Below the pieces are notes generated by a model. It did not search any database. It was given only the letters and a program-made list of their open reading frames with translations, and was not told the DNA's origin. A stretch of 64,000 nucleotides of DNA, taken from an uncultured Armatimonadota bacterium (lineage in GTDB: Bacteria; Armatimonadota; Fimbriimonadia; Fimbriimonadales; Fimbriimonadaceae). The stretch is taken from contig CAIYMO010000057.1 of the NCBI GenBank assembly GCA_903927345.1, positions 1-64,000 of the forward strand. Direction: 5' to 3'. Position 1 is the stretch's first letter; every line of letters begins with the position of its first letter. Positions 1 to 64,000 of the stretch are shown here, one piece after another. Both the position numbers and the translations under genes were made by a program.

Positions 1-114
1 CATCGAACATATCCACCCATCTAGTCCGAATACGGAGACGAACGGGACTTCAACACATGGGATGATCCAAGACTTAACCAGCACAACACTCGGCCTTGGT
101 CACGTCAACGCTAA

Positions 115-143
115 AGAAGGTCCACCAACACGGTGGACCTTCT
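115..143. terminator. 12-bp perfect inverted repeat, terminator-like
   Basis: AGAAGGTCCACC and GGTGGACCTTCT are exact complements separated by AACAC. No T-run follows (TAATGT), so it may end transcription from the left or simply form a strong hairpin upstream of the WD40-caspase gene. The rest of positions 1-223 shows no convincing gene; one reading frame stays open from position 2 to 145 but runs through the hairpin and resembles nothing I know. Confidence 0.5.
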
Positions 144-223
144 AATGTATCAAGTAACACACTCATACTAGAAAACGTCCACTTCGCCACAGGGCCAAGA
201 TTTAAACAGACTGGAATTAGCCA

Positions 224-3200
224 ATGAAAATGTACAAGCTAGTCGCAATCACCCTACTTGCATGCATTACAAGCACATCAACGGGACAGAAACTTAGATT
301 GGTTCCACAAATTGGGCATTCTGATTTTGTAAAATCAGTCGCCTTCTCTCCAGATGGTAAGGTTTTGGCAAGTGGAAGTGGTGACAAAACCATCATCTGG
401 GATGTCACCACAGGCAGGGTACTCAGAACGCTAGCCAGCTCAGCAGATCACCAGATTAACTTCTCCCAAGATGGAAAAACACTTGTCGACATGAGTGTTG
501 GGGGTACCACCGTTTTTTGGGAAGTAGCAACGGGCAAAAGGATCAAAACTCTTGACGTGAGCTCGATTGCGATTTCCCAAAACCTATCGACTTTGGTGAG
601 TAATGACCTCTCCAGCAACACTATTGTTCTCTGGGACGGCGCCACCGGGAAAGAACTCAAAAGACTCAAGGGACACACTGCATCTATTGGACAGGCCTCG
701 TTTGCCCCTGGTGGGAAGGTGCTGATAACCGGAAGTAACGACAAAACAGTCAGACTCTGGGACGTCACCACAGGAAAATTACTCAAGACACTTGCGGGTC
801 ACACTGAAAGTATCTCATCCATTTCTGTTTCCCCAGATGGAAAGACCATTGCCAGCGGTAGTTTTGACAAAACCATCAAGCTCTGGGATCTTGACAGCGG
901 TAGGTTGCTAAAAAGCCTTGTGGCACATACGATGGGGGTCGCCAATCTTGAGTTCCACCCCAACGGAAGGTTCTTGGTAACCGAAGCATCTGGCGACCCA
1001 TCCACGTTTTGGGATGTTGCTAGTGGTCAACGACTCGGAACATTTAATGGGGATGGCAGTTGGATCAAATTCTCTCCGAACGGCAACTTTCTCGCTACCC
1101 AGAGTATGAACACTGAAGATTTCAAGTCCGTTGTCAAAATATGGGATCCACTTACTGGTAAATGCCTTCGGGTGCTTGAAAGTAAAGCAAACAATATCTA
1201 TGATCCCACTTTTTCTCCAGATGGGGATACTTTGCTCTTTGGTGGCTGGGACACGACGATCCAGCAGTGGAATTTGGCACCATGGCAGTTGAAAAAAACT
1301 CTCGCAGGGCATAAAGATGCCGTTATGTCCATTTCTCTATCTGGAGACGGAAAGACCCTGGCTAGTGCTACCGGAGGGTGGGACAAGGCAATCAGAATCT
1401 GGGATCTTTCCAGTGGTGAAGTGCGCAAAATTCTCCCCAAAAGTGGCAGTAGAGTCCTGCTATCACCAGACGGCATGGTTCTGGCAAATTCTTTCAAACT
1501 GGATAATCCATTTAACTCTGCTTGGAAGCTGTGGGATGTCAAAACTGGGCTGGAGATCAGAACCGTTGGTGAACAAACTCTAGATTGGTCATTAGCCTCC
1601 TTTTCTCCTGACAGTAAGACTCTGGCAATCTGGGGTGGCTACAAAGACAAAGCGATCAGGTTGTGGGATGTTGAGACAGGAAAACTACTGAAAACGCTTG
1701 AAAAACAACGATTCGAATTTTCTGCCAACTCTGTTGAGTTTTCACCAGATGGTCAGACGCTGGTCAGCGTGTACGATGACAGCGTCATCTTATGGGATGT
1801 TGCAAGCGGCAAAAAGCTTCGAGACCTTATGAGCCCGAGCTTAGACCTAAGTTCAATTAAACTCTTCAAGACCGACGGCATGGCATCAGCGTTTTCCCCA
1901 GATGGCAAAACTTTAGCTTGCGGGAGTTTTGGCAATACAATCAAGCTCTTTGACGTGACCACTGGTAAAGAGTTGACCAACTTTGTAGGTCACGGAGATG
2001 TAGTTGTATCCATCTCATTCTCCCCAGATGGTAAGACCATCGCCAGCGGAAGTTGGGATACAACCAGCAAGCTCTGGGATGTTGTATCTGGTCGCGAGTT
2101 ATGCTCTCTAGTTTCGTTCACAGATGGGACGTGGGCAGTAACAGATCCTGAGGGAAGGTTTGACGTGGCCTCCCTTGAGGATGAAGTGTGGCTTCACTGG
2201 GTAGCTCAGGATGCTCCATTCACACCTTTGCCGGTCACCGTCTTCATGCGGGATTACTATGAGCCAGGACTAATCTCAAAGGTTTGGAAGCGAGAGAAGC
2301 TAAAGCCTGTGAAGAACGTTTTAGATTTGAGCCGGGCAAGGCCAGAGGTCTCCATCGACAGCGTGAAGTCAGACGGGAGTAAGGCAACTGTGACGGTTTC
2401 TGTGACCAAGGCACAGCTTGAACTTGAGGGAGGACAATTCCAGCAGGGCTTCCCTCAAGACTTTAGACTCTCAAGAGATGGAAAGCTCGTTGCCAGCATC
2501 GAAGGACCGCTCGAGCTAGATGGTGCAGGAAAGTGGTCTCAGACTTTCACTGTCAACATTCCCCAAAACGGAGAGACAGATCTTGAGTTCAAAGCCTACT
2601 GCTTCAACCAAGACCGCGTGAAGAGCGATGACGCAAGGCAGCCTCTGAAAGTACAGCTTCCAAAGAAACAAGGCAAGGTATACATCATCTCCGCCGGTGT
2701 AGACCACTACGAGAGAACTGGCATGGACCTCATGTTTGCAGGCAACGATGCCAAGACCATGTCGGCTCAGCTTGCGGAAGCTTTCAAAGGAAAATACGCA
2801 GAAGTTGTCAGCGTTCCACTACTTGACGTGAAGAAGGAAGTCTTCAAAGCGGTGCTAGACAAACTCAGTGGGAAACAGATCTCCACCGAGATTCCTGGCG
2901 GTGAGAAGCTTGCAAGAACCACCACTGAAGACCTTGTCATCTTGAGCTGGTCTGGACACGGTCTGTCTAAGAGCGGAGGTGCCTTCTACCTACTTCCTAG
3001 CAACGTAAAGAACATTGCAAATACACAGGAGCAGGCGTTCTTAGATTCTTGCATCAGTACAGATGAACTGACTGAGTGGCTCAAAGATGTTGAGTGCGCT
3101 GACATGGCATTCATTGTCGATGCTTGTCACTCGGCGGCGGCGGTGCAGAGCGAAGAGTTTAAACCAGCTCCACTTGGAAACCGGGGTCTTGGACAACTTG

Positions 3201-3532
3201 CTTATGACAAGGGTATTCGGATTCTTGCCGCGACCCAAGCTGAGAACGTGGCACTTGAGAGCGGAGCGCTTGGAAATGGGCTCCTCACCTATGCGCTTCT
3301 GCACGACGGTATCCAGCAGAAAAAGGCGACCAGCTCACTCAAGGAGTGGCTCGCCTACGCGGTGGAACGAGTTCCACAGATCTACCAAGAGCTCAAGAAA
3401 GGAACGCTCAAGATGGCCAAAGGAGCCAGATCCTCCAATGCAGGAGCAAGTGGAACCGAACCATCCCTGCAACGACCAGCACTCTTTGATTTTACGAGAA
3501 GACCATCACCTGTACCATTCGTGAAAGCGTAA
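224..3532 (+). CDS. Secreted WD40-repeat protein with C-terminal caspase-like (C14) peptidase domain
   Basis: The 1102-residue protein starts with a signal-peptide-like segment (MKMYKLVAITLLACITSTST). Residues about 30-640 hold about 14 WD40 repeats, recognisable by SPDGK...ASGS and WDVTTGK-type strings, enough for two seven-bladed propellers. A linker of about 200 residues leads to a caspase-fold domain (about 815-1070) with catalytic His912 in SWSGHG and Cys968 in DACHS. In bacteria such WD40-caspase (orthocaspase) proteins are known, but their substrates are mostly unknown; the propellers probably bind partners. The signal peptide suggests an exported protein, which is inferred. GC content is visibly lower than in the genes after 4.1 kb, and an integrase remnant follows, so transfer is likely. 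The family call is firm, the role is open. Confidence 0.9.
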   Translation: MKMYKLVAITLLACITSTSTGQKLRLVPQIGHSDFVKSVAFSPDGKVLASGSGDKTIIWDVTTGRVLRTLASSADHQINFSQDGKTLVDMSVGGTTVFWEVATGKRIKTLDVSSIAISQNLSTLVSNDLSSNTIVLWDGATGKELKRLKGHTASIGQASFAPGGKVLITGSNDKTVRLWDVTTGKLLKTLAGHTESISSISVSPDGKTIASGSFDKTIKLWDLDSGRLLKSLVAHTMGVANLEFHPNGRFLVTEASGDPSTFWDVASGQRLGTFNGDGSWIKFSPNGNFLATQSMNTEDFKSVVKIWDPLTGKCLRVLESKANNIYDPTFSPDGDTLLFGGWDTTIQQWNLAPWQLKKTLAGHKDAVMSISLSGDGKTLASATGGWDKAIRIWDLSSGEVRKILPKSGSRVLLSPDGMVLANSFKLDNPFNSAWKLWDVKTGLEIRTVGEQTLDWSLASFSPDSKTLAIWGGYKDKAIRLWDVETGKLLKTLEKQRFEFSANSVEFSPDGQTLVSVYDDSVILWDVASGKKLRDLMSPSLDLSSIKLFKTDGMASAFSPDGKTLACGSFGNTIKLFDVTTGKELTNFVGHGDVVVSISFSPDGKTIASGSWDTTSKLWDVVSGRELCSLVSFTDGTWAVTDPEGRFDVASLEDEVWLHWVAQDAPFTPLPVTVFMRDYYEPGLISKVWKREKLKPVKNVLDLSRARPEVSIDSVKSDGSKATVTVSVTKAQLELEGGQFQQGFPQDFRLSRDGKLVASIEGPLELDGAGKWSQTFTVNIPQNGETDLEFKAYCFNQDRVKSDDARQPLKVQLPKKQGKVYIISAGVDHYERTGMDLMFAGNDAKTMSAQLAEAFKGKYAEVVSVPLLDVKKEVFKAVLDKLSGKQISTEIPGGEKLARTTTEDLVILSWSGHGLSKSGGAFYLLPSNVKNIANTQEQAFLDSCISTDELTEWLKDVECADMAFIVDACHSAAAVQSEEFKPAPLGNRGLGQLAYDKGIRILAATQAENVALESGALGNGLLTYALLHDGIQQKKATSSLKEWLAYAVERVPQIYQELKKGTLKMAKGARSSNAGASGTEPSLQRPALFDFTRRPSPVPFVKA

Positions 3533-3560
3533 ACGGGGGGTGAAGAGAGTGCGGAGCAAC

Positions 3561-3947
3561 CTACTGAGTTAGGGCTGACTGAAGCCTCTCGCCCACGGAT
3601 CGCATCTCGTCAGTCAGCACGTGTCCATAAAGGTCCGAGGTGAGGCCAATTTGGGAGTGCCCGAGGAAACGGCTTACTTGGTGAAGGTTGAGGCCATTCA
3701 TCATCATAAACGTAGCGGCCGAGTGACTGAGAGCGTGAATGCCGGTCTTTGGCAGTCCCGCCTGCTCCAAGGCTCTGTGGAGGTACTTGAGGGCCTTAAC
3801 GGCGAGGGCTTTCGTCTATGAACGAACCTGCTTGTACTTTGGACGACCGGATGGTGTGAAGCCAACTTGGATCTACGATATCCACGTGCCTCCGGGCTTG
3901 AAGATTCTCCCCAATCCCTTCTCTCGCCGTTGCCTCGTGTTGCTCAA
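3561..3947 (-). pseudogene. Tyrosine integrase remnant, internally deleted
   Basis: Reading from a TTG at 3947, one frame gives MSNTRQRREKGLGRIF, a typical integrase arm-binding N-terminus, then a TAG stop, then VGFTPSGRPKYKQVRS, a second TAG, and finally the C-terminal catalytic part with GIHALSHSAATF, RFLGHSQIG and DLYGHVL. Head and tail lie in the same frame but only about 129 codons remain where an integrase has 350-400, so the core-binding domain and the first catalytic Arg and Lys are gone. The expected HxLRH box reads HALSH, so its Arg is also lost. It lies next to a palindrome and a tRNA-like 3' end, as integrases usually do. A short product starting at TTG 3770 could be made but cannot be an active recombinase. 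Confidence 0.85.
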
Positions 3948-3960
3948 TCATGCAGATCAT

Positions 3961-3982
3961 TTTGCAGTTTATAAACTGCAAA
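3961..3982. repeat. 22-nt perfect palindrome beside the integrase remnant
   Basis: Two 11-nt arms (TTTGCAGTTTA and its complement) join without a spacer. The palindrome lies between the integrase start and the tRNA-like sequence, where recombinase core or arm sites are expected. Its role is inferred from position only. Confidence 0.6.
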
Positions 3983-4012
3983 GGTCGTTGATGGATCATT
4001 TTGATTCAGAAA

Positions 4013-4042
4013 GCTTAGGTTCGAGTCCAGTCGGGCGACCCA
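4013..4042 (+). other. tRNA 3'-end-like sequence, candidate attachment site
   Basis: TTAGGTTCGAGTCCAG resembles a tRNA T-arm, and TCGGGCGACCCA follows where an acceptor 3' strand and CCA-like end would be. No matching 5' acceptor strand or D-arm is visible upstream, and the T-stem pairs poorly, so this is not a complete tRNA gene. Tyrosine integrases commonly use tRNA 3' ends as attB; with the integrase remnant alongside, this is probably an attL/attR scar marking the right edge of an island that includes the WD40-caspase gene. Confidence 0.45.
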
Positions 4043-4096
4043 CTTTTTCCTTTTCTCGCGCCACTTTCCGTGCGTGGCTCATGCAGAATTGACTGC

Positions 4097-4885
4097 ATGA
4101 GAGAATCAACTTCGCATGCCTCGGCCGCGGACATCAAAGAGGCCTTTGAGCGCGATGGTTACTACCTTGCGAAGGGGGTTTTTAGTGCTGAGGAAGTTGC
4201 GCGATTAGAGCAAGATTTTGACCATATTGTTGCTCAGATCGTTAGCTCGGGAGAGGAGACGAATGCTAAGTGGGGCGGACCCGAAATGGAGCGAATGGGG
4301 GTTCAGAACACGGTAGTCACCCACACCCATAACGTGCAGAAGTATTCCGCCGTGTGGGCTCAGGCGATGTTCCAGTCACGATTCCTCGATGTCGCCGAGG
4401 CGATCCTTGGGCCCGACGTGATTCTTCATCACAGCAAGCTGTTCCAGAAGCCCGCTGAGAACGGTGCGCCGTTCCCGATGCATCAGGACTGGGACCACTT
4501 TCCCACCATCAAGGACACGATGATCGCGGGGATCATTCACGTGTCGCGGGCAACGGATGAGATGGGCTGCTTGCGGGTTTATCCCGGCACGCATAAGCTC
4601 GGGCGGTTGCCGATTTCTTACCGGAGCCAGGATAGTGAGATCCTAGCGAAGTACCCGATTGAGAACGCGATTCCGCTGGAAGCCGAGCCTGGGGATGTGT
4701 TGTTCTTCCACTACTTCACGATCCACGGATCGTTGCCAAACCGGTCGGACGAGACTCGCAAAACGGTGCTTGTTCAGCTTCATTCTGGGGACGATGTGCA
4801 CGAGGAGGGGGTTTCGCATCCTTACGAACGGTGGGCACTTCGAGGCTTTAACCATCATTCCAAGCGAAGCTCGGTGAACGATTGA
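4097..4885 (+). CDS. Phytanoyl-CoA dioxygenase (PhyH) family Fe(II)/2-oxoglutarate oxygenase
   Basis: The protein is about 262 residues with the start taken at ATG 4097 (MRESTSHASAAD); an upstream in-frame ATG at 4070 lies close to the tRNA-like scar and is less likely. The N-terminus FERDGYYLAKGVF is typical of the PhyH family. The iron site appears as H-x-D in MHQDWDHF and a distal His in FTIHGSLPNRS, followed by an Arg for 2-oxoglutarate. Family members hydroxylate small molecules, lipids or secondary metabolites; the substrate cannot be read here. The stop overlaps the start of the GH20 gene, so the two are translationally coupled. Confidence 0.85.
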   Translation: MRESTSHASAADIKEAFERDGYYLAKGVFSAEEVARLEQDFDHIVAQIVSSGEETNAKWGGPEMERMGVQNTVVTHTHNVQKYSAVWAQAMFQSRFLDVAEAILGPDVILHHSKLFQKPAENGAPFPMHQDWDHFPTIKDTMIAGIIHVSRATDEMGCLRVYPGTHKLGRLPISYRSQDSEILAKYPIENAIPLEAEPGDVLFFHYFTIHGSLPNRSDETRKTVLVQLHSGDDVHEEGVSHPYERWALRGFNHHSKRSSVND

Positions 4886-6603
4886 TCGTCGCCAGCGCTC
4901 TGTCGGTGATGCTGGCGAAGCCGCTAAACATCCTCAGCCTGGACGTTGCCCGGCGGTATCACTCGCCGTCGACGCTGCGGTATCTGATTCGGTGCTGTGA
5001 GGTGGCAAAGGTGCCCTACATCCAGTTGCACCTGACCGATGACCAGAACTGGATGTTTCCGTCCCGCTTGCTTGAGGGCTTTCAAAAGTTCAATCAGAAC
5101 GGGAAGCCGCCTTACTCACTGACTGAGTTGCGCCAACTTCAGCAGTTTGCCCAAAAGCGCGGAGTTGGGCTCATACCGGAGATTGATCTACCCGGGCATT
5201 CGTCAATTCTGGTTCGCATGGACCCGGCAAAGTTCGGCATCAATGGCCGAGGGAACTGCATCAATTTTGCTTCGCCAAGCGTCCGCGAATTCTCTCGGCA
5301 GCTTGTGAAAGAGGTTGCTGAGGTGTTTTCTGCGTCTCCGTACATCCATATCGGGGGCGACGAAGCGAACTATGGGGAGCTTGAGAGCGATCCAAATTTC
5401 TCCCAACAAAAGGCGGCTAGGAGCAGCTCGTGGACGCCTGCACAATCCTTTGTGGAGTTCGTCGGCTCGCTCGCCGAAGACGTACTCAAGCTAAACAAGA
5501 CGCCGTTGATGTGGGAAGGATTTTCGGCATCCGCCTTTGCGAAGGCACGGATTCCGCGGAAGGCGATCGTGGTGGCTTGGGAGGGCGATTACTACCCCGC
5601 AGAGCAGTTGGTCAAGGATGGCTACAACGTGATCAACGCAGGGTGGGACCCCTTTTATGTCGTTAATCACTACCCCTACGACTCGTTCACGCTTGCCCCG
5701 CTGCCTTCAATGTATGCCGCAGACAGACTCAAATTTGGGACATTCCGTGCCGCAAAGGTTCCTTTGAACCGATCGGTCGGCTCCATGATGTGCTGGTGGG
5801 AAGGCTGGCAGTGGAATGCTCAGCGCTACCTGCCGTTGCGAATTTTGGCGTTGGGCTCCGGCGGTGGAAAGCAGGATTACGCAGCCTTTTTGAAGCGAGG
5901 ATTGGCATCAGTTGCGGCGCTGGACAAAGAAGCGTTTCCCTTTGGGGTGACGACGACGGGGCAGTGCGAACTGGCTCCCGATTGCTTTACGAAGTCGCTC
6001 AGAGTTGAGGTCTCTCCGCGGGACCCTAGCCTTGAGATTGCGATTCGGACAGACGGCGAAGTACCGACGGTGAGCGATATGCGAAAGAGTGTGACCCTTG
6101 AACAGACGGCGGTGGTTTCCATACAGGCTTATCGTCAAGGTCGGCCGGTTGGGGAGACGCTGTACCGACAGTTGTCGAAGGTCTCGGAAGTTCGGAACCT
6201 GGCGTGGGGAGCACGGGCGTCTGCCAACACCCCTGAAGATCCTCAGTTTCCGCTGTCCGCCCTGACCGACGGTGTCGCCGATAAGGTCGGAAGTTTCTGG
6301 CTTGGATACCCAAATCCGAGCGTGATTACGCTTGATCTTGCCTCAGCTAAGCTCGCGAGTCGCGTCGAGGTCGTGCCGTTCTGGGCTTCTGGTGATCGCA
6401 CGAATTACCGTGTCTCTGTGTACTCCAGTCCAAATGGTTGGGAGCAGGTCGGGGATGCGAGCAAGAACTCGACACCTCCCACTGCCGGCGGAGACCGTTT
6501 CGAGTTCTCAGCGCGGAAGGTCGCACGCGTGCGGGTCGAGGTTCTGGGCTCAACCCAGTACCCAAGCTCCATTGCGCGCATCCATGAAATCCGATTGTTT
6601 TGA
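4882..6603 (+). CDS. GH20 beta-N-acetylhexosaminidase with C-terminal discoidin-like domain
   Basis: The 573-residue protein has the GH20 barrel pattern: QLHLTDDQNW near residue 55, IPEIDLPGHS, and the HIGGDE motif with the Asp160-Glu161 pair used in substrate-assisted catalysis. The last 140 residues (from NLAWGARASA) resemble an F5/8 type C carbohydrate-binding module. Members remove terminal GlcNAc or GalNAc from glycans or glycolipids. The proposed start is a TTG inside the stop of the preceding gene; an ATG at 4909 is the alternative. The usual N-terminal GH20b domain is missing or very short, and no clear signal peptide is seen, so location is uncertain. Confidence 0.88.
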   Translation: MIVASALSVMLAKPLNILSLDVARRYHSPSTLRYLIRCCEVAKVPYIQLHLTDDQNWMFPSRLLEGFQKFNQNGKPPYSLTELRQLQQFAQKRGVGLIPEIDLPGHSSILVRMDPAKFGINGRGNCINFASPSVREFSRQLVKEVAEVFSASPYIHIGGDEANYGELESDPNFSQQKAARSSSWTPAQSFVEFVGSLAEDVLKLNKTPLMWEGFSASAFAKARIPRKAIVVAWEGDYYPAEQLVKDGYNVINAGWDPFYVVNHYPYDSFTLAPLPSMYAADRLKFGTFRAAKVPLNRSVGSMMCWWEGWQWNAQRYLPLRILALGSGGGKQDYAAFLKRGLASVAALDKEAFPFGVTTTGQCELAPDCFTKSLRVEVSPRDPSLEIAIRTDGEVPTVSDMRKSVTLEQTAVVSIQAYRQGRPVGETLYRQLSKVSEVRNLAWGARASANTPEDPQFPLSALTDGVADKVGSFWLGYPNPSVITLDLASAKLASRVEVVPFWASGDRTNYRVSVYSSPNGWEQVGDASKNSTPPTAGGDRFEFSARKVARVRVEVLGSTQYPSSIARIHEIRLF

Positions 6604-6646
6604 AAAAGTTTGAACCTATCGCGAGTTGATCTCGTCGGGAAAGTGG

Positions 6647-7381
6647 ATGCGGTCAAGAGTCAAACTTTCGAGCCTGATATTGGCGGCTACGGTGCTCGTA
6701 GCGGGTTCGGCATATGTGGTTGTCCTCGGGGCGCCCAGGCGTCAGGCAGTCGCGATCGCTAATCTGGTGCAGAAGCGCGATTGGGCCGGGGTGTATCAAA
6801 GCCAATCGATGGGTCGGTTTGCCACGGGATGGTCTCAGAAATCATTCGTTCAGTTTGCAAAAACGTACATCGAGCCCCACGCCGATTGGGGAACGCTTCG
6901 GGTGGAAGCATTTGATAGCGAGGTGAAATATTTGCCGTTTCAGTCTGTCTTGCTGAACTCAAAATCGACCGATGGGGGGGCCATTCTCCAGGTCTCGATG
7001 ATGCCTCTCACGCCACGCTCAACGTTCACAGTGTTCGGTTCTCAGGTGGCACTTCGCTGGGATTACATGACCATGGTGTCGGCGAGCACGATGGTTCAGC
7101 AGGTTGCCCATTGTCGGTACCCAAACGCGACAAAGACGAAGCACCATATTGACGATCCGGCGGAGTATGAATTCCTTCTCGCCGAGGGTGAAAACTTACG
7201 CAAGATGGGCTGTGAGCGCTTCTATGCTGGCTCGAAGAAGGATGACATCATGTATCAGATCGAATCGATTGAGGAGCACGCTCGGCTCTACAAAACCGCG
7301 AGGAACCTGGTTCCGATTGCCGCTAAATATGGGCGCACGATGAAATACCCGCCGACTGCCTCAGAGCTTGCGATGAAGTAG
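6647..7381 (+). CDS. Hypothetical membrane-anchored protein
   Basis: About 244 residues. After a basic start (MRSRVKL) there is one hydrophobic segment, LSSLILAATVLVAGSAYVVV, that would act as a signal anchor; the rest is soluble and presumably faces outward. No family is recognised. The ATG at 6647 is preferred over a TTG at 6626. It follows the GH20 gene by 43 nt on the same strand, so co-transcription is possible. Confidence 0.6.
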   Translation: MRSRVKLSSLILAATVLVAGSAYVVVLGAPRRQAVAIANLVQKRDWAGVYQSQSMGRFATGWSQKSFVQFAKTYIEPHADWGTLRVEAFDSEVKYLPFQSVLLNSKSTDGGAILQVSMMPLTPRSTFTVFGSQVALRWDYMTMVSASTMVQQVAHCRYPNATKTKHHIDDPAEYEFLLAEGENLRKMGCERFYAGSKKDDIMYQIESIEEHARLYKTARNLVPIAAKYGRTMKYPPTASELAMK

Positions 7382-7420
7382 ACGCTTCGAGGGTGGGTAA
7401 ATCGTCCATAACCCCACACC

Positions 7421-8779
7421 ATGTCGGAAATCATTGAGCCATTTCGTATTAAGGTGGTCGAACCTATACGGCGGACGACCCCCGAAGAGCGTACCGAGAT
7501 CCTGAAACGGGCGCACTACAACACCTTCCTCATCGACGCGGACGACGTCCTCATTGACCTTCTCACCGATAGCGGGACCAGTGCGATGTCCGCAGCTCAG
7601 TGGGGCGGAATCATGATCGGCGATGAGAGCTATGCTGGCTCGCGGTCGTTCAAGCGGTTTGAGTCCACGATTCAGGAAATCTTCGGGTTCAAACACGTCA
7701 TTCCTACTCACCAAGGAAGAGCGGCAGAGAAGATTCTGATGTCGATTGTGGGCGGCGCGGGCAAGGTCATCCCGAACAATAACCACTTCGACACCACCCG
7801 GGCGAACGTCGAGTTCTCGGGTGCGGAGGCCCGTGATCTCGTCATTGCCGAGGGTCGGGACCCCGCTTCGATGCACCCCTTCAAGGGCAACATCGATCTT
7901 GAGGCACTGGAAGCGACTCTGAAGCAAGGTACTTCGCCAATTGGAATGATTACGATCACCAATAACACGGGCGGTGGACAGCCGGTTTCGATGGCAAATA
8001 TCCGGGCGGTTTCGGCTTTGTATCGCAAGTACGGAGTGCCGTTCATCATCGATTCATGCCGCTTCGCCGAGAACGCTTACTTCATCAAGGAGCGGGAGGA
8101 AGGGTACGCCGACAAGACCCCGCGAGAGATTGCGAAGGAGATCTTCAGCTACGCCGATGGCGCAACGATGAGCCTCAAGAAGGACGGATTTGGCAACATC
8201 GGTGGCTTCCTCGCCCTCAACGACGACGCGATGGCAGAGCAGGCGCGTAACCTCTTGATCCTCACCGAAGGATTTCCAACCTACGGGGGACTTGCGGGAC
8301 GAGACTTGGAGGCACTGGCGATTGGCCTCAACGAAGTCTTGGATGAGTCTTATCTTGAGTACCGACTGGCGACGATTCGCTATCTGGCTTCTCGTCTTGC
8401 CGAGAGTGATGTCAACATTGTTCAGCCTCCTGGAGGGCACGCGGTCTATGTCGACGCGCGGTCGTTCTACGATCATCTGCCTCAAAGCGAATTCCCGGCG
8501 CAGGCTCTGGTCTGTGACCTCTACTTGGAGGGCGGAATTCGGGGTGTTGAGATCGGCTCAGGAATGTTTGGGCGGTGCGTGGACGGGGTCGAAGTTCCTG
8601 CCGATCGAGAGTTGGTTCGGCTTGCGATGCCTCGACGGGTTTACACCCAGGCGCACGTGAACTACATCGGGGAAGTCTTCGCTCGGCTCGCCGCCAAGCG
8701 GCATGAGGCCCGGGGGCTGAAGATCGTGAAACAAGCTCCGATCCTGCGGCACTTCACCGCGTGGTTCGAGCCAGTTTGA
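7421..8779 (+). CDS. tnaA: Tryptophanase (PLP-dependent beta-eliminating lyase)
   Basis: The 452-residue protein aligns throughout with tryptophanase and tyrosine phenol-lyase: EPFRIKVVEPIRRTT at the start, IDLLTDSGT, IPTHQGR, and the PLP lysine in MSLKKDG (Lys254, by analogy). Two positions separate the enzymes. In tyrosine phenol-lyase an Arg lies in SMERG and a Phe near the C-terminus; here the equivalents read VEIGSG and LRHFTA with His, as in tryptophanase. It should therefore split L-tryptophan to indole, pyruvate and ammonia in the cytoplasm. No tnaC-like leader or tryptophan permease is adjacent, so regulation differs from E. coli. The substrate call rests on these residues as recalled. 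Confidence 0.88.
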   Translation: MSEIIEPFRIKVVEPIRRTTPEERTEILKRAHYNTFLIDADDVLIDLLTDSGTSAMSAAQWGGIMIGDESYAGSRSFKRFESTIQEIFGFKHVIPTHQGRAAEKILMSIVGGAGKVIPNNNHFDTTRANVEFSGAEARDLVIAEGRDPASMHPFKGNIDLEALEATLKQGTSPIGMITITNNTGGGQPVSMANIRAVSALYRKYGVPFIIDSCRFAENAYFIKEREEGYADKTPREIAKEIFSYADGATMSLKKDGFGNIGGFLALNDDAMAEQARNLLILTEGFPTYGGLAGRDLEALAIGLNEVLDESYLEYRLATIRYLASRLAESDVNIVQPPGGHAVYVDARSFYDHLPQSEFPAQALVCDLYLEGGIRGVEIGSGMFGRCVDGVEVPADRELVRLAMPRRVYTQAHVNYIGEVFARLAAKRHEARGLKIVKQAPILRHFTAWFEPV

Positions 8780-8810
8780 CCATTTGAACCAAACACTGTA
8801 TAACCACGTT

Positions 8811-9590
8811 ATGCGGTATGCGTGTTGTTTTGTTGTTGGCTTGTTAAGTGCAGTTGCGGTCTCGAATCCGTTTGCAAAGGTTATGTCCGCGAATCAGCAG
8901 ATTCGCAATGTGGATATGGCTACACAAACGGAGCCGCTGTTGATGACCACCGGGCTGCCCTCCGAAAGCTTGGCGGTTTCCCCGGGCGGCACTTACTACC
9001 TTGCAGACCTGAGTGGAAATCTGTGGATGCCCACGACCAGTGGAGCGATTCCGGCAGGCTCCCTCGGGTTTGGCCAGGTCGGCGACCTTGACTGGGCGAA
9101 CAACGGACTTTGGGGATTCAGTAACGCGAATCAGTCCTTGTTCTTTTACGACCTCGGGCTTTCGTCGATTACCGCGTCCTATTCGATCCCGGCTCTATCT
9201 GCTCTCACAGTCACCGGTGTTGCTTACCGCCCGTCGGATTCCTCGATCTTCCTCAGCGCTCGGCAAGGGCTGAACAACGACTTCCTCTTCCAAGTTCCGT
9301 CGGCATCAACAACGGCGAATCTGATCGGATCGATGCCGATTGCAGACGCGTTCAGCTACGTTGCAGACATTGACTTCGACCCGACGGGGACTCTCTACGC
9401 TGTGTCGTTCTTCCACCGCGACTTTTACTCGGTTAATCCAACCTCGGGTGCGACGAGCTTTATCAGCGCTGGGCCCCACCGCGACGTTTTTGCAATGGCC
9501 CTGAACCCCTCGGTGGTTCCGGAGCCTGCGACGATCAGTGCTCTTGGCCTAGGACTGCTCGGCTACCTGCGTAAGCGCAAAAGCTCATAA
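8811..9590 (+). CDS. PEP-CTERM sorting-domain exported protein
   Basis: About 259 residues starting at ATG 8811 with a signal peptide (MRYACCFVVGLLSAVAVSNP). The C-terminus has the three-part PEP-CTERM signal: VVPEPATIS, a hydrophobic stretch (ALGLGLLGYL) and a basic tail RKRKSS. Exosortase systems recognise such tails and process the protein at the envelope. The body looks like a beta-propeller or lectin-like domain (SVNPTSGATSFI, DIDFDPTGTLYAVSF) without recognised catalytic residues. The gene converges with and overlaps the GH76 gene by about 28 nt. No exosortase is in the window. Confidence 0.85.
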   Translation: MRYACCFVVGLLSAVAVSNPFAKVMSANQQIRNVDMATQTEPLLMTTGLPSESLAVSPGGTYYLADLSGNLWMPTTSGAIPAGSLGFGQVGDLDWANNGLWGFSNANQSLFFYDLGLSSITASYSIPALSALTVTGVAYRPSDSSIFLSARQGLNNDFLFQVPSASTTANLIGSMPIADAFSYVADIDFDPTGTLYAVSFFHRDFYSVNPTSGATSFISAGPHRDVFAMALNPSVVPEPATISALGLGLLGYLRKRKSS

Positions 9591-10582
9591 ACCGCCAAGG
9601 CTCGGACGGCGGAGGCTTGGTGGAGGAGTTGATGTTTGCCAGTCGTCGGTTTGCCCCATCGAGTGCCAAAGAATCCTTCGGGGTCACGACCGGAGAGCAT
9701 TTTTGTGATGCACTGCTGCGCATCGAACTTTTTAAGGTCGAGGTTTTCGAAGAGGAGGTGAGCGAACTGGAGTTCGTCGTCAATGGTTCCGTCGGGCTTA
9801 ACCCACCGTTTCAAGCATGAGGTCTCAAGACGCTCGGCGTCCTTGGCATAGCTCGGCTCATGCGTGATGGCGGCAAGCTCTTTGGCTGTGCGGAGCATCA
9901 GGGCTGAGTTGTAACTCCACTTGGTCTTGCCAATCGTTCCGTTGAGCTGGATGTTGTCCCAGTAGAGGCCGTCGGGAGCCTGCAGAGTTTTCTTGGTCCA
10001 GTCGTAGAGAGCCTTGGCTTTGCTGAGCAGTTTTTGATCGCGGGTGTGCCTGAATACCGCAAGGCAAGCGGCGGCGGAAGGTCCGTTCGAGCACGTGTTC
10101 TTTGAGGTCTTTTCTCGCTCTTTCCAGTAGATCCCGCCCCCGAGCTTGTCGTCTTCTCCGCTCAGCACATAGGCGAGTGATTCTTGGGCTCGTTTCAACC
10201 ACTTTGGGTTTCCGGTGACATCGTAGCTTTCGACGAGCGCCATCACCATCCAGGCGTTGTCGTCGTAGTATCGATCTTGGTCGTTTTGAACATTGGGCTG
10301 GACGTCAAAGCCCGCAACCGGACCGATAGGATTCCAGTAAAGCATCGCCCTTTCGAGAGACTGTTCCAGCTTGGTTTTGTAGTTCGGATCGAGCTTTGTG
10401 ATGGCATTTTGAGCGGATATAAGGACGCCGATTCCCCAGTTGTAAACCGGGTGTTTCTCCGTTGTGGACTCGATGAAGAAGCCCGTTTTGGGGTCCATAA
10501 ACAACGTTTCCAGGCGGTTCATTTCGGCGCGGGCGTCGGAGGGAGAGATCATCAGAGAAGCGACGATGACAGCTGTCAACAT
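9563..10582 (-). CDS. Secreted GH76-family glycoside hydrolase (alpha-1,6-mannanase-like)
   Basis: About 339 residues starting at ATG 10582 with a signal peptide (MLTAVIVASLMISPSDA). The (alpha/alpha)6 toroid hallmarks are present: RYYDDNAWMV with the adjacent catalytic Asp pair of GH76, LGGGIYWKE, SNGPSAAACLA and TKWSYNSAL. GH76 enzymes cut alpha-1,6-mannan backbones; substrate here is inferred from family only. The chosen start lies just beyond the stop of the FGE gene, so the two are probably one operon. The 3' end overlaps the convergent PEP-CTERM gene. Confidence 0.82.
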   Translation of the reverse strand: MLTAVIVASLMISPSDARAEMNRLETLFMDPKTGFFIESTTEKHPVYNWGIGVLISAQNAITKLDPNYKTKLEQSLERAMLYWNPIGPVAGFDVQPNVQNDQDRYYDDNAWMVMALVESYDVTGNPKWLKRAQESLAYVLSGEDDKLGGGIYWKEREKTSKNTCSNGPSAAACLAVFRHTRDQKLLSKAKALYDWTKKTLQAPDGLYWDNIQLNGTIGKTKWSYNSALMLRTAKELAAITHEPSYAKDAERLETSCLKRWVKPDGTIDDELQFAHLLFENLDLKKFDAQQCITKMLSGRDPEGFFGTRWGKPTTGKHQLLHQASAVRALAVYELLRLRR

Positions 10583-10583
10583 A

Positions 10584-11585
10584 TCAGTTTCCACCTGGCA
10601 AGGATTTGACGCATCGGAAGCCAAGGTGCATCAGTCCCGTATCCGGGGAGGACTTCATTCGGGCGCTTGGTCGGTATCCCCGGCACCCGTTGAGCGAGCA
10701 TAGGAACGAGCCACCTCGGATCACCTTCTTCATGACGCCCGGTTCGTCGGGGTCAACCGAATCCTTCGGACCCTTCGGGTTGGAGGGTTCACAGTGTGCG
10801 TGGGAATCCGGGCGATACCAGTCGTCGGTCCACTCCCAAACGTTCCCCGCCATATCGTAGAGACCACCCGGCGAGGGCGGAAATGACTTTGAGGGCGCGG
10901 TGGTGCGGTAGCCATCGGAGTTGAGATTCTTGGTGGGAAACTCACCTTGCCAAATGTTCGCCTGCGGCTTGGTTTCACTGATGTCGTTGTCGCCCCAGAG
11001 GAACTCTTTGTCACCGTTTTTATACCGTGCGGCAAACTCCCATTCTGCCTCGCTGGGTAGCCGTTTTCCTGCCCATTTTGCATAGGCGGTGGCGTCGTCC
11101 CAGCTCACCTGAACTACCGGGTGGTCCATTTTCGATCCAATCGACGATGCTTCACCCTCGGGGCGACGCCAGTAGGCGCCGGGCTTATAGGTCCACCCCT
11201 TTCCCTCCACAAAGACCCCCGCTCCCGGGACAAGGTTTGCGACGGGAACGCCGGGGAAGTCTTTGGGATCGGGCTTTCGTTCGGCGGTGGTGATGTAGCC
11301 GGTTGCCTTCACAAACTCGGCGAACTGGGCATTGGTTACCTCGTGCTGATCAATCAAGAATGAGGAGATGGTGACTTCATGCACCGGAATCTCGTCCGAT
11401 AGCCCGGTCTCGGAGCCCATTCGGAATTTGCCTCCTTCGATCAGGACCATGCCCTTCGGAACCGAAGTCGAAATTGCGGGGGTCGGTTGGGATTCAGCGG
11501 CCTTTGGGGCAGCGCAACCGACTGCTAGACCCAACACGCCCGTAGCAAGTAAGATCGTTCCAAATGCTCCTCTCGTTGCTCGCAA
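10584..11585 (-). CDS. Formylglycine-generating enzyme (SUMF1-type sulfatase modifier), lipoprotein
   Basis: About 333 residues. The N-terminus is a lipoprotein signal ending in the lipobox LGLAVGC. The FGE-sulfatase fold is seen in GMVLIEGGKFRMGS, HEVTNAQFAEFV, VSWDDATAYAKWAGKRLPSE, GLYDMAGNVWEW and VIRGGSFLC. The two catalytic cysteines of true FGEs are both present as C-SLNG-C before RGYRPSARM. The enzyme oxidises the Cys of a CxPxR motif in a sulfatase to formylglycine. The adjacent divergent gene is such a sulfatase, strong context support. The start is ambiguous: TTG 11585 gives a good signal peptide, while the frame stays open to TTG 11630; either overlaps the sulfatase 5' end. The probable lipoprotein anchor is notable. 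Confidence 0.9.
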   Translation of the reverse strand: MRATRGAFGTILLATGVLGLAVGCAAPKAAESQPTPAISTSVPKGMVLIEGGKFRMGSETGLSDEIPVHEVTISSFLIDQHEVTNAQFAEFVKATGYITTAERKPDPKDFPGVPVANLVPGAGVFVEGKGWTYKPGAYWRRPEGEASSIGSKMDHPVVQVSWDDATAYAKWAGKRLPSEAEWEFAARYKNGDKEFLWGDNDISETKPQANIWQGEFPTKNLNSDGYRTTAPSKSFPPSPGGLYDMAGNVWEWTDDWYRPDSHAHCEPSNPKGPKDSVDPDEPGVMKKVIRGGSFLCSLNGCRGYRPSARMKSSPDTGLMHLGFRCVKSLPGGN

Positions 11586-13024
11586 TCGGACTGGCTTCAA
11601 GTCAGCCAAGTATACAGCCGGAGCGGCCAAACGTCGTCTTCATCCTCGCCGACGACATTGGGTACGGCGACCTGAGCTGTTATGGGGCGACGAAGGTCAA
11701 AACTCCGAACTTAGATAGCATCGCGAAGAACGGCGTTCGGTTCACGGACGCTCACTCGGCGGCAACCGTTTGCACCCCCACCCGATACTCACTCATGACG
11801 GGCGAATACTCATTCCGCAAGCCCGGTGGGGCAGGAATCTTGAGCGGGGTTGCGCCTTCGGCGATTGCGAAGGACCAACCCACCATGCCGAAAATGTTTC
11901 AGGCCGCGGGCTACCGAACGGGGGTGGTCGGCAAGTGGCATCTTGGGCTCGGCGAAGGACGCACGGATTACAACAAGCTGATCACATTGGGACCCAAAGA
12001 AGTTGGGTTTGACGAGAGCTTCGTGATTCCTGCAACGGGCGATCGGGTGCCTTGTGTGTTTGTCGAGAATGGTCGCGTGGCGGGCTACGACCCTGCGGAC
12101 CCCATCGAACTGAACTATCAGAAGAAGATCGGTGATGAGCCTGCGGGATTGGAGCGACCGGAGCTGCTTAAGATCAAGCCAGTGCAAGGGCATCTCGGCA
12201 CGGTGATTAACGGAGTGAGCCGCATTGGGTTCATGACGGGCGGCAAGAAGGCGCGCTGGGTGGATGAGGACATCGCAGATACGCTGACATCGAAGGCGGT
12301 CGGCTTTATCAAATCCAACAAGTCCAAGCCATTTTTCCTCTACCTTGCCACCCACGACGTGCACGCCCCGTTGCTCCCCAATCCACGGTTCAACGGCAAG
12401 AGCCAGTGCGGGCTGAGAGGCGATACGATCTCCGAGCTCGACTGGACGGTGGGCGAGGTGCTGAAGGCCCTGAAGGACGCCAAAGTCGACAAGAACACAA
12501 TCGTGATCTTTAGCTCTGACAATGGCGCAGTGGACCAAGACGGCTACGAAGACCCCCGCGAAAATCTGAATGGACACAAGGTGAACGGTGCGTTGCGAGG
12601 GACTAAGTACGAGTTGTACGAGGGTGGGCATCGGGTCCCGCTGCTCGTCTCGTGGCCAGCCCAGACTGCTCGGGGAAAGACTTCAGCAGCGATGGTAACT
12701 CAGACCGACTTCTTCGCATCGTTTGGGAAAATCCTCGGGGTGAATCTGCCATCAGGAGCTAACTTAGACAGCCGGGATACCTCCGAAGCCTTCTTTAAGC
12801 TTGGTCGCAATGGTCGGGAGTCGGTGGTCCACCACCTTGGTGGATTTAACTCTCCGTTGGCTTACCGCGAAGGTGACTTCGTGCTCGTTCCCAAAGGGAA
12901 GGGCTGGGAGCTATTCAATCTTGCCAAAGATCTGGGGCAGAAGACCGACCTCGCCGCTTCGATGCCCGAGAAGGTGGAGGCGATGAAAGAGAAGCTTTAC
13001 TCAATCGCGCCGCCCAAGGCTTGA
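11564..13024 (+). CDS. Type I sulfatase (S1 family, CxPxR Cys type)
   Basis: The 486-residue protein begins with a short signal peptide (MLLSLLAIGLASSQPS). Sulfatase landmarks follow: NVVFILADDIGYGDLS with metal-binding Asp pair, CTPTR with Cys70 to be converted to formylglycine, GKWHLGLG, and SSDNGA. It should hydrolyse sulfate esters of carbohydrates or phenols outside the cytoplasm. The gene is divergent from its likely activating enzyme, the FGE. Closest recognisable types are arylsulfatase A/N-acetylgalactosamine-6-sulfatase-like bacterial enzymes; the exact substrate cannot be read. Confidence 0.92.
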   Translation: MLLSLLAIGLASSQPSIQPERPNVVFILADDIGYGDLSCYGATKVKTPNLDSIAKNGVRFTDAHSAATVCTPTRYSLMTGEYSFRKPGGAGILSGVAPSAIAKDQPTMPKMFQAAGYRTGVVGKWHLGLGEGRTDYNKLITLGPKEVGFDESFVIPATGDRVPCVFVENGRVAGYDPADPIELNYQKKIGDEPAGLERPELLKIKPVQGHLGTVINGVSRIGFMTGGKKARWVDEDIADTLTSKAVGFIKSNKSKPFFLYLATHDVHAPLLPNPRFNGKSQCGLRGDTISELDWTVGEVLKALKDAKVDKNTIVIFSSDNGAVDQDGYEDPRENLNGHKVNGALRGTKYELYEGGHRVPLLVSWPAQTARGKTSAAMVTQTDFFASFGKILGVNLPSGANLDSRDTSEAFFKLGRNGRESVVHHLGGFNSPLAYREGDFVLVPKGKGWELFNLAKDLGQKTDLAASMPEKVEAMKEKLYSIAPPKA

Positions 13025-13042
13025 TTTGGCTAGACTGGTGCC

Positions 13043-13411
13043 ATGAACCTTGGCTGGCTGGATGTCTGTCTTCGCGTTGAAAGCGTCATTCGCTCTCGCG
13101 AATTCTACGAAGGGCTTGGATTCCAGCGCGCAGAGGGTGACGATGCGGAGGGATGGGCAGTCGTCGTCAACGGCGAGTCTCGCATCGGGCTGTTCGAACC
13201 CCAGTTCATGGGCGACCAGCGGATGATGCTCAACTTCCGAGGTGGCGATGTTTTGGCGAATGCCGCCGCTCTCGAAGCGAACGGCTACGAGTTTGTCGAA
13301 CCCGCCCAAGCCGGGAAGAAGGGCGGTGGATCAGCAAAGCTCATCGATCCCGATGGCAACCATATCTTCCTCGACACTGCGCCGGGCGAGACGAAGAAGG
13401 TCCCAGGCTAG
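13043..13411 (+). CDS. VOC-family (glyoxalase/bleomycin-resistance fold) protein
   Basis: The 122-residue protein has one VOC module pair: WLDVCLRVESVIRSREFYEGLGF at the start and LIDPDGNHIFLDTAPGE near the end, where the Glu/His metal ligands of the family are expected. Such proteins range from glyoxalase I to antibiotic-binding proteins; no specific substrate is indicated. It lies 18 nt after the sulfatase on the same strand and its stop overlaps the convergent permease gene by 4 nt. Confidence 0.8.
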   Translation: MNLGWLDVCLRVESVIRSREFYEGLGFQRAEGDDAEGWAVVVNGESRIGLFEPQFMGDQRMMLNFRGGDVLANAAALEANGYEFVEPAQAGKKGGGSAKLIDPDGNHIFLDTAPGETKKVPG

Positions 13412-14358
13412 TTCGTCTGTCGTCGCGCGATTCGCCAGCGGTCGATGGCGACTGCGGCGAGGATAATGATCCCGGTGAAGATCTCTTGCTTCCAGTTGGC
13501 GACTCCCATCTGGGTTCCGCCCATGCTGATTGTTGCCATGATCAGCGCGCCAATTGCCGCGCCGATGACGCTCCCCTCACCGCCCGCGAGGCTAGCGCCT
13601 CCGATGACAACTGCCGCAATGATGCGCAACTCGTCACCTGTCGCAGAGGTGGGGTCGCCCAAGGAGGTTCGGGAAAGGGACATGAGGCCGGCGAGCCCAA
13701 AGAAGAACCCGGCAACCGCATAAGCGCCGATCTTCACTCGATCCACGGGAATGCCGCACAGCTTTGCCGCGCTCTCGTTGGAACCCACCGCAACCACATT
13801 GCGGCCAAAGTTGGTGTAGATCATCGCCCACGCCATGAGGCCGAGGAAGAAGATCCACATCCAGGTGCCGATGGGGAAGACGAACCAGGACTTGGTTTTG
13901 GAAATGAACTCAAAGAGCCAGCCTTCGCCACCAGTGGAGACGGTTTTTTCATCGGCAAGGCCCTTGGCAATGCCGCGGATTGCGAGCATAGAACCGAGGG
14001 TGACGATGAACGGACCCGCTTTGAGTTTGGAAGTTAAGACGCCGTTCAGCAATCCACAGAAGACTCCGGTTACTGCGCACGCGACGACTGCGGCCAGCGG
14101 ACTATGGGTTCGGTTAAAGGTGAGGGCACCGACTACCGAAGCAAGGGCGATGACACTGCCTGCGCTGAGGTCAATGCCTCCCGCAACGATGACGTAGGTC
14201 ATCCCAACCGCGCCGATCCCGATCATCGTTGACTGGCGCAGCAGCAGTTCGACGTTCGAGATGCTCAAAAACGTTTGGGGCTTGTTCACCGCGAAAAACG
14301 CGTAAATCAGGAGCCACGCAATCAGCACTCCGACAATCTGGTTCGGCTTCTTTTTCAT
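13408..14358 (-). CDS. rbsC: Sugar ABC transporter permease, RbsC type
   Basis: About 316 residues with 8-10 hydrophobic segments and family strings such as MIGIGAVGMTYVIVAGGIDL, SAGSVIAL and VVIGGASLAGGEGSVIGAAI. It forms the membrane channel of a ribose/galactofuranose-type (CUT2) importer. The ATG at 14358 overlaps the stop of the ATPase gene in an ATGA, so the two are translationally coupled; earlier start codons would overlap more. It is the last gene of a binding protein, ATPase, permease operon. Confidence 0.9.
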   Translation of the reverse strand: MKKKPNQIVGVLIAWLLIYAFFAVNKPQTFLSISNVELLLRQSTMIGIGAVGMTYVIVAGGIDLSAGSVIALASVVGALTFNRTHSPLAAVVACAVTGVFCGLLNGVLTSKLKAGPFIVTLGSMLAIRGIAKGLADEKTVSTGGEGWLFEFISKTKSWFVFPIGTWMWIFFLGLMAWAMIYTNFGRNVVAVGSNESAAKLCGIPVDRVKIGAYAVAGFFFGLAGLMSLSRTSLGDPTSATGDELRIIAAVVIGGASLAGGEGSVIGAAIGALIMATISMGGTQMGVANWKQEIFTGIIILAAVAIDRWRIARRQTN

Positions 14359-15755
14359 CGTACACACTCCGCCACCAGTTCTTCGGATGACGTCGATTGG
14401 GCATCAAAAATGTTGACTAGGCGACCGCGGTTCATGACTCCGATGCGGTCGCAGATTCCCAGTAGCTCGGGCAGGTAGGAGCTGGCGAGGAGGACGGCGG
14501 CCCCACTCTTTGCGGCTTCGTCGATCAAGCGGTAGATCTCCGCCTTACTCCCTACATCCACTCCGCGTGTGGGCTCATCAAGGATCAGCAGCTTGCAATC
14601 AGCATGCAATAGTCTCGCAAAAGCGACCTTCTGCTGGTTTCCACCGCTCAGGCTGCCCACCGGCTGATCTGGCGATTCGCAGGCGACTCCAACCTTTTCG
14701 ATCCACGCCGATCCCAAGTCGGAGACACCTTTGGGGGAGTTTAGGAACCCTCGGCGGGTCGGCATCGTGGTGTTCTCCGCGATGCTGAGCGGAAGCGTGA
14801 TTCCGTCTAGCTTCCGGTCCTCGCTGACAAAACCCACTCCAGTGCGCCACTGCTTTTGAAGATTCGACTGGTTCGAGACGGAGCCGGACGTTACCTTTCG
14901 AAGTCCGAAGACCGCTCTTAACAGCTCGGTCTTGCCTGCACCGTTTAGCCCGGCCAGACCGAGCACTTCGCCAGCACGCAGTTCAAAGGAGACCTCTTGG
15001 GGCTTGTTTGCGTCTCCGGTTAGGTTCTCGACCCGCAACACGACCTCTCCTGGAGTTCGCTCTGAGCGAGGGAAGAGGTCGGTCACTTCCCGACCTACCA
15101 TGTGCCGCACGATCTCCTGGTCAGGGAAATCTGAAAGCAGCCCCGACGCCACCATTTGCCCGTCGCGAAGAATGACGCAGTCATCCGAGACGGCCCGGAC
15201 TTCTTCGAGGAAGTGTGAGATGAAGATGACGGTCTTGCCTGCGTCTTTGAGGCGGCGAACAAGCCCGTAAAACTTGGTTTTGTCTGCCTCAGTGAGACTA
15301 CTGGTGGGCTCGTCGAGCAAGATGATCGGGCAGTTCTTGACGATCGCGCGGGCGATCTCGATGACTTGGCGTTGCGAAATAGGCAAATCGCTAGTCGTCT
15401 GGCTCGCACTGACTTCTGGGAAGCCGAGGTTATCGAGAAGCTCTTGGGCGCGATGCTCAAGCTTGCGAGGGGAGAAGAGGAGTCCCGTGGATGACCCAAG
15501 AAATAGATTCTCAGCGGCGGTTAGGTGGGGGCAGAGAAGGAGCTCTTGGTGGACGAGGTGCACATCCTCTGGTCGCACCGAGATCTCTCCAGAATCGGCG
15601 ATTGTCTCGCCGGCGATCAGCTTCATCAGGGTGCTTTTTCCACTCCCGTTTTCACCGATCAGAGCCAAAACGCGACCAGGTTCCGCTTGAAACGAAACCT
15701 GGTCGACGGCCTGGGTAGAGCCGAATGCCTTACTGAGACGATCGACTCTGAGCAT
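14355..15755 (-). CDS. rbsA: Sugar ABC transporter ATP-binding protein, RbsA type (two ATPase domains)
   Basis: The 466-residue protein contains two ABC cassettes, as is usual for CUT2 importers. The first has Walker A GENGSGKST, signature LPISQRQVIEIARAI and Walker B IILLDEPTSSL. The second has GLNGAGKTELL, SGGNQQKVAFARLL and LLILDEPTRGVD. It powers uptake of a sugar through the RbsC-like permease. The start is 3 nt past the stop of the binding-protein gene. At 466 residues it is slightly shorter than the roughly 500 typical for the family, with a compact second domain. Confidence 0.92.
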   Translation of the reverse strand: MLRVDRLSKAFGSTQAVDQVSFQAEPGRVLALIGENGSGKSTLMKLIAGETIADSGEISVRPEDVHLVHQELLLCPHLTAAENLFLGSSTGLLFSPRKLEHRAQELLDNLGFPEVSASQTTSDLPISQRQVIEIARAIVKNCPIILLDEPTSSLTEADKTKFYGLVRRLKDAGKTVIFISHFLEEVRAVSDDCVILRDGQMVASGLLSDFPDQEIVRHMVGREVTDLFPRSERTPGEVVLRVENLTGDANKPQEVSFELRAGEVLGLAGLNGAGKTELLRAVFGLRKVTSGSVSNQSNLQKQWRTGVGFVSEDRKLDGITLPLSIAENTTMPTRRGFLNSPKGVSDLGSAWIEKVGVACESPDQPVGSLSGGNQQKVAFARLLHADCKLLILDEPTRGVDVGSKAEIYRLIDEAAKSGAAVLLASSYLPELLGICDRIGVMNRGRLVNIFDAQSTSSEELVAECVR

Positions 15756-15758
15756 GGA

Positions 15759-16781
15759 TTACTTAGGAAGAACCGATTTGACGGCTTCGGTTTCGAGGTT
15801 GTCCTTGGTAACAAAGACTGCGCCGGAGTCGATCTTCTCTTCGATCTTCTCGCCCTTCAGCTGAGCAACCATCTTCATCACGCCAAGGTAACCCATCTTG
15901 AATGGATCCTGAAGCAGGAGGCCCGTGATCTTTCCGGCTTTAACCGCATCGATCAGCTCCTTCGAAGAGTCGAAGCCGACGAGCTTTACCGAGCCAAGCA
16001 AACCAGCGCCGTCCAGGGCGCGCATCATGCCGAAGGTGGTCGATTCGTTCGGGGTGAAGATTCCGTCAACCGACATCTTCTCGCCGCTCTTGAATCGCTG
16101 GATCAGGTTCTCGGAGGCCGTTTGTGCAGTTTCGCGAGTTGCACCGCCATACTGCTCCTTACTCACCACCTCGAGGCCAGCGGCAGTTGCTCCGTCGATA
16201 AATCCGGCTTCGCGGTCCATCGTGCTTGCCGATCCTTCTTGGTAGCGAAGGACGATAACTTTGCCCTTTCCGCCAAGTGCCTTTGCCATCTGCTCTGCCG
16301 AGGTCTTACCCGCGCCGTAGTTATCGGTCGCGATGAACGAAGATGGCTTCATTCCATTGATTGCGCTGTCCACAACCAGGATCGGAATTCCGGCGGCAAC
16401 CGCTTCCTTTGCAGGAGCAGCGAGGGCGTCCTTATCCAAAGGACAAAGAACAATTCCGCTCACCTTCTCGTTGGTGAAGTTCTCGACAACTTTGACCTGC
16501 TCTGCGCGGTCGTCCTCTTTGACCGGAGCCTTCCAAATCAACTCTGCGCCAGTTTCGGCGGCAGCCTTTTCAGCACCCGCCTGCATCGTTTTCCAAAACT
16601 CGTGAAGCGAACCCTTTGGAATAAATGCGATTTTCAGACCTGCGCCAACTTTTCCAGCTCCGCCCGACGGTGCGGCGGAAACAGCCGGTGTTGACGAGGT
16701 TCCGGCATCGTTACTCGAAGAAGATCCACATCCAACGAGGATGCACCCAAGGACAGCTGTGGCGATGAGTTGCTTAAGCAT
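15759..16781 (-). CDS. rbsB: Periplasmic sugar-binding lipoprotein, RbsB type
   Basis: The 340-residue protein has a lipoprotein signal with lipobox CILVGC followed by a Ser/Gly-rich linker. The mature part is a type I periplasmic-binding fold (FIPKGSLHEFWKTMQAGAE, GIVLCPLDKDALAAPAKEA, VDGIFTPNESTTFG, LVGFDSSKELIDAV). Such proteins bind ribose, xylose or other monosaccharides and deliver them to the importer; the sugar here is unknown. It is the first gene of the transporter operon and sits 53 nt after the cupin gene on the same strand. Confidence 0.92.
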   Translation of the reverse strand: MLKQLIATAVLGCILVGCGSSSSNDAGTSSTPAVSAAPSGGAGKVGAGLKIAFIPKGSLHEFWKTMQAGAEKAAAETGAELIWKAPVKEDDRAEQVKVVENFTNEKVSGIVLCPLDKDALAAPAKEAVAAGIPILVVDSAINGMKPSSFIATDNYGAGKTSAEQMAKALGGKGKVIVLRYQEGSASTMDREAGFIDGATAAGLEVVSKEQYGGATRETAQTASENLIQRFKSGEKMSVDGIFTPNESTTFGMMRALDGAGLLGSVKLVGFDSSKELIDAVKAGKITGLLLQDPFKMGYLGVMKMVAQLKGEKIEEKIDSGAVFVTKDNLETEAVKSVLPK

Positions 16782-16834
16782 GACGGAATCATACCAAGTT
16801 GGAACCCATTGCGTTAGCGACGAGAGAATTGTTC

Positions 16835-17308
16835 TCAGCGAGCGATCATGGGAGGACCGAGTAGTTCCATTTTGAACCGAGCATGCAAGCCCGCAATTTC
16901 GGGCATCGGAGGCTCTGCGTGGGCCCGGAGAAGGGCATCAAGCTCGATAAAGAACTCGTCCAACCCTGCGGGTGCAACGACGAGAAGTAACTTGCCTGGC
17001 TCTGTTCCGATGTTCTGATAGAGGTGCTTGACGCCCGGCTGAATGTGGACGACATCACCGGTGTTTGCGTGGTGAATCACCCCGTCAAGTTCGAAGAGGA
17101 ACGTCCCTTCAACCACATAGAACGTCTCAGAATCACTGAGGTGAACGTGGAGCGGGGGGCCGCCGAGAGGAGGCGTCTGGCCAGAGATCACCGTGTACTG
17201 GTCACCCGTCTCGGTGCCAGCAACCTTAATCGAGACCAAATCGCCGAAAATGTTCAGCACGGCGGGAGTTGTTTGATCATCGAGTCCACGGACACCAGAG
17301 AACGACAT
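16835..17308 (-). CDS. Cupin-domain protein
   Basis: The 157-residue protein has a single cupin barrel: PPLGGPPLHVHLSDSETFYV (motif 1 with the His-x-His and Glu ligands) and GDVVHIQPGVKHLYQNIG (motif 2 with the distal His). The metal site looks complete. Cupins include isomerases, dioxygenases and sugar-binding proteins; none is singled out. Its place just upstream of a sugar importer suggests a link with that operon, which is inference. Confidence 0.8.
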   Translation of the reverse strand: MSFSGVRGLDDQTTPAVLNIFGDLVSIKVAGTETGDQYTVISGQTPPLGGPPLHVHLSDSETFYVVEGTFLFELDGVIHHANTGDVVHIQPGVKHLYQNIGTEPGKLLLVVAPAGLDEFFIELDALLRAHAEPPMPEIAGLHARFKMELLGPPMIAR

Positions 17309-17362
17309 GGTCGGCAGTGTACTTCAGCTTCGGCGGAGCCCTTAGCCGGGTATCGTCTCTGT

Positions 17363-17878
17363 GTGCTCACGACTCTCTTCATCGCCACTAGCCTCGACGG
17401 TTACATTGCCGGGCCAGATGACGATTTGTCGTGGCAGTTCACCGACAATGACTACGGGTTTGACGAGTTCTTCCGAACCGTCGACACCTTGATCATGGGC
17501 CGAGGCACCTACGATGTCGTTCGAGGAATGGGTCGCTGGCCATATTCCGGCAAGCGCACGCTGGTCGTGACTCGATCCGAGAAGCTCGACATCACCACCC
17601 CAGACACTGCGTACTTCAACGGCTCGCTCGTTGATCTGGAGAAGATGCTCAAGGAGCAAGGCGTCAAGCGATCTTGGCTGGTGGGCGGAGGCGAACTCGT
17701 TAAGGGCTACCTGGAAGGAAAGCTCGTCGAGGAAGTCGTCGTTTCGGTTCACCCCCTGCTTCTCGGAAAGGGCGTCCCCCTCTTCCCCGGCGGATTCCCC
17801 CAAACGTCGCTCGATTTGATTGACGCCGAAGCGTTTGATAGCGGTCTTGTTCAGCTTCGTTACAAAGTCAAGAGCTGA
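17363..17878 (+). CDS. RibD C-terminal/dihydrofolate reductase-like protein
   Basis: About 171 residues from GTG 17363, which places LFIATSLDGYIAGPDDDLSW at the N-terminus as in the family; the frame is open further upstream but that part is antisense to the cupin gene. Other landmarks are FRTVDTLIMGRGTYD, KRTLVVTRS, VKRSWLVGGGELVKGYL and VHPLLLGKGVPLF, which form the NADPH pocket. Stand-alone members are common in bacteria and usually of unknown substrate. The 3' end overlaps the convergent receiver gene by 19 nt. Confidence 0.85.
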   Translation: MLTTLFIATSLDGYIAGPDDDLSWQFTDNDYGFDEFFRTVDTLIMGRGTYDVVRGMGRWPYSGKRTLVVTRSEKLDITTPDTAYFNGSLVDLEKMLKEQGVKRSWLVGGGELVKGYLEGKLVEEVVVSVHPLLLGKGVPLFPGGFPQTSLDLIDAEAFDSGLVQLRYKVKS

Positions 17879-18273
17879 TCAAGCAGGTCTTTTCTCAGTG
17901 CAGTCAGTGCGCCACGTCGTCGCATCGCTTCGTTTGCTGAGTCCACCGAGCTCATTCCGCACACCCTAATCGGGAAGTCCGCCAAAACTGTCAGGAAACT
18001 CGACCCGTTGAAGTCATCCCCAGCGAAGTAGTGGTCGAGGAAGCAGACGTCGTACTGCGTCAAATCGAGGCACGCAGGGGCATCGTCGTGGTGCGGATCA
18101 ATTCCAAAGAGAACATCGCCACCGCGTTCGACACCCGAGTAGCTGTGCACCGAGTGCCCTCTACGGACGAGAAATGTCCGGAGTCGCAAGGCGAACGAAA
18201 CCTTGTCTTCGATGATGAGGATGCGCCGGGGCTCGTTGAGATTGAGGACAAGCTCTAGCGCTTTGATTGTCAT
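17860..18273 (-). CDS. Stand-alone response-regulator receiver domain protein
   Basis: The 137-residue protein has a CheY-like layout: the acidic pair in ILIIEDKVSF, the phospho-acceptor Asp in YDVCFLDHYF, a Ser/Thr switch in CGMSSV and a Lys in ALRKDLL. There is no output domain. Its ATG overlaps the stop of the deacetylase/phosphodiester-glycosidase gene in an ATGA, so the two are translated together. No histidine kinase is adjacent. The region around the acceptor (AGDDFNGSSF) is longer than usual. Confidence 0.78.
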   Translation of the reverse strand: MTIKALELVLNLNEPRRILIIEDKVSFALRLRTFLVRRGHSVHSYSGVERGGDVLFGIDPHHDDAPACLDLTQYDVCFLDHYFAGDDFNGSSFLTVLADFPIRVCGMSSVDSANEAMRRRGALTALRKDLLDQLLTL

Positions 18274-19964
18274 CGCCGCTTCTTCTTCTTTGTGGGCTGT
18301 TCTAGGGCGAGGTCTTCGGAGTCTTGGGTTGTCTCATCGACCACGCCTTTGATCGTAATCGCATGAGGAACCGGTCTCGAGGGGTCTTTTGCGGATGAGT
18401 GCCCGGACGCTTTGATCTTTCCATCGAAAACAAGTGAGGTTGAGAACCCGGAGTCGATCAGAACCGCTTCTTCAACTCCCGCTTCGGCGATCGCGACGGC
18501 GAGCTTTTCGGAGGACACCGAGGTGACCGCCGCACCCGCCACAAACTGGCCGTCCTTCGTGATGCCGATGAACGCCCGGCGTCGCAGGTCCTGGATGTCT
18601 TTGGCCCCGACGACATCTTGGAAATCGCGTGGTTGAGGGACTCCGTTATGGACGAGCCAGACTCCCGCCATGAACGTGTCGGTGTAACCCTTCATGAACC
18701 ACTGAAACTGCTCTTCCTTGTGCATCTGAGCGGGGATGTAAGGAAGAATTGCGAACTCCTCACCACTCCAGATGACCAGCGGCCGGCCGTTGATTTTGTC
18801 CCAACGCTCTGAGGACTGGTCAGGGACGACTTCGCTCATTTCGGGAGTCTTGAGCGGTCCGACCATCGCGTTGTCGGTGGACTGAATTGCCGCCATCGCG
18901 AAGAAGCCTCCATTGATTCCCGCCTGTGCCTGCTCGCGCTCGACGAAGGTCGAAACCATTTCTCGTCCGGTCAAGCTCATGTGAGTGGATGGCAAGCCGC
19001 CAAATGTCATTCTCAGCGGAACGCCGGCGAACTTTTCGTTGACATACTTGATCTTAGACTTCTTATTCCAAGCTGCGCGGAAGATCGTCGCTGGCTCGCC
19101 AAGTACCGCACCCTCCCGGTCTCGAAGCGCCTCTTGGTACTTCGTGTGAACGTACCGACCAACCGCCATGATATTGGGCGACTCCTCGGCTGGGGTGTTC
19201 ACGATGGTGTAGGCCATCTTGTATCCCGCTTGCCGGCTGAGAAGCTGCGTATCCTCGCCATTGCTTCCGTTGGGATAGGCAAGGAAGTCGACGGTGATGC
19301 CGAGCTGCGATTCAAGTTCCTTTTTGGAGTCTTCAAGCTCCTTGGTCTGTACCGTGATATCCCTTTGGGCCAAGTCCAGATAGTGGTTGATCGTGTGACC
19401 ACCGACGGTAAAGAGTTCGTTCTTCGTCAGCTCCTTCAAGGTGTCCCAAGTCATCTTTGGACGGCCCGTTTGGCTACCGACAAAGCCGGTGTGGATGAAC
19501 ATCGTCGACGGGTACTTGTACTTCTGAAGAAGCGGCCAAGCGTAGTCGTAGAAGCTCTGGTAGTTGTCGTCGAAAGTGAGAACGATCGACTTCTCCGGCA
19601 CTTCTTTCCCGGTGGTGAGGTGGTCATACAGGTCCTGCGACGAGATGACCGTAAACCCTTCGATGTCGATTGCCCGGAGAATCGTCTCGAACTCCTCAAT
19701 GGAGCAGTCGTACCAGAGGGTGCCTTTTCCGCGCTCTGCCACAAGGTCGTGGAACATCAGAACCGGAATGCGTCGGGTTTGGGCCTCAAAGCAGATGTCG
19801 TCTTCCAGAGGCTTTTCGCCCCGCATGGAAGCCGAAGGATCGGTAGCGGCATTCTGCTGCTCAACCGAGTCTGACTTGCTCGCGACGGCGCCTTTGGCCT
19901 CCTCGTTCTTGCATCCGACCATAGCCAGACCCAGAACCGTAACCCAAAGCCACCACTTTCTCAC
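18270..19964 (-). CDS. Lipoprotein with polysaccharide deacetylase and phosphodiester glycosidase domains
   Basis: The 564-residue protein begins with a lipoprotein signal (lipobox AMVGC). Residues about 65-290 form a NodB-type deacetylase: IPVLMFHDL, IVLTFDDNYQSF with the metal Asp pair, VGGHTINHYLDL with the H-x3-H ligands and FLAYPNGSN. Residues about 310-545 match the phosphodiester glycosidase (NAGPA/DUF2233) family: NEKFAGVPLRM, AGINGGFF, GITKDGQFV, EAVLIDSGFSTSLV. The pair suggests removal of N-acetyl groups and of sugar-1-phosphate caps from an envelope or extracellular polysaccharide. It ends with a very basic tail (TKKKKRR). It is followed at once by a receiver gene (ATGA). Confidence 0.85.
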   Translation of the reverse strand: MRKWWLWVTVLGLAMVGCKNEEAKGAVASKSDSVEQQNAATDPSASMRGEKPLEDDICFEAQTRRIPVLMFHDLVAERGKGTLWYDCSIEEFETILRAIDIEGFTVISSQDLYDHLTTGKEVPEKSIVLTFDDNYQSFYDYAWPLLQKYKYPSTMFIHTGFVGSQTGRPKMTWDTLKELTKNELFTVGGHTINHYLDLAQRDITVQTKELEDSKKELESQLGITVDFLAYPNGSNGEDTQLLSRQAGYKMAYTIVNTPAEESPNIMAVGRYVHTKYQEALRDREGAVLGEPATIFRAAWNKKSKIKYVNEKFAGVPLRMTFGGLPSTHMSLTGREMVSTFVEREQAQAGINGGFFAMAAIQSTDNAMVGPLKTPEMSEVVPDQSSERWDKINGRPLVIWSGEEFAILPYIPAQMHKEEQFQWFMKGYTDTFMAGVWLVHNGVPQPRDFQDVVGAKDIQDLRRRAFIGITKDGQFVAGAAVTSVSSEKLAVAIAEAGVEEAVLIDSGFSTSLVFDGKIKASGHSSAKDPSRPVPHAITIKGVVDETTQDSEDLALEQPTKKKKRR

Positions 19965-20002
19965 CCAAGTATTGTAGCGTTTGGCTGGTAGGCTTTGGTT
20001 CC

Positions 20003-20611
20003 ATGTTCGTTACGTTTGAGGGACCAGAGGGGGCAGGAAAGTCCACCGCGATTCGCGGCCTTGCATCAGCTCTGGAAGCAAACGGACATCGAGTTTTTGT
20101 GACGCGCGAACCGGGCGCTGGCAGCTTCGGCACGAAAATCAGGGCGCTACTGCTCGAAGAAGGCGACGTCGTACCGGAAGCCGAATTACTGCTGTTCCTC
20201 GCCGACCGGGCAAACCATGTTGAAACCATGATTCGTCCTGCCCTTGCCGAAGGGAAGATCGTGTTGTGCGATCGCCACGCCGACTCGTCTGTGGTGTACC
20301 AGGGGTACGCCCGAGGCGTCGATATCGAATTCCTGAAACGAGGCAACGCCTTTGCAACCAAGGGCCTCAAGCCAGACCTCACACTCCTGTTCGACCTTGA
20401 CCCTTCCGTTGGCCTCAGTCGCATCAGCGAGGGGCGAGACAACAACCGTCTGGATCGTGAGCCGCTTGCGTTTCACCAGAAGGTTCGCGATGGCTTCCTT
20501 GACCTTGCGAGCCAGGAGCCGGCACGCTGGGTCACATTAGACGCAACAAAGGCACCGGACGCGCTTTGCGCCGATGCCTTGTCGGAGATCCTCAGCCGCT
20601 TAGGCCGCTAG
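20003..20611 (+). CDS. tmk: Thymidylate kinase
   Basis: The 202-residue protein has the dTMP kinase pattern: P-loop FEGPEGAGKST at the start, VTREPGAGSFGTKIR, LLLFLADRANHV, CDRHADSSVVYQGYARG and a LID region ISEGRDNNRLDRE. It phosphorylates dTMP to dTDP in the cytoplasm. The usual DRY/F box reads DRH, a mild deviation. The 3' end overlaps the convergent cheW gene by 12 nt. Confidence 0.94.
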   Translation: MFVTFEGPEGAGKSTAIRGLASALEANGHRVFVTREPGAGSFGTKIRALLLEEGDVVPEAELLLFLADRANHVETMIRPALAEGKIVLCDRHADSSVVYQGYARGVDIEFLKRGNAFATKGLKPDLTLLFDLDPSVGLSRISEGRDNNRLDREPLAFHQKVRDGFLDLASQEPARWVTLDATKAPDALCADALSEILSRLGR

Positions 20612-21046
20612 AGCCGTCAGCTTCTTCTTCAAGTCGGAGGGCACAATGGCTTCCGGCTTGAGTAGCAGGCAGAGGGAGTTATCCTTCTTACCGACGCCAT
20701 AGGCGAGCTCGGGCTCAATGCTGGCAAGCCAGTCCTGGGCCTCATCAAAGTCAGCCTCGGAGAAGTGGTTGATCGTCTCAACACCTTCAACCCGAAGAGC
20801 ATAACGACCCACTTCCGTGGCGATGACCAAGAAGTGTTCCGGAGCCTCATTCAACGGAATCTCAAATCGTGCCGAAGCGTCAATCACCGCGACGGTCGTG
20901 TCCTGATAAGGGAACATCCCGACGAGCGTTTTGCTTGCCCGAGGAATCTTGGTGAGTGGTTGCGACGGCAAAATGCGCTCCACAGATTCAATCGGTACCC
21001 CGAACTTCTCATTGCCTAAACGAAACACAACAAATTTTCCTTCCAT
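20600..21046 (-). CDS. CheW-like chemotaxis/adaptor domain protein
   Basis: About 148 residues from ATG 21046 (MEGKFVVFRLGNEKFGVPI), the normal CheW start; the frame continues upstream but that part lies over the divergent lipoprotein gene. Family strings include IESVERILPSQPLTKIPRA, GMFPYQDTTVAVIDA and LVIATEVGRYALRVEGVE. CheW couples chemoreceptors to CheA. No receptor, CheA or flagellar gene is nearby, so it could also serve a pilus-linked or regulatory complex. Confidence 0.82.
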   Translation of the reverse strand: MEGKFVVFRLGNEKFGVPIESVERILPSQPLTKIPRASKTLVGMFPYQDTTVAVIDASARFEIPLNEAPEHFLVIATEVGRYALRVEGVETINHFSEADFDEAQDWLASIEPELAYGVGKKDNSLCLLLKPEAIVPSDLKKKLTALAA

Positions 21047-21107
21047 TTCCTTCACTTGAATAGGGGTTTCCACTGATGTAAAGGCGTCATACTGCGATAA
21101 ATACCAG

Positions 21108-22115
21108 ATGCGACTGGCAAAAAAAGAGCAAAAAATGACCATGTGTGCAGCGTCCCTTATCGCCGGACTCCTGGTATCCGGTTGCCAAAAAGGAAGCTCG
21201 TTAGAGCAGTTTGCGAAGCAGGTTGAAACCGCCGAATCGATCCGCATGGAATCGATCCTGAAACAGACAAAAGGCAGCAGGCCGGTCACCGTTTTGCGCA
21301 AGTTGCCCAACCAGGCGATCACAAAGTCGAACGACCTCACGTCCCTTGTCAATGAGAAGGACGGATGGGTCGAATTGAATTTAGAGTCCAAACAGTACGC
21401 CCAAGCGCAATGGGGCGGTAAGTTCATCCCCGCACTCGGCAAGCTGGTCTCTCCGGGGATCACATCTTGCTACATCGCCTACGGTATCAGCCCACTCCGC
21501 ATCGCGCCGGCAAAGGACTGGAAGCTCACCAAAAACGGAAACGCCGACGTCTGGAAAACCGAAGTTCAGTCCCCAGATGGCGTGCAGAAATTTGAAATTG
21601 AGCTTGATGCCTCAGGTTCTCTAAAGCGCTATCTTGGCCCTAGCGGAGAGTTTTCGGTCAGTAAATGGGAGGTGAACTCCTCCATTGACGATAAAGAGTT
21701 CACGGTTCGCGTTCCGGATGGCTTTGTCCTCGAGAGTCTGCCTATCGAATACATGGACCTCGGTATCGGCCAAAAGATCAAATTTGAATCGTTTGTCGAT
21801 AACAATAAGAACAAACCCGGCTCCGGTTGGTCACTCGTGTTATTCACCGATCCCGCAGACCCGCTTTCGGCAGCGATGAAGTCCTGGATGGACAAAACCA
21901 AATTTGCCGCCACTAAGCTTGAGGTGGCACTTGGAACGGGCGGAGATTACAGCGTCAAGGAAGCCAGCGCGTTCTGGACCCTGATCAGTGCAACGCCAAC
22001 TTGCGCTCTAATCAACAAAGAAGGCGAGATCCAAGCCCTCTGGCAAGGATTTGATAAGAACGACACCGCTCGTCTTGAACGAGAAATCACAACCGCCCTG
22101 AAAGAGCACAGTTAA
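21108..22115 (+). CDS. Lipoprotein, LolA/DUF2092-like with thioredoxin-like C-terminus
   Basis: The 335-residue protein has a lipoprotein signal (ASLIAGLLVSGCQKGS). Residues about 30-200 resemble the outer-membrane lipoprotein-carrier-like fold (DUF2092): VETAESIRMESIL, DGWVELNLESKQY, KFEIELDASGSLKRYLGPS. The last 100 residues look thioredoxin-like (SGWSLVLFTDPADPLSAAMK, TPTCALINKEGEIQALWQGF) but without a CxxC. A carrier or sensor role in the envelope is inferred. It is divergent from cheW and converges with the GT2 gene, overlapping it by 4 nt. Confidence 0.55.
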   Translation: MRLAKKEQKMTMCAASLIAGLLVSGCQKGSSLEQFAKQVETAESIRMESILKQTKGSRPVTVLRKLPNQAITKSNDLTSLVNEKDGWVELNLESKQYAQAQWGGKFIPALGKLVSPGITSCYIAYGISPLRIAPAKDWKLTKNGNADVWKTEVQSPDGVQKFEIELDASGSLKRYLGPSGEFSVSKWEVNSSIDDKEFTVRVPDGFVLESLPIEYMDLGIGQKIKFESFVDNNKNKPGSGWSLVLFTDPADPLSAAMKSWMDKTKFAATKLEVALGTGGDYSVKEASAFWTLISATPTCALINKEGEIQALWQGFDKNDTARLEREITTALKEHS

Positions 22116-22792
22116 CGGTCGAGCCACTTGTTGCGCTGAACGCGCTTCTTCTTGCGTGAACGAACCATGGCTTCGCGGATGTCGCGATACATTTTCGTTC
22201 GCGCCTGGAGGCCCTTCACAAGCCCAAGCTTTTCTTCTTTGAAGCAGTTACTGACGCCCCGGAGAATCACCCGCTTGACCTTAGCCCGTCGCTTACGCAC
22301 GGCCTCGGTAATCGCGACCTCGACGCCATATCGCAACTCACCGATGTACGGAATGCTCTCAAACAGCTCACGTCGCATCGCACGCTGACCGCTGAGGAAC
22401 GGCGTGACCGCCATCGCAGCGTTACTACCAATCTTTCCGCCTCGGAATACGCCGACGCACATCTCGCACTCGCCACGAATCAGAGGCAGAACAATCGAAT
22501 CAATGTGGCCAGGTTCGATCCCTTCGAGGTCAGCATCCACAAACGCGATGATCGGAGCCAGCGTTGCGCTCACACCAGCCACCATTGCCCCGCCCTTACC
22601 GACGTTTTTCACGAGGTCGACGAGATGGACGCCGTCGATGTTTTTCACGACCGCCGCCGTGTTGTCAGAACTACCGTCGTTCACGACGATAATCTCGTGC
22701 GCATACGATGACGCCTTCACTGCTTTCAGGACAGTGGCGATACGGGATGCCTCGTTAAAGGCCGGAATGATGATCGCGACGCGTGTAGTCAA
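22112..22792 (-). CDS. Family 2 glycosyltransferase
   Basis: The 226-residue protein is a single GT-A domain: VAIIIPAFNEASRIATVL, EIIVVNDGSSDNT, VGKGGAMVAGVSA and the DxD region IIAFVDADLEG. It lacks membrane segments and ends in a strongly basic tail (RKKKRVQRNKWLDR). It resembles dolichol-phosphate mannose synthase-like and glucosyl-phosphoglycerate synthase-like enzymes; donor and acceptor are not readable. It follows the FemAB-like gene by 24 nt in what is probably one operon. Confidence 0.86.
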   Translation of the reverse strand: MTTRVAIIIPAFNEASRIATVLKAVKASSYAHEIIVVNDGSSDNTAAVVKNIDGVHLVDLVKNVGKGGAMVAGVSATLAPIIAFVDADLEGIEPGHIDSIVLPLIRGECEMCVGVFRGGKIGSNAAMAVTPFLSGQRAMRRELFESIPYIGELRYGVEVAITEAVRKRRAKVKRVILRGVSNCFKEEKLGLVKGLQARTKMYRDIREAMVRSRKKKRVQRNKWLDR

Positions 22793-22816
22793 CTTTGTTC
22801 TTACGTTTGTATAACG

Positions 22817-23854
22817 TCAGCTTTGAGGCTTTGGGTTGCGGAGACTTTTCCCCTCAACGCGCTCTCGTACTGTAGATTCTACTCGCCAAGCGGCCTTATT
22901 CCAAGCGTATCCCGCCTTTGTAAGTGCCGATTGAGGCGGCATGATGATCCGAAAATTGGTTCTTTCTCGGGTTGGTTTCCACCTGCGCTTGTACGGTTCA
23001 TCGCCCCGCATGAAGTCAAATTCGGTGCATCCTTCCTCTATGGCGCGAAGAATTGTTTGCGCCACAAGTACCGTTCCCGGCGAAAGGCTCGATGCGGCAG
23101 GGTCCATGCCAGCCTGGTAGAAATAACAGGTTTGCTCGTGGCGCATGGCATACACGCACCCGACGGGATTGCCGTCCGCAATCAGCAAGTTCATCCAAAG
23201 CTTGTTCTGTTCGGCCGCAGTCCGCAGCCAGTCCCGCTGGAACCGTTCTGCCTTGCCGAAGAATGCCCCTGGAAGCCCACGTTGCTTCCAGCGGAGCTTG
23301 TGGAGATGGAAGAATGCGTCAGCAAATTTATCGACAGTCTCAGCAGTGACCCACTCCACCGTGGCGCCCTTTTCCTTCAGCGCCTTTCCGTTGATCCGCC
23401 GGACGTCGTACCGCAGACTCTTGCTGAGCGTTTTGACGTATTCATCAAAACTCGATGGGAGATCCAGCACCAAGCACTTCGCTTGGTCAATCGCCTCTAA
23501 CCCTTCAAATGCCGCCAGAGCTTCATGATCAGAAGGCAACTGATGAATATCAATGAGCGACTTTTTGTTTAAAGATTCAATCGCTTCCTTATACAGATCA
23601 TTCAATCCACCGACCGGCCCGAGATAGTCACTGGGACCCACTCCGAGGGGCCGCACCGAGCGCCAGGTTGATCGATGGCGGTAGAGATTCCACAGTCCGA
23701 CGAGGTCATTTCCTTCTCGGATTTGGAGCTGGATCACGCGCGAAGGATCGCCGTAATGCTTGAGCCAGTTGGCTTGCCACTCGGGGGTTTGGAAGATCGA
23801 TCCCCCCTTCAGGGCATGCGCCGAAAAGCCATTGACAATCTCCAGCTTCGGCAT
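22817..23854 (-). CDS. GNAT/FemAB-like acyltransferase (Acetyltransf_6, CelD/BioF2 family)
   Basis: The 345-residue protein fits the Acetyltransf_6 family seen in exopolysaccharide loci: PEWQANWLKHYGD near the start, SLRYDVRRINGKALKEKG, FADAFFHLHKLRWKQRG, CYFYQAGMDPAASSLSPGTV and EFDFMRGDEPYKRRW. Such enzymes transfer acyl groups, often onto polysaccharides or peptides. With the downstream GT2 it forms a likely envelope-glycan operon. Confidence 0.8.
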   Translation of the reverse strand: MPKLEIVNGFSAHALKGGSIFQTPEWQANWLKHYGDPSRVIQLQIREGNDLVGLWNLYRHRSTWRSVRPLGVGPSDYLGPVGGLNDLYKEAIESLNKKSLIDIHQLPSDHEALAAFEGLEAIDQAKCLVLDLPSSFDEYVKTLSKSLRYDVRRINGKALKEKGATVEWVTAETVDKFADAFFHLHKLRWKQRGLPGAFFGKAERFQRDWLRTAAEQNKLWMNLLIADGNPVGCVYAMRHEQTCYFYQAGMDPAASSLSPGTVLVAQTILRAIEEGCTEFDFMRGDEPYKRRWKPTRERTNFRIIMPPQSALTKAGYAWNKAAWRVESTVRERVEGKSLRNPKPQS

Positions 23855-23878
23855 CCTAGCTAGTATAAACTGAGCAAG

Positions 23879-24985
23879 ATGGTTACTGCTTTGATTCCCG
23901 CGCTATTAGGTCAGTCGACGGCGGGTTTGATCGCGGGGCCCTATCTGCAGTTGGCGACATCACCAGGCACCATGGTTATCCAGCTGATCCAACAGGGCGA
24001 CCTCAAGTATTCGGTCACCTCGAAAGGGCACACCGTTCGCGCACTGCCGTCCATCTCCTTAGAAACCCCCGGACTTTACGTTCGCAAGTGGGCGGTGTCC
24101 GGTCTGAAACCCGGTCAATCATGGACCTACACGCTCGGCACCAAAACTTACAAAGCCCACGGACTTCCGCTCGGCAAGGTTCGCACCGCCGTCTTTGGAG
24201 ATTCGGGGCGCGGACTCCCGGGGCAGAAACTTGTTGGCAAGCAACTCGAAAAGTACGATCCTGATCTCATTGTCCATGTCGGCGACATCGTCTATCCTCG
24301 AGGGCGCGAAAGCGAGTACCTGAAGTTTCACTTCCCGGTGTACGGAGCGATGCTCTCCAAAACCCCAAGCGTTGCCGCGGCTGGGAACCACGACACCGCT
24401 TACCGCGATCTGAAGGCGTACCCCGATGGCCTTGCCTACTACAAACTCTGGCACCTTCCCCAAACTAAGCTCTCCTGGGCAAAGGGGCCAGGCAACTTTG
24501 GGTTCGGATACGGCGACGCCTATTGGGTTATCCTCGACAGCAACACCTACATCAACTGGAAAGCCGCAGCCCCTCAGGCATGGCTCAAGAATGAGCTTGC
24601 GAAGGGCGCAAAGTACAAGTGGCGATTCGTTGCGTTCCACCACCCTCCATTCCACTCCTCCGACAAGAAGAAGGATGAGGTGTATATGAAGGTGGTTGCT
24701 CCGATCTTTGAGCAAGCCCGGGTCGCTGCCGTGTTCAACGGCCACGTGCACAACTATCAGCGCACCAAGCCGATCAACGGAGTCACCTACTTTGTCACCG
24801 GTGCTGGCGGAGCCGAGCTTTACGATCAAAAGATCGCTCGGGATAAGAAGCTGTGGAAGCCGTTCACGGTCGCTTACATCCCGGGCTACTCGTTCACCTC
24901 GCTGGAATACGATCGCACCTCCGCAAAGGTACATCAGATCGACTCCAAAGGCAAGGTGATCGACACCGTAAATTTACAGCCGTAA
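23879..24985 (+). CDS. Secreted metallophosphoesterase, purple acid phosphatase-like
   Basis: The 368-residue protein has a short signal-like start (MVTALIPALLGQSTAG), an N-terminal beta-sandwich with GPYLQLATSPGTMVIQ, and a calcineurin-type core: AVFGDSGRG, VHVGDIVYP, AAGNHDTA, FHHPPFHSS and FNGHVHNYQRT. These supply the two-metal site of purple acid phosphatases, which release phosphate from organic esters outside the cell. It is divergent from the FemAB-like gene with only 24 nt between starts. Confidence 0.87.
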   Translation: MVTALIPALLGQSTAGLIAGPYLQLATSPGTMVIQLIQQGDLKYSVTSKGHTVRALPSISLETPGLYVRKWAVSGLKPGQSWTYTLGTKTYKAHGLPLGKVRTAVFGDSGRGLPGQKLVGKQLEKYDPDLIVHVGDIVYPRGRESEYLKFHFPVYGAMLSKTPSVAAAGNHDTAYRDLKAYPDGLAYYKLWHLPQTKLSWAKGPGNFGFGYGDAYWVILDSNTYINWKAAAPQAWLKNELAKGAKYKWRFVAFHHPPFHSSDKKKDEVYMKVVAPIFEQARVAAVFNGHVHNYQRTKPINGVTYFVTGAGGAELYDQKIARDKKLWKPFTVAYIPGYSFTSLEYDRTSAKVHQIDSKGKVIDTVNLQP

Positions 24986-25115
24986 ACCCTACTAGGCGTC
25001 ACTTTTACCAGCCGGTATCGGTGTCAGCTAGCACCGATGCCTGTTTGCTTTGACCCTGGTAATCGCCGTAGGAAAATCGCCGTGGCACTGGGGAAACACC
25101 TTCACCGAGGGATTG
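24986..25115. other. Spacer with a small hairpin
   Basis: The spacer holds an inverted repeat, ATCGGTG (25017-25023) and CACCGAT (25032-25038), after the phosphoesterase stop. There is no T-run. The remainder up to the protease start shows no riboswitch class that I recognise. GAGG at 25107-25110 is a suitable ribosome site for the ATG at 25116. Confidence 0.4.
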
Positions 25116-25868
25116 ATGAAGGTTCAGCAAATAGGGGTTATTGCGGTCACTGGACTACTGTTCGCAACAGGGTATGCCGGGTTCACAGCGAGAGCTGCGG
25201 TCCATCCGCAAGCGTCCGATACCATCGACGCGGCACGGCGACAGATTGAAAAGGGCGATCGAGCTCAGGCGAAAGGGTACGCCGAGTCGATGCTCATGGG
25301 TCAACGGCTTTTGGTTTCCGTAGATTACGGCGACACACCAGCATCACAGATCGGCACCTGTTCCGAGTCGCTTGCCGGAGCGTTTGAGATGTGGGAGACC
25401 GCCCTCAACAATGATGTAAAGTTCGTGCTTGCTCGGCCCGACGAGGTTGCCGCGATCAAGGTTGTGTACGACAAAGACGTTCGGCTTGACGGTCAAATTG
25501 TCTCGGGATACATTAACTGGAGCCGCACCATTGAACGGGAAGGAAACCAGGCAACCCCAATCTTCAACGCCGACATCCACTTACGAACGACCGATCCAAG
25601 TGGGCGACAGATGACTGCCACCCAAATGCGACACACCGCAGGTCACGAACTCGGTCACATGTTCGGACTGGACGACGTCAATACCGTCGGGATGCTGATG
25701 GGACCTCTGGACCTGCGAAAGCCGGTTTCAAAGCCAAACCCAACAGAGATCGAAACGGTGCAGGCAATCCGCGCCGAGTGCCAGAGCATCGTCGCCAAAG
25801 CGGAAGCTCCTCACGGACACCACTTCCTAGGCTTCGGATCGTGCGACGAGCACCATCATCACCACTAA
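25116..25868 (+). CDS. Secreted matrixin-like zinc metalloprotease with poly-His C-terminus
   Basis: About 250 residues. The ATG at 25116 has a GAGG ribosome site and gives a signal peptide (MKVQQIGVIAVTGLLFATG); an upstream TTG would spoil it. The zinc site is HELGHMFGLDD, a metzincin HExxHxxGxxD, followed by a Met-turn-like GMLMGP. The chain ends in GHHFLGFGSCDEHHHHH. The final His run is encoded in the genome and may bind metal. As a matrixin-type enzyme it would cleave extracellular proteins; targets are unknown. A terminator follows. Confidence 0.85.
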   Translation: MKVQQIGVIAVTGLLFATGYAGFTARAAVHPQASDTIDAARRQIEKGDRAQAKGYAESMLMGQRLLVSVDYGDTPASQIGTCSESLAGAFEMWETALNNDVKFVLARPDEVAAIKVVYDKDVRLDGQIVSGYINWSRTIEREGNQATPIFNADIHLRTTDPSGRQMTATQMRHTAGHELGHMFGLDDVNTVGMLMGPLDLRKPVSKPNPTEIETVQAIRAECQSIVAKAEAPHGHHFLGFGSCDEHHHHH

Positions 25869-25903
25869 GACTTGTAACTGCGAAAACATAACCCCAAAAC
25901 CCC

Positions 25904-25932
25904 AGCCCCCTCCCTCCAGGGGGCTTTAACTT
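25904..25932 (+). terminator. Rho-independent terminator after the matrixin gene
   Basis: AGCCCCCT and AGGGGGCT pair perfectly around CCCTCC and are followed by TTTAACTTTT. Its right half and following bases recur at 27621-27670 as part of the GNAT-linked duplication. Confidence 0.7.
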
Positions 25933-26047
25933 TTATTCGAGGAAGTTTTTTCGGTGAGCCTGCGAAGTACCGTTCTTCGGATAGACCCAAGAACGTCGCG
26001 TCTGATTTCTCCTTGAGTCGGAGGGAACCCGCGTTGGGCTCGGCACT
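25933..26047 (-). pseudogene. C-terminal fragment of a duplicated GNAT acetyltransferase gene
   Basis: Read on the minus strand, this block matches the end of the intact GNAT gene at 27639-28199 (NAGSLRLKEKSDATFLGL, SEERYFAG). It lacks 53 nt that in the intact copy lie between two GCCTGC hexamers (27664-27669 and 27717-27722), so the frame is shifted and the real C-terminus lost. The deletion fits slippage between those hexamers. The match stops near 26047, after GCGTTGGGCTCGGCACTC. Confidence 0.8.
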
Positions 26048-26199
26048 CTCCCTCAAGTTAGGGACTTTGAGGCTGTCGGCATGGAGTCGTGCTGAGGTTT
26101 TAGACAGCGGGGTCGGGGACCCCGAGGCATCAAAACGCGATTAAGGACCGGCAGTTTTCAGGCTGGTATAACCTGGATTTGAACAATTGAGCATTTCGT

Positions 26200-26228
26200 T
26201 TGCCAATTTTGAAACATAGTGTTACAAT
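26200..26228 (+). promoter_or_regulatory. Sigma-70-type promoter for the pseudopilin cassette
   Basis: TTGCCA (26200-26205) and TACAAT (26223-26228) are spaced by 17 nt. The start codon at 26246 follows GGAGA, so the leader would be very short. An upstream hairpin, CGGGGTC-GGG-GACCCCG near 26108, may insulate it from earlier transcription. Confidence 0.55.
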
Positions 26229-26245
26229 GCATTTGGAGACATTTC

Positions 26246-26509
26246 ATGACTCTCAAGCCAAGCCAAGCCAGCCGTTCAAACGCGACGAGTAGAACACTGG
26301 TTCCACGAAAGACGCAAGCGTTCAGTTCAGTTGCCCTCTTCATTTCCACACTCTTGGTTGCAACGACCACCAGAGTGGTTGCGCAGTCCAGCCTGCCAAC
26401 ATGCATACGTTGTACGGTTTGGACTTTTGACGAGTGCGAAGGTGATGGAAACACAGGCAATCTCCATCCATGCCCGTCCGGAAAATGCGTCCCGCCACCG
26501 ATTGTTTAG
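26246..26509 (+). CDS. Small exported cysteine-containing protein
   Basis: About 87 residues from ATG 26246 with a GGAGA ribosome site. A long basic N-region leads to a hydrophobic core (FSSVALFISTLLVATTT) and a probable cleavage after VVAQ. The mature part of about 35 residues has five Cys (TCIRCTVW, DECEGDG, HPCPSGKC counted together as six with the CxxC pair). No family is recognised. Its stop lies one nucleotide before the next start, so it is co-translated with the pseudopilin gene. Confidence 0.55.
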   Translation: MTLKPSQASRSNATSRTLVPRKTQAFSSVALFISTLLVATTTRVVAQSSLPTCIRCTVWTFDECEGDGNTGNLHPCPSGKCVPPPIV

Positions 26510-26510
26510 C

Positions 26511-27149
26511 ATGAAAATACGTATGGGATTTACGTTGGTAGAACTCTTAGCCGTGATTGCCATCATTGGTCTAGGCTTAGGAATCTTGTTTCCGGTTTTT
26601 CGATCGGCGAAGGCAAGTGCCAAGGAATCCGATCATATTAGTCAATTACACCAAATTGGAGTGTCCTGGGAGTTATATTCTCAGGACACGGGGGATACAA
26701 TTCCTACGGTCCAAAAGCTCCTTCAAGCTAAACTTTTACCTACCGAAGTGTATACGTCTAAGTGTGACCCATATCCCAACGGGTGGACCAACATTGGGGG
26801 CGATACAACTCGGGATCCTTACTTCGATTTGAAGATCTCAGTCGTGGATGTGGCAATCACGTTGCGACCGTATCACAATGACTCTGCGACTCTGCGCCAC
26901 AATCTGGACGACTCCAAAGTCACGGGGTGGGCAATCATCCCCGGCTGTGCCGCAAAACTTGAATTCCGTGATCAAGGAAGTCCCTCTTGGAGCAGTGCTA
27001 TTAGTGGAACATACAAGAGATTACTTTTTGATACTTCTGTTCAACATCGGACGATGACCCTTACACCGAATTCTCTAGGTTCCAGAGGGATTTGCATCTC
27101 TCAGTACTTTTCTGACCTACCATGCAGACGACAAAACACGTACCCCTAG
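26511..27149 (+). CDS. Type IV pseudopilin-like protein, divergent
   Basis: About 212 residues. MKIRMGFTLVELLAVIAIIG is a class III prepilin signal: cleavage after Gly, Phe at +1 and Glu at +5, followed by the hydrophobic helix ending ILFPVFRSAK. The body resembles DUF1559-type pseudopilins in SDHISQLHQIGVSWELYSQD but the usual DGH-like motif near the end is absent. The 3' end overlaps the next gene by 28 nt. GC is lower than in surrounding genes. Confidence 0.8.
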   Translation: MKIRMGFTLVELLAVIAIIGLGLGILFPVFRSAKASAKESDHISQLHQIGVSWELYSQDTGDTIPTVQKLLQAKLLPTEVYTSKCDPYPNGWTNIGGDTTRDPYFDLKISVVDVAITLRPYHNDSATLRHNLDDSKVTGWAIIPGCAAKLEFRDQGSPSWSSAISGTYKRLLFDTSVQHRTMTLTPNSLGSRGICISQYFSDLPCRRQNTYP

Positions 27150-27559
27150 GCTCGATAACTCTCGGTTATGTTGCTGCGTGGACCACTAGCTCTATCATCG
27201 CGGTTTTCTTCCAGCTTGTACTGGTCCTTGTGAAAGTTTCGCGAGTCCAGACGTTAACAACTAAGACATTTCTTAGTACCTCCATGGGGTTATTTGTGCT
27301 CTACTTTATCAGTTACTTATTCGAATTAGCAGCACCCTATGCCGGTTTGCGCCGCTGGCAATCACTTGCAATCGTGCTGGTTGCATCTGTATTCGTGGTC
27401 GTGATGGCTAACCTAGGAACTCGCCCGGTGCTACTTCATCTACTTTTTGGTACTTCGATGTTTATTGCTTTCGCTATGTGCACATACTTCCCTGGCCGTT
27501 TCATTGGCGACAAAGTCATCCATTACATGGAATCAAGGGAAGAGAGAATCCCGAAGTAA
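27122..27559 (+). CDS. Small integral membrane protein, function unknown
   Basis: The 145-residue protein has about four hydrophobic segments (YVAAWTTSSIIAVFFQLVLV, FLSTSMGLFVLYFISYLF, SLAIVLVASVFVVVMANL, LLHLLFGTSMFIAFAMC) and a charged C-terminal tail. It overlaps the pseudopilin gene by 28 nt, so the two are likely co-expressed. No family is recognised. Confidence 0.6.
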   Translation: MQTTKHVPLGSITLGYVAAWTTSSIIAVFFQLVLVLVKVSRVQTLTTKTFLSTSMGLFVLYFISYLFELAAPYAGLRRWQSLAIVLVASVFVVVMANLGTRPVLLHLLFGTSMFIAFAMCTYFPGRFIGDKVIHYMESREERIPK

Positions 27560-27565
27560 ACGGCG

Positions 27566-27616
27566 AGCCACCTGCGTTGGGTTCGGCATTCGACAGCAAG
27601 AGCCGGGGCATCTTGC
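27566..27616 (-). pseudogene. Short second fragment of the duplicated GNAT gene
   Basis: Bases CCTGCGTTGGGTTCGGCATT and GGGGCATCTTG match the intact GNAT gene at about 27789-27832. The fragment continues where the fragment at 25933-26047 stops, sharing about 18 nt (GCGTTGGG-T/C-TCGGCA-T/C-TC). Together they look like one GNAT copy split by the 1.5-kb pseudopilin segment. Confidence 0.65.
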
Positions 27617-27638
27617 TGCCTCCAGGGGGCTTTAACTT

Positions 27639-28199
27639 TTACTCGAGGAAGTTTTTTCGGTGAGCCTGCCAAGCTTCTGTAGTCAGCTCCCATTTCATGG
27701 AGCGATAGGTTCCCCCGCCTGCGAAGTACCGTTCTTCAGATAGACCCAAGAACGTCGCGCCAGACTTTTCATTGAGTCGGCGGGAACCCGCGTTGGGTTC
27801 GGCATTCGAGAGCAGGAGCAGGGGCATCTTGAGGACATCGAAGCAGTAATCCTGAGACGCCGCCACCGCCTCGCTCATATAGCCCTGTCCCCAATACTCT
27901 TTTCCGAGCCAGAAGCCTCTGTGGTCAGTCTCCGACAATGGGTTGAGATGCAACACCCCGATCATCTCCTCTTCACCCTTGGGAACAAGCGCCCAAAGGA
28001 TCGTCTCACCTAATTCCACCTTCGGCTGGATGAATCTGAGGAACTCCTCAACACCGTTTTCGGGATACGGCCAGGGGATGACATTGCCGTCCAAAAACTC
28101 GATGACCTCGAAGTGGGCAAATAGGGATTGGTAACGAGGCGCATCCGAAAACTGCACCGGGCGCATCATAAGACGGCGAGTTTCGAGAGTTGGAGCCAT
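27639..28199 (-). CDS. GNAT N-acetyltransferase, RimJ/RimL type
   Basis: About 186 residues from ATG 28199 (MAPTLETRRLMMRPVQF); an upstream extension would overlap the divergent gapN-like gene. The fold is clear from LETRRLMMRPVQFSDAPRYQ, VPKGEEEMIGVLHLN, GFWLGKEYWGQGYMSEAV and SNAEPNAGSRRLNEKSGATF. Such enzymes acetylate protein N-termini or small amines. Partial copies of this gene lie at 25933-26047 and 27566-27616. Confidence 0.88.
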   Translation of the reverse strand: MAPTLETRRLMMRPVQFSDAPRYQSLFAHFEVIEFLDGNVIPWPYPENGVEEFLRFIQPKVELGETILWALVPKGEEEMIGVLHLNPLSETDHRGFWLGKEYWGQGYMSEAVAASQDYCFDVLKMPLLLLSNAEPNAGSRRLNEKSGATFLGLSEERYFAGGGTYRSMKWELTTEAWQAHRKNFLE

Positions 28200-28298
28200 G
28201 CCAGATTTTACCGGTGTGAGGTGGATAACAAATCCCCCGGTACTGCAAGATTCGCCTCCGAGCACGTTTACCGGAGGAAGTAAGTCAAACTGTAGGGG

Positions 28299-29918
28299 AT
28301 GACGACCCAAAACGTTTCGTCCGTAGACCCTCTGAACTGGCAGTCCGATGGACGGCCAGTGCCCGAGGTGAAGGGTGGCAACCGCTACCTCATCAATGGC
28401 GAAATCCGCGAGTGGTCAGGGCAGACCAACGAAGTTCAGTCCTGCCTTTTCTTCAACTGGAACAGCGGCATTGTCCGCCCTACCCTCGGCTCAGCACCGG
28501 TGCTGGATGCCAACGAAGCCCTGGACGCCCTTAAAGCGGCCCAATCGGCTTGGGACAATGGGCAGGGCAAATGGCCAACCATGACCGTCTCGGAGCGAAT
28601 TTCTGCGGTGCAGGACTTCGTTGCTCGGATGAAAGCCGTCCGCGAGAGCGTGGTCGAACTGATTATGTGGGAGATTGGCAAAACCCAGCCAGACGCCGCA
28701 AAAGAGTTTGATCGAACCGTTCAGTACATTGAAGACACAATCGACGCACTGAAAGATCTGGACCGCAAAAACTCCGGCTTCAGCGTCGAAAAGGGATTTT
28801 TGGCGCAGATTCGCCGGTCCCCGTTCGGTCCAACGCTCTGCATGGGTCCGTACAACTACCCGCTGAACGAAACGTTCACCACCCTGATCCCCGCGATCAT
28901 CATGGGTAACCCGGTGATCTCCAAGCTCCCCCGTTACGGGCAGCTTCTGAACACCCCGCTTCTCGAAGCATTCCGTGATTCGTTCCCGGCTGGTGTTGTC
29001 AACATCATCAACGGCAAAGGCAACGAGATTATCCCGCCGCTTCTGCAAGACGGTGGCGTCGAACTCCTTGCGTTCATCGGTAGCAGCAAGACTGCTGACC
29101 AACTGAAGACCTATCACCCGAAGCCTCACCGCCTCAAGTCGATTCTCTCGCTGGACGCGAAGAACCTCGCCGTCGTTCTGCCGGACGCCGACATGAAGGT
29201 GACGATTCCGCAGCTCACCGCCGGAACTCTTGGATTCAACGGCCAACGCTGTACTGCGCTGAAGATTCTCTTCGTCCACAAGTCACGCGTTGACGAGGTC
29301 ATTGATGAGCTTTCGAAGGCTGTGAACGCAATGCCTGCCGGACACCCTTGGAAGCCCGGTGCTCAGCTCACCCCTCTCGCCGACATCAACGCGACCACAT
29401 GGCTGCGCGGACTGCTCGACGAGGCAATCTCGATGGGCGCAAAGATCATGAACGAAGGTGGCGGCGAAGTCATCGAGAACTTCATGAAGCCAGCAATCGT
29501 CTACCCGGTGACTCCGCAGATGCGGCTCCACGAGGTCGAGCAGTTCGGTCCGATCATCCCGATTCGGGCGTACGACGACCTTTCGGAAGTCATGGACTAC
29601 GCGGTGGAAACCCAGTTCGGCCAGCAGGTCTCGCTCTTCGGCTACGACCCCAAGGTCCTTGGTCCACTCATCGACGCGATGGTCAACCAGGTCTCTCGAG
29701 TGAACATCAACGTTCAGTGCCAACGCGGCCCCGACACGTTCCCGTTCACCGGTCGAAAGGCTTCGGCCGAAGGTACTCTCTCGGTCGCCGACGCCCTCAA
29801 GCGCTTCTCGATCCGAACTCTGGTGGCAACCGACTACTCGGAAGCCAACCGAGCCCTCATCAACGATATTCTGGCGGCAAGAAGCAGCAACTTCCTGACG
29901 ACAGACTTCTTGTTCTGA
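28299..29918 (+). CDS. gapN: GapN-type NADP-dependent aldehyde dehydrogenase
   Basis: The 539-residue protein has the aldehyde dehydrogenase fold and is closest to non-phosphorylating glyceraldehyde-3-phosphate dehydrogenases: CMGPYNYPLNETFTTLIPA, FIGSSKTADQL, catalytic Cys in GFNGQRCTALK, and the C-terminal RGPDTFPFTGRKASAEGTLS. GapN oxidises glyceraldehyde-3-phosphate to 3-phosphoglycerate with NADP. The general-base Glu normally in ELGGK is replaced; the region reads LSLDAKN. I recall related bacterial sequences with LDAKN at this place, so it may be a true subgroup. The gene name is therefore tentative. A 17-bp hairpin follows. Confidence 0.8.
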   Translation: MTTQNVSSVDPLNWQSDGRPVPEVKGGNRYLINGEIREWSGQTNEVQSCLFFNWNSGIVRPTLGSAPVLDANEALDALKAAQSAWDNGQGKWPTMTVSERISAVQDFVARMKAVRESVVELIMWEIGKTQPDAAKEFDRTVQYIEDTIDALKDLDRKNSGFSVEKGFLAQIRRSPFGPTLCMGPYNYPLNETFTTLIPAIIMGNPVISKLPRYGQLLNTPLLEAFRDSFPAGVVNIINGKGNEIIPPLLQDGGVELLAFIGSSKTADQLKTYHPKPHRLKSILSLDAKNLAVVLPDADMKVTIPQLTAGTLGFNGQRCTALKILFVHKSRVDEVIDELSKAVNAMPAGHPWKPGAQLTPLADINATTWLRGLLDEAISMGAKIMNEGGGEVIENFMKPAIVYPVTPQMRLHEVEQFGPIIPIRAYDDLSEVMDYAVETQFGQQVSLFGYDPKVLGPLIDAMVNQVSRVNINVQCQRGPDTFPFTGRKASAEGTLSVADALKRFSIRTLVATDYSEANRALINDILAARSSNFLTTDFLF

Positions 29919-29919
29919 G

Positions 29920-29960
29920 GCCTCACGGGCCTCTCGCTGGCGAGAGGTCCGTGAGGCTTT
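29920..29960 (+). terminator. 17-bp hairpin after gapN
   Basis: GCCTCACGG-G-CCTCTCG and CGAGAGG-T-CCGTGAGGC pair over 17 positions with one G-T wobble and a CTGG loop, followed by only TTT. Probably the gapN terminator. Confidence 0.7.
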
Positions 29961-29984
29961 GGGAACCGGGAGAGTGGGCGGTCT

Positions 29985-30081
29985 GTTACCAGCTTTGGGG
30001 TCAAAGTAGATTACAAACTGGTAACTTCGCACTCCCACCTGTTCACTAGCGTTCACAGTCTCCCTCGCCCGCGAGGGAGAC
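29985..30081. repeat. Structured spacer: nested and simple inverted repeats
   Basis: GTTACCAG (29985-29992) pairs with CTGGTAAC (30018-30025) and encloses CTTTG-GGGT-CAAAG. A second perfect hairpin, GTCTCCCTCG with CGAGGGAGAC, lies at 30058-30081. The spacer between the gapN-like gene and the next gene (29919-30172) holds no recognisable ORF. Confidence 0.6.
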
Positions 30082-30172
30082 CTAATAACAGCCTGCTTTC
30101 AAATCGCCCACGAACACTCGGAGAAAAGTACCTCTCGCTGGCGCAAGACAGTCCGCAAAATGGGAGAGTAAG

Positions 30173-30610
30173 CTACTTAGTCTGAATAGGCGTTAAAGAG
30201 GTTGTCCTTAGATATCTAGCGGCTTCAGCTAACGTCGAAGGGCTTGGTTTCACGCTGGAAGTGCTCGCGGCAAACTTGGCGACGAGAAGAGTTCCTATCC
30301 TCTTTACGTCTCCATCGGCTGAGCCAGAGTAAACATCTGAATGACGTCTGCATGTTGCCTTCTCTGTTTCAGACAATTCTGACTCGTACAAGTAGACTAA
30401 CCCGAGGTCTAGAAGGGCACTTGCCAGGACAACATTAGAGTCAAGAGAAGATGGATCGCCAACCTTAGCACTATAAAGGCGAAACCACCTTAAATCGCCA
30501 GTGTTAGGTGCATTGCTTGTATGATCCTCAAGTGTCTCAAGCACATAGTCCGCAGCATAAGATTTACTAATCAGTATCGTCGGAAACAAGAAGACCACTA
30601 ATGTGATCAA
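30173..30610 (-). CDS. Hypothetical exported protein
   Basis: About 145 residues starting with a hydrophobic signal-like stretch (ITLVVFLFPTILISKSYAA). The start is uncertain: TTG 30610 is used, but the frame is open a little further without an ATG. The mature part (LRWFRLYSAKVGDP, LASALLDLGLVYLYESEL) looks helical, perhaps repeat-like, with no family recognised. GC is lower than in neighbours. Confidence 0.45.
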   Translation of the reverse strand: MITLVVFLFPTILISKSYAADYVLETLEDHTSNAPNTGDLRWFRLYSAKVGDPSSLDSNVVLASALLDLGLVYLYESELSETEKATCRRHSDVYSGSADGDVKRIGTLLVAKFAASTSSVKPSPSTLAEAARYLRTTSLTPIQTK

Positions 30611-30713
30611 GAGGTGAGGCAGAGCGATACGGACGAATCGTATTATGATGCACCTTCATGAGTTTAAAACAACCAACTGATCGGTATCGTTGTGACCTGA
30701 CAGATCTCACAAG

Positions 30714-31556
30714 TCAAAGCAACTCCCTCAACCGCCGTTGCTGAGCGATAATCCGTAGTTTCCGAATCGCCTGAACCTCGATCTGTCTGACGCGATCTCG
30801 GGTTAGGTTGAGCGCCTGGGCGATTTCTTCGGGCTGGATTTCCACACCGTCACCACGAAGCCGAAACTCCATGACCTGTTGCTCGCGCTCGCTGAGCTCG
30901 GAAACGACGTTTCGTAGCTCGGACAAAATTGATTCACGCATAGCGCGCTCTTCGGGGTTCGCGGTCGTCTCGTCGCGAATCATTCCCCCAAGGGTTCCGC
31001 TGCCATCGCCGATAGGAAGGTCAAGCGAGAGCATCTCTTGGCCTGCCGCGAGGTTCTGCTGAAGTTTTGCCGCTGGAAGACCGATGATCTCCGCCAATTC
31101 CTCGATCGTCGGCTCCCGTCCGGTCTCACGAGCGAACCTTGCTCGCTCTTTTTCGACGCGGCGAATGGTCTGGGAAACGTGGGCGGGCAAGCGGATCGCC
31201 TTCGACTTGTTATCGATTGCTCGGCCGATGGACTGCCGAATCCAGTGGGTTGCGTAGGTTGAGAATCGGAAGCCGCGTTCAGGGTCAAACCTTTCTGTGG
31301 CTTGCATGAGGCCAATCGCGCCCTCTTGGATCAGATCCTCCATCGGGATATGGCGGCACTTGTAGCCCTTCGCGATGTTGATGACCAGGCGCATATTCGA
31401 CTCGATGAGCCGTCGGCGAGCCGCTTGATCCCCGTTCTGGATGGCTCGGGTTAGCGCAATCTCGCTTTCCGCACTGAGCAAGGGTTCTTGCGTCAGACGG
31501 TTCAGGTAGCTGGGGATACCTTCTTCTTCGTGCACGGGTGCCGGATTGGTTTGCAT
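30714..31556 (-). CDS. Sigma-70 family RNA polymerase sigma factor, RpoD/SigA-like
   Basis: The 280-residue protein has regions 1.2 to 4 of the group 1/2 sigma factors: SYLNRLTQEPLLSAESEIAL (1.2), LIQEGAIGLMQATERFD and FRFSTYATHWIRQSIGRAI (2), PTIEELAEIIGLP (3) and EIAQALNLTRDRVRQIEVQA (4, helix-turn-helix). Region 1.1 and the long non-conserved region are absent, so it is more likely a group 2 or alternative primary-like factor than the main sigma. The positions for -10 recognition look intact. Its target genes are unknown. Confidence 0.9.
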   Translation of the reverse strand: MQTNPAPVHEEEGIPSYLNRLTQEPLLSAESEIALTRAIQNGDQAARRRLIESNMRLVINIAKGYKCRHIPMEDLIQEGAIGLMQATERFDPERGFRFSTYATHWIRQSIGRAIDNKSKAIRLPAHVSQTIRRVEKERARFARETGREPTIEELAEIIGLPAAKLQQNLAAGQEMLSLDLPIGDGSGTLGGMIRDETTANPEERAMRESILSELRNVVSELSEREQQVMEFRLRGDGVEIQPEEIAQALNLTRDRVRQIEVQAIRKLRIIAQQRRLRELL

Positions 31557-31697
31557 CGACGATTTGCGCTGGGTTAAAAAACTACGATCGCGACCTAGTT
31601 GTTGCTTAGGCGCACGAACCTACTCGCAAGTTCCATGCCATGCGGAGTGGCGGGCGCGCTTCTACTTCAAGTTGACGCACTTTTCCCCGCATAAGTT

Positions 31698-32456
31698 TCA
31701 TTGTTTCGGTGATGAAACTGCATGAAATTCGACGGCGCGCAGGAGTCCAGAATCCGTTCGCTCGACCACAAGCCACACAAACGCCTTTGTCGCCAACCGG
31801 CTGGCATCGCCAACACTCAACTTGTCCAACACAACCCGACTCTCTAGGTCGCCGTTTTTGAGGTTCAAAACCCGCTTTTCAGAGTCAAATTCGGTGACTT
31901 CGCCCACGATGGTTCCTGGCTCATCCTTCTTGGGTGGCTCGGTGCGAAGCGGGGTATCGCTGATGGTTGCGACCGATGTATCCAGCGTGCTCGTTGTCCG
32001 CCCTTTGATGAACACAACCATGCCTTGGCGCAGGTCCGAGGATTTTGCGGGACGACCACCCAGTAGAACCGTTGCATTTTCCGTCAAGCGATACTTGTAG
32101 CGGCTTCCATCCGACAGTTCGACCAGAATGCCTTCCTTATCGCCCCCACGAAGCGTGCCCAGCATCACCCCTTTGCGGATAAAACCGAGCCAGCGCGCAC
32201 TTTCGGAGTCGATGACCTCCCGTAAGAAGTAGCCCTTCTCGTTGACCCGCACGTTGATCGTGACCTCATCACCGGGGTTGAACTTGAACGCATCCACGAC
32301 TGCCCGGCGGCGCCAGAAGTGGGTCTTGGCTTCGATCTTCGCCTGTAGCTCGGTGCCGTTCGCTTGAAACACCATCATTCCGCCCTCAACGCGGATCACC
32401 TTTGCCGAATAGATTTCGGCTTGTGACGCCGAGGCACACGCAAGCAAAAGGAGCAC
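31698..32456 (-). CDS. Exported protein of unknown function
   Basis: About 252 residues. GTG 32456 gives a compact signal peptide (VLLLLACASASQA); an ATG at 32513 would add a basic N-region but overlap the divergent gene by 32 nt. The mature part is beta-rich with repeated short OB- or SH3-like units (YSAKVIRVEGGMMVFQANG, FNPGDEVTINVRVNEKGYF, GTIVGEVTEFDSEKRVLNL). No catalytic motif is visible. Confidence 0.5.
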   Translation of the reverse strand: MLLLLACASASQAEIYSAKVIRVEGGMMVFQANGTELQAKIEAKTHFWRRRAVVDAFKFNPGDEVTINVRVNEKGYFLREVIDSESARWLGFIRKGVMLGTLRGGDKEGILVELSDGSRYKYRLTENATVLLGGRPAKSSDLRQGMVVFIKGRTTSTLDTSVATISDTPLRTEPPKKDEPGTIVGEVTEFDSEKRVLNLKNGDLESRVVLDKLSVGDASRLATKAFVWLVVERTDSGLLRAVEFHAVSSPKQ

Positions 32457-32481
32457 CGCACTATAATGAGAGCGGGGCTGA

Positions 32482-33462
32482 ATGAACGAAGAGACTCTGG
32501 TGAACCGTCGCATCGCGGATTGGAAGCGACTCGAAGCTCTTTGCGTCAAGGCGGATCTGCGTGTCTCAAACCTCACCGAAACCGAACTCTTCGAGTTTGT
32601 TCGATTATATCGGAAAGCCTCGACTGACCTATCGGTCATCCGCACCCGCAGCCAAAACATCCCGCTGTCCAACTATCTCAACAACCTCGTTGGCAGGGCC
32701 CACGCACTCATCTACCGAACGCCCCAGAAGCGATTCTTCCGGACGATCGAGTTGTTCATTCTCAACGTGGTACTCACGTTCCGGCGAAACAAGGCGTTCT
32801 TCTGGGCATCCTTCGCCCTCGCTTTTGGCAGCGCAATCTTCGCCTACGCGATGATTGCCTACGACCATTCCAACCTCCACACCTTTGCCGGAGGGATGGA
32901 AGAGAACTTTAGCGGCTGGAAGGAAGGGAAGTTCGAGGGTAGAAACCTCGACGAGAGCCTCGCCATGAGCTTCTTCTATGCCTCCAACAACCCGACGGTC
33001 TCGATCATCGCCGGCGCGATTGGCGCCGCCACGATGGGTCTTGGCTCCATCGGAATGATGGTGCAGAACGGGGCGATCATTGGCGCGCTCGCTTTCGAGA
33101 TGAACTCGGTCAATAAGCTGTACTTCCTCCTTTCGTCCATCGCACCCCATGGAGTGCCAGAAATCTCCGGAATCATCTTCTCGGGTGCTGGCGGCCTTCG
33201 GCTGGGGTGGGCAATTCTTGCTCCCGGACTCCTCACCCGAGGCGAATCACTCCGCCGCGCATCTCGCGATGCTGTGACCATGATCGTCACCGGAGTCCTG
33301 CTTTGCTTCATCGCTGCTCCGATCGAAGGATTTTTCAGCTTTAACCCCGCCATCCCTCAAGGGCTGAAGACCGCGGTCGCAGTTGCCGAAGTTTGTATGT
33401 GGACCGCATTTTGGAGTCTTTATGGCAAAGACGTTGATCCGAATGATCCATTGAAGGAATAG
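32482..33462 (+). CDS. SpoIIM/DUF95 family integral membrane protein
   Basis: The 326-residue protein has a soluble N-terminal part (NRRIADWKRLEALCVKADL) and several membrane segments after residue 100. The family hallmark GAIGAATMGLGSIGMMVQNG and the HGVPEISGIIFSGAGGLRLG motif are clear. In Bacillus SpoIIM acts in sporulation engulfment, but most members lie in non-sporulating bacteria next to RDD and DUF58 genes; here those genes occur at 45.8-48 kb. TATAAT at 32462-32467 could be its -10 box, with a very short leader. Confidence 0.82.
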   Translation: MNEETLVNRRIADWKRLEALCVKADLRVSNLTETELFEFVRLYRKASTDLSVIRTRSQNIPLSNYLNNLVGRAHALIYRTPQKRFFRTIELFILNVVLTFRRNKAFFWASFALAFGSAIFAYAMIAYDHSNLHTFAGGMEENFSGWKEGKFEGRNLDESLAMSFFYASNNPTVSIIAGAIGAATMGLGSIGMMVQNGAIIGALAFEMNSVNKLYFLLSSIAPHGVPEISGIIFSGAGGLRLGWAILAPGLLTRGESLRRASRDAVTMIVTGVLLCFIAAPIEGFFSFNPAIPQGLKTAVAVAEVCMWTAFWSLYGKDVDPNDPLKE

Positions 33463-33469
33463 CCCAAAA

Positions 33470-33820
33470 ATGCCCCACATCATTCTAGAAACCACCAGCG
33501 ATGTTGTTGAGAATCAGGACATCGTCGATATCCTCGAAGTGCTCGTTGCCAAGCTATCCGGCTTCGAAAGCATCAGCCCAGCGTCGATCAAGGCGTACCA
33601 CTCGCTGCGCCACACATGGCAGATCGGCGAAGGCGGCCCTCACGGATTCATCCACTGCGAAGTCGCCATCCTCTCGGGTCGCCCCGAAGAGCTGGTTCAG
33701 ACCATTACCGACGGGATGTACCAAGCACTAATCCAGGCGTTTGAACGCTCCCACCAATCGGGCGAGGCCGGCATTACCCTCGAGCTTCGGCAGATGGAAA
33801 AAGCCACCTACCGCAAGTAA
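33470..33820 (+). CDS. 5-carboxymethyl-2-hydroxymuconate isomerase-like tautomerase
   Basis: The 116-residue protein starts MPHIILETTSDVV, placing the catalytic Pro1 of the tautomerase/CHMI fold after Met removal. SIKAYHSLRHTWQIGEGGP and GFIHCEVAILSGRPEE follow the family. The E. coli relative HpaF isomerises an intermediate of homoprotocatechuate degradation, but no other genes of that pathway are present, so the physiological substrate is open. It begins 7 nt after the SpoIIM-like gene. Confidence 0.78.
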   Translation: MPHIILETTSDVVENQDIVDILEVLVAKLSGFESISPASIKAYHSLRHTWQIGEGGPHGFIHCEVAILSGRPEELVQTITDGMYQALIQAFERSHQSGEAGITLELRQMEKATYRK

Positions 33821-33842
33821 AAATTCCAGCAAAAAAAAATCC

Positions 33843-33889
33843 TTGTCACAATCTCATCAACCTGTGTTATAGTTACTGAACCGTTTCAG
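33843..33889 (+). promoter_or_regulatory. Promoter with overlapping LacI-family operator
   Basis: TTGTCA (33843-33848) and TATAGT (33868-33873) form a sigma-70-like promoter with a rather long 19-nt spacer. Directly downstream, CTGAACCGTTTCAG (33876-33889) matches the LacI/GalR operator pattern of two half sites around a central CG. The site would cover the transcription start. Since a LacI-type gene is the second gene downstream, autoregulation is the natural reading. Confidence 0.65.
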
Positions 33890-33901
33890 CAAGGTTGATC
33901 G

Positions 33902-34210
33902 ATGAAGATTAAAGCACTAATTATTAGTTGTCTCGCAGGAATCCTGGTCGCTGGTTGTGGCGCCGCAGGACAGGAAATCGACAAGGATGCTTCCGCCAAG
34001 GCAGTGGGCAACGCCCAGATGGCGCGACAGATTTTTGATGCTGCCGGAGGCAAGTTTGAAGCTGTTTCCGAAGCCGACAAGGCAAAACTCAAAGAAGCCT
34101 ACGGCGGAGAAGCCGGAGTTCAAAAGCTGTGGTCATCGATGACCAATCCACCCGTCGGCGGCGGTTCCGCTATGCCTCCCGGCGCACCAGTTACTCCCGG
34201 CGGAAACTAG
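33902..34210 (+). CDS. Small lipoprotein
   Basis: The 102-residue protein has a clear lipoprotein signal (MKIKALIISCLAGILVAGC). The mature part is small and Ala/Lys rich (DKDASAKAVGNAQMARQIFD), ending in a Pro/Gly tail. No family is recognised. It is the first gene after the LacI-type operator and lies 11 nt before the regulator gene. Confidence 0.75.
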   Translation: MKIKALIISCLAGILVAGCGAAGQEIDKDASAKAVGNAQMARQIFDAAGGKFEAVSEADKAKLKEAYGGEAGVQKLWSSMTNPPVGGGSAMPPGAPVTPGGN

Positions 34211-34221
34211 GCTGGTTTAGC

Positions 34222-35268
34222 ATGCGGAAGCGGTTCACCATCGAAGACGTCGCTCGCCTTGCCGGTGTCGGCAAGGTGACCGTTAGCTATGTGTTGAACG
34301 GCCGCGCCCAGCAAGCCCGAATCAGCCAGGAAACGTGCGACCGTGTTTTGATTGCCGCCAAGGAACTCGAATATCGCCCTTCCGCCGTAGCCCGGAGCCT
34401 GGTGAGCAAACGCGCCGACGCTGTGTCCCTCGTCTTCCAGTTCGGCGAATACTTCAGCGCCGGTTCTTCGTTCATCAATGAAGTCATGCGCGGTGTCTGC
34501 GAAGCCTGCGTCGCCGCCGACCTCAACCTCGTCCTCCACACCCGCTCGTTCAAGAGCCCAGTGGAAGAAGCCCACGCCCTTATGGATGGCCGCGCCGATG
34601 GGGCCCTGATCCTTCGCGATTACGGAGACCCTATGGTCGAACAGCTTGTCGCTCGAGGTTATCCCGTCGTCCTCTTCTTCACCCGCTCCAGCGACGGCTC
34701 CGTCGACTTTGTCGACGCCGACAACTTCTCGGGCGGACGACTCGCAACCCAACATCTCCTCGACCTCGGACACGAGCGCATCGGCATGGTGCGCGGTTCC
34801 AAGGGCTCGGTAGCATCCAACGATCGTATTGCTGGCTATCACGCCGCCCTCTCCGAGTGCGGCATCACCCCCAAACTGAATGACCTCATTGAGGCCGACG
34901 TCCCCGACGACGTCTCGTGCGACTTCGTGAACTGGGTCAGAGAAACGGGCATCACCGGCCTCGTCTGCTGGTCCGACGATGTTGCCTTCCGATGTATGCA
35001 CGCGCTCTCGAGTGCAGGTTTTTCCCTCCCTGACGATCTATCAATCGTCGGCTTCGACTCCTCGGAGGCATGTGATCGATGCAATCCTCCCCTGACCAGC
35101 GTCCGGCAGCCAATCTACGAGATGGGCTATGCCGCCGCACGAAAACTGATTGCAAAGATTCGATCCGAAGCCGACGCAACCAGCCCGAGCATCTACCCGC
35201 TCACCCTCGATGTGCGAGGATCGACCCTCGCCGCAAAGCAATCATCTTCAATGAAGAGGACATCATGA
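34222..35268 (+). CDS. LacI/GalR family transcriptional regulator
   Basis: About 348 residues from ATG 34222. The N-terminal helix-turn-helix [20 protein letters not shown] and hinge [15 protein letters not shown] are typical, followed by the sugar-binding-type core ([59 protein letters not shown]). It should repress from the operator at 33876 and respond to a small molecule, probably a sugar. The stop overlaps the ATG of the pseudopilin gene (ATGA). Confidence 0.92.
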
Positions 35269-36083
35269 ACTACAACAATCGCCGAGCATTTACGCTCATA
35301 GAACTACTCGTCGTCATCGCGATCATCGCGATTTTGGCCGCGATCCTTTTCCCAGTTTTTGCCCAGGCAAAAGCCGCCGCAAAGGCATCCGTTGCCATCT
35401 CCAATTGCAAGCAAATCGGCACCGCAATCCAGATCTACATGTCGGACAGCGATGACGTGCGCGTTCCACGATCTACAAACCTGGACACCCTTCCTGTTCG
35501 AACTGAAGAGAACTGGAAGCAACTCGCTCAGCCTTACATGAAGAACCGGGATATGTTCAAGGATCCGATGAACCCAGCGGCGAAGTTCTACGACGCTCAA
35601 TCCGATCCTGCTCTGGCTGCCCTCTGGAACTTCAAAGTCCAACCAGAAAACAACCGGTTCCCACGCGGATACTCGATGACCAACTTGTTCTATCTCACTG
35701 GAAAGTGGGATGACAGCGGACTCACCCCGACTGCCCTCGAGAACACGGCGAACATCATGATGACCGTCGAGCAAAAGCGACCATGGGCAGATGCCGGACC
35801 CTACCTTGACTGGCAGAAGAACGAAGGTGAGCCAGATGGTTCAGCTTCAAAGGGTCTCGGTTGGACCTGGGGCGGCGGAAAGTGGGACGACAAAGCAATG
35901 GTCGTCACCTTCTTCGACAGCCACGCTAAGCGACAGAGCCACGGCTCAATCTGCGGCAGGGCCGACGAAGTCAACATGTGGGGCTATCAGCGAAACCGGC
36001 TTCCGGTCAGCGGTGCCTACATAAGCGGCGCAACCCTCGAGTGGCTCGACACCTACTGCGCAACTCGACCAACTGGTTACTAA
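35265..36083 (+). CDS. DUF1559-like type IV pseudopilin
   Basis: The 272-residue protein starts [20 protein letters not shown], a class III signal with Ala before the cleaved Phe position and Glu at +5. The hydrophobic helix ends in [19 protein letters not shown]. The C-terminal half has [12 protein letters not shown] in place of the DGH motif common in these families. Such proteins build pseudopilus-like fibres or secretion systems. Coupling to a LacI-type regulator through ATGA suggests that its expression follows a carbon source. Confidence 0.88.
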
Positions 36084-36115
36084 GACTTCAGCTCAACACC
36101 TGAATGACGGGATCA

Positions 36116-36133
36116 AGGGGGCGAAAGCCCCCT
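36116..36133. terminator. Hairpin with GAAA loop after the pseudopilin operon
   Basis: AGGGGGC and GCCCCCT pair around a GAAA tetraloop. There is no T-run, so termination may be partial and allow read-through into the glucanase gene. Confidence 0.55.
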
Positions 36134-36163
36134 CCTCGGTCCCCCTTCCTCAGCAATTGCCCC

Positions 36164-37456
36164 ATGCTCACAACTGCTCTTGCCTCACTTGTCCTTGGTC
36201 AATACACACCGCCCACCAAAGGCTGGCCACTCCTCGACGATATATCCCATCGCACGTTCAACTACTTTGTTCAGCGTTCGCACCCCACCACCGGGTTCAC
36301 CAAGGATCGCTCCCGTAACTTCGAAGAGAAGGACAGCGACGACCACTTCGTCGCCAGCATCGCCGCGGTCGGATTTGCCCTGTCCGCCTACGCCGTTGGC
36401 GAGCACCGTGGCTGGATGAGCCACGCCGAGGCTGTCAAAGTCTCCCGCAAGACCCTCAAGCACATGATCGAGGTCGCCCCAAAACACCGAGGTTGGTACT
36501 ACCACTGGCTGAACTGGGAAACGGGCAAGAAGGAGTGGAACAGCGAACTCTCTTCCATTGACTCGGCAATTTTTTGGTGCGGAATGATCCTCAACGCCCA
36601 GGCGCTCAAGGACCCGGAGATCACCCGGATGAGCAACCAAATTCTCAAGGCCATCGATTGGAAGTTCATGCTCACGAACGACGGATCGAAGCCGAACAAG
36701 AAGACATTCAGCATGGGCTGGCGACCCGACCAAGGCTTCCTCGACGCTGAGTGGAGCGGCTACTGGGAATCCATGATGATTTACCTTCTGGCCCTTGGTG
36801 CCGACGAATCCATTCCCGCGGACATCTGGAAAGGCTTCGAACGCAAGCACGAGAAGGGTTACGGAACCGAAGTTCTTACCGGCGGTCCGCTCTTCCTTCA
36901 CCAGATGTCGCACATCTTCTTCGACTTCAAAGGGAAGCGCGATATGCTCGGCTACGACTACTGGGTCAGCAGCCGAAACAATACTCTTGCCCAAATTGGC
37001 TACGCCAACGAAAACCCCAAGAAATTCAAAGGGTACGGCGGCGGGATTTGGGGTCTCAGCGCCTGCGATGTCCCCGACGGCTACGGGGCTCAGGGACTCT
37101 TCGCAGGATGGGAGGACAATGGCACCCTCGCTCCCCCATGCGCGGTGGCGAGCATGATGTTCACCCCCAAGGAGAGCCTGGCGTCTGCAGAGGCGTATGT
37201 GCGCTACTACCCAGAATCGTACGGCAAGTACTCGTTCGTGACCGGCTTCAACCCGTCTAAGCGATGGGTGTCCAAGGATATGATCGGGATTGACCACGGG
37301 CAGATGCAACTCGGGATCGAAAATGCCCGCGACGGATTCCCGAACCGAGCATTTATGACCTCGCCGCAGGTCCAGCGCGGAATGGCCCGAGCGGGCTTCC
37401 GAATCACAAACGAAGGAGCGATCGAAAAGCGACCGCTCCTGATTGCCCCCAAGTAG
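36164..37456 (+). CDS. Glucoamylase-like/GH144 family protein (PF10091-type)
   Basis: About 430 residues from ATG 36164 with a short signal-like start (MLTTALASLVLGQ). The family core is recognisable: LLDDISHRTFNYFVQRSHPT, FVASIAAVGFALSAYAVGEH, WNSELSSIDSAIFWCGM, WSGYWESMMIYLLALG, IWGLSACDVPDGYGAQG and FVTGFNPSKRWVSKDMIGID. Characterised relatives are endo-beta-1,2-glucanases (GH144), so it may cut cyclic or linear beta-1,2-glucan; related proteins of other specificity exist. The place just downstream of a LacI-type operon supports sugar-controlled use. Confidence 0.8.
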   Translation: MLTTALASLVLGQYTPPTKGWPLLDDISHRTFNYFVQRSHPTTGFTKDRSRNFEEKDSDDHFVASIAAVGFALSAYAVGEHRGWMSHAEAVKVSRKTLKHMIEVAPKHRGWYYHWLNWETGKKEWNSELSSIDSAIFWCGMILNAQALKDPEITRMSNQILKAIDWKFMLTNDGSKPNKKTFSMGWRPDQGFLDAEWSGYWESMMIYLLALGADESIPADIWKGFERKHEKGYGTEVLTGGPLFLHQMSHIFFDFKGKRDMLGYDYWVSSRNNTLAQIGYANENPKKFKGYGGGIWGLSACDVPDGYGAQGLFAGWEDNGTLAPPCAVASMMFTPKESLASAEAYVRYYPESYGKYSFVTGFNPSKRWVSKDMIGIDHGQMQLGIENARDGFPNRAFMTSPQVQRGMARAGFRITNEGAIEKRPLLIAPK

Positions 37457-37479
37457 GGCATTTAGGGTAGCGTCGAACC

Positions 37480-39513
37480 GTGCCGTTCCTCGCTACCCTT
37501 CTGCTGACCGCCTTGCAGTCTGATCTGCCCAAGCACCCGCTCTACGCCGCCTACACAAAGGCGCGCACCGAGATTCCCAGCCTTGATGTCAAGGTCAACA
37601 CCACGTTCGCACTCGGGTTCTCAGCAGACTCAAAGTACGTTCTGCTTAACGGCGGGAAGCGGATGGATCTCGCAACTGGAGTCATCTCCGAAACTCCCCC
37701 TGATACTGGTGGTGGTTTCGATGCTGGCGGCGGACGCCGGGGCCAAGGATCGCCCGGCCGAGGACGACAGTTCACCAGCGCACAATCCCCCGACGGCAAA
37801 CTAACCGCCCGCTACGCGAATTCCAACATCACCCTCGAAACCCCCAACGGCAACCGGGAAGTCACGAAAGACGGATCTGTTCAAGCTCGCATCAAGTACG
37901 GTACCGCGAGCTGGGTGTATGGCGAGGAGCTGAGCCAAAACCAGGCGATGTGGTGGACCGCCGACTCCAAAACCCTCGTCTACTACCGTTTCGATGAGTC
38001 CAAAGTATTGGACTACCACCTCACCTTAAAACAGAACGCGGTGCAGGATGAGCTCTACACCGAAGCCTATCCCAAAGCCGGCGCCCCTAATCCCACCGTC
38101 CAACTGTGGGCGTACGACGTCGCCAACGGCGCTTCGAAGCAGATCGACACCACGTTCGCCTCCACAGACGCAGACATCGCCCAGTACGTCTACAACGTGC
38201 GCTTCGCGCCCGATGGCCAAACCTTGCTCTTCAACCGTACTAACCGCAAGCAGAACGTAATGGAGCTGTGCGCATCGGACCTCGCGACCGGGAAATCTCG
38301 CGTAGTCATCCAGGAATCGAATCCGAACGGATGGGTGGACAATAGCCCGCGCATGACCTGGCTGAAAGACGGCAAGTCGTTCCTGTGGCTGAACGAACGC
38401 AACGGATTCGCCAACTTCTGGCTCGGCTCGTTGGACAAGGGGTTGATCTCTAAGGTGACCGACCTTAGGGCCGAAGTCGACGGAATCTCCAAGCTGGATG
38501 AGGACCGAAAGGTGCTCTGGTACACCGCTCATGACGGCGAGAACCCTTATCTCATTCAGTTGCACCGAGTCGGGCTGGACGGAAAGGGCGATAAGCGTGT
38601 CACTGACCCGTCGCTCGGACACATGGTCACCGTCTCCGCCGACGGCACCAAGGTGCTCGATAGGGCGTCGAAGATGGGCGTTGCTCCAGTCACCCGCGTA
38701 CTCTCTGCTGATGGCAAAGTCCTCCGCGAGCTCGGCAAGGGCGATCTTTCAGGCTATGCAGAATCTGGCTACAAGCCCGCTGAGCGATTTATGGTCATGG
38801 GCTCCGATGGCGTGACCCCCGTCTACGGCTACTTCTGCAAACCTCGAGACTTCGATTCGAGCAAGAAGTATCCGATGCTTCTCCGTGTCTACGGCGGACC
38901 AGAATCTGGCTCCGGACGCGAGGCGTTCAAAGGGGCAGACGCAGTCTGTGAACTCGGCTTCATCACCGCCTGGATTGACGCGAAGGGAACCAGCGGACGC
39001 GGACGGGACTTCACCCAAGCCGTCTACCGAAAGCTCGGCGTCGTCGAAATCGACGACACCGCCGCAGCTGTCACCAACCTCTGCAAAGCAAACCCCTGGA
39101 TCGACCCGGCCCGAGTCGGAGTTGAAGGAACATCCTATGGCGGCTACTTCTCCGCAATCGCGCTGGTTCGACATCCCGAAGTCTTCGCCGCCGCCTGCGC
39201 GAGCAGCTCCGTAACCAGCTGGATTCACTACGACTCGATCTACACCGAGCGATACATGGACACTCCGCAGAACAACCCGGAGGGGTACAAAGCGGGATCT
39301 GCAATGGAATACGTAAAGGATTTGACAGGGAAACTTTGTCTTTTCTACGGCACCGCAGACGACAACGTCCACCCATCGAATACCCACCAACTCATCGCGG
39401 CTCTAGATCGCGCCAATAAGCCTTACCGCTTATACGTTGGGGTTGACCAAGGCCATGCCGGACTCCGCCAAGACCGACAGCTCGAGTTCTTTATCGAGGC
39501 GCTAAAGCCTTGA
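37480..39513 (+). CDS. S9 family serine peptidase, dipeptidyl peptidase IV-like
   Basis: The 677-residue protein starts at GTG 37480. The N-terminal propeller (residues about 40-420) contains a glycine/arginine-rich insert near residue 85. The C-terminal alpha/beta hydrolase has Ser552 in GTSYGG, an Asp in GTADDN (627/628) and His659 in DQGHAG. DPP4-like enzymes remove dipeptides after Pro or Ala; exact specificity is inferred. A convincing signal peptide is not obvious (VPFLATLLLTALQS is short). The 3' end overlaps the next convergent gene by 23 nt. Confidence 0.87.
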   Translation: MPFLATLLLTALQSDLPKHPLYAAYTKARTEIPSLDVKVNTTFALGFSADSKYVLLNGGKRMDLATGVISETPPDTGGGFDAGGGRRGQGSPGRGRQFTSAQSPDGKLTARYANSNITLETPNGNREVTKDGSVQARIKYGTASWVYGEELSQNQAMWWTADSKTLVYYRFDESKVLDYHLTLKQNAVQDELYTEAYPKAGAPNPTVQLWAYDVANGASKQIDTTFASTDADIAQYVYNVRFAPDGQTLLFNRTNRKQNVMELCASDLATGKSRVVIQESNPNGWVDNSPRMTWLKDGKSFLWLNERNGFANFWLGSLDKGLISKVTDLRAEVDGISKLDEDRKVLWYTAHDGENPYLIQLHRVGLDGKGDKRVTDPSLGHMVTVSADGTKVLDRASKMGVAPVTRVLSADGKVLRELGKGDLSGYAESGYKPAERFMVMGSDGVTPVYGYFCKPRDFDSSKKYPMLLRVYGGPESGSGREAFKGADAVCELGFITAWIDAKGTSGRGRDFTQAVYRKLGVVEIDDTAAAVTNLCKANPWIDPARVGVEGTSYGGYFSAIALVRHPEVFAAACASSSVTSWIHYDSIYTERYMDTPQNNPEGYKAGSAMEYVKDLTGKLCLFYGTADDNVHPSNTHQLIAALDRANKPYRLYVGVDQGHAGLRQDRQLEFFIEALKP

Positions 39514-39970
39514 CCCGATCCAGCAACTGCTGAGGATCATACGGAGTTGGCTTGCCTTGAATCTGAAACACGATCAAGGCAAGCAACGCCAAGTTAAGAA
39601 CCAACGCCGCAAGCGCGATCTGATTGCCCTTCCGGTAAGCGATCACCGCAAACAGAATTCCCGCCAATCCCGCCACAACATGGAAGCCGATCGGCAAACA
39701 ACACAGGACCAGCGAGCCCGCTAAACAGACCCATGACGCACGCAACTCAAGGCGACCCGTGCTAACGCCTTGGGGTGTATAAGCCTGAAATGTCTGGTTC
39801 TCAGCCCAGATCAGCCCGTCGAGCGTACTCGCCGCCGCTCGCATCGTACTCCCTTCCGGCTGCAACAGGGTGGTCGGTACAACCCGACCCTCAACGATCC
39901 ACTGGTTGATCGTTGGAATATCAGCCGGGCCGTACTGCTGGCCATCGGGAGCGTGGACGAAAAATCGCAA
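39491..39970 (-). CDS. GYF_2/DUF4339 domain membrane protein
   Basis: The 159-residue protein starts at TTG 39970. The N-terminal domain, RFFVHAPDGQQYGPADIPTI followed by QWIVEGRVVPTTLLQPEG, is the GYF_2 type. Two hydrophobic segments follow (LAGSLVLCCLPIGFHVVAGL and ALAALVLNLALLALIVFQI), a DUF4190-like end. Such proteins are thought to mediate protein contacts at the membrane. It is divergent from acpS with about 30 nt between starts. Confidence 0.75.
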   Translation of the reverse strand: MRFFVHAPDGQQYGPADIPTINQWIVEGRVVPTTLLQPEGSTMRAAASTLDGLIWAENQTFQAYTPQGVSTGRLELRASWVCLAGSLVLCCLPIGFHVVAGLAGILFAVIAYRKGNQIALAALVLNLALLALIVFQIQGKPTPYDPQQLLDRVKALAPR

Positions 39971-40000
39971 GCCATTCTAGTTTACGCTCATAATGAACCT

Positions 40001-40357
40001 GTGGTTGTTGGCGTCGGGATCGATATTGTGGACGTAGCGAGGATTGCGCACGCGATGCGGAACCCTCGTTTTGTACCAAAGATCCTCACCGAGCGAGAAG
40101 AGGTCTACTGCAAAAACGCCCAACAGGTCGCCGGGCGCTGGGCCGCCAAAGAGGCCGTGATCAAGGCCGTCGGGATTCCGCTTGTCATGCGGAACATAGA
40201 AATCCTCAACGATCCGCTCGGTCAGCCGCACGTTACAATCCGTGACCTCCGATTTGACGGTGTTCGACTCCGAATCAACGTCTCGATTTCGCACGAAAAG
40301 ACGCATGCCGCCGGCGTTGCGGTCGTCGAACGAGTCGTCCTGCAGGTTCCGTTCTAG
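40001..40357 (+). CDS. acpS: Holo-acyl-carrier-protein synthase
   Basis: About 118 residues from GTG 40001, which places the family start VVVGVGIDIVDVARI at the N-terminus; the frame is open further upstream but that is antisense to the GYF_2 gene. The metal and CoA residues are in GIDIVDVARI and RWAAKEAVIKAVG. The enzyme transfers 4'-phosphopantetheine to ACP. The acpP gene lies far away at the end of the window. Confidence 0.92.
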   Translation: MVVGVGIDIVDVARIAHAMRNPRFVPKILTEREEVYCKNAQQVAGRWAAKEAVIKAVGIPLVMRNIEILNDPLGQPHVTIRDLRFDGVRLRINVSISHEKTHAAGVAVVERVVLQVPF

Positions 40358-41533
40358 CTATTCGGTATCCCAACGGAAGCGTGTCAAACCAATCGCCGCG
40401 AAGCCAACGGTGAACAGGAGCAGCACTCCGGCGAATGGTAGGGCTGCAGCTAATTCTTGTCCTCGCCAGGTCATCGCATCCATCCCATCGACGGCCCAGC
40501 GGACAGGAATGCATTTGGAGATGACCTGAACCCAATCCGGGAACATCGATGCAGGAAACCAAGCCCCTCCCAACATGGTCATGATGAGCACAACCAATGT
40601 CGATAGCCCGCGACTTTGGGCTTCGGTCCGGCCGAGTGCGGAAACAAACAGACCAAATGAGGCTGTCATCAGTGCCGATGTAAACAACATCAAAGCGAGT
40701 CCTACCAGGCTGCCTGTGATTTTGAAGTGAAAAATCAAGATTCCGCCCATGAGCACCACTCCGAGTACAAACAAGGCCTTTACTGTCGAGCTGAATATTC
40801 TGCCCATCAAAAACCAGCGCGGCGAGATTGGGGCCGCGGTTAGCCGCTTAAGCAGGCCCTTTTGTCGATCCCGCATCAGAAGCATCGCTGATTCGATTGC
40901 TCCGAAAAGTATGCCTTGAATCGCCAGTCCAGCAAAAACGTGTGCAATAGTTGCGTTCCTGTCATCGGCAGCGCCTTGCTGCTTTTCTGCCGAAAGGTCT
41001 TCAGTCTTAGTGGTGTAGGGGCTGTTCTCCTTCTGATCCAGAGCAAACGCCTTTCCGTATTTGTTCTCGACGATCACCCCCATAATTCCGCCCATCAATT
41101 CACCCTTAGCAATTCCGACTTCAAGGCTTTTTGTTGGGTCGGCAATGAACTTGAGTTCCGGCTTGGCTGCAGTGCTATCCCCAAAGGCATTTGACGCCCC
41201 TACGACGAAACCATCTGGGACTATGATCGCGAGTGGAGCCTGGCCTGCATTGACTTGCGCTTTCGCCTCCTGCTCAGAAACTTGCTTGATCGTAACGCTC
41301 TCCGCCTTGTTCCATCTCTCAAGCAGCGGTGCCAGTTCGGCCTTGTTTTTTGTCGCCACAAGCACAGTGATCTTCGTGCTTGGCTTTCCTCCTGAAGCGG
41401 ACTGAGATCCGAAAATGACCGCCATAAAGCATGCGATGCCGAGCGGAACCATCAGACTGATGAGCACTGCGCGCCTATCGGTGAAGTACTGGAGAAGGTC
41501 CTTTCGGACGACGGCGAGAATGACCTTGAGCAT
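40358..41533 (-). CDS. ABC-2 type transporter permease
   Basis: The 391-residue protein has an N-terminal membrane segment (VLISLMVPLGIACFMAVIF), a large extracytoplasmic domain (about residues 40-210) and five further segments at the end, the ABC-2/YhaP (NatB-like) layout. KGLLKRLTAAPISPRWFLMG is the conserved coupling region. It begins one nucleotide inside the stop of the ATPase gene (TGATG). The pair probably exports a small molecule or peptide. Confidence 0.88.
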   Translation of the reverse strand: MLKVILAVVRKDLLQYFTDRRAVLISLMVPLGIACFMAVIFGSQSASGGKPSTKITVLVATKNKAELAPLLERWNKAESVTIKQVSEQEAKAQVNAGQAPLAIIVPDGFVVGASNAFGDSTAAKPELKFIADPTKSLEVGIAKGELMGGIMGVIVENKYGKAFALDQKENSPYTTKTEDLSAEKQQGAADDRNATIAHVFAGLAIQGILFGAIESAMLLMRDRQKGLLKRLTAAPISPRWFLMGRIFSSTVKALFVLGVVLMGGILIFHFKITGSLVGLALMLFTSALMTASFGLFVSALGRTEAQSRGLSTLVVLIMTMLGGAWFPASMFPDWVQVISKCIPVRWAVDGMDAMTWRGQELAAALPFAGVLLLFTVGFAAIGLTRFRWDTE

Positions 41534-42450
41534 CAGTCTCTCAACCCCTTGCCGGTGAGATGGAGGAAAACATCTTCGAGGGAGGACTCATCGCTGCGAA
41601 TTGCTTTCAGGTTTGCCTTTCCGGCCAACTGCGAAGTAATCCAAGCGACATCGACCTCAAGATTCGCAACTTGGACAGTCACGACTGTTTCCTCAGCTTT
41701 TAGGTCCGGATACTTTAGCAGTAGCAATGCCAAGAGGTCTGCGGGCGGCGGCTCCGCAAAAGTGAGAGCGAGCAAGTTGAGGTCAGGAAGTAGCTTCGAT
41801 ATGTCTGCCTTGGTTCCGCAAGCTATGAGTTTCCCGCCATCCATTATCGCAATCCGAGAGCAGAGGCGTTCGACTTCTTCCATGTAATGTGAAGTGTAGA
41901 TGATCGTCATTCCGTCACGGTTCAGCTGTTCCAAGGTATCGAATATTTGGTTGCGGCTCTGCGGGTCGACTCCTACAGTAGGCTCGTCGAGAACAAGGAG
42001 CTTTGGATGATGGAGCAAAGCCACCGCGATATTAAGGCGACGTTTCATGCCACCCGAAAAGTTCTCTACCCTATCGGCCGCGCGATCCTCTAACCCGACT
42101 TGCCGAAGAACCGTGGCGCATCGCTCCGGAAGGCTTTGCAGTCCGTAGAGACTTCCAAAGAACTGAAGATTTGCGTTGGCAGATAAGTCTTCGTAGAGTG
42201 CTGTTTCTTGAGGCACGAAACCGATTTTGGATTTTTCTCCAAATGCCGAGGGATTCATCTGGGCTCCTTCCAGGTTGATAGAACCAGAATCGGCGAGAAG
42301 AGTACCGACGATCATTGAGAGCGTCGTGGTTTTGCCCGCCCCGTTTGGACCCAGCAGCCCAAAGAATTCGCCGCATTGCACCTCAAAGGACACGTCGCTC
42401 ACTGCCGTACGCGCTCCAAACTTCTTCGATACGGACCTCAAACTCAACAT
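41533..42450 (-). CDS. ABC transporter ATP-binding protein, exporter type
   Basis: The 305-residue protein has Walker A GPNGAGKTT, signature NFSGGMKRRLNIAVALLHHP, Walker B LLVLDEPTVGVDPQ and the His switch TSHYMEEVERL. It belongs to the CcmA/NatA type that pairs with ABC-2 permeases such as the next gene. It lies 27 nt after a small hypothetical gene and probably belongs to the four-gene operon that starts with the Fe-S protein. Confidence 0.92.
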   Translation of the reverse strand: MLSLRSVSKKFGARTAVSDVSFEVQCGEFFGLLGPNGAGKTTTLSMIVGTLLADSGSINLEGAQMNPSAFGEKSKIGFVPQETALYEDLSANANLQFFGSLYGLQSLPERCATVLRQVGLEDRAADRVENFSGGMKRRLNIAVALLHHPKLLVLDEPTVGVDPQSRNQIFDTLEQLNRDGMTIIYTSHYMEEVERLCSRIAIMDGGKLIACGTKADISKLLPDLNLLALTFAEPPPADLLALLLLKYPDLKAEETVVTVQVANLEVDVAWITSQLAGKANLKAIRSDESSLEDVFLHLTGKGLRD

Positions 42451-42477
42451 TTGATGTAAGGATACGCTTCTTGAGTC

Positions 42478-42930
42478 TTACTCGCTACGCCGTAGGACCA
42501 TTCGGTGGCTGACTTCCCACTCCGTCGTGCTGTTCGCCTTGAGCCACTTTTCGCTGATTAGCTCTCCGTCTGCTCTGATCGTCCAGCGGCGGCGGAACGT
42601 TCCTATGAAATTTCTCGTGATTTGCGGACGTTCGATTTCAAACCACTCGGACCTGCCACTTCGGAAATCGGTCCAGTTTTTGAGTTTGAAGATGAACTTC
42701 TCTTCGAGATTTCTCTCGATCCACTGAGTTCCATCTTCGCTGATGTCAATTGCGTCAACTGACCACGAGTACTTCGGCGGAGCGAAGCGGTATTTGGTGT
42801 CGTAAATCCCTTCTGCAAACCGAACTTGAATCGGCATCTCGAGGTCCTTCTTTTTGAACTGGTCGTGGAAGAACATCGTCCCCACGTAGGTTCCTTCTAA
42901 CCGAGCAAAACCTGCGTCAAGCGGGAGCAT
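42478..42930 (-). CDS. Conserved hypothetical protein
   Basis: The 150-residue protein is predicted soluble and beta-rich (FARLEGTYVGTMFFHDQFKK, TKYRFAPPKYSWSVDAIDIS, IGTFRRRWTIRADGELISEK). No signal peptide, membrane segment or catalytic motif is evident. It starts 8 nt after the Fe-S protein and precedes the ABC ATPase, so it belongs to the same operon. Confidence 0.6.
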   Translation of the reverse strand: MLPLDAGFARLEGTYVGTMFFHDQFKKKDLEMPIQVRFAEGIYDTKYRFAPPKYSWSVDAIDISEDGTQWIERNLEEKFIFKLKNWTDFRSGRSEWFEIERPQITRNFIGTFRRRWTIRADGELISEKWLKANSTTEWEVSHRMVLRRSE

Positions 42931-42938
42931 TGGGAAGT

Positions 42939-44924
42939 CTACGAGACTGGACTCTTCGAGTTTGCGGCTTGTAGCATCTCCGCGAGATCGACGAGGTTGA
43001 TCTCCTCATCGGTGACTTGCTTCACGCTCGCGTCCAACATGATCTTGCAGAACGGGCAACCCAGAGCAACCGTCTTGGCACCGGTCGCCAGCAACTGCTC
43101 CACGCGCGCATTCGAAGGTCGTTCAGTCAGTGGCTCCTCCATCCACATTCGCCCGCCGCCCGCACCGCAGCAACGGGTCTTCTGAGAGTGGAACTCAGGG
43201 TTAACCATGCCCTCAACCAACGCCCGAGGAGCTTCTGATTCTTCGTTAACGCGTCCCAGATAGCAAGGGTCGTGCATTACAACCGAACCACGTTCCGGCT
43301 TCGCTGCCAAGAGCTTGCCCTTCGATACCAGAGACTGCAGAAGCTGCGTATGATGGAACACCTCGATCTTGGCATCAAAATCGCCGTACTCGTTCTTCAG
43401 CGAGTTGAAGCAGTGTGGACACGCGGTGACGATCTTCTTGACGCCATAGCGCTCAAACGCCGAGACGTTCTCCATCGCTTTCTCTTGGAACAGGAACTCT
43501 TCTCCCAAGCGCCGAGCGGGGTCACCCGTACAGGCCTCCTCGTTGCCAAGGCAGGCAAAGCTCACGCCCGCCGTCTTAAGCAGGTCGGCAACCGCCTTCG
43601 TTGTTTTGATTGCCCCCGGATCAGTCGCACCAGCGCAACCAACCCAGAATAGATATTCGAATTCAGAAGTCGTACGCGCCAGCGGAATATCGAGACCCTG
43701 CATCCAGTCCTCGCGGTTTCCGCTTGTGCCCCATGCATTCCCCGTCGAAGCCGTCTGCCGCAAAACAAGTGCCCCAGAGCCGCTGAGTCCGCCCTCCGAG
43801 ACGATGTTGCGCCGGGCATCCACGATGATGTCCACGTGACGAATCAGGACCGGGCAGGCCTCAACACACGCATTACACGTCGTGCACTGCCACAGAGCCT
43901 CAGGGTCCAAAGATGGAACCACTTCTGCCCCCGTCGCCATCGCTCCCCGCAGGTCCTGAACGATCTTCTTCGGGTTAAGGATCTTCCCGACCGCGTTCGC
44001 CGGGCAAACTTCGGTACATCGCCCACACTCCATACAAGCGTCGAGCGACATCAGGTGCCAGCGCGAGTAGTCCTTGGCAAGCTTCACCCCGATCTGCTCG
44101 GTCTGCTCAACCTCTTCCATCGGAATCGTTCGCAGCTTGCCCATCGGCGTATCCGGTGAACCCGCCGCACTAAAGATCGCCAGCACGATGTGCCTCAGGC
44201 GCAGCCGAGGAATCAGGATGAAGAACGCAAAGACACAAACCGCATGGAACCACCAAAACGCCTTATAGGCAATCACGTTGCCGGCCAGTCCGCTCAGAGG
44301 CTTCGCAAGCGCAAACCCAACCCATGAGACCGAATCCCACCCCTTTTGCGACTGCGGATTGATGGCGATTCGCGCTGCCTCAAGCAGGTAGCCGTTGACC
44401 GTGATTAGCAGCAAAAGCCACAGAACCAGCATGTCCACGTTGTCCTTGGAAATCGGCTCCTTGGTGGTTCCGCGTCGAGCCACTGCCCACACCAAACCGA
44501 AGAGGAGCAATAGCCCCAGGGTATCAAAGATGATTTCGTAAGCGAGGTAGTAGGCGCCCTGGTGGAACTTGATCGGCGAGTACGTGTTGATGCCCAAAAG
44601 CGTCGTCGCGATGAACAACGCGAAGAAACCGTAAAACATCATCAGGTGCATCGGAGCACCGGTCTTGGGTCGGCTGGAGCGAACCTTTTTCTGCAACAGA
44701 ACGTAAGTCCAAACCTTCTTTACCCAGCGCTCAACACCCGCTCGGGTGGGCATCCAGTATTGGCGTCCCTGGCGAACTTCGCCCGTCGGGCGACCCTGCA
44801 ACCACAGCTGGACTCGTGCCCAAATTTGCCACCCCATGTATCCCACCGAGGCTAGGGCACAGGCATAAAACAGGAGCTTCTCGGGGAGACTAAACTGCCA
44901 ATATTCTTCTCGAGTTGGGTTCAT
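42939..44924 (-). CDS. Membrane-bound Fe-S oxidoreductase, HdrD/GlpC-like
   Basis: About 661 residues from ATG 44924; an ATG at 44948 is also possible. The N-terminal third has about six membrane segments resembling the NarI-type quinone-reacting subunit (LMMFYGFFALFIATTLLG, WWFHAVCVFAFFILIPRL). Two 4Fe-4S sites follow, CMECGRCTEVCP and CTTCNACVEACP, then two CCG domains (GCAGATDPGA, HDPCYLGR, RCCGAGGGRMW, CPFCKIML). Such fusions pass electrons between a soluble donor and quinone. The partner dehydrogenase is not visible nearby, though ETF/FixABC-linked relatives are known. Confidence 0.88.
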   Translation of the reverse strand: MNPTREEYWQFSLPEKLLFYACALASVGYMGWQIWARVQLWLQGRPTGEVRQGRQYWMPTRAGVERWVKKVWTYVLLQKKVRSSRPKTGAPMHLMMFYGFFALFIATTLLGINTYSPIKFHQGAYYLAYEIIFDTLGLLLLFGLVWAVARRGTTKEPISKDNVDMLVLWLLLLITVNGYLLEAARIAINPQSQKGWDSVSWVGFALAKPLSGLAGNVIAYKAFWWFHAVCVFAFFILIPRLRLRHIVLAIFSAAGSPDTPMGKLRTIPMEEVEQTEQIGVKLAKDYSRWHLMSLDACMECGRCTEVCPANAVGKILNPKKIVQDLRGAMATGAEVVPSLDPEALWQCTTCNACVEACPVLIRHVDIIVDARRNIVSEGGLSGSGALVLRQTASTGNAWGTSGNREDWMQGLDIPLARTTSEFEYLFWVGCAGATDPGAIKTTKAVADLLKTAGVSFACLGNEEACTGDPARRLGEEFLFQEKAMENVSAFERYGVKKIVTACPHCFNSLKNEYGDFDAKIEVFHHTQLLQSLVSKGKLLAAKPERGSVVMHDPCYLGRVNEESEAPRALVEGMVNPEFHSQKTRCCGAGGGRMWMEEPLTERPSNARVEQLLATGAKTVALGCPFCKIMLDASVKQVTDEEINLVDLAEMLQAANSKSPVS

Positions 44925-44978
44925 ACGGGTCGCGCCTTTGCGATCCATGATGAGCCAAAGGCTCACCAAAATCAAGGG

Positions 44979-45749
44979 CTAGTGTACCGGGGACTGCCTC
45001 TTTCTCAGTTCAGCCGCAATTTCGCTCACTGTTCCGATCCGAAGCCGCTTGCGCTCTCGCCCAACCGATTCCAACAACATACGGTGCATCAGGATCTTCG
45101 TATTGTCCCCCTCGAACAAGGGGCCGTAGGGAATGATGATCCAGCGTGGCTCTTCGGCGGCAAGCGATGCGCGGAAATCCTGATCAGGGTAGCGCAACAC
45201 CTCATGGCTCTCCAAACTTTGGGTCGAGGTCATCGTATCGTTGATTCCCCGTACAGAGGTGACGATGTTCTGGAATTCGCGCTGAGCAATTACAGAGAAA
45301 TTAGCCTGATCACCAAATAGTGAGTGACCAGGATGATAAAGGCTGGTTGCAGCCACTCCAAACACCTCGCGACAGAACTGCTTAGCTGATCGAACTTCTT
45401 CGCCAAAGGCCCCCTGAGTCCAACCCGGCATAAATCCTGACTTTTGTGCTTCGCTGAACGGAGCCAATCCAATTTCGTGTGGAGTCGCCTTGACACTCTC
45501 CCATCGACGAACATCATCAATTACGTTTATCGGATCCAGGAAAAAGGTGGCAGGAAGACTCAGCTGGCGAAGGAGAGGAAGCGCGAGATCGCGGTGCTCA
45601 TCAAGCCCTCCGACGTAGACAATACTAACAGCGAGATAGGCCCCGTTTGACCACGGCGCGTTCGCTTCACTTAGCATGGGATAAAGTTTTTTTGTATTCA
45701 TCCCAAAGACGTCTCCGGGCTCCATCACTCCACCGTTACTGTTTCGCAT
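44979..45749 (-). CDS. Degenerate polysaccharide deacetylase-like protein
   Basis: The 256-residue protein has a NodB-like outline: AYLAVSIVYVGGLDEHRDLA, LPATFFLDPINV, PHEIGLAPFSEAQKSGF and YHPGHSLFGDQANF. The usual catalytic TFDD and H-x3-H boxes are missing, replaced by IVYVGG and HEIGL, so activity is doubtful; it may bind glycan. Start at 45749 fits an AGGA site; ATG codons at 45725 and 45701 remain possible. No signal peptide is seen. Confidence 0.55.
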   Translation of the reverse strand: MRNSNGGVMEPGDVFGMNTKKLYPMLSEANAPWSNGAYLAVSIVYVGGLDEHRDLALPLLRQLSLPATFFLDPINVIDDVRRWESVKATPHEIGLAPFSEAQKSGFMPGWTQGAFGEEVRSAKQFCREVFGVAATSLYHPGHSLFGDQANFSVIAQREFQNIVTSVRGINDTMTSTQSLESHEVLRYPDQDFRASLAAEEPRWIIIPYGPLFEGDNTKILMHRMLLESVGRERKRLRIGTVSEIAAELRKRQSPVH

Positions 45750-45831
45750 ATTCCTGCTGTTTTCTATCGCAACATGTATGCCATCTGCCCGAAAAGCGGT
45801 CTAAACCTGATAACTTTGCCGATCTAGATTT

Positions 45832-47208
45832 TTACAATCTGCCCTTGGACTTCACATCCAAGTAATACGAAACCAGATCTTTAGCCAAATCTTGTGGTTC
45901 AGAGTCCAGAACATTAAGGTGCGAGGACTGCAACATCGATGCAGCTTGCCGCCGTTCATCGGTCAAAAAGTGGGCAGAAGCGAACCGAAACAGGTCTTCA
46001 TGGCTCTCTGGCTCCTTTCGCAAGATCTCGCGGAACCGAGGATCAGCGATGTTTACCAACAAAGCGAGATGACTCCTTGCCATCGAGCCAAAGCTCTGAA
46101 CAATGTCCCGCGCCATGTCTCGATCCTCTAACCCAGTGAAGTTGACCATTAACGAGCGGCGCTTGTGACGGGCGGCCAAATAGCCAAACGCACGAACGGG
46201 ATCACTCTCCAACGGCTCCGCGACTAAACCATACATCGCGTTAAGAATCACTCCTAACTGCCGCTGACCCTTCTTGGGCGGAACATAGGTGATCACATCG
46301 GCTCCGTAAGCCAGGAAGCCAACATTGTCCCCCGCCGCAATCGCCGACTGAATTAGCATCAAAATCGCGTCCAGAACGAGGTCCAGCTTCCGCACTCCAC
46401 CGACTTCCGCCAGCATGTGCCGTCCGCAGTCCACGCAGATCATCACCGCCTGATTGCGCTCGACCTCATACTGCCGCACAATCAGCTTTCCGCGCCGTGC
46501 CGTAGCGCTCCAGTCGACCTTCCGATAGTCGTCGCCCTCGGCATACTCCCGAAGCGATTCAAACTCCGTCCCCAAGCCGCGCATCTTCGAGATTCGAACC
46601 CCCACCTCTCGAAGTCGGCCCTGCTGGTTCAACAGTGCAAACTCCCTTAGCGCGAGCACGTTGGGATAAACCTTAACTGCTTGAGTCGTCTCGAGTTCAA
46701 CCTGCTTCTGAACAAGTCCGAGAGGACAATCCAACCGCAAAAACGTTCCGCGAATTTCTTCTTGGCCCCGTTCCGGCGGAACCAGCATGTACTCAAAGTG
46801 AAACTTGTTGCCCGGGTTCACTCGGAACCGCTGCTCGTTGCCTTCGCCGTCAAAGGTCGCCGGAACTTCATCGCGAATTTGGCCCGAAACGGCAACTCCG
46901 CTCTCGTTCTCAATTTCGAACATCACCCGATTACGGGCGCGAACCGAAAGCACCGCGTCCATTCGACGTCGAATCCGAATTCCCTCCGCCGATGCCCCGA
47001 AGCGGTAAGTGAGGAAGCAAATGGCACCCAAAATCAGGTTGTAGGCGTACAACATCCAACCCATGCCCACAAGGGTTGCCAGGACGATCAGCGGAGTTCC
47101 CGCCACCACCAGCCACCAAAGACGACGGGTTGGCACCATCACCGAACGAACCACTTTTGGCTCGAAGAAGGAATCCGATTTTCCAAACTCGTTTGGTTCG
47201 CCGCTCAT
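45832..47208 (-). CDS. DUF58 family protein
   Basis: About 458 residues from ATG 47208. The N-terminus has two membrane segments (WWLVVAGTPLIVLATLVGMG, NLILGAICFLTYRF). The DUF58 hallmark follows in VRISKMRGLGTEFESLREYA and YRKVDWSATARRGKLIVRQY, then a VWA-like domain beginning VMICVDCGRHMLAEVGG. DUF58 proteins usually accompany a MoxR ATPase, transglutaminase, SpoIIM and RDD genes. Here RDD is divergent with 19 nt between starts, but no MoxR ATPase is in the window. Confidence 0.85.
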   Translation of the reverse strand: MSGEPNEFGKSDSFFEPKVVRSVMVPTRRLWWLVVAGTPLIVLATLVGMGWMLYAYNLILGAICFLTYRFGASAEGIRIRRRMDAVLSVRARNRVMFEIENESGVAVSGQIRDEVPATFDGEGNEQRFRVNPGNKFHFEYMLVPPERGQEEIRGTFLRLDCPLGLVQKQVELETTQAVKVYPNVLALREFALLNQQGRLREVGVRISKMRGLGTEFESLREYAEGDDYRKVDWSATARRGKLIVRQYEVERNQAVMICVDCGRHMLAEVGGVRKLDLVLDAILMLIQSAIAAGDNVGFLAYGADVITYVPPKKGQRQLGVILNAMYGLVAEPLESDPVRAFGYLAARHKRRSLMVNFTGLEDRDMARDIVQSFGSMARSHLALLVNIADPRFREILRKEPESHEDLFRFASAHFLTDERRQAASMLQSSHLNVLDSEPQDLAKDLVSYYLDVKSKGRL

Positions 47209-47227
47209 TCTCAGTACACTACACGTT

Positions 47228-47983
47228 GTGCCGCTGGAGACTGCCGTCCTCACACCGGAAAAGACCGTTCTAACTTACCGCCTTGCGGGGTTGGGCAGTC
47301 GGTGTTTGGCGAACTTCGTGGATTTTATCATTCTGTTTTTCGCGATCTACGCGCTTCTCACCCTTATTCTGTTGCTGGGCGTATTTACCGAAGGACTGTT
47401 CAGCGGCTTTGCTCTGGGAGTAACCATGTTCATCAGCTCCATGTCCCCGTTCGCCTACTTCATCTTCTGTGAAGGGCTAATGAACGGTGTGACGATCGGC
47501 AAAAAGATGGCAGGCATCCGAGTTCGGATGGCCGACGGAACTCCGATCACCTTTGCTGCCGCCACCGCACGCAACATTCTCCGCGTCGCCGACTTCCTCC
47601 CGGGCTTCTACTTCATTGGCATCGTCTCCATGTTCGTGAATCCGAGGCTTCAACGAGTTGGAGATCTCGTCGCCGGCACAATCGTTGTTCACGAAAACCG
47701 AGTCGGAGAAGCATTCTCCGTCGCACCACACCGCGTCGGGATCCACCCCCTCGAGCATGCCGTCGGCGAGCTCCGAAACATGACCGACGGTCAGTACTAT
47801 GTGCTTCGCCGTTACTGCGACCGATTCCCCGAACTCCCCCGAGAGATCCAGAACCATCTCACTGATTCCGTCTGGGTGCCCATGGCAAAAAACCTTGGCG
47901 TCCAGCTTGACCCAACCATTCATCCGCTCTACCTAGCTGAGGCCACCGTAATGAAATACGGACGTGCCCGAGGAATGCTGTAA
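47228..47983 (+). CDS. RDD family membrane protein
   Basis: About 251 residues from GTG 47228; upstream open frame is antisense to DUF58. The RDD pattern GLGSRCLANFVDFIILFFAI contains the Arg and Asp residues that name the family, and TIGKKMAGIRVRMADG and QRVGDLVAGTIVVHENR complete it. Four membrane segments are likely. The C-terminal 80 residues are soluble. RDD proteins often co-occur with DUF58 and SpoIIM-like genes; function is unknown. Confidence 0.86.
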   Translation: MPLETAVLTPEKTVLTYRLAGLGSRCLANFVDFIILFFAIYALLTLILLLGVFTEGLFSGFALGVTMFISSMSPFAYFIFCEGLMNGVTIGKKMAGIRVRMADGTPITFAAATARNILRVADFLPGFYFIGIVSMFVNPRLQRVGDLVAGTIVVHENRVGEAFSVAPHRVGIHPLEHAVGELRNMTDGQYYVLRRYCDRFPELPREIQNHLTDSVWVPMAKNLGVQLDPTIHPLYLAEATVMKYGRARGML

Positions 47984-48181
47984 ATCGATGGGGATTGTGA
48001 TGTGGAAAGATTGCACAACCTGCGAGAGTGGGGAGAAGCCCATGTTTCGGAAGGGGTTCAACCCCACTTTCCCACACCCTATTTCTGGTGTGATTACACC
48101 AGACTATCCACAAATCCACACTGCTAATAAGAGTAATAACTCTTTCTCAATAAGGATTCTTTTTTAAGAGAGGGGTGTGGA
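47984..48181. other. DnaA-box-rich spacer before recF, origin-like
   Basis: Within 200 nt there are several sequences close to the DnaA box TTATCCACA: CTATCCACA (48104-48112, one mismatch), AAATCCACA (48112-48120), and on the other strand CTTTCCACA (48001-48009) and CAATCCACA (48176-48184). An AT-rich stretch lies at 48120-48166. A perfect palindrome, TCTGGTGT-GATT-ACACCAGA, lies at 48085-48104. This resembles an origin of replication or DnaA-controlled promoter. dnaA and dnaN are not in the window, so function is inferred. Confidence 0.5.
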
Positions 48182-49246
48182 TTGGTTACGCATCTGACCC
48201 TTTTGAACTTCCGGAACTTTGAGCATCTCGATCAACCGATCTCGGCTGGGTTCACGATTCTGGCTGGTGAGAATGCTCAGGGGAAGACGTCGTTTCTTGA
48301 GGCGTTGTACTGGTTATCGACTGCACGACTGTTGCGAGGACAGCGTGACAGTGAGGCTGTGCGCCACGGAGCGGCTGGTTGCACTGCACAGGCCACTCTT
48401 GAGGCGGGGACGACGGTTGCGGGCGCGCTAGAGGTCGGAGCGAGGAAGAAGTTCTTTCTGAACGGGGCAAGTCTTCCTCGAGCTGCCGATATCATGGGGC
48501 GAATCCCCACAGTCTGCATTTCGATGTTCGATCTTTCGATCGTTCAGGGTGATCCCTCGGACCGACGGCTCTTTCTCGATTTAGAACTCTCGGCTCTCTA
48601 TCCCGCCTATCTGCGCCACTTCGCGGCCTATAAACGGGCGCTTGAGCAACGCAACGCCCTCCTCAAAATGGCTCAGGACCGATCGGTTGATCCGTACGCA
48701 TTTGAGGGTTGGGAAGAGCAGCTGGAACTGCATGGCGCTGAGATGCGACGATTCCGCCAGGAGTATTTGACTGCTCTCTCAACTTTAGCGGCCAATGTTC
48801 ACGCTGAGATGGCGAGCAGGGAAGAGGTTCTGTCGCTTCGCTACTTCACAAAAGACTCGGGAGCTTCGCTCGCCCAAACCCGGCACCTCGACATCGCTCG
48901 CGGATCAACCCAGATCGGACCGCACCGCGACGATGTTGAAGTTCTGATCGATGGCTCGGAAGCAAGACTCTTCGGCTCCCAGGGCCAACAGCGCACCGCG
49001 GTGATCTCGCTCAAACTCGCAACTATGGAGGCGTGGAAGGACCTGCTCGGTGTAGCTCCCTTACTTTTGCTCGACGATATGCTCTCCGACCTCGATCCGG
49101 TGCGTCGGGCAAAGTTGTGCGCAGTTGTCAGTTCACGCGCCTCACAGGCCGTCCTGACGTGCACAGAGGCTACTGCTGCCGGAAGCGACATCCTCGATAT
49201 CGCGCAGGTCCTGACCGTGCAAAATGGAACAGTGAGGCGGGCATGA
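48182..49246 (+). CDS. recF: DNA replication and repair protein RecF
   Basis: The 354-residue protein has the RecF/SMC-like ATPase pattern: Walker A GENAQGKTSFLEALYWLST, GSQGQQRTAVISLKLA (signature) and LLLLDDMLSDLDP (Walker B). RecF loads RecA at gaps in replicated DNA. The start is TTG 48182, and this codon lies inside a DnaA-box-like sequence. The stop overlaps the dciA start in an ATGA. Confidence 0.93.
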   Translation: MVTHLTLLNFRNFEHLDQPISAGFTILAGENAQGKTSFLEALYWLSTARLLRGQRDSEAVRHGAAGCTAQATLEAGTTVAGALEVGARKKFFLNGASLPRAADIMGRIPTVCISMFDLSIVQGDPSDRRLFLDLELSALYPAYLRHFAAYKRALEQRNALLKMAQDRSVDPYAFEGWEEQLELHGAEMRRFRQEYLTALSTLAANVHAEMASREEVLSLRYFTKDSGASLAQTRHLDIARGSTQIGPHRDDVEVLIDGSEARLFGSQGQQRTAVISLKLATMEAWKDLLGVAPLLLLDDMLSDLDPVRRAKLCAVVSSRASQAVLTCTEATAAGSDILDIAQVLTVQNGTVRRA

Positions 49247-49656
49247 GGCGTTTTGATCGAATTCTTGGCGACGCCGTGCTTCAGCCAGAGGCTCTTCGGG
49301 CTGCTCGCGCGCTTGGAGTTCTAAAACGCTGGGAAGAAGTCGTTGGTCCTGCCATGGCGGATCGATCTTGGCCCGATCGTTACGATCACGGCAAGGTCTT
49401 CGTGGCCGTTACCGGTTCTGCTTGGGCTCAAGAGCTCCGGATGCAAAAGGAAACCCTCCTCATGCGTCTGCGAGACATGGCGGGCGACAATACGCTGTTC
49501 ATCGACCTCCGGTTCGGTGTCCGTCCCCTCCATCGGCACTATGAACAAGTCATCTCCGAAGATGTCCCCGACGAGTCGCTCCGGGGATTAAGCATCCGAG
49601 AAATCGCCGAAAGGCGACTGAAGAAGTGGCACGATGATTCGACAGATCACAGCTAG
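49243..49656 (+). CDS. dciA: DciA-like helicase-loading protein (DUF721)
   Basis: About 137 residues from ATG 49243. The DUF721 domain is clear from LKRWEEVVGPAMADRSWPDR, GKVFVAVTGSAWAQELRMQK and LLMRLRDMAG. DciA proteins help load the replicative helicase in bacteria without DnaC. It overlaps recF by 4 nt and comEC by 23 nt. Its presence beside recF and the DnaA-box-rich spacer strengthens the replication theme. Confidence 0.82.
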   Translation: MRRFDRILGDAVLQPEALRAARALGVLKRWEEVVGPAMADRSWPDRYDHGKVFVAVTGSAWAQELRMQKETLLMRLRDMAGDNTLFIDLRFGVRPLHRHYEQVISEDVPDESLRGLSIREIAERRLKKWHDDSTDHS

Positions 49657-50944
49657 ACCATTTGTTTGCCTGTTGCTGGGTGTCCTCATCGGTCTCAATC
49701 TGCCATTTTCAACGTGGATCTTTGCGTTAGGAGTAGTGTTTGCTACTATTCTTCGACAGCGGTGGCTTGCTTGGCTATCATTCGGTCTTGTGGCATCGGG
49801 AGTTTTCTTGTTATGGCAACCCACTGTCACGGTATCTCCCGGAAAGTTCTCTGGAGAAATCACATTAACCGGATTCGCTGAGTTCCGACAAGGTCAAACT
49901 CAGGTTCCATTCCGGGGTGGAATGCTAAAAATCCCCGGCCAAGTCGCAGTTGCCGCCGGAGAATCGTGGAATGTGGAAGGCGTCGTTACCGAAGCGAAAA
50001 GCGGCATGATCCGGGCAGAAACCTTCAAATGTTCCCATCGCTCTCTCCTAAGCCCGATCGGCTCGTTCCGAATCTGGGCGATAAACCGTATCAATCAGCT
50101 CTACGGCGAGCGAGATGGCGCCTGGGTCAACGCGCTCACGTTCAACTTCGGCTCGGAGCTCGATAAGGCCGATAAGGCATCACTTGTTCAAAGCGGGACC
50201 TTCCACCTCATCAGTGCGAGCGGCTTGCACGTCTGGGTCTTGGCGCTCTTCAGCCACTTCCTTCTCGTTTCGATGGGCGTTCGAAGGCACGTTCAAATCG
50301 GTATTATCGCCCTGCTTCTCACGGGCTACTGTCTTCTGACCGGGTTCCACCCACCTACCGTCCGATCATCGCTGATGTGGCTCATCATCTCGTGCGCCGA
50401 CCTCGTAAAACGATCCCCCGACGGACTTTCGGCAATCAGCCTCGCCGGAGTTTTGTGGTTAGCTGTCGCTCCTAAGGACGTCTTTTCCCCCTCGTTCCAA
50501 CTCTCCTATGTCGTCACGTCGGCGCTCATCATCTGGTTTGAGAAGCGACGAGAGTTCGCCGAGTGGTGGCGTGGATTGGAAGTCTCTTGCGTGGCCAGTC
50601 TAGCTGCCGAGCCTCTCGGCGCCTGGTGGTTCGGCCGAATCATCTTCATCGGTCCGGTCACAAACATCCTGGTCGAGCTAACCTCGTCGGTCGTCGTCGT
50701 TATGGGCTTCCTCTCGGTGATTCCCGGACTAGGCGAGCTTATCGTCGTCTTCTGCCGCCCGCTGCTTTGGTGGATGCAATGGATCACTGAGCTTGCCGCA
50801 AAGTTCCCATCCGTCGTCCTAGCCCCTCGGAGCTTTTCCCCGCTGATCCTCGTCGGATACTTCTCGCTTCTACTCCTGGTGCTATGGGGTCGACCACCAA
50901 GATCGACCCCGAAAGGCTCAGCTCCGCAGAAGCTCGAGCCTTGA
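49634..50944 (+). CDS. Short ComEC/Rec2-type competence membrane protein
   Basis: The 436-residue protein has many hydrophobic segments and the competence-domain motif LVQSGTFHLISASGLHVWVL together with GFHPPTVRSSLMWLI. It carries a short N-terminal part but lacks the C-terminal metallo-beta-lactamase domain of full-length ComEC (about 750 residues). It could form the DNA uptake channel with a separately encoded nuclease. The 3' end overlaps valS by 27 nt. Confidence 0.84.
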   Translation: MIRQITARPFVCLLLGVLIGLNLPFSTWIFALGVVFATILRQRWLAWLSFGLVASGVFLLWQPTVTVSPGKFSGEITLTGFAEFRQGQTQVPFRGGMLKIPGQVAVAAGESWNVEGVVTEAKSGMIRAETFKCSHRSLLSPIGSFRIWAINRINQLYGERDGAWVNALTFNFGSELDKADKASLVQSGTFHLISASGLHVWVLALFSHFLLVSMGVRRHVQIGIIALLLTGYCLLTGFHPPTVRSSLMWLIISCADLVKRSPDGLSAISLAGVLWLAVAPKDVFSPSFQLSYVVTSALIIWFEKRREFAEWWRGLEVSCVASLAAEPLGAWWFGRIIFIGPVTNILVELTSSVVVVMGFLSVIPGLGELIVVFCRPLLWWMQWITELAAKFPSVVLAPRSFSPLILVGYFSLLLLVLWGRPPRSTPKGSAPQKLEP

Positions 50945-53563
50945 TTTCAGCTTTTCGATCCTCACCTGAAGATCAGCCAGCGCACCGCGGTCGCGCTCAA
51001 TAATCTCAGGATTTGCTTTCTCAACGAACTGAGGATTATTGAGTCGTCCACTGAGACCCGCAGCCTCTTTCTCCGACTTTGCCAAGTCACGCTCAGTAGC
51101 CGCTGCAACCTTGTCCAGGTCGATCAGGCCGTCAACTACGATGTGGAAGTCAACGCCTCCAGCAGTGGTCGAAACGTGTCGCGATTCGGGTTTGCCTTGG
51201 GTTAGCTTAAGCACCCATGCCTGCGAGGCAACGATGCCCTCAGACTCGCCCAAAGTGCCTTCATAGAACACCTCGGGGACCTTCTCGAGCGGCTTAAGAT
51301 CAAGCTCCGCTCGCAGCGCTCGAAGCGCCCGTGTCGCCGCGAAGACGCCCTCAATCGCCGCTTCAGCAGATTCATCAATCAACGAAGCATCGATGGATGG
51401 CCAGCTCGCCGCCATCAAGAATGGCGACTTCGACTCCACCGGAAGGTGGCTGTAAAGCTCCTCCGTAATGAACGGCATAACCGGGTGAAGCAACTTCAAG
51501 AACGCATCGAAAACGGTAAGAAGCACCCACTGCGGAGTCTGAGCAGTCTCCGGGTTCTGAAGCCGAGACTTCGAAATCTCGAGATACCAGTCACAAACTT
51601 CGCTCCAGAAGAACCGATACATCGCCTGACAAGCCGCCTGAATGTCGTACTTCTCATAGCCTGCCCGAACCTCATCAATGGTCTTGCTCAAACGAGTCAA
51701 GAGCCAGCGATCAACGGTTTGGAACTCCGTAGGTTGCTCCGGAAGCTCTTCAATGTTCATTAGAACGAACCGAGTCGCATTCCAGATCTTGTTGCAGAAA
51801 TTCCGCGCATCTTCCGTCTTCTTATCGCTGTACCGAAGATCCTGATTTTCTCCCGTCTGACTCAAGAGAGTCCACCGAAGCGCATCGGCACCCAGGGTGT
51901 CGATGACCGTCATCGGGTCGATTCCGGTACCCAACGACTTCGACATCCGGCGTCCATCTTCACGGAGAACCGTCGCGTAAATCATAACGTCCGAGAACGG
52001 CTTAGCACCGACCAAGTCGTAGCCCATCATCATCATTCGAGCAACCCAAAGGTTGATGATGTTGCGGTCCGTAACCAGCGCACTGGTTGGATAGAACTGC
52101 TTCAGATCCTCCGTTTGCTCTGGCCAACCAAGGGTGACAAACGGCCACATTCCCGAGCTAAACCAAGTGTCCAGAACGTCATCATCCTGCTTGACGATCT
52201 TCTTTTCGCCCGCCTGAGCCTGAGCATCCTCCCACGTCAGAGCAACGAAGCACTCGCCGTCTTCGGTGTAAAAAGCAGGAACTCGGTGACCCCACCAAAG
52301 CTGCCGACTGATATTCCAATCCCGAATCGAATCCATCCACGCAAGGAAGATGTCCTTGAATCGTTCAGGATGGAAGCGAACCTCATCCTGCTGAACCGCC
52401 TCAATGACCGGTTTAGCGAGTTCGGTTTGCCGTGCAAACCACTGTTCACTCAGCAACGGTTCAATCACTTCGCCTGATCGATCCGAGATGATGATCGGGA
52501 TATCGTGTGGTTCAATCTCAACCAGAAGCCCTGCTTCCTCAAGGTCAGCGATGATCAGCTTTCGCGCCTCATATCGATCCATGCCCTCGTACTTAGCGAT
52601 CTTCTCAACGATCTCTGCAGACTCGTTCTCGCGTGACCAAGCCGCGCAAACTTCCGCCGACAGGTTCAAAATCACCGGCATCGCCAATGAATGTCGTGCT
52701 CCAACCTCAAAGTCGTTCGGGTCGTGGGCGGGCGTAATCTTTACCGCACCAGTTCCAAACTCAGGATCTGGATACAGATCAGCCACAAGCGGAATCTCGC
52801 GATTGACCAGAGGAACACGCAACGTCTTCCCAATCTTGCCCTCGTAGCGCTTATCCGAAGGATGCACTGCAACCGCAATATCGCCGAGCAAAGTCTCGGG
52901 ACGAGTAGTAGCGATCACAACTTCGCCGCTGCCATCCGTAAACTCATATCGAATGTGATAAAGATTTCCCTTACGCACTTCGCGGAAGGTTTCGATATCC
53001 GACACGCTCGTCTTCAACTTCGGATCCCAGTTAACAACCCGCTTGCCCCGGTAAATGAAGCCCTTGTTGTACCAATCAATGAAGACCTTAAGAACGGCCT
53101 CCGCATAGTGCTCATCCAACGTGAACTTTGACCGTGACCAATCAAACGCACAACCCAGCGCCTTGAACTGGTTCAGGATCGTATCACCGGACTCCTTGCG
53201 CCATTCCCAAACGCGCTCCGTGAACTTCTCCCGTCCGAGTTGAGCCCCACTCAGCCCCTCTTTACGCAACTGCTTCTCAACAACACTCTGAGTCGCAATT
53301 CCCGCATGGTCCTGTCCAGGCAGAATCAGAACACTTTTGCCAAGCAACCGCTGATACCGACCAAACAAGTCCTGGAGCGGATAGCAAAGCGCGTGACCCA
53401 TATGAAGGGACCCTGTGATGTTGGGAGGAGGGATGGTGACGCAGTAGTTGCCACCCTTAGCGTCGGTCGAGGGCTTAAAGAGCCCAGCCGCATCCCATGC
53501 GGCGTACCATTTACCCTCGATTGGGGCAGCGTCATAACGCGGAGGAAAGTTCGATATATCCAT
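50918..53563 (-). CDS. valS: Valine-tRNA ligase
   Basis: About 881 residues from ATG 53563, which has a GAGG site; the open frame runs 16 codons further. The class I signatures are ITGSLHMGHAL (HIGH-like HMGH) and RRMSKSLGTGIDP (KMSKS-like RMSKS). The editing domain is intact (TTRPETLLGDIAVAVHPSD), the tRNA-binding domain follows, and the C-terminal coiled coil (ERDLAKSEKEAAGLSGRLNN) is typical of ValRS. It converges with comEC. Confidence 0.95.
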   Translation of the reverse strand: MDISNFPPRYDAAPIEGKWYAAWDAAGLFKPSTDAKGGNYCVTIPPPNITGSLHMGHALCYPLQDLFGRYQRLLGKSVLILPGQDHAGIATQSVVEKQLRKEGLSGAQLGREKFTERVWEWRKESGDTILNQFKALGCAFDWSRSKFTLDEHYAEAVLKVFIDWYNKGFIYRGKRVVNWDPKLKTSVSDIETFREVRKGNLYHIRYEFTDGSGEVVIATTRPETLLGDIAVAVHPSDKRYEGKIGKTLRVPLVNREIPLVADLYPDPEFGTGAVKITPAHDPNDFEVGARHSLAMPVILNLSAEVCAAWSRENESAEIVEKIAKYEGMDRYEARKLIIADLEEAGLLVEIEPHDIPIIISDRSGEVIEPLLSEQWFARQTELAKPVIEAVQQDEVRFHPERFKDIFLAWMDSIRDWNISRQLWWGHRVPAFYTEDGECFVALTWEDAQAQAGEKKIVKQDDDVLDTWFSSGMWPFVTLGWPEQTEDLKQFYPTSALVTDRNIINLWVARMMMMGYDLVGAKPFSDVMIYATVLREDGRRMSKSLGTGIDPMTVIDTLGADALRWTLLSQTGENQDLRYSDKKTEDARNFCNKIWNATRFVLMNIEELPEQPTEFQTVDRWLLTRLSKTIDEVRAGYEKYDIQAACQAMYRFFWSEVCDWYLEISKSRLQNPETAQTPQWVLLTVFDAFLKLLHPVMPFITEELYSHLPVESKSPFLMAASWPSIDASLIDESAEAAIEGVFAATRALRALRAELDLKPLEKVPEVFYEGTLGESEGIVASQAWVLKLTQGKPESRHVSTTAGGVDFHIVVDGLIDLDKVAAATERDLAKSEKEAAGLSGRLNNPQFVEKANPEIIERDRGALADLQVRIEKLKSRLELLRS

Positions 53564-53647
53564 GTAAAAACCTCGCTTCCATGTCTTGGAGTGAGGTCTA
53601 TAGGATACCAAAAGGGAAGTGTTTCACGTTAAAATGTTCTATGTAAC

Positions 53648-53983
53648 ATGAACGACTTTGATCGAGGGTTTCTTCTCGGCTTCTTTTGCGGCCAAGGTAG
53701 TTTTGGCGGCGACGGCAAGCAGGGCCACATCATCCTGCGGATGAATGACATCCACCTTGCCCTTCTAGAGCGTCTCGTCAAAATGCTCCCAGGAAGCAAG
53801 ATCAACGGGCCGTACAAGTCGCCTACCAAAACCTACTATCAGTGGTCACTACGTGGCTCTGGGCTAGAAGCTCTTGTTGCATCGAGAACGTTAGAGGAGC
53901 TGAAAGACTGGGATATGGATGCCCACATTCGCTACCGGACAATGGTTGACCGCTACTTCAAGAAGCTCGACAGGATCCAGTAG
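53648..53983 (+). CDS. LAGLIDADG-like single-domain protein
   Basis: The 111-residue protein begins RGFLLGFFCGQGSFGGDGKQ, a close match to the LAGLIDADG helix and following strand (pattern GFFxGxGSF), and continues with LLERLVKMLPGSKINGP and YQWSLRGSGLEALV. The usual acidic residue of the motif is Gln here (GQGS), which would weaken cleavage, so a DNA-binding role is more likely. It stands alone between valS and cdsA, overlapping cdsA by 31 nt. Confidence 0.68.
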   Translation: MNDFDRGFLLGFFCGQGSFGGDGKQGHIILRMNDIHLALLERLVKMLPGSKINGPYKSPTKTYYQWSLRGSGLEALVASRTLEELKDWDMDAHIRYRTMVDRYFKKLDRIQ

Positions 53984-54714
53984 CTAAACGGTGCTGTCAT
54001 GAGTAGGGAGTCAAGGCGATCAAACACCCCACCATGGCCCGGAAGGAGGTTGCCGCTATCCTTCACGCCTGCCTGTCGCTTCAGGTAACTCTCAAACAGA
54101 TCGCCCACCTGTCCTAGAACGCCACAGGACACGCCGAGAAGCAGCATCTTATCCATCGGATACTTGAGGAAATAGCCAAGTGCAGCGGCGGCTCCGACTG
54201 CGGCGAGGAGGTTAGCAATGGATCCCTCCCAAGTCTTGTTGGGGGAGATAGAAGGAGCGAGCTTGTGCTTGCCGAAGGCTTTACCAGCGAAGATGGCGGC
54301 GGTGTCTCCGGCCCAGATTGGGATCGCAGCAGTGAGAATGAGGGGGAATGCCCCTGATTTCGCAAGTGAAAGCTTAAGGAATGCAATCGACATCCCTGAG
54401 AGAAGCAGACTCGCTCCAAGAGCTGGTCGGATCACGTTCTGCTCCTCCTTTCGTATGAGCAGAAGGAAGCATCCTATAGAAATAAGAAGTGGGCTTACAT
54501 CTTGGAAAATAGTGAAGCCGAAGAGTCCGGTGAGAATCGATGTGAAGATTGAAAAGGCAATCGGCTGGGACTTGATGAGTCGGGCTAATTCAACACTAGC
54601 GGCGACCAACGCGCTTACCGCTAGGACTCTGACTCCCCATCCTGTCGGGTCAAAAAAAAGAACCCCCACCACGACAGCAAGAAGCACGATCGCAGTGAGG
54701 ATTCTTTCTTTCAC
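53953..54714 (-). CDS. cdsA: Phosphatidate cytidylyltransferase
   Basis: The 253-residue integral membrane protein starts MKERILTAIVLLAVVVGVLF and has about seven hydrophobic segments. The family signature is SPNKTWEGSIANLL and GDLFESYLKRQAGVKDSGNL, followed by LPGHGGVFDRLDSLL. It makes CDP-diacylglycerol from phosphatidate and CTP. It lies 9 nt after the NarL-type regulator gene on the same strand. Confidence 0.93.
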   Translation of the reverse strand: MKERILTAIVLLAVVVGVLFFDPTGWGVRVLAVSALVAASVELARLIKSQPIAFSIFTSILTGLFGFTIFQDVSPLLISIGCFLLLIRKEEQNVIRPALGASLLLSGMSIAFLKLSLAKSGAFPLILTAAIPIWAGDTAAIFAGKAFGKHKLAPSISPNKTWEGSIANLLAAVGAAAALGYFLKYPMDKMLLLGVSCGVLGQVGDLFESYLKRQAGVKDSGNLLPGHGGVFDRLDSLLMTAPFSYWILSSFLK

Positions 54715-54723
54715 GAACTAATC

Positions 54724-55323
54724 TTAGTCGACAGGCTGCTCAACTTCAGCGTTCAGGAGCTTGAGGGCAACCTGGGTGCGGTTCTCGCACTGAAGCTTTC
54801 GCATGATGACCGAAACAAGGTTCTTCACGCTCTGCTCGCGCAGACCGGAAACTTCGCTGATGCGTCGGTTCGAATATCCCTTCGATACAAACTCAGCGAC
54901 TTCGTATTCTCGATGAGTCAGTCGGTTGCCGCGTCGGTAAGGTCGCTTGCCTTCTCGGACCATCATTCGGGCCGGAATCTTCTCCTGCACGCCTGCGAGA
55001 GCATCAAGAAGAGCATCTCCACCTGCGTTCGGAGCAACCATCACATCAACGATGCTCTTATCAAATCCGGTAGGAAGCTTATCGCCGATGACAACGACGA
55101 CGAACTCGCCAAAGGCTTTTGCGCCTTGAAGGAATTGCGCATCTTCAGCTCCGAGTCCAGAGGCCTCTAGAAGCATGACCTGAGCCTGAGCACCTTTCGA
55201 GCTACTAATCAGCGCTCGAGCGGTCGCTTCTTTGGCTACAACGCTGTACGTACCCTTTCTCTCAAGCATCCCAGCAAGAGCGTCTAAGAGCAGTCTTTCT
55301 TTTGAACAAATTGCAATTCTCAT
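54724..55323 (-). CDS. NarL/LuxR-type regulator with degenerate receiver
   Basis: The 199-residue protein has a receiver-like N-terminal domain and a LuxR helix-turn-helix: RLTHREYEVAEFVSKGYSNR and VSGLREQSVKNLVSVIMRKL. The receiver lacks the acidic pair (IAICSKERLLLDA), and the acceptor position reads LLEASG, with Glu where Asp is expected. It is therefore probably not controlled by phosphorylation, and the Glu may mimic the active state. The target genes are unknown; cdsA follows at 9 nt. Confidence 0.82.
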   Translation of the reverse strand: MRIAICSKERLLLDALAGMLERKGTYSVVAKEATARALISSSKGAQAQVMLLEASGLGAEDAQFLQGAKAFGEFVVVVIGDKLPTGFDKSIVDVMVAPNAGGDALLDALAGVQEKIPARMMVREGKRPYRRGNRLTHREYEVAEFVSKGYSNRRISEVSGLREQSVKNLVSVIMRKLQCENRTQVALKLLNAEVEQPVD

Positions 55324-55455
55324 AGTTCCACATCACGCCGACTTCTTCTCTCAGAATATGTATTCCAAGCCGGTAGTGAATGACCTACTGATAGGTTTAC
55401 TCGAAAAACACCTAAATGTGATACTGTTTCGGATTTTTAAGACCACTTAATACAA

Positions 55456-55493
55456 AAAACTCCCTCCCAAATAATCTTAAGGGAGGGAGTTTT
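55456..55493 (-). terminator. Rho-independent terminator of the Gly-rich protein gene
   Basis: AAAACTCCCTCCC and GGGAGGGAGTTTT pair over 13 bp and, read on the minus strand, are followed by further T residues (GTTTTTTGT). The spacer 55324-55455 shows no other feature. Confidence 0.85.
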
Positions 55494-55497
55494 AAGC

Positions 55498-56604
55498 TTA
55501 GCGAACCTTTACTTTGAGCTGGGTCGAATAGGGCTCTTTCAAACCATAAGCGTCCGAGATCGTCAAGGTAACGACAAACACGCCGTCCTTTCGAACGCTG
55601 CCTGGATTTGCAGGATCGTCGCTGGCGATGCGGTACTTGTATCGAACCGATTGGCCTTCTGCGTCAACCTGAATTCCGTCCGCATCATCGAAGTCCCAGG
55701 TGTACTTGAGAACGCTGCTTCCGCCAAATCCAATCGCCGAGTAAACGTTGGTCACGTTCTTCTCAGTCTGGAGAGTTCGGAAGGTTGGCTCACCGCGAAC
55801 TGGGGTCTTGTCGTTGATCACCCGAATATCGCCCACGTAGAACGCAGTCGAAACGTCACCAGCAAAGCTCACGCTCTTCACGATCTTGTTGGTGTTCTGG
55901 AATCCTTTGATGGCCTGTAGAGGAATACCGGCTTGCTTCCAGCCTCGATCGTTCGAGCTACTGGTCGCTGCCTGAAGAATTGCTTCGCTTCGCTTTCCGT
56001 CGGTGGTGGTGATGATCAATCGGATCGACTTCAAGGTCGAACCAGCAGCTGCACCGCCGCCCATCATTCCGCCGCCCGCACCAGCGTCTGCGCCGGCCGA
56101 TTGACCGCCGCCGCCCTTGTTACCGCCGCCTGGAGCGCCAAGTCCACTCGGAGCACCACCAGCGCCTCGACCGCCACCCGCACCCTGACCGCCGCCAGGA
56201 CCTCCGCGTCCGCCACCAGCTGCACCAAGGCCGCCGCCAGCTCCACCAAATCCTGGACCCTTACCTGGGCCAGCTGCGCCTGGACCAGCACCTGCGCCAG
56301 ATCCGGTTGCGGCGTCAAGTGACTTATAGGTCACGCGAAGAAGGTTGTTCTTGTCGTCAAAGCTGGTTGCGAGGTCAACGTTCTTACCAAACGACATCGT
56401 GCCGCCCTGGTAGAAGTTCTTGGTGGTGACGCGAACGGACTTGTTGCCTTCGTAGGCGGTGTCGTCGGTCTCAGTGCAGATTCCTCCACCCCATGACTTA
56501 ACGGAGATGCTTTGCTCAGCAAGAGGCACACCAGGTCGGTACAGAATCGTGGTTCCGTCGCCTTGTGCGGCGGCCATCATGGATGCGGCGAGAAGTGTAA
56601 TCAC
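55498..56604 (-). CDS. Exported protein with long Gly-rich region and PKD-like C-terminus
   Basis: The 368-residue protein starts at GTG 56604 with a GGAG site. A short signal peptide (MITLLAASMMAAAQG) precedes a carbohydrate-binding-like domain (SVKSWGGGICTETDD, AYEGNKSVRVTTKNFYQGG). Residues about 100-190 are almost entirely Gly, Ala, Pro and Ser. The C-terminal domain resembles a PKD fold (YTWDFDDADG, VFVVTLTISDAYGLKEP). The Gly-rich block may be a flexible linker splitting one domain. Confidence 0.7.
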   Translation of the reverse strand: MITLLAASMMAAAQGDGTTILYRPGVPLAEQSISVKSWGGGICTETDDTAYEGNKSVRVTTKNFYQGGTMSFGKNVDLATSFDDKNNLLRVTYKSLDAATGSGAGAGPGAAGPGKGPGFGGAGGGLGAAGGGRGGPGGGQGAGGGRGAGGAPSGLGAPGGGNKGGGGQSAGADAGAGGGMMGGGAAAGSTLKSIRLIITTTDGKRSEAILQAATSSSNDRGWKQAGIPLQAIKGFQNTNKIVKSVSFAGDVSTAFYVGDIRVINDKTPVRGEPTFRTLQTEKNVTNVYSAIGFGGSSVLKYTWDFDDADGIQVDAEGQSVRYKYRIASDDPANPGSVRKDGVFVVTLTISDAYGLKEPYSTQLKVKVR

Positions 56605-56633
56605 AATAGTTCTCCAGGTTTCTAAAGGTTTTC

Positions 56634-57416
56634 TTAATCCCTAATTTGGATGCGCTCGATGCTCGTAGCGCGACCCGTATCAGTTCTGACGTTTATCGCT
56701 ACTCCAGAGATTACACCAGGTTCGTTCGCAACCTCGAATTTTTCTGGCAATCCTGTGCGGAAGCGGCGAAGAATAATATCACGATCCATGCCCAAAACGG
56801 AATTCCTTGGGCCACACATTCCCACATCTGTGATGTAAGCCGTCCCTCCGGCAAGTACCGTTTCATCCGCAGTTTGAACGTGGGTATGGGTTCCAACAAC
56901 CGCCGTCGCCCGCCCTTCGCAGTGGTAACCCATCGCAATCTTCTCGCTTGTCACCTCTGCGTGGAAGTCCAAAAAGATGTGCGGAGTCTGCAAATCCTTA
57001 GTGAGCTCGTCAAATGCGTAAAAAGGATCGTTATAAGCAGGATCCATCTGAACGCGGCCACTCAGATTGATCACCGCCAATTGAGTCCCCTCCTTCTGAA
57101 TCTGAATCATGCCTCGACCAGGAATTCCCACCGCCATGTTCTGGGGCCGCACGATCGGCTTGCCTGAGTCCAAATAGGTCGCAATCTCGCGCTTGTTAAA
57201 CGTGTGATTCCCCAACGTAATCGCGTCAGCGCCCAGCGAGAAGAACTCCTCGGCGATCTTATCCGTAATCCCCAAACCACCCGCGCTATTCTCGCCGTTG
57301 ATGATGATGAAGCGAGGCTGGTACTTCGCCTTCAGCTCCGGAAGGTGCTCCCGCACCGCGTCACGCCCTGGTTTCCCCACAACGTCACCCAGAAAAAGGA
57401 TCGTGTAGGTGTACAT
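56634..57416 (-). CDS. YmdB-like metallophosphoesterase
   Basis: About 260 residues from ATG 57416. The family TIGR00282 pattern is present: ILFLGDVVGKPGRDAV, IINGENSAGGLGITDK, ADAITLGNHTFNKREI, FLDFHAEVTSEK and VVGTHTHVQTADE. The Bacillus relative YmdB hydrolyses cyclic nucleotides (2',3'-cyclic phosphodiesters) and affects motility and biofilm choice. It lies 9 nt after the permease gene on the same strand. Confidence 0.9.
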   Translation of the reverse strand: MYTYTILFLGDVVGKPGRDAVREHLPELKAKYQPRFIIINGENSAGGLGITDKIAEEFFSLGADAITLGNHTFNKREIATYLDSGKPIVRPQNMAVGIPGRGMIQIQKEGTQLAVINLSGRVQMDPAYNDPFYAFDELTKDLQTPHIFLDFHAEVTSEKIAMGYHCEGRATAVVGTHTHVQTADETVLAGGTAYITDVGMCGPRNSVLGMDRDIILRRFRTGLPEKFEVANEPGVISGVAINVRTDTGRATSIERIQIRD

Positions 57417-57425
57417 GTCGCTCAA

Positions 57426-58733
57426 TTATGACAGAGCGGATTTGCGCCGGAACTGGTACACAACCACACCCGCCAAAATCGCAATCGCCGTCGGTCGCTG
57501 CTTCAGCCACCCCTGCTCCTCAAAGTCCTGCCAAACCAGGGTGCCGATCAGAACCGCTGGACCAATCGCCAGCAATGCGCAAACCCACGCCCCACCGGGA
57601 ATCCGAAACGGCCGCGCCAACCCCGGCTCCTTCCTCCTTAGAACGTACAACGCCACAAATTCCAGCAGCACCGAGAGCCCGTACAGGATCGCGTTGACCG
57701 TAATCAGCTCCTTAAAGCTAAACCAAGCCAGGCATGTGTACAGCCCCGCACAAAGCACAATCGACCGCACCGGCGTCCCTGTCCGCTCGCTCACGTGCGC
57801 AAGCCAAGCGGGCAAGTATCCATCTTTCGCCAGAACAGCCGGAATCCGCGAAGAAGCAAGCATCTGCGAAACAAACATCGCGCTTGCACTACTCAATCCG
57901 CCCAGCAAAACCAAAGTTCCCACCCACGAACCCGCCGCCCGGGTCGCGATCTCTGGCCAACTTCCGTCGGTCCATTGCTCCGCATTCGGCGAGGTCGGCA
58001 ACGCCAAAACTGTCGGCACAAAGTAGACCAGCGTCACCAGAGGAATCGCAAACCAAAGCGCCTTCGGAATCGACTTCTGCGGATTCTTAACCTCTCCAGA
58101 AACCGTGCTCAGGTTGTCCCAGCCCAGGTAGTTCCACATCACCGTCGCCAAGCCGACCGACAGCGTTCCCGAATCCGCCTTAATGGGCTGCAAAGCTAGC
58201 GGGTGAATCCCACTCCGCATGCACATCAACCCGAAAGGAAGAATGATCAGGAACGTAAACAGCGTCGCCGCCATCCCCACCGCGCGAACGCCGCGCACAT
58301 TAATGGCTGTGATCACCACGATGTGCAACACCGCAATCATTGAAGTCAGCCAAGCCGCGTCCATCCCCTGCAACTTAAAGATCGTGATCAGCGACTGCGA
58401 CAAGTACCCGGCAAACAGTAGCGGATAAAGAGCCGCATCTACGATGCTGTACAAAAACGATAGCCATGCACACTGAAATCCCGCAAACGGCCCCAACGCC
58501 CGCCGCACCCAAACGTAGTAGCCGCCCTCCTCAGGAATCGCCGTCCCCAGCTCCGCTGTGAGCAACGCCACCGGTAGCGCCCAAATCACCGGAATCAGCA
58601 AAATCAGGATCAAACCCAACGTGGGTCCCAGCGAGCCAATCACCGGCTCCAACCCATAAGGACCCCCGCTCACCAAGCAGAACATCGCCAACGCGAGGGG
58701 CAGCGTCCGCAGTTTCGCGGGCGAACTTTTCAT
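57426..58733 (-). CDS. APC-family amino-acid permease
   Basis: The 435-residue protein has about 12 hydrophobic segments and the APC pattern SGGPYGLEPVIGSLGP, AELGTAIPEEGGYYVWVRRA, NYLGWDNLSTVSGEVKNPQK and RIPAVLAKDGYLPAWLAHV. It resembles amino acid/polyamine antiporters and plant PUT-like transporters. The substrate is not readable. It precedes the YmdB-like gene. Confidence 0.9.
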   Translation of the reverse strand: MKSSPAKLRTLPLALAMFCLVSGGPYGLEPVIGSLGPTLGLILILLIPVIWALPVALLTAELGTAIPEEGGYYVWVRRALGPFAGFQCAWLSFLYSIVDAALYPLLFAGYLSQSLITIFKLQGMDAAWLTSMIAVLHIVVITAINVRGVRAVGMAATLFTFLIILPFGLMCMRSGIHPLALQPIKADSGTLSVGLATVMWNYLGWDNLSTVSGEVKNPQKSIPKALWFAIPLVTLVYFVPTVLALPTSPNAEQWTDGSWPEIATRAAGSWVGTLVLLGGLSSASAMFVSQMLASSRIPAVLAKDGYLPAWLAHVSERTGTPVRSIVLCAGLYTCLAWFSFKELITVNAILYGLSVLLEFVALYVLRRKEPGLARPFRIPGGAWVCALLAIGPAVLIGTLVWQDFEEQGWLKQRPTAIAILAGVVVYQFRRKSALS

Positions 58734-58784
58734 CCGAAGAAAGGATTATCCCGTTATTGGCCCGAATGCGCCAAACTCTATCCC

Positions 58785-61199
58785 ATGAGCGCGCAAATCC
58801 AAGTCGTTGATGTCGCGCTCGACCCCCGGTCCGGCGGCTCCGACGCCATCTACTCCTACCTTCCCATTCCTGGCCTCCAACCTGGTGACGCCGTCCTCGT
58901 CCCCCTCGGAAACCGCCAACTGATGGGCTACGCCATCGCAACCCGAAAGGTCACCGAAGAGGACCTCGGCTTCGACCCCAAGCACCTTCGCCCTGTGAGC
59001 GGAATTGTCGACGGCCTCCGAGTCCCCACCCCCGTCCTCAAAGCCGTCCACGAGGTCGCCAAAGAGTATCTCTGCCCTGTTCCCGTCGCGCTCACCGTCG
59101 CAACACCTCCGGGCGTCAAGGACCGCCTCATTCCCATCTGGACCCGCACCACCGAGCCCACCCCGATCGAACTAAAACCCCTCGATAGGGAAGTCCTGCG
59201 CACCCTCGAAGACCAAGGCGGCGAGCTCGAGGTCAAACCCACCGAGACCGGCACCACCAAGGCCCTCAAAAACCTCCAAAAGCTCGGCCTCGTCCATCAA
59301 ACCCTCCGCCTCAAGCCCCCCGCCAGCCGCAAAAAGCAAGAGGGCACCTTCCGCCTCATCCCCGATCACGACCAAGTCGAAGCATTCCTCCAAAAGGAAG
59401 GCAAAAAGAAGCCCGCCCAGGCCATCGTCCTGATGCAGATGCAGCAGACCGACGGCACCGCGCTTTCAAGCGCGGAAATCCGCGCCATGGCCGGCGTCAC
59501 CGAAACCACCATCAAAGCCCTCGTCACCGCCAAGCTCCTCCAGGAAGTCGACGAGGACCACCCCGCCCCCGCCAAAAATCCCCCCACGCCCAACCCCCAC
59601 CAACAGCTCGCTATCGACGCAATCACCAGCGCGATCCACGAACACCGCCCCCAGCCCTTCCTCCTCTACGGAGTCACCGGAAGCGGCAAAACCGAGGTCT
59701 TCCTCCGTGCCGCCGCCAAAGCCCTCAGCGACGGTCGCCAAGTCCTCTACCTCGTCCCCGAAATCGCCCTCGCCGCCCAAGCCATCGCCCAGCTCAGGGA
59801 CCGCTTCGGTGCCCGCGTCGCCATCATGCACTCCGAGCTCACCCCGGTCGAGCGCCTCGCCAACTGGCAGCGCATCCGCAACGGCGAAGCCAGCATCGTC
59901 CTCGGCCCCCGAAGCGCCCTCTTTGCCCCTCTCAACAACGTCGGCCTGATTATCATCGACGAGGAGCACGAGGGCGGCTACAAACAAGAGCAGGCCCCCC
60001 GCTACCACGCCCGCGACGTCGCCCGATTCCTCTCCCGGCAGCACAACTGCCCCCTCGTCCTCGGTTCCGCAACCCCCTCGCTCGAAAGCTTCTTCGAAGC
60101 CGAATCGAACGAAAACGCCGCCGATGAATCCAAGCTCACCCTCTTAACGCTCCCCACCCGCGCCGCCTCTGCCCAACTCCCCAAGGTCTATATTGACGAC
60201 CTCACTCAGGTCTACAAGCGCGGCGTCCCCAGCATGTTCGGCGAGCTCCTCACCGAAAAGCTCCACCAAACCATCGACGCAGGAAACCAGGCGATCCTCT
60301 TCCTCAACCGCCGCGCCTACGCCCCGTTCCTCATGTGCCGCGACTGCGGCCACCAATGGACCTGCCCTGAATGCGCCGTCTCGCTCAGCTACCACCGGGG
60401 CATCAACAAGATCAAATGCCACCACTGTGGCTACCAAGAATCTGCCCCCGCCGAATGCCCCAAGTGCGCCGGAATCAAGATCAAGCCCTTTGGCGTCGGC
60501 ACCGAGAAAGTAGAAGAGTCCGTTCGTGAGCTCTTTCCCAACGCTCGCGTCGCTAGGCTAGACCGCGATATCGCCCAGAAAAAAGGCGCCCTCGAAGAGG
60601 TCATCGCCAACTTCCGCGCCGGAGAAACCAACGTCCTCGTCGGCACCCAGCTCGTCGCCAAAGGCCTCGATTTCCCCGACGTCACCCTTGTCGGAGTCAT
60701 TGCCGCCGACGTCTCCCTCAACCTCCCCGACTTCCGCTCATCCGAGCGCACCTTCCAGCTCCTGAGCCAAGTCGCCGGCCGCGCCGGACGCGGAACCAAA
60801 GCCGGTGAGGTCGTCATTCAAACCTTTAACCCCGACGCCCAAGCCATTCTCAGCGCCCAAACCCACGACTTCCTCGCCTTCTACCAAGCTTGCAAAACCG
60901 AGCGCATGCAGGCCGACTATCCGCCCTTCTGTCGCCTCGTCAACATTGTCTTCTCCGGCGAATCCCGCCCCGCCGTCCTCTCGCTCTGCGCCCGCGCCCT
61001 GGCGCACCTCCAAAAAGTCGACGGACTCACAATCCTCGGCCCCGCCGACTGCCCCCTCGAACGCCTGAACGGCAAGTGGCGCCGCCACCTCCTCATCAAA
61101 CACGAATCGCACCTCGCCGAAATTGGCACCGCCCTCGACGGGCTTGAAGAAAAAGGCGTCACCTTCACCATCGACGTCGACGCTTACTCACTCATGTAA
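58785..61199 (+). CDS. priA: Primosomal replication restart helicase PriA
   Basis: The 804-residue protein has the PriA 3'-binding domain at the N-terminus (GSDAIYSYLPIPGLQPGDAV), a helicase core with YGVTGSGKTEVFLRA (Walker A) and IIDEEHEGGYKQEQAPRYHA (DEEH), and a zinc module with CRDCGHQWTCPEC, CHHCGY and CPKC. GTQLVAKGLDFPDVTLVGV and QVAGRAGRG complete the core. It restarts stalled forks. Codon use is strikingly C-rich in third positions. Confidence 0.95.
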   Translation: MSAQIQVVDVALDPRSGGSDAIYSYLPIPGLQPGDAVLVPLGNRQLMGYAIATRKVTEEDLGFDPKHLRPVSGIVDGLRVPTPVLKAVHEVAKEYLCPVPVALTVATPPGVKDRLIPIWTRTTEPTPIELKPLDREVLRTLEDQGGELEVKPTETGTTKALKNLQKLGLVHQTLRLKPPASRKKQEGTFRLIPDHDQVEAFLQKEGKKKPAQAIVLMQMQQTDGTALSSAEIRAMAGVTETTIKALVTAKLLQEVDEDHPAPAKNPPTPNPHQQLAIDAITSAIHEHRPQPFLLYGVTGSGKTEVFLRAAAKALSDGRQVLYLVPEIALAAQAIAQLRDRFGARVAIMHSELTPVERLANWQRIRNGEASIVLGPRSALFAPLNNVGLIIIDEEHEGGYKQEQAPRYHARDVARFLSRQHNCPLVLGSATPSLESFFEAESNENAADESKLTLLTLPTRAASAQLPKVYIDDLTQVYKRGVPSMFGELLTEKLHQTIDAGNQAILFLNRRAYAPFLMCRDCGHQWTCPECAVSLSYHRGINKIKCHHCGYQESAPAECPKCAGIKIKPFGVGTEKVEESVRELFPNARVARLDRDIAQKKGALEEVIANFRAGETNVLVGTQLVAKGLDFPDVTLVGVIAADVSLNLPDFRSSERTFQLLSQVAGRAGRGTKAGEVVIQTFNPDAQAILSAQTHDFLAFYQACKTERMQADYPPFCRLVNIVFSGESRPAVLSLCARALAHLQKVDGLTILGPADCPLERLNGKWRRHLLIKHESHLAEIGTALDGLEEKGVTFTIDVDAYSLM

Positions 61200-61200
61200 G

Positions 61201-61246
61201 CCTCAAAACCCCCTCTCCCCACCAGGGGGGAGAGGGGGTTTTGAGG
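61201..61246. terminator. 20-bp perfect inverted repeat between convergent genes
   Basis: Arms at 61201-61220 and 61227-61246 pair without mismatch around ACCAGG. The arms carry A-runs and T-runs at the base, so it can end transcription from priA and from the opposite hypothetical gene. Confidence 0.8.
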
Positions 61247-61279
61247 TGGGGATCGGCTACCTCAAACTCTAGAAAAGGA

Positions 61280-61699
61280 TTACTTCCACCTAAAGTCGTC
61301 TATGGCCTTGTCCATCTTCCGAATAGCCTCCGTGTTCTTCTTGATCTCCTCTTCATAGTTCCCAAATGGAGCTGTCCTCAAATACACCCCACGCCTCGAA
61401 AAATATGTGTGGCTAACCCCATCAAAGATATTGTCCGCCTTTAGCGTCCGCGGATCATAGCTCCATCGCTCGACAACGATGTAGTCTTTGCGATACTTGA
61501 TGTCCCACAAGTACGGTTCGTACTTCGCATCATCAGGTTGCACCTTGCGAAAAACCGCCGTCGAATAAGCGATCATCGCCACATCCTGCGGGTCTGTAAA
61601 TGCCGTCGCGAGCCGGAGATCTTGCTTCTGAGATTGAGGCGCATTCGCAACCCCCAGCCCAAGCAGAACGCCGACAGCAACCAACCCAATCGATTTCAT
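61280..61699 (-). CDS. Hypothetical exported protein
   Basis: About 139 residues from ATG 61699 with a signal peptide (MKSIGLVAVGVLLGLGVANA). The mature part contains KYRKDYIVVERWSYDPRTLK and SHTYFSRRGVYLRTAPFGN and ends in a charged helix (EEEIKKNTEAIRKMDKAID). No family is recognised. Confidence 0.6.
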   Translation of the reverse strand: MKSIGLVAVGVLLGLGVANAPQSQKQDLRLATAFTDPQDVAMIAYSTAVFRKVQPDDAKYEPYLWDIKYRKDYIVVERWSYDPRTLKADNIFDGVSHTYFSRRGVYLRTAPFGNYEEEIKKNTEAIRKMDKAIDDFRWK

Positions 61700-61732
61700 T
61701 AAGTGTGAAACGAGTGGCAACCAGGACGGTTT

Positions 61733-62584
61733 CTACCCCGACTTCGGATGCGCCTTCGCCACCGTTTCCTTCAGCCGCTCGATACTCACGTGAGTATAAA
61801 TCTGCGTCGTCGCCAGGCTCTCATGCCCCAGCAACTGCTGAACCGTCTTGAGGTCTGCCCCGCCATCCAGCAGGTGCGTGGCAAATGAATGCCGCAGCGT
61901 GTGCGGCGACGTCTCCGGGGGCAATCCCGCCGCAATCGCCCACCGCTTCACAATGTTCTGCACCGTCCGCGTTGTCAGCGCCAGCCCCTTATCGTTGGTA
62001 AAGAGCGCCGACCCCGCCACCCGCGGACCCCGAACGTAATCATCCAAAGCCGCCGCCGCCGTCGAGCCGTAAAAAACCACCCGCTCTTTGTTCCCCTTAC
62101 CAATCACCCGCAGCGACCGCTCGCCAAACGAAACATCGGCCAACTTCACGGAAACAACCTCCGCCGCCCGAAGCCCCGCCGAATAAAGAAGCTCCAACAA
62201 AGCCCGATCCCGCTCGGGAGTCCGACCCACCGTCGTCTGGTCCAAAAGCTCCCCCGCCTGCGGCTGGTTCAGGCTCTTCGGTAGCTTTTTCCGCTTATAA
62301 GGAGCCTCCAAAGGCTCCGTTGGGTCGGCGTCCAAAGCCCCAACCGTCCGCAGATATCGCGCAAAGGCGCGTAGCGTCGAAAGCTTCCGCGCCCGCGAAA
62401 CCGGCTGCCCTCCGTGCTTTCTCAGAAACAAGCGAAGGGAGGAGGTGTCAAACACCGAGTCATCGGCAACAAACGCCAAGTACTGACGCAAATCCGAGCC
62501 GTAAGAACGAACCGTCGCGGCTGATCGCCGCGCCGACAAATGAACCAGAAAACCCTCGAGATGCTCAGCAAGCGAGCCGTTCAC
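61733..62584 (-). CDS. xerC: Tyrosine recombinase XerC/XerD-like
   Basis: The 283-residue protein has the SAM-like N-terminal domain (LEGFLVHLSARRSAATVRSY) and the catalytic set: Arg in SAGLRAAEVV, Lys in GKGNKERVV, HTLRHSFATHLLDGG, LLGHESLATTQIY with His and nucleophile Tyr. Size and sequence fit chromosome-dimer-resolving Xer enzymes; XerC versus XerD cannot be settled by eye. It starts 6 nt after the fabF stop in the acpP-fabF-xer operon, an unusual partner. Confidence 0.88.
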   Translation of the reverse strand: MNGSLAEHLEGFLVHLSARRSAATVRSYGSDLRQYLAFVADDSVFDTSSLRLFLRKHGGQPVSRARKLSTLRAFARYLRTVGALDADPTEPLEAPYKRKKLPKSLNQPQAGELLDQTTVGRTPERDRALLELLYSAGLRAAEVVSVKLADVSFGERSLRVIGKGNKERVVFYGSTAAAALDDYVRGPRVAGSALFTNDKGLALTTRTVQNIVKRWAIAAGLPPETSPHTLRHSFATHLLDGGADLKTVQQLLGHESLATTQIYTHVSIERLKETVAKAHPKSG

Positions 62585-62590
62585 GAGGCA

Positions 62591-63847
62591 TCACCCCTTC
62601 TTCATGATCAGCGAAACGTTGTGTCCGCCAAATCCAAACGAGTTGTTCAGAACTGTGTTCAATTCTCGCTTCTGCGCCACATTCGGAACGTGGTTGATCA
62701 GCGGATCCGTGTCCTGATTCTCAAGGTTAATCGTCGGAGGCATGATCGAATCGCGCATCGCCAAAATGCAGATCAGCGACTCAATCGCTCCCGCCGCACC
62801 CAACGTGTGACCGTGCATCGACTTCGTCGAGCTCACCGCCAGCTTGTAAGCATGCTCGCCAAACACTTTCTTCACCGCTTCAACTTCCATCGGGTCGCCA
62901 ACCGGAGTCGAGGTTCCGTGAGCGTTGATGTAATCAATCGCCGTCGGCTCAAGCCCAGCCTTGCGCAAAGCCATGTTCATCGACTTCGCCGCGCCACGCC
63001 CCTCAGGGTGCGGAGACGTAATGTGATAAGCGTCTGCCGAGAAGCCGTAGCCGACAATCTCGCAGTAAATCTTCGCCCCACGCGCTAAAGCGTGATCGCG
63101 ATCTTCCAAAACCAAAATGCCCGAGCCTTCGCCCATAACAAAGCCATCTCGGTCTCTGTCAAACGGCCGCGAAGCCCGCGTCGGCTCATCGTTCCGACCC
63201 GTCATCGCACGGCAAGCACAGAATCCAGCCACGCCAATCGGGTTCACCGGAGCTTCTGATCCGCCCGCCATCATCATCCGCGCATCGCCGCGCTTGATAA
63301 TCTCGTAGGCATCGCCAATCGCGTTAGCACCCGTCGAACAAGCCGAAACAACCGCGTGGTTCGGTCCGCGTAGGTCGTTCATGATCGAAACCAAACCGCT
63401 CGCCATATCCGCAATCATGTACGGCACAAAGAAAGGCGAAACCCGGTCCGGCTTCAGGTCGTGAATAAATTTCGTCTGGTCGTACATCGACTTCAGACCG
63501 CCGATTCCTGACCCAATCAGAACGCCAAACTCGTCCTTCAGCTCTTCGGTCAGCTCAACGCCGCAATCCTTAAGCGCCATCGTGGCGGCTGCGATTGCAT
63601 ACAGCAAAAAGGGGTCCATCCGACGGGCGTCTTTCTTATCAACCCAGTCGGTCGGTTCAAAATCGGGAACCTCTCCCGCAATTTGGCAGGAGTAAAGCTC
63701 AAGGTTCTCCATCTGCTGAATCCGGCGGATACCAGACTCACCAGCTATGACCTTGGGCCAAAAGACGTCGACACCGGTGCCGAGCGGGGTTACCGCTCCA
63801 ACTCCGGTGACGACGACACGCCCGGATGGTTCGGGCAAGACGCTCAT
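62591..63847 (-). CDS. fabF: 3-oxoacyl-ACP synthase II
   Basis: The 418-residue protein has the ketosynthase triad: Cys in VSACSTGANAIGDAYEI, His in NAHGTSTPVGD and His in SMHGHTLGAAGAIE, plus GVVVTGVGAVTPLGTG-type start (VVVTGVGAVTPLGTGVD). It condenses malonyl-ACP with acyl-ACP in fatty-acid elongation. Its ATG overlaps the acpP stop (TAATG). Confidence 0.95.
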   Translation of the reverse strand: MSVLPEPSGRVVVTGVGAVTPLGTGVDVFWPKVIAGESGIRRIQQMENLELYSCQIAGEVPDFEPTDWVDKKDARRMDPFLLYAIAAATMALKDCGVELTEELKDEFGVLIGSGIGGLKSMYDQTKFIHDLKPDRVSPFFVPYMIADMASGLVSIMNDLRGPNHAVVSACSTGANAIGDAYEIIKRGDARMMMAGGSEAPVNPIGVAGFCACRAMTGRNDEPTRASRPFDRDRDGFVMGEGSGILVLEDRDHALARGAKIYCEIVGYGFSADAYHITSPHPEGRGAAKSMNMALRKAGLEPTAIDYINAHGTSTPVGDPMEVEAVKKVFGEHAYKLAVSSTKSMHGHTLGAAGAIESLICILAMRDSIMPPTINLENQDTDPLINHVPNVAQKRELNTVLNNSFGFGGHNVSLIMKKG

Positions 63848-64000
63848 TAGCCGGCGACTTTCTTCGAGATGTATTCGACCGCGTTTCCGACAGTCTTGAT
63901 CTCGCCGACTTCTTCGTCCGGAATGTCAATCCCGAACTCGTCCTCGAAAGCCATGACCAACTCAACGACGTCCAGTGAATCTGCACCCAGATCCTCGGTG
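63847..64000 (-). CDS. acpP: Acyl carrier protein, 5' part beyond the window
   Basis: The last 50 codons are seen on the minus strand: [20 protein letters not shown] with the Ser that carries phosphopantetheine, then [20 protein letters not shown] and the end YISKKVAG. The TAA stop overlaps the fabF start by one base. It carries acyl chains in fatty-acid synthesis and is the substrate of AcpS at 40 kb. The start lies outside the window. Confidence 0.95.

Follow-up and report, generated by a model that had tools for sequence, protein, structure and literature searches.

What is an exported-looking protein that joins WD40 repeats to a caspase domain doing beside an integrase remnant and a piece of a tRNA gene, and was it carried there? 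The question arises from a stretch of 64,000 nucleotides of an uncultured Armatimonadota bacterium (hereafter the window), for which a first-pass annotation made from the letters alone described a secreted WD40-caspase, horizontally moved to the edge of a decayed integrative element, and proposed it as a candidate for a defence or cell-death system.

Extent of the element

Position 1 of the window is also the start of its contig (C57); the left-hand portion of the element is found on another contig, C40. The genome is a draft of 57 contigs, and the join between C40 and C57 depends on an overlap of 29 bp whose sequence is present solely at these two contig ends in a genome-wide search allowing up to 3 mismatches. 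The tRNA-3'-end-like sequence that had been noticed downstream of the gene matches the tRNA-Arg(TCT) gene on C40 at 23 of 25 positions (4018-4042, 2 mismatches). Extending the sequence leftward, which had been suggested as a check, recovered on C40 the intact tRNA-Arg, a further partial copy and cargo. The tRNA repeats match at 23-25 of 25 positions and all lie in one orientation. A reversed-pattern control gives 0 matches in 3.1 Mb, and a chance tRNA-like match is ruled out by this control.

The intact tRNA and its two partial copies delimit an island of 9.7 kb that consists of two units in tandem (Table 1). The right-hand unit of ~8.0 kb, between two tRNA 3'-end repeats, contains the genes for a WD40 protein, a 669-aa caspase and the WD40-caspase, followed by the integrase remnant, which adjoins the right tRNA repeat.

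Table 1. Features of the element in the window and on contig C40 (positions without a prefix are those of the window)
Feature	Position	Strand	Basis
Exact 29-bp overlap with right end of C40 (C40:17131-17159)	1..29	.	29-mer unique to two contig ends
tRNA-Arg(TCT), intact	C40:11360-11435		
Partial copy of tRNA-Arg 3' end	C40:13096-13133		
WD40 protein gene, 324 aa, exported-looking	C40:13663-14637	+	
Caspase gene, 669 aa, exported-looking	C40:14823-16832	-	
WD40-caspase gene, 1102 aa, exported-looking	224..3532	+	open ORF, Pfam, alignment, N-terminus hydropathy
Signal-peptide-like N-terminus, about 22 residues	224..289	+	Kyte-Doolittle peak 3.0 at residue 6; relatives' N-termini similar
Two-propeller WD40 region of about 14 blades, residues 25-650	296..2173	+	Pfam and model
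Beta-sandwich, residues about 708-794	2345..2605	+	models; SoxYZ chains as weak matches in Foldseek
Caspase domain with His912 and Cys968, residues about 810-1060	2651..3403	+	Pfam, conservation, fold match
Remnant of a tyrosine integrase that has lost its middle (N-terminal part about 3789-3947; C-terminal part about 3561-3788)	3561..3947	-	
Palindrome TTTGCAGTTTATAAACTGCAAA	3961..3982	.	self-match
att copy on the right (tRNA-Arg(TCT) 3' end)	4018..4045	+	match to C40 tRNA

The integrase remnant reported in the first pass is real (Pfam Phage_integrase, cut-off 27.1 bits, score 27.3 bits), with its extent corrected to about position 3947. Relative to four intact relatives its N-terminus is fused to its C-terminus with the loss of about 255 codons; it carries two in-frame stops, and Ser replaces the Arg of the HxxR motif. 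Its placement is exactly that of the four intact relatives. With the middle deleted, stops present and the HxxR Arg lost, the integrase is dead and the element is therefore degenerate rather than active; excision and transfer are unlikely for the same reason. The palindrome, likewise mentioned in the first pass, was located by self-match, and intact integrase relatives have TAAACTGC/TAAACGGC-like repeats at its position. By analogy, it is probably a remnant of integrase arm-type sites.

An account without any element, in which the tRNA-like pieces are coincidental or C40 and C57 were wrongly joined in assembly, draws on the fragmented draft with its short join and on the rearrangement of the right flank relative to a congener. 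It is opposed by the uniqueness of the overlap in the genome, by the quality of the tRNA matches beside a control that yields none, and by a dead integrase sitting where intact relatives have theirs. The right repeat and the integrase, moreover, lie inside the window and are independent of the join. We regard this account as scarcely credible.

Composition and the same site in relatives

The lower GC content first described in comparison with downstream genes was recovered, at 0.49 against 0.55-0.56 in the flanks, and GC3 is also shifted (0.505 against 0.658 ± 0.057 in 42 downstream ORFs). In two congeners, G015 and G018, the same tRNA is unoccupied and the left flank is syntenic. The proposed search for an empty site at the tRNA thus succeeded on the left side; rearrangement of the right flank in the relatives prevents the demonstration of a clean empty site. 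In G015, 50 kb that include a rearrangement separate the tRNA from the PhyH gene, both of them on one strand. Among the 18 genomes of the genus with a completeness of at least 90%, the C-terminus of the WD40-caspase has a strong match only in this genome, and one other matches it distantly (E 7e-30). Vertical inheritance of the WD40-caspase in the genus was considered and rejected, the family being missing from nearly all its genomes. The tRNA copies, the shifted composition and the unoccupied tRNA in two congeners uphold the description of a horizontally moved gene at a decayed element.

The WD40-caspase protein

The reading frame of 1102 residues is open and its WD40 repeats are recognised by Pfam at E 2e-80, as had been read from the sequence; the matching figure of about 14 blades is taken from the strand count in a middling model (mean pLDDT 69). 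When residues 639-1102 are searched alone, Peptidase_C14 scores 34.6 bits against a cut-off of 21.4 (Pfam). The caspase His/Cys dyad, described earlier as intact, is invariant in an alignment of eight full-length sequences (His912, codon 2957-2959; Cys968, codon 3125-3127). Structure prediction of the C-terminal region, another of the suggested checks, returns a caspase fold: for the caspase-domain model (pTM 0.77) the best solved fold is MALT1 paracaspase (Z 18.4; 193 residues superposed at rmsd 2.7), and caspase-7, legumain and metacaspases follow closely (Z 17.0 for metacaspase 4). A sequence search with the C-terminal half finds no relatives among solved structures, and the NCBIfam model for EACC1-type caspases gives 41 bits against a cut-off of 140. 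As judged by profile, dyad and modelled fold, the WD40-caspase is a bacterial caspase homologue (Peptidase_C14) with predicted proteolytic activity.

A second caspase and predicted export

The gene for the 669-aa caspase is divergent from that for the WD40-caspase, at a distance of about 520 bp. Its product scores 26.1 bits for Peptidase_C14 (Pfam, above the curated cut-off) and keeps the GHG and DSC motifs. A DUF4384-like tail, suspected by eye, finds no Pfam match even at E 5. The window available in the first pass could not show this second exported-looking caspase, which lies on C40.

Kyte-Doolittle profiles reveal hydrophobic, signal-like N-termini in both caspases, the WD40 protein and relatives. 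The signal of the 669-aa caspase is the weakest, with a peak of 2.2 that is not above its internal maximum of 2.5. From these hydrophobic N-termini we infer that both caspases are exported and would act outside the cytoplasm, either on the cell surface or within the periplasm.

Recurrence of the pair

The WD40-caspase and a neighbouring caspase form a recurrent two-gene module, present at 21 of 27 loci in 10 genera (15 of 20 after leaving out the loci that seeded the profile); the other six WD40-caspase loci have no caspase within 6 kb. A second caspase of the same build stands beside WD40-caspases in two genomes (G044 and G046), and a related pair is found on a Sulfitobacter plasmid. Recurrence of the protease pair in other bacteria makes the locus look like a mobile protease system that acts in the envelope, and less like an isolated oddity. 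No description of the pair was found in the literature searched. In the stretches read, neither a tRNA-Lys near the WD40-caspase of G028 nor a tRNA-Val near WD40 genes has a second att copy.

The clade to which the window's protein belongs is patchy, with members in 3 of 291 genomes of the phylum, in Burkholderiaceae and in Blastocatellia. Fuller-length relatives occur on rhizobial (Rhizobium) and Sulfitobacter plasmids, and those on conjugative plasmids adjoin further caspases, a lysozyme or a CHAT protein. Both the patchy, cross-phylum distribution and these plasmid neighbours argue against an ordinary periplasmic or extracellular regulatory protease pair, serving surface-protein maturation, nutrient proteolysis or development, which an element happened to move and which is not used in conflict. 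Such a role would nevertheless fit the sister, non-patchy WD40-caspase clade, which has a ~300-aa caspase partner and occurs widely across several of the order's genera, the pattern of a stable housekeeping function, and the pairing as such is silent on purpose. We consider this explanation possible, if somewhat doubtful.

Proposed function

Whether the module is a defence system, as first proposed, turns partly on the company kept by related integrases. These adjoin conflict-type genes, among them one for a type IIG restriction enzyme (E 2.5e-52); the matches of the others are weak or generic. When ten ordinary proteins of the window were run through PADLOC as a control, a single one, a helicase, drew generic matches (best E 5e-11), and weak PADLOC matches near the related integrases are therefore read cautiously. 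The mobile element and this conflict-type cargo would suit cytosolic anti-phage defence or abortive infection, in which the WD40 part senses infection and the caspase kills the cell, as would weak matches of the WD40-caspase (E 5e-5) and the 669-aa caspase (E 1e-7) to the PADLOC caspase model. However, the WD40-caspase, the WD40 protein and relatives carry signal-like N-termini; no NTPase, cyclase, TIR or similar signal-making partner is recognised in the element by Pfam or PADLOC; and no phage record matched. The defence proposal has indirect support from the cargo of related integrases; its cytosolic anti-phage form we judge unlikely.

An exported effector of the toxin type, with the caspase domain as the toxic part delivered into other cells (the Tox-Caspase idea, PMC3482391), would accord with an exported-looking, mobile protein in which repeats precede a C-terminal caspase, and caspases are described in PMC3482391 as toxins or releasing peptidases. 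Against this, the best-scoring matches comprise WD40 and caspase only, with no delivery domain or secretion leader among them, no immunity gene is recognised in the element, and the partner caspase is left unexplained; we consider this reading very unlikely. An Imm22/DUF4284 gene left of the tRNA was rejected as cognate immunity, being present also in congeners without the element. The protein may nevertheless have a plain signal-like N-terminus.

The explanation that we favour, with about even confidence, is that the WD40-caspase is cargo of a degenerate tRNA-Arg(TCT) element and belongs to an exported two-caspase module acting in the envelope, with a putative role in conflict. The propellers may bind a trigger or partner and thereby control the caspase, and activation, which may involve cleavage of one caspase by its partner, would lead to cleavage of envelope proteins. 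Because the pair is mobile cargo, its likeliest use would be biological conflict, either regulated lysis on envelope breach or harm to non-kin neighbours, a suggestion drawn from mobility and from the neighbours of related integrases. Only tentatively do we propose a mobile exported caspase cascade, in which the WD40-sensor caspase and the second caspase would be an activator-effector pair causing lysis or neighbour killing from the envelope side, distinct from cytosolic NTPase- or cyclase-linked systems.

The bacterial caspases with the best worked-out roles act inside the cell. If true, a moving exported pair poses the testable question of two-step caspase proteolysis outside the cytoplasm and its purpose, for which the loci in Armatimonadota genomes, on a Burkholderiaceae contig and on Rhizobium and Sulfitobacter plasmids provide study material.

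Comparison with known systems

The locus resembles tRNA-targeting tyrosine-integrase elements in having an intact tRNA at one end, 3'-end repeats elsewhere and an integrase beside the end repeat, in its foreign composition and in being missing from relatives. It differs from them in that the integrase is dead and internally deleted, the two units are in tandem and no further mobility genes are recognised.

Bacterial caspase homologues (orthocaspases and metacaspases, Peptidase_C14) have been surveyed, with WD40 as the commonest companion domain; N-terminal helices, possibly signal peptides, some operons with more than one caspase and suspected horizontal transfer were also reported (PMC3501461). 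The WD40-caspase shares with these homologues the caspase fold, the His-Cys dyad and the WD40 companion, whereas the parts of that survey consulted describe neither a conserved exported caspase/WD40-caspase pair nor a tRNA-borne element, and assign the multi-caspase operons to other groups. The relation to MALT1 paracaspase is a likeness of fold only (17% identity, with another architecture and compartment) and implies no common function.

Polymorphic toxins with caspase domains (PMC3482391) are likewise exported and combine repeats with a caspase domain; unlike them, the module has no recognised separate toxin tip, delivery domain or immunity gene. With cytosolic caspase defence systems and with the NTP-dependent conflict systems that carry caspases in multicellular bacteria (PMC7159879) it shares a caspase effector with a beta-propeller and a mobile or patchy occurrence. 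It differs from both in that its proteins look exported and no NTPase or cyclase partner is recognised.

A caspase pair on a dead integrative element

A WD40-caspase of 1102 residues is paired with a second caspase of 669 residues on a dead integrative element, and both proteins have export-like N-termini. The intact WD40-caspase described in the first-pass annotation is confirmed: the reading frame is open, the N-terminus is hydrophobic and export-like in sequence, WD40 repeats occupy residues ∼25–650, and a beta-sandwich and a caspase domain lie beyond them, with His912 and Cys968 invariant in all eight full-length sequences aligned. When the C-terminal 481 residues were modeled (pTM 0.77), the best fold match was MALT1 paracaspase (Z 18.4, rmsd 2.7 over 193 residues), and caspase-7, legumain, and metacaspases match at Z ∼17. 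The caspase looks catalytically intact and comes with two propellers. Its N-terminus resembles the start, MNKxKLITILLLACIAGAALA, of a family of exported-looking WD40-only proteins having several copies in the genus. A perfect hairpin between the two caspase genes may be a terminator or an operator.

Layout and foreign origin of the element

The window, the first 64 kb of C57 in a genome of 3.1 Mb and 57 contigs, starts at the contig end, and its first 29 bp are identical to the right-hand end of contig C40 (17,159 bp), an overlap without any other occurrence in the genome. The leftward extension proposed in the first-pass annotation thereby yields an intact tRNA-Arg(TCT), a partial copy of its 3′ end, and further cargo. 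A reversed-pattern control for the further 3′-end copy in the window gave zero matches, and the tRNA and both partial copies share a single orientation. From the left, the order is tRNA-Arg, a 1.7 kb unit, a repeat, and a right unit of ∼8.0 kb comprising a WD40 protein (324 aa), the 669-aa caspase (minus strand), the WD40-caspase, the integrase remnant, a palindrome, and a repeat, after which a PhyH gene follows; the two caspase genes start ∼520 bp apart. The left unit, which encodes a membrane-like 221-aa protein and a 180-aa protein, neither matched in Pfam, is possibly a second, older element. Just left of the tRNA lies an Imm22/DUF4284 immunity-like gene that is kept in congeners, where no toxin was recognized beside it.

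Coordinates of the element and of related features
Feature	Location	Strand	Remarks
Imm22/DUF4284 gene	L045 (C40) 9842-10573
Intact tRNA-Arg(TCT)	C40:11360-11435
First unit	L045 (C40) 11436-13104		221-aa and 180-aa protein genes
Partial tRNA-Arg 3′ end	C40:13096-13133
Hairpin, 12 bp	window 113-146		agaaggtccacc-aacac-ggtggaccttct; divergent region
WD40-caspase ORF	window 224-3532	+	intact, 1102 aa
Integrase remnant	window 3947-3561	−
Further tRNA-Arg 3′-end copy	window 4018-4042		2 mismatches in 25
WD40-only proteins	L057 8473-10497, L058 7117-8094 (congener G015); L046 6703-7659 (own contig C17)
2017-aa AAA protein	L128 (G010:C5) 9583-15636
Second decayed integrase	L129 (G018:C1:1219000-1238500) ~9150-9700
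Intact-integrase element	L131 (G035:C5) 9820-18205
Rhizobium plasmid caspase row	L137 421-13023

GC is lower in the element, as the first-pass annotation had noted for the WD40-caspase gene: it is 0.49–0.50 in both units versus 0.55–0.56 in the flanks, and GC3 of the cargo genes is 0.46–0.55 versus 0.658 ± 0.057 for 42 downstream ORFs. The empty site expected in relatives is found in part. In the congeners G015 and G018 the tRNA is identical and the left flank syntenic, and right of the tRNA there is neither a further repeat nor cargo; however, the right flank is rearranged, the PhyH block of G015 lying 50 kb off on the same strand, and no clean empty site was found there. The WD40-caspase C-terminus is matched strongly in a single one of 18 genus genomes with completeness of 90% or more, the window's own, and distantly in one other (E 7e-30).

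In a tree of 17 C-termini the protein groups with Burkholderiaceae, Blastocatellia, and two copies from G044, which is in the same order (100/100), and copies from its own family fall outside that clade. A profile of the clade matched 3 of 291 phylum genomes; the other WD40-caspase clade is common in several genera. Tree and patchy distribution together form a pattern of horizontal spread.

Integrase remnant and related integrases

The integrase remnant reported earlier likewise stands. A tyrosine integrase N-terminus is fused to its C-terminus with ∼255 codons missing, two stops are present, and the HxxR box has Ser for Arg. Four intact relatives, 65–70% identical over a C-terminal stretch, share the geometry, each with a partial tRNA 3′ end directly ahead of the integrase start (by anticodon loop, tRNA-Lys-like in three and tRNA-Asn-like in one). 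Short TAAACTGC- or TAAACGGC-like repeats lie between, and since the window palindrome TTTGCAGTTTATAAACTGCAAA has one such motif per strand, it probably derives from an arm site. In G018, a second decayed member of this integrase family has Ser for Arg in HxxR as well, a change thus common to two dead copies.

A type IIG restriction enzyme (E 2.5e-52) and an IetA-like AAA ATPase (4e-15) are among the neighbors of the related integrases, as are a vWA/PP2C/kinase set and a large AAA protein with weak resemblance to Avs1 (1e-7). Because ten ordinary window proteins used as a control gave one generic helicase match, only the restriction enzyme match counts as strong, and the lineage no more than hints at conflict cargo. 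In genome G010, the weakly Avs1-like protein, of 2017 aa, sits beside an intact member of this integrase family. An intact-integrase element in genome G035 encodes a MotA/ZorA-like protein, a PP2C phosphatase, a kinase, and two vWA proteins, and has the look of an independent conflict system.

Recurrence of the two-caspase module

Homologues of the 669-aa caspase with the same build lie close to WD40-caspases in genomes G044 and G046, and a G044 WD40-caspase beside such a caspase is one of the closest relatives that the window's protein has (43%). Checked against caspase matches, 21 of 27 strong WD40-caspase loci in the order, the window's own genome left out, have a caspase within 6 kb (10 genera); once profile-seeding loci are removed the figure is 15 of 20, and the loci are not independent because several come from one genus. 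Where the sequence of a pair was read, partner caspases and WD40-caspases alike have hydrophobic signal-like starts, and most partners are open frames of ∼320–350 codons. A WD40-caspase on a Sulfitobacter plasmid is followed, one gene on, by a caspase of 722 aa with similarity to the 669-aa protein (E 3e-6) and then by a CHAT-domain protein. On the conjugative Rhizobium plasmid pRLTp73_3, four caspase family genes and a lysozyme gene stand in succession; three of the four encode WD40-caspases akin to the window's protein. A Blastocatellia contig has a tandem array of four WD40-caspases.

Proposed function and comparison with known systems

The three long cargo ORFs that stay open beside a dead integrase suggest that, age of decay aside, the cargo is still useful. 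Both caspases would work in the periplasm or on the cell surface, and a trigger or partner may dock on the propellers; activation of one protease by the other, or cutting of envelope proteins by both, could serve conflict or regulated lysis. The defence role raised in the first-pass annotation, taken as cytosolic phage defence, is disfavored because the N-termini are export-like and no NTPase or signal-making partner is recognized in the element.

PMC3501461 describes WD40-metacaspases, possible signal peptides, multi-caspase operons, and horizontal transfer, and its authors raise action on neighboring cells or at the cell surface; PMC3482391 treats exported caspases as toxins or processing peptidases. 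A conserved exported caspase pair with its tRNA element was not found in the literature searched.

Follow-up and report, generated by a model that had tools for sequence, protein, structure and literature searches.

Does the short intergenic region preceding recF and dciA in an uncultured Fimbriimonadaceae bacterium represent the place where its chromosome starts to replicate? The region lies in a stretch of 64,000 nucleotides analysed here as a whole (the window), taken from a 57-contig draft genome (G000) in which dnaA, dnaN and recF are carried by contigs C17, C53 and C57, respectively. By its recF, the nearest named records are metagenome-assembled genomes of Fimbriimonas and Fimbriimonadaceae. 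The original prediction had proposed a replication origin at this place, and our results support this reading, boxes and adjacent AT-rich module being strongly conserved at recF. Neither dnaA nor dnaN, a common though not a defining neighbour of oriC, borders the gap; it does present a box cluster above background, an adjoining AT-rich element and a position conserved among relatives.

Organization of the region upstream of recF

The features of the region are collected in Table 1. Both genes named in the original prediction were recovered by profile searches, and the AT-rich stretch that it mentioned is indeed the richest of the window, with 74% AT and the top rank among all 63,950 50-mers (starts 48118-48122). 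The palindrome is fully paired as announced; its arms are only partly kept in the close relatives G015 and G018 (three-species alignment). The DnaA-box-like sequences are real as well, but there are five instead of four at up to two mismatches, three of them within one mismatch of TTWTCCACA, and no exact TTATCCACA or TTTTCCACA is found in the window's gap. As had been noticed, the recF TTG start (48182) falls inside the last box, which the three-species alignment keeps. The central part has the order of a basal unwinding system (BUS; boxes plus DnaA-trio-like repeats), with two co-directed boxes, 4 bp and then CTA-ATA-AGA-GTA-ATA, the bottom strand of the repeats reading 3'-GAT TAT TCT CAT TAT TGA-5', with two TTATT.

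Table 1. Features of the recF upstream region and its neighbouring genes (window coordinates)
Feature	Position	Strand	Remarks
RDD-family gene (PF06271), upstream of the gap	47246..47983	+	start position not fixed
Intergenic gap, candidate oriC	47984..48181		between RDD-family gene and recF; 198 bp
DnaA-box-like CTTTCCACA	48001..48009	-	1 mismatch to TTWTCCACA; conserved in G015 and G018
GGGGTTCAACCCC, with GGTTCAA element inside	48053..48065		in relatives, the DUE-proximal box follows the element at about 50 bp
DnaA-box-like TTTCCCACA	48068..48076	+	1 mismatch to TTWTCCACA; TTATCCACA in G015, TTTTCCACA in G018
Palindrome TCTGGTGT-gatt-ACACCAGA	48084..48103		arms 48084-48091/48096-48103, 8/8 paired
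DUE-proximal DnaA box CTATCCACA, first of tandem pair	48104..48112	+	1 mismatch to TTWTCCACA
Second, weaker tandem box AAATCCACA, directly adjoining	48112..48120	+	2 mismatches to TTATCCACA
AT-rich unwinding-element candidate	48118..48171		window's most AT-rich 50-mers
DnaA-trio-like repeats	48124..48141	-	top strand CTA ATA AGA GTA ATA ACT
DnaA-box-like CAATCCACA	48176..48184	-	2 mismatches to TTATCCACA; overlaps recF TTG start
recF	48182..49246	+	TIGR00611, 289 bits (cut-off 172)
dciA, helicase operator/loader, directly after recF	49243..49656	+	PF05258, E 6.9e-15

Boxes are not in excess over the whole window (18 found, 20.9 expected). The recF gap holds the sole triple of one-mismatch boxes inside 200 bp in the 64 kb, and one other pair of such boxes exists (16432/16589). 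The cross-species evidence presented below is far stronger than this single-sequence cluster statistic. An Rfam search over 46500-50000 gave no match, and neither a sigma-70-like promoter (47900-48300) nor a terminator (in the gap) was detected. The single-strand fold reaches a z of -5.8, which is explained by the inverted boxes and the palindrome and is not counted as evidence.

Conservation of the module in close relatives and across the family

Among G000, G015 and G018, the core at 48106-48147 is identical at 42 of 42 positions and the longer segment 48104-48181 at 73 of 78. Over the recF coding DNA of the same three species, 731 of 1059 positions are identical (69%), with 121 of 353 third positions and a longest identical run of 26 nt.

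A recF-like match was present in 59 genomes, from which 50 recF upstreams were taken; that of G008, at a contig end, was left out of the counts. These cover 35 recF upstreams of family f1, 5 of families f3-f5 and 9 of the sister family f2, together with 29 dnaA upstreams and a random background, a box being any sequence with at most one mismatch to TTWTCCACA. Per about 330 bp, the f1 recF upstreams contain 2.80 boxes on average, vs 0.052 in 1500 random 330-bp windows, a 54-fold difference. At least two boxes are present in 28 of the 35 f1 upstreams and in 0.27% of the random windows, none of which (0/1500) reaches three. At least one box is present in 33/35 f1, 5/5 f3-f5 and 2/9 f2 recF upstreams. 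The dnaA upstreams display a weaker excess (mean 0.66 boxes per 430 bp, n=29). The combined pattern box-N12-15-TAAnA occurs in 22 of 35 recF upstreams, in none of the 29 dnaA upstreams and three times in 2.48 Mb of background (both strands).

Many f1 members share a common plan, in which one or two boxes are followed after about 88 bp by a TTTTCCAC-type box, 12-14 bp and a tract of 3-nt periodicity such as TTAATAGTAACAATAG. The clade of the window carries a shortened version, with 36 bp instead of about 88 between boxes and the second box filling the space before the tract. The original prediction had named a skew minimum and dnaA far from the site, together with boxes lacking conservation, as signs against an origin. 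The boxes are conserved; dnaA and dnaN do lie elsewhere wherever positions are comparable, but the dnaA upstreams lack the look of an origin.

Some peculiarities were met in the course of these comparisons. In G009 (G009:C9:41813-42285), the origin-like module lies about 430 bp from recF, vs about 50 elsewhere, as if by an insertion or a bin misassembly. G028 encodes two near-full-length RecF-like proteins (G028:C1:1017950 and G028:C9:2605), 50% and 36% identical to that of the window. Finally, a Fimbriimonas-type recF (54% identity) occurs in JADZEW010000015.1, a metagenome-assembled genome record that bears the title 'Methanoregulaceae archaeon' and is probably mislabelled.

Specificity of the motif model

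Twenty-six f1 sequences could be aligned as TTTTCCACn-12/14 bp-TAAnAn.AA...AA, and these modules were used to build a sequence-only model from which G000, G015 and G018 were excluded on purpose; G001 and G002 (misaligned), G010, G020, G022 and G009 were also outside it. The model was run on 20 genomes not used in its building, retaining the single best match of each at E<=2. Eight matches were obtained, six of them 46-434 bp upstream of recF (G001, G002, G008, G009, G020 and, from family f5, G044) and two away from it (G040 and G046). Twelve of the 20 genomes, including G000, G015 and G018, gave no genome-wide match at this threshold. When the window was searched alone and unfiltered, the module was the best match (48105-48143, 10 bits, E 0.089), while no match passed the default filters over 254 kb.

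A possible further conserved element and the sister family

Of 32 aligned origins (31 from f1 and that of G044), 18 have a word of the GGTTCAA/TTGAACC type roughly 50 bp ahead of the DUE-proximal box (-44 to -58), vs 2.7 expected; this excess is overstated, since the motif was picked after viewing the sequences. Three f2 origins carry GAGTTCAAAAT or its variant GAGTTCAGAAT at a constant 60-61 bp before the unwinding-side box. No known factor for the GGTTCAA element was identified. A tentative joint reading, which we consider possible but rather doubtful, is that GGTTCAA/GAGTTCAAAAT constitutes a further conserved part of Fimbriimonadales origins, recognized by an unknown protein that bends DNA or acts as a regulator, and that in f1 the TAG trios were replaced by TAA/TTATT-type repeats. 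By folding the DNA, this protein would bring the upstream boxes onto the repeats that unwind, and the f1 repeats could stand midway between those of B. subtilis and those of E. coli. At the E. coli origin such folding is performed by IHF.

In the sister family, 7 of 9 recF upstreams have no boxes. Of the 34 exact TTATCCACA boxes of G045, 9 lie, together with two near ones, within about 310 bp before recF. In G041, G049 and G058 recF is devoid of boxes and a similar box array stands elsewhere. The arrays of G041 and G058 end in TTATCCACA-ATTCCACA-atgac-CTACTACTA and TTATCCACA-TTTCCACA-gtgac-CTACTACTA, respectively. In both, a weaker box follows TTATCCACA and CTACTACTA stands 5 bp further on, an order that matches the layout published for the BUS (PMC8287927); the two arrays carry three perfect GAT repeats, i.e. 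canonical CTA-CTA-CTA trios.

Strand skew

Cumulative skew was computed as strand-averaged GC3 from 40 sampled stretches in each of G026 and G029 and 20 in G007. In the closed genomes G026 and G029, the minimum lies 78 kb (permutation P 0.0016) and 105 kb (P 0.0054) from recF; the corresponding distances are 366 and 266 kb for dnaA and 1356 and 985 kb for dnaN. The cumulative skew of G007 (F. ginsengisoli) is not significant (P 0.52-0.82, 20 stretches), nor is the whole-contig skew of G018 (P 0.30), where the sign change beside recF goes in the wrong direction. In the window's own contig the strand-averaged GC3 skew keeps its negative sign across recF (-0.20 on the left, -0.29 on the right), and in the window alone local drifts dominate, again with no switch at recF. 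The skew plot suggested with the original prediction thus speaks for an origin near recF in two relatives only, the own clade giving no support.

Around recF, GC3 skew stays between -0.19 and -0.29 over about 70 kb covering both flanks (window 32001-64000 and on to 104 kb of C57). Such strongly negative skew on both sides is unexplained if recF marks the origin. A local switch is visible near 16-32 kb of the window. We also tried dif as an independent terminus marker (ATAAT-N6-TTATGTTAA, 2 mismatches); this candidate was dropped, the four weak matches in 8 genomes not exceeding the reversed-pattern control.

Origin or regulatory site?

Boxes before recF could also form a DnaA-responsive promoter or operator (48104-48120 and the start codon) tuning recF-dciA, with no origin involved. 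The conserved box overlapping the recF start codon fits this idea, and DnaA boxes without AT tract precede both ftsZ genes in the genus, so that DnaA-regulated promoters likely exist there. Regulation has no need, however, of an AT-rich repeat at a fixed distance from a tandem box, which is an unwinding layout, nor does it account for the proximity of the skew minimum to recF in G026 and G029, and the sigma-70-like promoter sought around the gap is missing. Moreover, the box array of G041, G049 and G058 stands away from recF, and a module found apart from recF in f2 favours an origin over a mere recF operator or promoter. We thus regard a purely regulatory role as unlikely. The ftsZ-linked cluster itself, with three exact boxes in 47 bp (C4:8941-8987), is the densest exact-box cluster listed in G000 and might be taken for the origin. 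It has no AT-rich repeat after it and a similar counterpart before the second ftsZ (C30:6526-6555), and relatives differ in the number and type of their boxes, as they would at a regulatory site; of the explanations considered, this one appears to us the most improbable.

The second of the two ftsZ-linked clusters of G000 comprises two exact boxes and a near one, and at least one box (<=1 mismatch) lies within 200 bp upstream of the first ftsZ paralog at 10 of 13 Fimbriimonas-genus loci and of the second at 8 of 9 (own included). This distribution suggests that cell division is controlled by DnaA. In Caulobacter, DnaA and ftsZ are reportedly linked.

For F. ginsengisoli, an origin between dnaN and dnaA has been published, on the basis of a GC-skew prediction at 5.13 Mb and of a single exact box, in reverse complement, at 5.20 Mb (PMC4072686). 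The paper on strain Gsoil 348 considers exact boxes only, notes a jagged skew and places recF at 1,929 kb and dnaN at 5,018 kb (PMC4072686); G007, whose recF and dnaN positions match, is very probably this strain. Its recF gap contains TTATCCACT, TTTTCCACT and TTTTCCCCA before TATAAGGATAACAACAAG, boxes that carry one or two mismatches and were thus missed by an exact-word search. Against the dnaN-dnaA location stand the non-significant sampled skew of G007, the position of dnaA and dnaN in G026 and G029, 266-1356 kb away from where the skew has its minimum, and the 29 dnaA upstreams, with a mean of 0.66 boxes and all devoid of the module. This location seems to us highly improbable, and on the best reading of the data a recF-linked origin contradicts the assignment near 5.13 Mb in the type strain. 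We found no other published origin work on this group beyond PMC4072686; a prediction may exist in subscription papers or DoriC-type databases, which lay outside the scope of our search.

A proposed model for initiation and comparison with known origins

In our view, it is highly probable that the gap before recF-dciA is the chromosomal oriC of a Fimbriimonadaceae bacterium. The layout and its conservation, the specificity that it shows within the family for recF upstreams, the f2 counterpart with canonical trios and the closeness of the skew minimum to recF in two closed relatives are observed facts; that DnaA binds and opens this DNA, that the helicase is loaded and that replication starts here is what we infer. 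DnaA-ATP would occupy the scattered boxes, its decisive binding site being the tandem pair (48104-48120). From there it would load as a filament onto the AT-rich 3-nt repeats of the bottom strand, as in the BUS model (PMC8287927, PMC10721633). The duplex would open within the AT-rich stretch (48118-48171). This would be the entry site of the DnaB helicase, with DciA, the product of a gene 1.1 kb away, presumably assisting in its loading.

This provides a testable origin for a class of Armatimonadota; the only published assignment that we found for it drew on weak skew and on a search for exact boxes. In this family the origin apparently remained beside recF-dciA while dnaA and dnaN moved off, so that the rule of looking next to dnaA would fail for this group. 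Of the dnaA-dnaN-recF-dciA-gyrB replication gene cluster, the recF-dciA adjacency persists, dnaA and dnaN having left it.

The BUS has been defined by a box with at most two mismatches and a spacer of at most 16 bp (PMC8287927), and CTATCCACA stands within these limits, 12 bp from TAATAA (11 bp when counted to a first repeat CTA at 48124). The DnaA-trio is given as complementary CTA (PMC8235120), C can stand in for its central A (PMC10721633), and the B. subtilis repeats, as well as TTATT as the E. coli motif, are described in PMC10316083. Read as 3'-NAN-5', the window repeats are GAT, TAT, TCT, CAT and TAT, with the central A in four of five and the run broken at the third (TCT), whereas the BUS definition asks for at least three consecutive ones. 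The region resembles the oriC2/incC-type BUS of B. subtilis in its tandem co-directed boxes, its gap of about 4 bp, its 3-nt repeats and a first repeat 3'-GAT-5'. It differs by the degenerate f1 repeats that follow (TAT, TCT, CAT, TAT) and by a position beside recF-dciA and not between dnaA and dnaN. In the E. coli oriC, R1 and the DUE are arranged as TTATCCACA-14 bp-TAATAAGAG, compared with CTATCCACA-12 bp-TAATAAGAG in the window, a striking likeness. Both tracts show TTATT on the bottom strand, twice in the window, while the E. coli gene neighbours, mnmG/mioC, are different. Since TAG-trio and TTATT-like repeats occupy the same place in the origins of two related families, the unwinding motifs of B. 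subtilis and E. coli become comparable.
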